A DNA stretch of 16,760 nucleotides from positions 1-16,760 of the forward strand of contig JALVYZ010000006.1 of assembly GCA_027037705.1 (NCBI GenBank), given 5' to 3'. The DNA comes from a bacterium (GTDB taxonomy: Bacteria > DYJV01 > JALVYZ01). The translations under genes were made by a program, and so were the position numbers. This document shows, one piece after another, positions 1 through 16,760 of the stretch. The notes beneath the pieces are model-generated. The model did no database searches, was not told the DNA's origin, and worked only from the letters and a program-made list of their open reading frames with translations. Position 1 is the first letter of the stretch; the number at the start of each line of letters is the position of its first letter.

Positions 1-512
1 GAGCAGTAACTTCTGCTGAGATTTTAGCAATTTCAGCTATAAATTCAGGAAAATATTCTCAAGCTTTTCCAAGTTTTGGACCTGAAAGAAGAGGGGCTCC
101 TGTTGTTGCATTTTCAAGAATTTCTGATGAAAAGATTTTAAACAGAACAAAAGTCTATGAACCTGATATTGTTATTGTGCTTGATTCATCGATAATGAAA
201 ATTGTAAATGTTCTTGAGGGGTTAAAGGAGAATGGAATATTAGTTGTTAATACTGCAAAGGCACCTGAGGAGTTGAAAAAAGAGTTAGGAAGAGATGATA
301 TTACTGTTGGAACTGTAAACGCAACAAAAATTGCATTAGAAAATATTGGACGACCAATTACAAATATTGTTATGCTTGGAGCATTACTAAAAGTGAAACC
401 ATTGATTGATTTAGAATCAACTTTTGACCCTTTAAAAGAGAGATTTGGTAAAATAGCAGATAAAAATATTGAGGCAAGTAAAATTGCTTATGAACAGGTA
501 AAAATAGCATAA
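1..512 (+). CDS. porC: 2-oxoacid (probably pyruvate):ferredoxin oxidoreductase, gamma subunit (5' end cut off)
   Basis: The frame is open from the window edge (codons in phase with base 3) to TAA at 510-512, so the true start lies upstream. It encodes the gamma subunit of a multi-subunit 2-oxoacid:ferredoxin oxidoreductase, which makes acyl-CoA, CO2 and reduced ferredoxin in the cytoplasm. The visible N-terminal part has the family hallmark GKYSQAFPSFGPERRGAP, followed by the Rossmann-like CoA-binding region. The first M-like codon inside (GTG at 177) is internal and is not a start. The delta, alpha and beta subunit genes follow directly, which settles the assignment to the complex. The gene is also called porG in some species. 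Substrate (pyruvate rather than branched-chain or 2-oxoglutarate) is inferred from the alpha subunit. Confidence 0.93.
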   Translation, partial: AVTSAEILAISAINSGKYSQAFPSFGPERRGAPVVAFSRISDEKILNRTKVYEPDIVIVLDSSIMKIVNVLEGLKENGILVVNTAKAPEELKKELGRDDITVGTVNATKIALENIGRPITNIVMLGALLKVKPLIDLESTFDPLKERFGKIADKNIEASKIAYEQVKIA

Positions 513-533
513 AAAAATAAAAGGAGTGGGAAA

Positions 534-836
534 GTGAAGTGGCCAATTAAAAATATTAATGAAATTAAATGGCAAGATTTAGAATTAGGTGGAGCAATTA
601 CAGAACCAGGGACATCAAAGTATTACAAAACAGGAGATTGGAGAAGTTTTAGACCAGAAATAGATAGGAGTGGATGTATTAAGTGTTATTTTTGTTATGT
701 TTTTTGCCCTGAAGGTGCAATTACTATAAGAGAAGATGGTTTTACTGAAATTAATTATGACTACTGTAAAGGATGTGGAATTTGTGCTAAAGAGTGTAAG
801 GGCAAAGTTATTAAAATGGTTGAGGAGGAAGTATAA
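534..836 (+). CDS. porD: Pyruvate:ferredoxin oxidoreductase, delta subunit (2x[4Fe-4S] ferredoxin)
   Basis: This 100-residue protein carries two CxxCxxCxxxC clusters, at C48/C51/C54/C58 and C78/C81/C84/C88. They bind two [4Fe-4S] clusters that pass electrons from the thiamine-containing core to external ferredoxin. In the second motif the usual proline after the last cysteine is replaced (ECKGK), a minor deviation. The start is GTG at 534, with AAGGAG at 521-526 seven bases upstream. The gap to the gamma gene is 21 bases. The TAA stop shares its last base with the ATG of the alpha gene, indicating translational coupling. Length matches PorD-type subunits. Confidence 0.95.
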   Translation: MKWPIKNINEIKWQDLELGGAITEPGTSKYYKTGDWRSFRPEIDRSGCIKCYFCYVFCPEGAITIREDGFTEINYDYCKGCGICAKECKGKVIKMVEEEV

Positions 837-2011
837 TGAGCAAGCGAGTTGGAATAGAAGTTTCATTAGGAGTAAGTGAAGCTGTAAAATTATGTAATGC
901 AGATGTAGTTGCAGCTTATCCAATTACTCCTCAAACACATATTGTTGAACATTTATCAGAGCTTGTCGCAAATGGAGAATTAGATGCTGAATTTGTTCCT
1001 GTGGAATCAGAACATTCAGCTATGAGTGTATGTTGTGGGTCATCAGCTACAGGTGCAAGGACTTATACAGCTACAAGCTCACAAGGATTAGCATTAATGA
1101 GTGAAATAGTATATATTGCATCTTCTATGAGATTGCCAATTGTTATGACTGTTGCTGATAGATCGTTATCTGGACCAATTAGTATATGGAATGACCATAC
1201 TGATGCAATGAGCATAAGAGACTGTGGATGGATTCAATATTTTGTTGAAAATGGTCAAGAAGCTTTTGACGCGCATATAATGGCTTTTAAAATAGCAGAA
1301 GACCATAGAGTCATTTTGCCTGTAATGGTACATCTGGATGGATTTATTTTAACTCACATGATTGAGCCAATTGAATTTTTATCACAGGAAGAAGTAAATA
1401 GTTTCTTGCCTGAATTTAAACCGGCTTTGGCTTTGAATCCTGATAAGCCTGTGACAATGGGGCCTGTTGGTGTCCCAGAAATTTATACAGAAGTAAAAAA
1501 AGCTCAAGAAGTGGCACTTAAAAATTCTAAATCTGTTATTTTAGAGGTATGGAAAGAATTTGGTGATAAATTTGGCAGATATTTTAATCCAGTAGAAACA
1601 TACAAAATTGATGATGCTGAAATTGCTCTCTTAACCATGGGAAGTTTTGGAGAACCTGCAATGTTAGCTGTTGATGAGTTGAGAAAAGAGGGAGAAAAAG
1701 CTGGTTTAATAAAATTGAGATTATGGAGACCTTTTCCAATTGAGGAATTTTTAGAAGCAACAAACAATTTAAAAGGATTAGCAGTTGTTGACAGAGCTAT
1801 TACATATGGAACCACAGGTGGACCAGTTGCAATTGAAATTAGAAATGTTCTTTATGAAAAAAAGGATAGTATAATTATAAATGATTTTATAGCTGGTCTT
1901 GCTGGTAGAGATGTTAGAATAAATCAATTTAAACAGATGTATTATGAAACAAAAGAAGCAGTAAAAAATGGAAAAGCAAATGAATATAAATTTATAGGAG
2001 TGAGAGAATAA
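836..2011 (+). CDS. porA: Pyruvate:ferredoxin oxidoreductase, alpha subunit
   Basis: The 391-residue alpha subunit holds the pyrimidine-binding domain for thiamine diphosphate (AAYPITPQT at 26-34, [11 protein letters not shown] at 54-64) and a transketolase C-terminal-like domain from about residue 265. The segment [18 protein letters not shown] at 118-134 and the following EN-QEA pattern resemble pyruvate-type enzymes more than the 2-oxoglutarate or branched-chain types; that substrate call is from memory of the family. It starts at ATG 836, overlapping the delta stop by one base, with GAGGAGG just upstream. Its stop overlaps the beta start by one base in the same way. With beta it forms the active site. 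Confidence 0.94.
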
Positions 2012-2943
2012 TGGCTACAATAGAAAAGATTACAGCAAAAAAATTACCAAAAGAGGAAATATTATCATATGGTCATAGAGCGTGCCAGGGTTGTGGAGAA
2101 TTACTTTCTGTTAGATTAATTACAAAGGCAATTGGACCTGATATGATTATAGCAAATGCCACAGGTTGTCTTGAAATTGTAACCAGTTCGTTTCCAGACT
2201 CAGCATGGCGTGTGCCATGGATTCATGTAGCATTTGAAAATGCAGCTGCTGTGGCATCTGGAGTTGAGTCAGCAATTAAGGTTTTGAAAAGGAAGGGTAA
2301 ATTACCAAAAGACAGAAATATTACAGTACTTGCATTTGCTGGTGATGGTGGAACAGCTGATATTGGTCTTCAAGCATTAAGTGGAGCTTTAGAAAGAGGG
2401 CATAATTTTGTTTATGTTTGTTATGACAATGAAGCATATATGAATACAGGAATTCAAAGGTCAAGTTCTACCCCATTTGGAGCTTCGACTACTACTTCTC
2501 CTGCTGGAAAAAAAAGTATTGGACAACATACTAAAAAGAAAAATTTACCAGAAATTGCAGTGGCTCATGGGATTCCATATGTTGCAACAGGATGTCCTGC
2601 ATATCCTTACGATTTAATGAATAAAGCAAGAAAAGCTGCTGCAATAGAAGGACCAGCCTATCTACATGTATTTTCTCCTTGCCCAACAGGGTGGAGAACA
2701 TTATCTGATGATGCTATTGAAATAGGAAGACTTGCTGTAAAAACAGGAGTATTCCCTTTGTATGAAGTTGAGAATGGTAAATATAAGTTAAATGTTAAAT
2801 CCAGAGAACTAATCCCAGTTGAAGAATATTTAAAAACTCAAGGAAGATTTAGACATTTAAAAGAAGAACATATTAAAATTATACAGGAAGAAGTTAATAA
2901 AAATTATGAACTTTTATTGAAAAAATGTGAATGTTTTGGATAG
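2011..2943 (+). CDS. porB: Pyruvate:ferredoxin oxidoreductase, beta subunit
   Basis: This 310-residue subunit binds the diphosphate end of thiamine diphosphate through GDGG (111-114) and DNEAYMNTG (139-147). It also ligates the proximal [4Fe-4S] cluster with C25 and C28 (CQGCGE), C53 (ATGCLEI) and C224 (SPCPTGW), the four-cysteine pattern of PorB proteins. It starts at ATG 2011, overlapping the alpha stop by one base, with TAGGAG eleven bases upstream. It is the last gene of the operon, because a strong hairpin terminator follows the stop at once. The complex probably decarboxylates pyruvate to acetyl-CoA, or runs in reverse as pyruvate synthase. Direction cannot be read from sequence. Confidence 0.95.
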
Positions 2944-2972
2944 AGGCGTATTTTACGCCTTTATCTTTTTTT
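2944..2972 (+). terminator. Rho-independent terminator of the por operon
   Basis: A perfect 7-bp stem (AGGCGTA at 2944-2950, TACGCCT at 2954-2960) with a TTT loop is followed by TTATCTTTTTTT to 2972. It starts on the base after the porB stop codon, a textbook intrinsic terminator. A longer outer inverted repeat, TTTTGGATAG (2934-2943) and CTATCCAAAA (2986-2995), brackets it. Confidence 0.85.
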
Positions 2973-3032
2973 ATAAATCCTTAGGCTATCCAAAAATATC
3001 TTTTTTCCTTGCATTTTTACTTTATTTCTGAT

Positions 3033-3051
3033 AGCATCACCAATTGATGCT
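3033..3051. promoter_or_regulatory. 19-base palindrome abutting the -35 box of the inositol gene promoter
   Basis: AGCATCA (3033-3039) and TGATGCT (3045-3051) form a perfect 7+7 inverted repeat around a 5-base centre. The last base is the first T of the TTGACA -35 box. Its position, centred near -42 relative to the inferred promoter, is typical for an activator site or an operator. The binding protein is unknown. As RNA it would lie upstream of the inferred transcript start, so a DNA-level role is favoured. It could be chance. Confidence 0.4.
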
Positions 3052-3078
3052 TGACAATCATAAAATTTTTTCTATATT
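3051..3078 (+). promoter_or_regulatory. Sigma-70-type promoter for the ino1 operon
   Basis: A consensus TTGACA -35 box (3051-3056) is followed after 16 bases by TATATT (3073-3078), a five-of-six match to TATAAT. This sits after the por terminator and ahead of the inositol gene, leaving an untranslated leader of about 70 bases. Confidence 0.6.
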
Positions 3079-3155
3079 AATAATAGAATATCAAATCTTT
3101 ATAGCTAATCAAATTAACAACTATTCTGCAAATATAATGAAAAAGGGGGATGGCT

Positions 3156-4316
3156 ATGAGCAAGAAAATTAAAATAGGCATTGTGGGAGTTGGTAATTGT
3201 GCAAGTTCTTTAATTCAGGGTATTTATTATTACAAAGATAAAAATCCAGAAGACATTATTGGACTTATGCATTATGAAATTGGTGGATATAAACCTTCTG
3301 ATATTGAAGTAGTATGTGCTTTTGATGTTGATAAAAGAAAAGTTGGAAAAGATGTAGCTGAAGCAATTTTTGAATTACCAAACTGTACAACAATTTTTTG
3401 TAAAGATATACCAAAAACAGGAACAATTGTTAAAATGGGAAAAGTTTTAGATGGAGTTGCAGAACATATGAAAGAATATGATGAAAAATATACTTTTGTA
3501 GTCTCAGATGAGCCTGAGGCAACAAAAGAAGAAATAGTTAGACACATTAAAGAGTCAGGTTGTGAAATATTGGTAAATTATTTACCTGTTGGGTCTGAAC
3601 AAGCAGTAAGATTTTATGCAGAATGTGCATTAGACGCAGGTGTGGCATTTTTTAATTGTATGCCTGTATTTATTGCATCAGATCCTATGTGGGCAAAAAA
3701 ATTTGAAAAAGCAGGTCTTCCAATTATTGGAGATGATATAAAAGCACAACTTGGTGCTACAATAACTCACAGAGTTTTAGTTGATTTATTTAAAAAAAGA
3801 GGTGTTAAATTAGAAAGAACATATCAATTAAATACAGGTGGAAACACCGATTTTTTAAATATGTTAAATAGGTCAAGACTTGCATCAAAGAAAAAATCAA
3901 AAACAGAAGCTGTACAATCTGTTGCTGCAAAAAGATTACCAGATGAAAATATCCATGTAGGACCAAGTGATTACGTACCTTGGCAAAAAGATAATAAAGT
4001 TTGTTTCATAAGAATGGAAGGAAAATTATTTGGCGATGTGCCTATGAACTTAGAGTTAAGGCTTTCAGTGGAAGATTCGCCAAATTCAGCTGGAGTAGCA
4101 ATTGATGGGATTAGATGTCTAAAATTAGCCTTAGATAGAGGTATAAGTGGTATATTAGAAGGTCCAAGTGCATTTTTCTGTAAACATCCTCCTAAGCAAT
4201 ATCCAGATGATATAGCTTATAAAATGGTAGAAGATTTTATAAATGGAACTGGTGTGGAGGAAGTTGATGAAGTGTCTGATATTAGCAGCGGGGAGGGGAT
4301 CGAGGCTACCGCATAA
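3156..4316 (+). CDS. ino1: Myo-inositol-1-phosphate synthase
   Basis: The enzyme converts glucose 6-phosphate to L-myo-inositol 1-phosphate using NAD. It is the first step towards di-myo-inositol phosphate (DIP). The 386-residue length fits the short prokaryotic form, not the roughly 530-residue eukaryotic one. The N-terminal Rossmann motif GVGNCASSLIQG is at 11-22. Further family segments are NYLPVGSEQA, DDIKAQLGATITHRVL and LNTGGNTDFLNM, the last typical of the catalytic and tetramerisation domain. I choose ATG 3156 because AAGGGGG (3143-3149) is then six bases away; an alternative ATG at 3150 touches the ribosome site. The 3' end overlaps the next gene by 50 bases, so the two are surely co-expressed. 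Confidence 0.93.
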   Translation: MSKKIKIGIVGVGNCASSLIQGIYYYKDKNPEDIIGLMHYEIGGYKPSDIEVVCAFDVDKRKVGKDVAEAIFELPNCTTIFCKDIPKTGTIVKMGKVLDGVAEHMKEYDEKYTFVVSDEPEATKEEIVRHIKESGCEILVNYLPVGSEQAVRFYAECALDAGVAFFNCMPVFIASDPMWAKKFEKAGLPIIGDDIKAQLGATITHRVLVDLFKKRGVKLERTYQLNTGGNTDFLNMLNRSRLASKKKSKTEAVQSVAAKRLPDENIHVGPSDYVPWQKDNKVCFIRMEGKLFGDVPMNLELRLSVEDSPNSAGVAIDGIRCLKLALDRGISGILEGPSAFFCKHPPKQYPDDIAYKMVEDFINGTGVEEVDEVSDISSGEGIEATA

Positions 4317-5565
4317 AAAACCTAAACCTTTAATTGAAATTTTAGGCGTTCCTTTAATAGAGAGAGTCATCCGCACTGCTGTTGACAGCGGTGTGGATGA
4401 ATTTTATATTGTTTTAGGTAATAAAGCAGATATTATCTCTTCTTATCTTTCCAGATTATCTGAAAATTTAAAAATAAAAATTAAAATAATTTTCAATGAA
4501 AATTGGAGTTCATTTGATAATGGTTTTTCTGTATTAAAAGCGAAGAAATATTTAAAAGAACCTTTTCTGCTTTTAATGGCAGATCATATAGTTGATAAAG
4601 AAATATTGGAGAAAATCCTTAAAAGTCAACCTGTTGATGATGAGGTATTATTAGCTGTTGATATTAGAAAAGAAAATCCATATGTTGATATCGAAGAAGC
4701 TACTAAAGTAATTGTTGAAAATGATTTTGTAAAAGATATTGGGAAATCACTGATAAATTATGATGGTTTTGATACTGGAGTTTTCTACTGCAGCCCAATT
4801 ATTTTTGAAGCAGTTGAAGAAGCTTTAAAAGAGAATAAAAGTAAACTTTCAGATGCAATAAAAATATTAGCTAAAAAAAATAAAGTAAAAGCTGTAGAAA
4901 TAGATGAAGGTTTTTGGATAGATATTGATAATGAAAAGTGTATTAAAAAAGTAGAAAATTATTTATTGAAAAGACTAAATAGCAAAATAAATGATGGAAT
5001 TATTTCAAAAAAGTTAAATAGACCTATTTCAATAAAAATTTCAAAATTTTTACTAAAATTTAACGTTACACCAAATCAAATTTCAATTATTTCTTTTTTA
5101 ATCTCATGTTTAGCTGCATATCTTTTTTCTTTTAAAAGTTATTTTGGATTATTTTTTGGCGGAATTCTTGCTCAGCTTTCATCAATTATTGATGGATGTG
5201 ATGGAGAGGTTGCAAGATTAAAGTATAAATCTACCAAATTTGGGGCATGGCTTGATGCTATTTTAGATAGATATTCAGATGCATTCCTAATTTGGGGATT
5301 GATATGGCATGAATTAACAAAAAATGCATTCTTTTGGGGGATGTTAGCATTAATTGGAACTTTTTTAGTTAGTTATACAGCAGATAAGTATGATAATTTA
5401 ATGAAAGAAAAAATTTATAATTCTACAATAAGGATAGGAAGAGATTTAAGAGTTTTTATAATTTTTGTTGGTGCAATATTAAATCAGGTAATTTTAACAT
5501 TAGCAATATTAGGAATTTTAATGAATATAGAAGTTGTTAGAAGAATATGGATATGCCGTGAATAA
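4267..5565 (+). CDS. Bifunctional CTP:inositol-1-phosphate cytidylyltransferase / di-myo-inositol-phosphate-phosphate synthase (IPCT/DIPPS)
   Basis: This is a two-domain enzyme. Residues 1-235 are a nucleotidyltransferase (LAAGRGSRLP at 6-15, KPKPL at 18-22, metal-binding ADH at 105-107) expected to make CDP-inositol from CTP and inositol 1-phosphate. Residues about 245-432 are a membrane CDP-alcohol phosphatidyltransferase. Its signature is complete: D309, D312-G313, A316-R317, G326, D330 and D334, surrounded by hydrophobic helices. It would join CDP-inositol to a second inositol 1-phosphate, giving phosphorylated DIP. The same fusion is known from Archaeoglobus fulgidus. The start is ATG 4267, with GGAGG at 4256-4260 six bases upstream; an upstream ATG at 4243 lacks such a site. 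The first 16 codons overlap the ino1 tail in another frame. Confidence 0.93.
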   Translation: MKCLILAAGRGSRLPHKKPKPLIEILGVPLIERVIRTAVDSGVDEFYIVLGNKADIISSYLSRLSENLKIKIKIIFNENWSSFDNGFSVLKAKKYLKEPFLLLMADHIVDKEILEKILKSQPVDDEVLLAVDIRKENPYVDIEEATKVIVENDFVKDIGKSLINYDGFDTGVFYCSPIIFEAVEEALKENKSKLSDAIKILAKKNKVKAVEIDEGFWIDIDNEKCIKKVENYLLKRLNSKINDGIISKKLNRPISIKISKFLLKFNVTPNQISIISFLISCLAAYLFSFKSYFGLFFGGILAQLSSIIDGCDGEVARLKYKSTKFGAWLDAILDRYSDAFLIWGLIWHELTKNAFFWGMLALIGTFLVSYTADKYDNLMKEKIYNSTIRIGRDLRVFIIFVGAILNQVILTLAILGILMNIEVVRRIWICRE

Positions 5566-6139
5566 TTTTAACGAGATAAAAAGTCACATTTTGAAAATAA
5601 TTTCTAACTCTCCTCTTCCAGAGGATTTACCTCATGCTAAAAATACTCTTCATTGGTTATTAAAAGTTTATCCCAAAGCAGATTTTCAATTAAAAATAGC
5701 AGCACTTGGACACGATATTGAAAGAGCTGTGCCTGAAAGATTAAAGAGGGAAGATTTTAATAATTATGATGAATTTAAAAAAGCTCATGCATTAAGAAGC
5801 GCAAAAATTTTAAAAAATATTTTATTGAATTTTAATTTATCCGATAATATAATACAAAATATTTTTAACATAGTAAAAAATCACGAACATGGTGGAGATT
5901 TTTATTCTAACATCTTAAAAGATGCAGATTCACTATCTTTTTTTGATGTAAATATAAAGTATTTATATGAAAGAGAGGGTTTTGAAGGGACCCTTGAAAG
6001 AGCAATATGGGGATATAAAAGACTCTCAAGTTTAGGAAAAAAATTTTTTAAAAATATTGATTATGAAAATGATGAATTAAACTTGATAAAAGAAAAAATT
6101 TTGAAAATGGAGTTTAAAAATGGAGATAAGAATTGTTGA
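5558..6139 (+). CDS. HD-domain metal-dependent hydrolase; candidate phosphatase of DIP synthesis
   Basis: This 193-residue soluble protein has the HD-superfamily metal pattern: H26, the doublet H52-D53 (LGHDIER), H77, H109 in NHEHGG, and D122/D124 in KDADSLSFFD. Such proteins are usually phosphohydrolases acting on phosphomonoesters or nucleotides. The start is uncertain. GTG 5558 overlaps the IPCT/DIPPS stop by eight bases and lacks a clear ribosome site, so coupled translation is likely; a TTG at 5534 would add eight residues. The last 20 bases overlap pilT. DIP synthesis ends with removal of a phosphate from the DIPPS product, and this gene is placed where that enzyme would be expected. 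This role is inference; a nucleotidase or signalling hydrolase remains possible. Confidence 0.8.
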   Translation: MNNFNEIKSHILKIISNSPLPEDLPHAKNTLHWLLKVYPKADFQLKIAALGHDIERAVPERLKREDFNNYDEFKKAHALRSAKILKNILLNFNLSDNIIQNIFNIVKNHEHGGDFYSNILKDADSLSFFDVNIKYLYEREGFEGTLERAIWGYKRLSSLGKKFFKNIDYENDELNLIKEKILKMEFKNGDKNC

Positions 6140-7211
6140 TTTATTAAAAAAGTTGATAGAAATGGAAGGTTCTGATTTGCATCTCACAGTAGGAGTACCA
6201 CCAGTTGTAAGAATCCATGGTGATATTATCCAACTTTCAGAGTATCCTCCTTTAACTCCAGCACAAACTCGTTCTTTAATCTATAGCGTTATGACAGATG
6301 CGCAAAAACACAAATTTGAAGAAAATTGGGAACTTGATTTTTCATTTGGAATTAAAGGACTTTCGAGGTTTAGAGCAAATGCATTTATGCAAAGAGGTGC
6401 AGTCGCTGGTGCATTTAGAATGATTCCATATGAAATAAAATCATTTGAAGAATTAGGTTTACCACCTGTGATGAAAGAACTGACAAAGCGACCAAATGGA
6501 TTGATTTTAGTCACAGGTCCAACTGGTAGTGGTAAATCTACAACGTTAGCAACAATGATTGATGAAATTAATAAAACAAGAAACCAACATATTATAACAA
6601 TTGAAGATCCAATTGAGTTTTTACATTCACATAAAAAATGTATAATAAATCAGAGAGAAGTTAATTCAGATACAAAGAGCTTTGCAACAGCCTTAAAGTC
6701 TGCTTTAAGAGAGGATCCTGATGTTGTTCTTGTTGGTGAGATGAGAGACCTTGAGACAATAGAAACAGCATTAAAAGTTGCAGAAACTGGACATTTAGTT
6801 TTTGCAACATTACATACTAATTCTGCGCCACAAACTATTAATAGAATAATAGATGTTTTTCCTTCTAATCAGCAGCAGCAGGTGAGAACACAATTATCAT
6901 TTGTATTAGAAGCAATATGTTCTCAAATATTGTTACCTAAAGTTGGAGGTGGAAGAGTTTTAGCAATAGAAATTTTAGTGGTTACACCTGCAGTGAGAAA
7001 TTTAATAAGAGAAAATAAAATTCACCAGATATATACTCAGATGCAAATGGGACACGGACAATATGGAATGCAAACATTAAATCAGTCTTTATTTGATCTA
7101 TATAGAAGGGGATTAATTACTATTGCACATGCTTTTGAAAGATCAACAAATCCAGAAGAATTAAGAAATATTTTTCTCAAAGCTGGAATTGATGTTCCAA
7201 TAAAAATTTAG
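6120..7211 (+). CDS. pilT: Type IV pilus retraction ATPase PilT
   Basis: A hexameric cytoplasmic motor that pulls back type IV pili, driving twitching and DNA uptake. The 363-residue length and all PilT motifs are present: Walker A GPTGSGKST (133-141), Asp box ITIEDPIEF (159-167), Walker B DVVLVGEMRD (201-210), His box TGHLVFATLHTN (223-234), and AVRNLIRE (291-298), the PilT-specific C-terminal motif that separates it from PilB. The N-terminal PAS-like domain begins MEGSDLHLTVG. ATG 6120 has TGGAG at 6108-6112 seven bases upstream, and the start lies inside the end of the HD gene. Nothing else for pili is in the window, so its position at the end of a DIP operon is unexpected. Confidence 0.96.
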   Translation: MEIRIVDLLKKLIEMEGSDLHLTVGVPPVVRIHGDIIQLSEYPPLTPAQTRSLIYSVMTDAQKHKFEENWELDFSFGIKGLSRFRANAFMQRGAVAGAFRMIPYEIKSFEELGLPPVMKELTKRPNGLILVTGPTGSGKSTTLATMIDEINKTRNQHIITIEDPIEFLHSHKKCIINQREVNSDTKSFATALKSALREDPDVVLVGEMRDLETIETALKVAETGHLVFATLHTNSAPQTINRIIDVFPSNQQQQVRTQLSFVLEAICSQILLPKVGGGRVLAIEILVVTPAVRNLIRENKIHQIYTQMQMGHGQYGMQTLNQSLFDLYRRGLITIAHAFERSTNPEELRNIFLKAGIDVPIKI

Positions 7212-7233
7212 ATTTATTCTTCCCCTAAATTTT
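7203..7233. repeat. AT-rich inverted repeat at the pilT/hfq convergent junction
   Basis: AAAATTTAG (7203-7211) and CTAAATTTT (7225-7233) form a perfect 9-bp inverted repeat with a 13-base loop. It spans the pilT stop and the last codons of hfq. On the minus strand the stem runs into a T-rich stretch, so it may act as a weak terminator for hfq. On the plus strand no good U-tract follows. It could be a by-product of AT-rich sequence. Confidence 0.35.
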
Positions 7234-7456
7234 GGATATTTTCAACCTCTTTTGTAGGGAATATGTAAGAAATAGAATGTTTAAATATTAATATTGGATT
7301 TGAACCAGAAACTTCTTTTAATAAAATACTATAGTTATCAAATGCTGTGATATAACCTTCAAAAGTTCTATCATTTCTAATTTGAACATAAACAGGAATT
7401 TTATTTTTTCTTATTTTATTCAAATATGCATCCTGAATATTAAAACTTTTTTTCAT
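7214..7456 (-). CDS. hfq: RNA chaperone Hfq
   Basis: Hfq forms a hexameric ring that binds A- and U-rich RNA and helps small RNAs pair with messages. This 80-residue protein has the Sm1 region NIQDAYLNKIRKNKIPVYV, the strand region FEGYITAFDNYSILLK, and the Sm2 motif IFKHSISYIFP, matching the usual YKHAIS-type RNA-binding motif. A short extra stretch (SGSNP) lies in the loop between strands before Sm2. The start is the ATG at 7456-7454, preceded by GGAGGGG on the minus strand; an open frame continues upstream to 7495 but does not look like Hfq. It ends two bases from pilT in convergent orientation and diverges from the LysR gene. Confidence 0.93.
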   Translation of the reverse strand: MKKSFNIQDAYLNKIRKNKIPVYVQIRNDRTFEGYITAFDNYSILLKEVSGSNPILIFKHSISYIFPTKEVENIQNLGEE

Positions 7457-7513
7457 ATCCCCTCCATTTTTTGTAAAAAAATTAACATAATGCAATTAAA
7501 AAATCAAATTTTC

Positions 7514-7540
7514 TTGATATATTATTTAATTTAAGATAAT
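7514..7540 (+). promoter_or_regulatory. Possible promoter of the LysR gene
   Basis: TTGATA (7514-7519) and GATAAT (7535-7540) resemble -35 and -10 boxes, although the 15-base spacer is short. Transcription would start about five bases before the ATG at 7552. That fits the absence of a Shine-Dalgarno sequence there and suggests a near-leaderless message. The evidence is weak. Confidence 0.3.
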
Positions 7541-7551
7541 TAAGCACCATT

Positions 7552-8442
7552 ATGCCAGATATTATTGACCTTAAATTATTAATTAGTTTTTGTAAATTAG
7601 TTGAAGCAAAAAGTTTTTCTGAAGCTGCAAGAGCCCTTTATATTACACAACCGGCACTAAGTACTCATATTAATAAATTAGAAAAATACCTTGGGGTTCA
7701 GCTTGTATATAGGAGTACCAAGGAGATAGAATTAACTTATGCTGGAAAGATTTTTTATAAAAAAGCTAAGAAAATAATTAAAGAATTTAATGATGCAAAA
7801 TCTACAATTGATGAAATAAAAGGCCTTAAAAGAGGGATTATTGATATTGGGGCAAGTACTCTACCTGGTGAATATATTTTACCTAATATTATTAAAAATT
7901 TTTATTCAAAATTTCCTGAAATAAAAATAAATCTTCATATAAAAGATTCATTTACAATTATTGATGAAGTTAATTATGGTAATTACGATTTTGGAATCGT
8001 AGGTTCACAAGAGAGTGTTACTCAATTAGATTTTAAAGAGATTTTAAGTGATAAAATTATTTTAGTTGGTTTAAATAAAAAAAATGTTCCTGATGAGATT
8101 ACATTCCCAGAATTAAAAAAATTAAATATAATCGCAAGAGAAAGAGGTTCTGGTACTTTTTATTCTGTTTTGAAAAAGATAAAAATTTCAGAAGATATTA
8201 TTAAGATAACAGCAGGAAGTCTTGAAGCAATAAAAAATTTAATTAAAAGTGGAGTGGGAGTAAGCTTTGTAAGTATTTTTTCAGTAAAAGAAGAACTTGA
8301 GAATAACGTTTTTAAAGTTATAAATATTAGAGACATAACTCCTATTAATAGAGAATTTTATTTTGTAAAAAGAAAAAATTATAAATTATCCCCTTCTGCT
8401 GAAAAATTTTATGAAATAATGTTGAAATTTCTAAAAAATTAG
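7552..8442 (+). CDS. LysR-family transcriptional regulator, CysL-like
   Basis: The N-terminal winged helix-turn-helix is at residues 5-65, with [25 protein letters not shown]-type recognition helix spacing. It is followed by a linker helix and a periplasmic-binding-protein-like effector domain from about residue 93 ([15 protein letters not shown]), whose opening strongly recalls the CysL/CbbR-like subgroup. Length (296 residues) is normal. The effector is unknown. LysR proteins usually activate a neighbouring or divergent gene, here hfq (divergent, 95-base gap) or hisI (32 bases downstream, same strand). No convincing ribosome site precedes ATG 7552, in contrast to nearly every other gene in the window. 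Confidence 0.92.
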
Positions 8443-8474
8443 TATATGTCACACCACATTTAGGAGGAAAAGTA

Positions 8475-8858
8475 ATGGTAGAAATGGACTTTTCAAAAAA
8501 TAATGGATTAATAACAGCAATTGCTCAGGACTGGAAAACAGGTGAAGTTTTAATGGTTGCATATATGAATAAAGAAGCATTTGAGGAAACAGTAAAAACT
8601 AAAAGAGCATGTTACTGGAGTCGTTCAAGGCAAAAATTATGGAGAAAAGGTGAAGAATCTGGAAACATTCAGGAAGTTAAAGAAATCTTAATAGATTGTG
8701 ATAATGATGCAGTAGTTTTAAAGGTTAATCAAATTGGTGGAGCAGCTTGCCACACTGGATACAATTCTTGTTTTTATAGAAAACTTGATGAAAACGGTGA
8801 TGCATATATTTTTAAAAAGGAAAAGATTTTTGACCCAGAAGAGGTGTATAAAAAATAG
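8475..8858 (+). CDS. hisI: Phosphoribosyl-AMP cyclohydrolase (histidine synthesis)
   Basis: HisI opens the adenine ring of phosphoribosyl-AMP, the third step of histidine synthesis, using zinc and magnesium. The 127-residue protein is the single-domain form, without the HisE pyrophosphohydrolase fusion. Motifs are VLMVAYMN (26-33), [18 protein letters not shown] (47-64), the metal-binding DCDNDA (75-80) and [10 protein letters not shown] (91-100), which supplies zinc-binding cysteines. ATG 8475 follows TAGGAGG. hisG lies downstream after a repeat-rich gap. Other histidine genes are not in the window. Confidence 0.96.
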
Positions 8859-8876
8859 GTTGAAGGTTTTTTATAT

Positions 8877-9068
8877 GTTAGTTGAGGTTAGTTGATGTTA
8901 GTGAAAAGAATTTAAAAGACTAAAGATAGAAGGTAGTAGATGCGTAAAAGTGGTTATGCGAAAATGCGAAAAAACAAAATTGAAAAATTTATTCATAATC
9001 GCATAAACGCATATATGCATATATAATTATAAAATTAATCACTAAATACGAACAACGAATCACGAATA
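8877..9068. repeat. Nested short-repeat spacer between hisI and hisG
   Basis: The hisI-hisG gap is made of short repeated words. GTTAGTTGAG/GTTAGTTGAT/GTTAGTGA occur in tandem at 8877-8904. ATGCG words recur at 8940-8944, 8956-8960 and 8964-8968. Their inverted forms CGCAT occur at 9000-9004 and 9008-9012, and TCACTAA at 9039-9045 is the inverse of the TTAGTGA at 8898-8904. ACGAA words end it at 9049-9065. The result is an outer and an inner imperfect inverted repeat, ending next to the hisG ribosome site. I infer a folded leader or a degenerate repeat insertion. Confidence 0.5.
8940..9026 (+). CDS. Possible 28-residue leader peptide ahead of hisG
   Basis: ATG 8940 has AGAAGG (8928-8933) six bases upstream and runs 28 codons to TAA at 9024-9026. 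The peptide is basic, with repeated Met-Arg-Lys and two histidines, at residues 19 and 27. It lies on the inner inverted repeat of the spacer. It has no histidine run like classic his attenuators. It may be a chance frame in repeat sequence. Confidence 0.2.
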   Translation: MRKSGYAKMRKNKIEKFIHNRINAYMHI

Positions 9069-9084
9069 AAAAAAGGAGTAAACA

Positions 9085-9951
9085 ATGAAATTAAAATTAG
9101 GTATTCCAAAAGGTTCATTACAACAATCAACAATAGATTTGTTTTACAATGCTGGATATAAAATTACTGTTAGTTCAAGATCATATTTCCCTTCAATTGA
9201 CGATGATGAAATTGAATGTATGTTAATCAGAGCTCAGGAAATGGCAAGATATGTTGAATCAGGAGTTTTAGATGCAGGAATTACAGGTCATGACTGGGTT
9301 GTTGAAAATGATGCTGATGTAATTGAATTAAAGGAGCTTCAGTATGCAAAAGCCACTTTAAATGTTGTTAGATGGGTTCTTGCTGTCCCTGAAGACTCCC
9401 CAATTCAAAGTGTAAAAGATTTAGAGGGAAAAACAATTTCAACAGAAGTTGTAAATATAACAAAGAAATATCTTGAAAAACATGGAGTAAACGCTAAAGT
9501 TGAGTTTTCTTATGGTGCAACAGAAGTCAAAGTTCCACACCTTGCTGATGCAATTGTTGAAATAACTGAAACAGGTTCATCTTTAAGAGCAAATAAATTA
9601 AGAATAATTGATACAGTTCTTGAGACAACAACTATGTTTATTGTAAATAAAGAAGCTTATAAAGATGAATGGAAGAAAAAAAAGATTGAAAGATTGCTGG
9701 TAATGCTTGAAGGAGCACTTAATGCAAAAACAAGAGTTGGACTAATGATGAATGCTCCAAAAGACAATCTCGATAAAATTTTAAAACTTTTTCCAGATAA
9801 ACTTCCTACAATTTCTCAACTTGCTGATGAAAATTGGGTTGATATTCTTGTTATATTTAAAAAAGAGAGGGTTAGGGAATTAATACCAAAACTTAAAGAA
9901 CTTGGTGTAAATTCAATTGTGGAATTTCCATTAAATAAATTTATAGAATAA
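9085..9951 (+). CDS. hisG: ATP phosphoribosyltransferase, long form
   Basis: HisG joins ATP and phosphoribosyl pyrophosphate, the first and feedback-controlled step of histidine synthesis. The 288-residue length marks the long, self-contained form: a periplasmic-binding-protein-like catalytic part to about residue 210, then an ACT-like regulatory domain that senses histidine, so no HisZ partner is needed. The N-terminal LGIPKGSL and the phosphoribosyl pyrophosphate loop [13 protein letters not shown] (about 157-169) are intact. ATG 9085 has AAAGGAG upstream at normal spacing. A hairpin terminator follows. hisI lies upstream on the same strand, 226 bases away. Confidence 0.96.
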
Positions 9952-9954
9952 AAA

Positions 9955-9976
9955 AGGGGCGAATGCCCCTATATTT
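9955..9976. terminator. Two-way terminator between hisG and the thiolase gene
   Basis: AGGGGC (9955-9960), loop GAAT, and GCCCCT (9965-9970) form a GC-rich 6-bp stem between the convergent hisG and thiolase stops. On the minus strand a run of six T follows, a strong intrinsic terminator for the thiolase operon. On the plus strand ATATTT follows, a weaker one for hisG. Confidence 0.8.
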
Positions 9977-11167
9977 CTAACTTACTTTAACTATTAAAGC
10001 AGCTCCTGTATCACCTGCAGCACAGCCTGTAAACAATCCATATCCACCACCTAATAATACAAGTTCTTCAATCATTTCAATTATTAATCTTCCAGCAGTT
10101 GGTCCCTGTGGATGCCCAAATATAAGTGAAGAACCATAATTGTTCATTTTTTCTACAGGTACATTAAAGTGTTTAGAAAAGTATATATCATTAACTGCAA
10201 AAGGATTATGAGTTTTAATAACTTTAATATCATTTATAGAAAGATTTGCATTTTTCAAAGCCATTTCAGCAGCTGGAACTGGAGCTTTTGCCATTGCTCC
10301 TTTTTCAACTCTTGAAAATCCATATGAAAGAATCTGAATTTTTATATTTTTATCTTCACTTAATTCGTTAGCTTTTTCTTCTGTGGTTACAATTATTGCA
10401 CAATTACCATCTGCTGGATGTGTTTGAGCTCCAAATGAATGAACTCCATTTGGGAGAACAGGTTTAAGTTTTGCAAGCCCTTCTTTTGTAGATGGAATAA
10501 TTCCCTGATCTTCTTCTATCACTTTAACCTCTTTTTTACTTATCCTAACTTCAAGTGGAAAGAAGTATCTTTTTTGAAATTCTCTGTCATTTTTTAAAGC
10601 ATCAACATATTGATTATATCTTATTAATGCAACTTCATCGCAATCTTCTTTTGTAGCTCCAATTTCTTTTGCAACTTTCTCAGCTGTTTCTATCATTGCA
10701 TTTTTAGCAAATGGATCGTGGTTAAAATTGTCCATTAGCCAATTTTCATGAATAACTTCTCCACCAGGTCCCAATGGATTTGGCCAGACTATGTGAGGAC
10801 CATTTGAACATCTGTCAGTCATTAAATTAAAAACATTATTCATCTGGCCTGTTTCAAGTGAAACTGCTGAATAATATAAACATGTGGTTGAAGTTGAGCA
10901 AGCTTGACTTACATTGCAACCAGGCATATGTTCAGCACCAATTAATGCTGCAGCCCAGGGTGCTCCGTAAAAAGCCTGTTTTTGATGAATTGTAAAACCA
11001 AGATAAAGATAGTCAAACTGTTTGGGATCAATTCCTTTTTTTTCAAGCCATTTCTTAGCAGTTGATGCACCAAAAACTATTGAATGTTCATTTTGAAGAT
11101 CCATCTGCCATTTGCAAAATGGTGAAGAGTAATACCCTTTGTATGGAATATACGCTTTTGTAAACAT
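9977..11167 (-). CDS. Thiolase-family protein (acetyl-CoA acyltransferase), divergent
   Basis: Thiolases cleave 3-ketoacyl-CoA with CoA or condense acetyl-CoA. This 396-residue protein has the usual length and places its reactive residues normally: nucleophile C90 (SQACSTST), H352 in GHPQGPTAGR, and the C-terminal C382. The surroundings differ from FadA/AtoB: the NEAF box is HNPFAVND (320-327), and the last motif is GCAAGDTGAA rather than CxGGG. It belongs to a divergent branch often annotated only as thiolase family. The start ATG 11167-11165 has AAGGAGGAG upstream. It is second in a minus-strand pair after an acyl-CoA synthetase, separated by a heptamer hairpin element. Fatty-acid beta-oxidation or a related acyl-CoA route is the likely setting. 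Confidence 0.85.
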   Translation of the reverse strand: MFTKAYIPYKGYYSSPFCKWQMDLQNEHSIVFGASTAKKWLEKKGIDPKQFDYLYLGFTIHQKQAFYGAPWAAALIGAEHMPGCNVSQACSTSTTCLYYSAVSLETGQMNNVFNLMTDRCSNGPHIVWPNPLGPGGEVIHENWLMDNFNHDPFAKNAMIETAEKVAKEIGATKEDCDEVALIRYNQYVDALKNDREFQKRYFFPLEVRISKKEVKVIEEDQGIIPSTKEGLAKLKPVLPNGVHSFGAQTHPADGNCAIIVTTEEKANELSEDKNIKIQILSYGFSRVEKGAMAKAPVPAAEMALKNANLSINDIKVIKTHNPFAVNDIYFSKHFNVPVEKMNNYGSSLIFGHPQGPTAGRLIIEMIEELVLLGGGYGLFTGCAAGDTGAALIVKVS

Positions 11168-11189
11168 TAATTTCTCCTCCTTTTATTTT

Positions 11190-11258
11190 AGTCGGGAGTC
11201 GGGAGACTGGAGTCAGGAGCTTTTATTTCTCCGCACTCCAGACTCCATACTCCGCACT
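11190..11258 (-). repeat. Intercistronic heptamer hairpin element, copy A
   Basis: Read on the minus strand, the left arm is four GTNNGGA heptamers (NN = GC, AT, CT, GC), the loop is AAATAAAAG, and the right arm is four inverse units ending CCCGACT. By hand, 23 of 30 positions pair. Mismatches fall at the NN pairs of heptamers 1, 2 and 4 and at the second base of heptamer 3. It lies five bases after the acyl-CoA synthetase stop and ends just before the AAGGAGG of the thiolase gene. It matches copies B (14925-14993) and C (15877-15946). Confidence 0.9.
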
Positions 11259-11263
11259 ATAAT

Positions 11264-12844
11264 CTATTTAAAATCCGACCAAGAACCAAATCTTTCTCTT
11301 AATTTTCTATGTAAATTTTTTCCAGTTGCAGTTCTTGGCATTTCTTCATCAGGGATAAAATGTACTTTTTTAGGAATTTTGTATCCTGCAATTTTGCCTC
11401 TACAGAATTGTCTAATTTCTTGAGCAAGTTCTTCTGTAGGTTCGATACCATCATGGAGAACAACAATTGCCGTAACAGCTTCTCCCCATTTTTCATCCGG
11501 AATTCCAATTACAGCCACATCTTTAACAGCAGGATGTTCTCCTACTACTTTTTCTACTTCTGATGGATATACATTTTCTCCACCTGTAATAATCATATTT
11601 TTCTTTCTATCAACTAAAACATAATAGCCATCTTCATCTTTGTAAGCCATATCTCCAGCGCTAAACCATTCGCCATGAAAAGCTTCTTTTGTAGTATCTG
11701 GTAATTTCCAATATTCTTTAAATAACATTGGACCACGAGAATAGAGTTCTCCAACTTCTCCTTGAGGCACTTCATTCCCTTCTTCATCCAGTAATTTTAT
11801 TCTATCTGTTCCAATAACTTCCCTACCAATTGATCCTAATTTTTTTAATTGATCTTCAGGTCTCAATAATGTAACAAGACCTGCCTCTGTAGAGCCATAA
11901 GCTTCAAAAAGTTCTGAATTTTTAAAATATTCTAAAATTCCAAGTTTTGTATCTTTTCTTGCAGGAGCAGAAGAACATAATAATTTTCTAATGCAGCTTA
12001 CATCATATTTATTTTTAACTTCATCTGGTAATGCTAAAATCATAATATAGTGAGTTGGAACAAGAGATGTAAAGGTTATTCTTTCTTCAGAAATTGTTTT
12101 TAATAAATGTTCAGGATCAAAACTCTTTCTATTATAAACACAAACACCACCATATGTGTAGGTGAATACAAATGAATAAAAAATTGAATTAATGTGGCAC
12201 ATAGGCATTACAAGAAGACCTATGTCATCTCTATTAAAACCAAACTCTGCAATGTTTATTAGATAAAAAGCAGTGAAACTTTCATGAGTCCTCACAACTC
12301 CTTTTGGTTTTCCAGTTGTTCCACTTGTATACATAATAACCCAAACATCTTCTGGTAAAACCTTTACATCTGGTTCTTCAGGGGAACCATCTTTTATAAT
12401 TTTTTCGTAGCTTAAAAAGCTGTCAGGAATATTATCATCACCAAAATAGATAAAGTTTTTACTGAGTTCAGGATTTAATTTGTCTCTAATAGAATTAGCT
12501 CCTTCAGCAAATTCTTTTTGAATAATAAAAGCTTTTGCTTCTGAATTTTGTAAAATATATTCATATTCAGCTGGTGGCATTCTAAACATAATAGGAACAG
12601 CAATTAACCCAGCTTTTGCACATGCCCCATAAATTTCCATCCATTCTACACAATTGTAAGCAATTATTGCAATTTTATCTCCTTTCTTCAACCCAAGATC
12701 AAGCAATCCGTTTGCAAGCTTGCAACATCTTTCATTCCATTCTTTGAAAGTCATACTTCTTGATAAGTCTTTAGCTCCCATTTTATCGGGATATAGATAT
12801 GCTGCCATTCTCAATACTTCTCCAACATGTAGCCATTTTGCCAT
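11264..12844 (-). CDS. AMP-dependent acyl-CoA synthetase (acyl-CoA ligase)
   Basis: The enzyme activates a carboxylic acid with ATP to an acyl-adenylate and then to acyl-CoA. It is full length (526 residues) with a complete set of adenylate-forming motifs: YTSGTTGKPKG (172-182), YGSTEAG (316-322), GEWFSAGD (391-398), DRKKNMIITGGENVYP (412-427), and the C-terminal catalytic lysine K509 in PRTATGK. The chain length of the acid cannot be told; medium- to long-chain fatty acids are plausible from the neighbours. The start ATG 12844-12842 has AAAAGGAGG upstream. It leads the minus-strand pair with the thiolase, and its leader contains a perfect palindrome that may be an operator. Confidence 0.94.
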   Translation of the reverse strand: MAKWLHVGEVLRMAAYLYPDKMGAKDLSRSMTFKEWNERCCKLANGLLDLGLKKGDKIAIIAYNCVEWMEIYGACAKAGLIAVPIMFRMPPAEYEYILQNSEAKAFIIQKEFAEGANSIRDKLNPELSKNFIYFGDDNIPDSFLSYEKIIKDGSPEEPDVKVLPEDVWVIMYTSGTTGKPKGVVRTHESFTAFYLINIAEFGFNRDDIGLLVMPMCHINSIFYSFVFTYTYGGVCVYNRKSFDPEHLLKTISEERITFTSLVPTHYIMILALPDEVKNKYDVSCIRKLLCSSAPARKDTKLGILEYFKNSELFEAYGSTEAGLVTLLRPEDQLKKLGSIGREVIGTDRIKLLDEEGNEVPQGEVGELYSRGPMLFKEYWKLPDTTKEAFHGEWFSAGDMAYKDEDGYYVLVDRKKNMIITGGENVYPSEVEKVVGEHPAVKDVAVIGIPDEKWGEAVTAIVVLHDGIEPTEELAQEIRQFCRGKIAGYKIPKKVHFIPDEEMPRTATGKNLHRKLRERFGSWSDFK

Positions 12845-12858
12845 TTAATTCCTCCTTT

Positions 12859-12876
12859 TGTATATTTTTTTATACA
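12859..12876. promoter_or_regulatory. Palindrome TGTATA-N6-TATACA, site 1 (candidate operator)
   Basis: TGTATATTTTTTTATACA is a perfect 6+6 inverted repeat with a six-base centre. It overlaps the inferred -10 box of the minus-strand acyl-CoA synthetase promoter and lies just above its ribosome site. An identical-arm copy lies 45 bases further on. The position suggests a repressor site. Confidence 0.6.
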
Positions 12877-12900
12877 TTGAATTTTAGTAATAAAAGTCAA
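12871..12900 (-). promoter_or_regulatory. Promoter of the minus-strand acyl-CoA synthetase/thiolase genes
   Basis: On the minus strand, TTGACT (12900-12895) is followed after 18 bases by TGTATA (12876-12871). Transcription would begin about 20 bases before the ATG, leaving room for the AAAAGGAGG ribosome site. The -10 match is moderate and overlaps palindrome site 1. Confidence 0.4.
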
Positions 12901-12903
12901 AAA

Positions 12904-12921
12904 TGTATATTAGATTATACA
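12904..12921. promoter_or_regulatory. Palindrome TGTATA-N6-TATACA, site 2 (candidate operator)
   Basis: TGTATATTAGATTATACA repeats both arms of site 1 exactly, with a different centre. A shorter palindrome, TGTATACA, lies close by at 12927-12934. Together they fill the middle of the divergent region between the two acyl-CoA operons. No regulator gene is visible in the window. Confidence 0.6.
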
Positions 12922-13076
12922 AAAAATGTATACAAATTATTTTCTACACTTAAAAAAAGAGATAAATTTTAAAACTTTCTTGAAATTTCTTAGTTTTAAG
13001 TTAAACAATATTAATGCCATAATTAAATGGCAAAATAATTGCAAGTGAAAATAAAAAATTGTTTTGGAGGATAAGT

Positions 13077-14048
13077 ATGGCTGAAAACAAACCAAAGTTA
13101 AAAATTGCAATTGTTGGAGCAGGTGCTCTTGGAGGAACATTTGGAGCATTATTAACAGATGCAGGCTTTGATGTTACACTTGTTGAAATTGACAAAAGAA
13201 GAGTTGATGCAATTAAAAAAAATGGAATTGTTTTACATATGCCAGATGGCACAATTAAAACTGTTAAAGTAAAAATTACAGATGATCCTAAAACTGTAGG
13301 GATTGTTGATATTGTACAAATTTCTGTTAAAGGATACCATACACATTCTGCTGCAAAAACTGCTTTACCAATGATTGGAGATAATACTTATGTGCTTTCT
13401 GTTCAAAATGGAATTGGAAATCTTGAAGTTATAGCAAATGTTGTTGGAAAAGAGAAGGTTATAGGAGGTGTTACAGCTCATAGTGCAATGCCAATATCTT
13501 ATCATGAGATAAAATATGCTGGTGGAATGGGTGGAATATGGATTGGGAGATATGATGGTAAAAAAGATAAAAGGCTCGAAGAGATAGCAAAAATTTTTAA
13601 TGAAGCTGGATTTACTACAGAAATAATTGAAGGGAATATTGAAGTTCCTATATGGAGAAAACTTCTTGCTAATGTCGCGTGTAATGCAGTTGCAGCGATT
13701 ACAGGATTTACTGGAAATCAATTATTGGGCTGTGAGCATACAAGGGAGCTAATAATTAAGTTAGCAGAAGAAACAGCAGAAGTTGCTAAAGCAAAAGGTC
13801 TGGAGTTTGATGAGTTAAATTATGCTGGTGCTTTTGTTTTAAAAGCATTGTCTGGAGTTAAAGATAATAAAATTTCAATGCTTCAGGATATTGAAGCTAA
13901 AAGAAGGACTGAAATTGATACATTGAATGGTGCCATAGTAAGAGAAGGGAAAAAATATGGAGTGCAAACACCATATAATGAGACAATTACATTGATTATA
14001 AAGTCTTTAGAGCAGAAAATTCTTTGGGAATTGAAGGGATTAATTTAA
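13077..14048 (+). CDS. panE: Ketopantoate reductase family protein (2-dehydropantoate 2-reductase)
   Basis: PanE reduces ketopantoate to pantoate with NADPH on the way to coenzyme A. The 323-residue protein has GAGALGG (14-20) for the cofactor, VQNGIGN (109-115), and family residues equivalent to the Escherichia coli enzyme: K195 and N199 in RKLLANVACN, and S267 and E279 in SMLQDIEAKRRTEIDTLNG, with the expected spacings of 4 and 12. So it looks active. ATG 13077 has TTGGAGG at 13064-13070 six bases upstream. It heads the plus-strand acyl-CoA series, divergent from an acyl-CoA synthetase. The setting leaves open another 2-oxo or 3-oxo acid substrate. A clear plus-strand promoter was not found. 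Confidence 0.85.
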   Translation: MAENKPKLKIAIVGAGALGGTFGALLTDAGFDVTLVEIDKRRVDAIKKNGIVLHMPDGTIKTVKVKITDDPKTVGIVDIVQISVKGYHTHSAAKTALPMIGDNTYVLSVQNGIGNLEVIANVVGKEKVIGGVTAHSAMPISYHEIKYAGGMGGIWIGRYDGKKDKRLEEIAKIFNEAGFTTEIIEGNIEVPIWRKLLANVACNAVAAITGFTGNQLLGCEHTRELIIKLAEETAEVAKAKGLEFDELNYAGAFVLKALSGVKDNKISMLQDIEAKRRTEIDTLNGAIVREGKKYGVQTPYNETITLIIKSLEQKILWELKGLI

Positions 14049-14054
14049 TTTTGA

Positions 14055-14083
14055 TTGACAAACAAAATTTGATTTCTTATGAG
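14055..14083 (+). promoter_or_regulatory. Possible internal promoter before the enoyl-CoA hydratase gene
   Basis: TTGACA (14055-14060) is followed after 17 bases by TATGAG (14078-14083). The -35 box is consensus and the -10 box matches four of six. It lies in the 64-base gap behind the reductase gene and could let the hydratase and later genes be expressed separately. Confidence 0.4.
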
Positions 14084-14112
14084 TTGGGAAGAAAAAATAA
14101 AGGAGGTTAATG

Positions 14113-14922
14113 ATGAGTTACAATTTTCTAAACATTGAAGTAGATGAAGGGGTTGGTATTATAAATTTAAACAGACCACCTGCAAATTCATTAAATGAAG
14201 AATTTACAGCAGAACTTGGAAAAGCTTTTGATGAGGTAAAAAATAATGATGAAATTAAAGTTGTAATATTAAAAAGCAACCTTCCAGGTTTCTTCATTGC
14301 TGGGGCAGATATTAAAATGTTTGCTCAAATGACTCCAGAGCAGGGGAAACAAGTATCAAAAGATCTACAAGAGGTTATTAATAAACTTGAAGATATGGAG
14401 AAAATTAGTATTGCTGTACTTAGTGGTTTTGCTCTTGGAGGAGGTTTAGAAGTAGCTCTTGGTTGTGACTTTAGATTTGCATGCAAGAAAGTAAAAATAA
14501 AGGATAAAGATAGAGATGTAATGATTGGGCTTCCAGAAACTAATCTTGGTTTATTACCTGGTGCAGGAGGGACTCAAAGATTATCAAGGGTAATAGGGCC
14601 AAAAAAAGCATTATTTTTTATTTCTCAAGGTGCTCAAATGACAGCTGAAGAAGCTTTTAGATTGGGAATTATTGAAAAATTATATGATACTGCAGATGAA
14701 CTTTTTGAAGAATCATTAAAATTTGCAAAAATGCTTGCTAAAAGAGCTGTAAAAGCTATTGGATATGCAAAATATGCAATTTATAAAGGATATAATAAAG
14801 ATATGCCTGAAGCATTAGCAATTGAATGTGAAATGTTTTATAAAGCTTTTCAAACTGAAGATTGTAAAGAAGGATTGAATGCATTTATTGAAAAAAGAAA
14901 ACCAGAATTTAAAGGAAAATAA
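14113..14922 (+). CDS. Enoyl-CoA hydratase (crotonase family)
   Basis: Adds water to trans-2-enoyl-CoA to give 3-hydroxyacyl-CoA. The 269-residue length is that of a single-domain crotonase. The oxyanion-hole segment IAGADIKMF (62-70) and both catalytic glutamates are present: E113 in GGGLEVALGCD and E142 in LPETNLGLLPGAGGTQRL, equivalent to Glu144 and Glu164 of rat liver hydratase. A short charged insertion (KIKDKDRD) precedes the second one. I choose ATG 14113 over 14110 because AGGAGG (14101-14106) is then six bases away. Hairpin element B and the dehydrogenase gene follow. The glutamate pair argues for hydratase rather than isomerase or decarboxylase activity. Confidence 0.92.
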   Translation: MSYNFLNIEVDEGVGIINLNRPPANSLNEEFTAELGKAFDEVKNNDEIKVVILKSNLPGFFIAGADIKMFAQMTPEQGKQVSKDLQEVINKLEDMEKISIAVLSGFALGGGLEVALGCDFRFACKKVKIKDKDRDVMIGLPETNLGLLPGAGGTQRLSRVIGPKKALFFISQGAQMTAEEAFRLGIIEKLYDTADELFEESLKFAKMLAKRAVKAIGYAKYAIYKGYNKDMPEALAIECEMFYKAFQTEDCKEGLNAFIEKRKPEFKGK

Positions 14923-14924
14923 AT

Positions 14925-14993
14925 AGTGCGGAGTGCGGAGTCTGGAGTACGGAGAAATAAAAACTCCTGACTCAAGTCTCCAGACTCCCGACT
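14925..14993 (+). repeat. Intercistronic heptamer hairpin element, copy B
   Basis: It begins two bases after the hydratase stop. The left arm has four GTNNGGA units (NN = GC, GC, CT, AC), the loop is AAATAAAAA, and the right arm is four inverse units ending CCCGACT. By hand, 22 of 30 positions pair, with mismatches at the same places as copies A and C plus one more. An A/T linker and TAGGAGG of the dehydrogenase gene follow at once. Confidence 0.9.
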
Positions 14994-15014
14994 AAAAATA
15001 TAGGAGGTAAAGTT

Positions 15015-15878
15015 ATGAAATTTGAAGATATTAAAAAAATTGGAGTTTGTGGCGCTGGTAGTATGGGAAGTGGTATTATTCAAATTTGTGCTATGGCAGG
15101 ATATGAAGTACAGGTTCTTGAAGTTAGTGAACAGGCCTGGGAAAGAGGAAAAAGCTTAATTGACGGCAGTTTAAAAAGATTTTTGAAAAAAGAGAAAATT
15201 ACACAAGACGATTATGATGCAATATGGAAACGTATAAGTTTTTCTACAGATGTTGCTCCATTTAAAGATGTTGATTTTGTTATTGAAGCTGTTTTTGAGA
15301 ATTTTGATGTAAAAAAAGAAACATACAACAAATTAGATGAGGTTTTAAGAGAAGATGTAATTATTGCATCCAACACATCATCAATTTGTATTACAGACCT
15401 TTCTTCAGTAACAAAGAGACCAGACAAATTTATTGGAATGCATTTTTTTAATCCAGTTCCAATGATGAAGCTTGTAGAAGTAATTCCTGCTCTACAAACT
15501 TCTGAAGAAACAGTTGAAATTACTATGCAATTAGCTAAAAAAATTGGAAAAGAGCCAGTTAAATGTACAGATACTCCTGGTTTTATTGTGAACAGATTAC
15601 TTGTTCCAATGTTTATTGAAGCTGCAAGAATGGTGGAAGAAGGTGTTGCTACTCCAGAAGATATTGATAAAGCTATGAAACTTGGAGCTGGTATGCCTAT
15701 GGGACCATGCGAGTTAATGGATTTTACAGGTGTTGAAATAACATATCATGTTGGTAATATTTTTTATGAATATACTAAAAACGCATACTTTAATCCACCA
15801 CACTTATTAAGAAAGATGGTTAAAGCTGGATATCTTGGGAGAAAAGCAGGAAAGGGATTTTATGATTATGATAAATAG
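15015..15878 (+). CDS. hbd: 3-hydroxyacyl-CoA (3-hydroxybutyryl-CoA) dehydrogenase
   Basis: Interconverts 3-hydroxyacyl-CoA and 3-ketoacyl-CoA with NAD(P). The 287-residue protein is the short single-function form like clostridial Hbd. The Rossmann motif GAGSMGSG is at 13-20. The catalytic residues line up with human short-chain hydroxyacyl-CoA dehydrogenase: S122 (SNTSS), H143 (HFFNP), E155 and N193, with the same spacings (21, 12, 50). The C-terminal dimerisation domain ends with the typical GRKAGKGFYDY. ATG 15015 follows TAGGAGG at normal distance. Its stop codon overlaps the start of hairpin element C. With the hydratase and thiolase it can run either beta-oxidation or butyrate-type synthesis. 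Confidence 0.94.
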   Translation: MKFEDIKKIGVCGAGSMGSGIIQICAMAGYEVQVLEVSEQAWERGKSLIDGSLKRFLKKEKITQDDYDAIWKRISFSTDVAPFKDVDFVIEAVFENFDVKKETYNKLDEVLREDVIIASNTSSICITDLSSVTKRPDKFIGMHFFNPVPMMKLVEVIPALQTSEETVEITMQLAKKIGKEPVKCTDTPGFIVNRLLVPMFIEAARMVEEGVATPEDIDKAMKLGAGMPMGPCELMDFTGVEITYHVGNIFYEYTKNAYFNPPHLLRKMVKAGYLGRKAGKGFYDYDK

Positions 15879-15946
15879 TGCGGAGTATGGAGTCGGGAGT
15901 GCGGAGAAATAAAAAACTCCTGACTCCCGTCTCCCGACTCCAGACT
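15877..15946 (+). repeat. Intercistronic heptamer hairpin element, copy C
   Basis: The element overlaps the last two bases of the dehydrogenase stop codon. Left-arm NN pairs are GC, AT, CG, GC; the loop is AAATAAAAAA; the right arm ends CCAGACT. By hand, 23 of 30 positions pair. In heptamer 3, CG replaces the CT of copies A and B on the left arm, and the right arm changes to match. An A/T linker and AAAGGAGG of the next gene follow directly. Confidence 0.9.
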
Positions 15947-15967
15947 AAAAAATAAAGGAGGTTTGCC

Positions 15968-16760
15968 ATGAATTATGGCTATTATGCAAAAATAAACGCT
16001 CAAAAATTTCCAAATAAAGAATGTTTAATTGAAAGGTCTTATGTAACAAATACAAGAAGATCCCTCACTTGGAAAGAGTTTAATGATGCTATTAATCAAT
16101 GCGCTAATTTTTTAAAAAATGAACTTGGAATTAAAAAAGGTGATTTTGTAATGCATCTTCAGATGAATACTCTTGAATGGATAATTACATACTTTGGAAT
16201 TATTAAGCTTGGAGCGATTGTTGTCCCATTAAATTTTAGATTTGTTGAAGCAGATATTGAGTATGCTGCTAATGTTTGTAAAGCAAAAGTTTTCATGCTT
16301 GGTCCAGAATTTGTTGAAAGAGTAAATAATGTCAAAGATAAGATGCCATTTATTGAGAAATATATTTATGTAGGAGAAGGAGAAACTCCAGAAGGAATGA
16401 TTTCTTATTTTGATACAATTGCAAAGTATGAAGACAAATCAGAAGCTCTTGTTGATGTGCCAGATGACCATGAAATTGCAATGATGTTTACATCTGGAAC
16501 AACTGGTAAACCAAAACCAGTTATCCATACCCATGGTTCATTAAATGCAACAGCTATTGGAAATGGAATGAGTTATTTTGTTGAGAGAGAAGATAATTAT
16601 CTATTTTTCCTCCCATTGTATCATTCAGGAACGTTCTTTTTATGGGCACCATTTTATGCAACAGGAGCAACAGGAACATTATTAAAAGAATTTAAAGAGC
16701 CTGAATGGATATTAAGAGCATTATCAGATGAAAAATGTACAGATGTTCTTTTTGTTGTAC
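15968..16760 (+). CDS. AMP-dependent acyl-CoA synthetase, second copy (3' end cut off)
   Basis: The frame is open from ATG 15968 through the window end, giving 264 residues of what is normally about 500. AAAGGAGG (15955-15962) lies five bases before the start. The N-terminal half shows the adenylate-forming fold: LTWKEFNDAINQCANFL, VPLNFRF, and the phosphate-binding loop MFTSGTTGKPKP, followed by the LPLYHSG segment. The last glycine of the usual loop (PKG) is proline here. It differs clearly from the synthetase at 11264-12844, so it is a separate gene and not a recent duplicate. It probably activates another acid for the same pathway and appears to belong to the plus-strand operon behind the dehydrogenase. 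Confidence 0.92.
   Translation, partial: MNYGYYAKINAQKFPNKECLIERSYVTNTRRSLTWKEFNDAINQCANFLKNELGIKKGDFVMHLQMNTLEWIITYFGIIKLGAIVVPLNFRFVEADIEYAANVCKAKVFMLGPEFVERVNNVKDKMPFIEKYIYVGEGETPEGMISYFDTIAKYEDKSEALVDVPDDHEIAMMFTSGTTGKPKPVIHTHGSLNATAIGNGMSYFVEREDNYLFFLPLYHSGTFFLWAPFYATGATGTLLKEFKEPEWILRALSDEKCTDVLFVV

Follow-up and report, generated by a model that had tools for sequence, protein, structure and literature searches.

The GGAGTNN repeats found between genes of this genome are very probably intercistronic heptamer-repeat insertions of the kind present in Xanthomonas and Nostoc, diversified in this lineage so that some ten unit families are combined in mosaics. Reports of such oriented heptamers close to stop codons go back to 2015 at least, and the favored idea about them has been G-quadruplexes (PMC4692102). 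New here are the unit itself, its vocabulary of two-base spacers, the variety of co-oriented units that have no G-runs and the presence of empty sites in a relative. The best supported component is the insertion and local copying of arrays into spacers between a stop codon and a ribosome site, as documented by their location, their polarity, the empty sites and the local copies. The complete explanation that we favor, in which oriented repeats were inserted and the stem-loops of facing pairs insulate cistrons, has somewhat better than even support.

Within the window, the whole 16,760-nucleotide stretch of DNA analyzed, three hairpins of four heptamers, an A-rich loop and four inverse heptamers had been noted in a sequence-only reading, and all three are real. 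Copy 1 (14924..14994, plus strand) is located between the enoyl-CoA hydratase and 3-hydroxyacyl-CoA dehydrogenase genes; its sense arm, TAGT(NNGGAGT)n at 14924-14954, is followed by the loop and then by a C-rich arm ending ACTA. Copy 2 (15876..15947, plus strand) separates the 3-hydroxyacyl-CoA dehydrogenase gene from a gene encoding an AMP-binding, acyl-CoA ligase-like protein, and copy 3 (11189..11259, minus strand) lies between an AMP-binding ligase gene upstream (11264-12844, minus strand) and a thiolase-like gene downstream (9977-11167, minus strand). The common layout is TAGT-NN-(GGAGT-NN)3-GGAG, an A-rich loop of 9-10 nt and four inverse cores ending ACT(A), each arm having a truncated TAGT and four GGAG(T) cores with two-base spacers between them. 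All three face the direction of transcription, and their reported proximity to stop and start signals was also confirmed. The stop codon upstream of copy 1 ends at 14922, within 2 nt of the element, the gene upstream of copy 2 stops at the element's own TAG (15876-15878), and copy 3 begins 4 nt past a stop TAG (11266-11264, minus strand). The ribosome sites recognizable in the sequence, GGAGG at 15003..15007 and 15957..15961 (both plus strand) and GGAGGAG at 11174..11180 (minus strand), are positioned 8, 9 and 8 nt, respectively, from the element end and are unpaired in the predicted RNA folds.

The predicted transcript stem is long and interrupted, with helices of 4-5 bp separated by 2x2 internal loops, and has a minimum free energy of -31.2 to -39.4 kcal/mol (z -3.95 to -6.5), far from chance. 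There is no Rfam match above gathering score in the window. As the three copies share derived, private features, namely GTCTCC in the right arm and the AAATAAAA loop, they are related by copying and are not three independent instances. Strong hairpins immediately after stop codons might be intrinsic transcription terminators, but this is the least probable of the readings considered: A-rich sequence and no U-run follows the stems on the sense strand, the terminator scan does not list the window hairpins, and these are internal to an operon that G001, a relative of the same order, has in syntenic form with a short spacer.

The genome is available as a draft of 2.05 Mb in 496 contigs (93% complete), in which the GGAGTNNGGAGTNNGGAG pattern, with at most 2 mismatches, occurs at 158 sites, the reversed control matching at 5. 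Presence of the repeats in other phyla was rejected, as matches to the heptamer pattern across 40 other genomes were near control level. A covariance model trained on seven hairpins, for which E-values are rough, located ten hairpin loci in the genome, and at 8 of these ten the strand of the flanking genes scores higher, the exceptions (C394:755-824 and C107:3040-3102) being weaker copies. Matches to the model in another genome, G016, were rejected as they originate from an unrelated GGGGTCAGGAGTTTACATTT inverted repeat. The results support a genome-wide family that has a fixed position between stop codon and Shine-Dalgarno sequence, sense orientation and a location in co-directional spacers; the elements are not restricted to the acyl-CoA locus, with about ten hairpins genome-wide and many single GGAGTNN arrays. 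Outside the hairpin loci the arrays are mostly single and occur at many more sites than the hairpins, and the number of GG cores at a 7-nt period is exactly four in 36 of 58 arrays. Random contigs first appeared to be without repeats. The possibility that the bin contains two mixed genomes was discarded, as the random contigs have similar codon usage and do contain weak mosaics (for example, L190:6519-6697); a sample with a seeming GC content of 19% owed this value to masked contigs.

The GGAGTNN array is only one module of the mosaics of degenerate, short-period repeats, from about ten families, that occupy intercistronic gaps. The modules, whose patterns were set after inspection of the data with both strands scored alike, are GGAGTNN, GAAGGNN, GTTAGTT-, GTGAANN, ATGAA-, ATGCG+3, GTTATT+4, GTGTTAGTGTTGGTG, TCGTGNN, GGCTATA- and TTTTGAA. 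In the window, a mosaic of other modules, with no GGAGT module, lies between HisI-like and HisG-like genes (8859..9084, plus strand) and consists, in order, of (GTTAGTTGA)n, (ATGCGNNA)n and then its inverse, CACGAAT units and AGGAG, with the same polarity as the gaps that do carry GGAGT. GGAGT, GAAGG, GTTAG, GTGAA and ATGAA units are found mainly on the stop side in sense orientation, and complements of GTGTTAG, GTTATT and TTTTGAA units on the start side.

The position statistics are based on simple ORF calls in ~470 kb of contigs from the draft assembly, chosen partly for hits, with repeat-bearing contigs therefore over-represented and many contigs of <3 kb masked. With that sampling, 39 GGAGT arrays are sense and 11 antisense (p 9e-5), the antisense arrays lying later in the gap (mean relative position 0.58 versus 0.17), and the sense to antisense counts are 14:0 for ATGAA, 17:2 for GAAGG, 24:0 for CTAACAC-type and 19:1 for AATAAC-type modules. 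Wherever their order was counted, GGAGT came before the start-side modules (15:0, 14:0 and 13:0). With all modules considered and only gaps of 70 nt or longer, 64 of 121 co-directional gaps carry modules, against 4 of 12 convergent and 2 of 32 divergent ones (p = 6e-7 for co-directional versus divergent). The stop codon of 30 genes has a sense GGAGT array beginning no more than ~25 nt away, and TAG stops are enriched at these genes (12/30 versus 46/271, p 0.006) because the TAGT head of the array often supplies the stop. Single arrays and the GTTAG, ATGAA, CTAACAC and AATAAC modules obey the identical placement rule without a strong fold; the mean z is -5.2 for gaps with facing arms versus -1.3 for other mosaics of like polarity. 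As most such mosaics fold little beyond chance, the placement of the family overall cannot be due to a stem-loop, and the earlier idea of the hairpin as the family's unit is not supported.

Comparison with G001, the only relative of the same order compared, indicates that these modules are lineage-specific insertions into pre-existing operon spacers. The operon with the ApbA-type, enoyl-CoA hydratase, 3-hydroxyacyl-CoA dehydrogenase and ligase genes is syntenic in G001, with proteins 62-80% identical to those of the window, but the spacers that hold copies 1 and 2 (92 and 89 nt) are only 27 and 29 nt in G001 and have no repeats. Similarly, the gap with copy 3 is 96 nt in the window versus 57 nt for the orthologous gap. 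For 12 orthologous gaps that carry modules, a median length of 114.5 nt in this genome compares with 26 nt in G001 (p 0.001), whereas for 26 module-free gaps the values are 2 and 15 nt, a non-significant difference (p 0.10), and modules were not detected in the G001 sample examined. The insertions were made beside or over the stop codon. Copy 2 provides the stop codon of the 3-hydroxyacyl-CoA dehydrogenase gene, with the result that the frame is slightly shorter (287 amino acids) than the open frame of 290 in G001. The fixed position of the hairpins had been taken to argue against random insertion, an argument that the empty sites in G001 remove.

When the three copies in the window are compared, 7 of the 16 columns in spacers are variable but just 1 of the 46 in cores (p 1.6e-4). 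The spacer vocabulary is small, consisting of CG, CT, GC, CA, GT and AT, with CC and GA never used, and of 154 pairs of adjacent spacers only 17 are identical, where 29 would be expected (p 0.005). This depletion of adjacent identical units is the opposite of the outcome of recent slippage, which is therefore rejected as the source of the arrays. An origin of the hairpins by palindromic duplication is also rejected, as spacers in opposite arms are complementary in 5 of 31 cases, against 6.0 by chance, and paired spacer bases between arms are below chance (14 versus 28, p 0.0003, for copies that are not independent); the hairpins are instead two facing arrays. Covariation provides no support for selection on pairing. 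Among seven copies, there are 0 stem pairs with changes on both sides, rising to 1 of 22 when a degenerate eighth copy is added, core changes in one arm always disrupt a pair and are never made good in the partner arm, and the RNAalifold covariation term is +1.08.

With these results, a near-neutral origin has to be considered, in which repeats generated by slippage, template switching or repair accumulate where they do no harm, in operons the spacer between stop codon and ribosome site, with the hairpins being idle by-products. The empty sites in G001, the depletion of modules from promoter gaps, the absence of covariation and the identical placement of single arrays and weakly folding mosaics are all consistent with this. 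Harmless random insertion would not, however, be expected to give most modules a strand polarity with respect to transcription, and the constraint on cores relative to spacers and the shortage of adjacent identical units also argue against it. We consider such an origin possible, and nearly as likely as the insulation of cistrons.

The closest precedent is provided by the G-rich heptamers reported by Rehm et al. in 2015, GGGAATC and GGGANTN in Xanthomonas and GGGGA(C/T)T in Nostoc sp. PCC 7120 (PMC4692102). These have a preference for four units, are intergenic, located between aligned ORFs and seldom between divergent ones, and have the G-strand as coding strand within 50 bp after a stop codon, including overlap with the stop, and as non-coding strand within 50 bp before a start (PMC4692102). 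Inverted pairs in close proximity were documented in 70 cases in Xcc and 75 in Xac (PMC4692102), so that the inverted, start-linked design, thought initially to have no known counterpart, does have one. The arrays described here have in common with these a heptamer with two variable positions, the preference for four units, the aligned-ORF preference, a G-strand that is coding near stops and non-coding near starts and, as in Xanthomonas, inverted pairs. They differ in having the unit GGAGTNN, with GG in place of GGG and spacers drawn from about six dinucleotides, in being accompanied by some nine other families of units, most of which lack G-runs but all of which share the polarity, in showing little recent slippage and in coming from a different phylum. 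Rehm et al. proposed that the GGGAATC repeats form G-quadruplexes (PMC4692102). The GGG tracts needed for three-quartet G-quadruplexes arise here only with an xG spacer and, with GG rather than GGG as the core, the repeats are filed as a variant rather than as a member of the G-quadruplex class. The four GG tracts of an array, on the coding strand after the stop, could in principle form a two-quartet structure, and the predominance of exactly four GG cores, as in Rehm et al. (PMC4692102), fits this idea. Such structures, with GG tracts and 5-nt loops, would nevertheless be weak and, where arms face each other, would have the C-rich arm as a competitor, and GTTAG, ATGAA, GTGAA, AATAAC and CTAACAC modules, with no G-run at all, are placed by the same rule. 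This last point in particular weakens the quadruplex reading, which we regard as very unlikely.

Tandem intergenic heptamers that can form hairpins between genes of one operon are also known as cyanobacterial STRRs (Mazel et al. 1990, as cited in PMC2670836), and for STRR hairpins between operon genes, such as hupS-hupL, roles in transcript stability or translational coupling have been suggested (PMC2670836). Plasmids of Nostoc, Halotia and Oscillatoria do carry GGAGTCA and GGAGTCG heptamers. The cyanobacterial arrays seen are, however, homogeneous tandem copies, whereas neighboring units in the present genome usually differ in their spacer, and plasmid A of Trichormus variabilis (200 kb) has other exact heptamers but no GGAGTNN arrays. 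The TAACTGA direct repeats described by MacGregor in 2015 in Beggiatoaceae, Cyanobacteria and Bacteroidetes, for which RNA-binding proteins were proposed (PMC4679880), are likewise short, gene-oriented and mostly intergenic heptamer arrays, but they are located mostly just upstream of starts, mostly lack a recognizable ribosome site, consist of essentially one unit and have essentially no inverted pairs. Given these precedents, the present repeats are an unusually varied form of an already described repeat type. REPs and BIMEs resemble them in location downstream of genes and in co-directional gaps, in the larger hairpins formed by facing units and in their mosaic make-up (PMC3733652), and miniature transposons of the REP/RAYT type or retroelement products might thus be invoked. 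REP units are, however, palindromes of 20-40 bp with GTAG/CGTC tags, the GTAG families being linked to RAYTs (PMC3733652), whereas the arms here are tandem heptamer arrays with non-complementary spacers. Mobility by a RAYT or a reverse transcriptase was rejected, as no Y1 transposase (PF01797) or reverse transcriptase (PF00078) gene was found in the genome (~93% complete, short contigs masked), and an origin of this type is very unlikely.

The cores, spaced 7 nt apart, could also be binding sites for an RNA-binding protein that controls decay or translation, CsrA- or S1-like as MacGregor suggested for the TAACTGA repeats (PMC4679880). Cores conserved next to variable two-base spacers and a fixed polarity in the mRNA would be appropriate for such sites, and the genome encodes CsrA and, at 7214-7495 in the window, Hfq. 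Nonetheless, CsrA was rejected as the reader of the arrays because only 13 of 212 spacers have the A as first base that the A-N-GGA consensus requires. G001 also has CsrA, yet no repeats were detected in the sample of it examined, and each of about ten unrelated units would need a reader of its own. Protein binding as the general explanation is, on this evidence, improbable.

Under the insertion explanation, the arrays presumably arise and spread by short-range copying, and may be retained or tolerated only where neither a promoter nor a coding sequence is hit. Where the same unit comes to lie at both ends of a gap, the transcript would fold into the long, interrupted stem and leave the ribosome site open. 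Such a stem would shield the upstream message from 3′ decay and prevent translational coupling, and insulation of neighboring cistrons is then, on this model, the likeliest effect of facing pairs, a suggestion that we make tentatively. The arrangement of one set of units as sense sequences after stops and another set as complements before starts would constitute a positional grammar. Whether a single process, or a single selective force acting on the mRNA, writes oriented repeats of about ten unrelated families is a more speculative and rather doubtful proposition; if true, G-quadruplexes cannot be the cause of the oriented repeats.

The placement rule documented here extends to units that are unable to form quadruplexes, the arrays are unlike the products of slippage and the empty sites are clean. 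The question therefore moves from quadruplexes to how oriented repeats enter, or survive in, operon spacers, and this genome offers defined operons in which their entry or survival can be tested.

The spacer between the HisI-like and HisG-like genes of the window (8859-9084) is a mosaic of short repeats other than the hairpin unit, namely GTTAGTTGA, ATGCGNNA together with the inverse of ATGCGNNA, and CACGAAT, and the stop-side/start-side polarity of these units matches that of the hairpins. Long intercistronic mosaics are present in three further stretches, at L162:1675-2121, L160:13074-13309 and L164:6111-6522; each holds several repeat families in recurring order, and folding does not account for them.

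Elsewhere in the window, an Hfq gene is encoded at 7214-7495 (minus strand; Pfam Hfq, E 5e-19), and an inositol-1-phosphate-synthase-like gene (3150-4316) is directly followed by a fused nucleotidyltransferase and CDP-alcohol phosphatidyltransferase gene (4243-5565), an arrangement that suggests the synthesis of an inositol-phosphate osmolyte or lipid.

An inverted repeat, GGGGTCAGGAGTTTACATTTAACATT, in L311 of the unrelated genome G016 is a weak match to the covariance model. At L165:735-824 (contig C394 of the window's own genome, G000), a hairpin copy overlaps the 3'-end of an FAD-subunit-like gene, whose final codons and stop codon it seems to provide. Two successive gaps (L152:4905-4981 and L152:5962-6038) contain near-identical hairpins of a second subfamily, which has the loop AAAAAAATTTAAAAA and a right arm containing GACACC; this too suggests copying over short distances.
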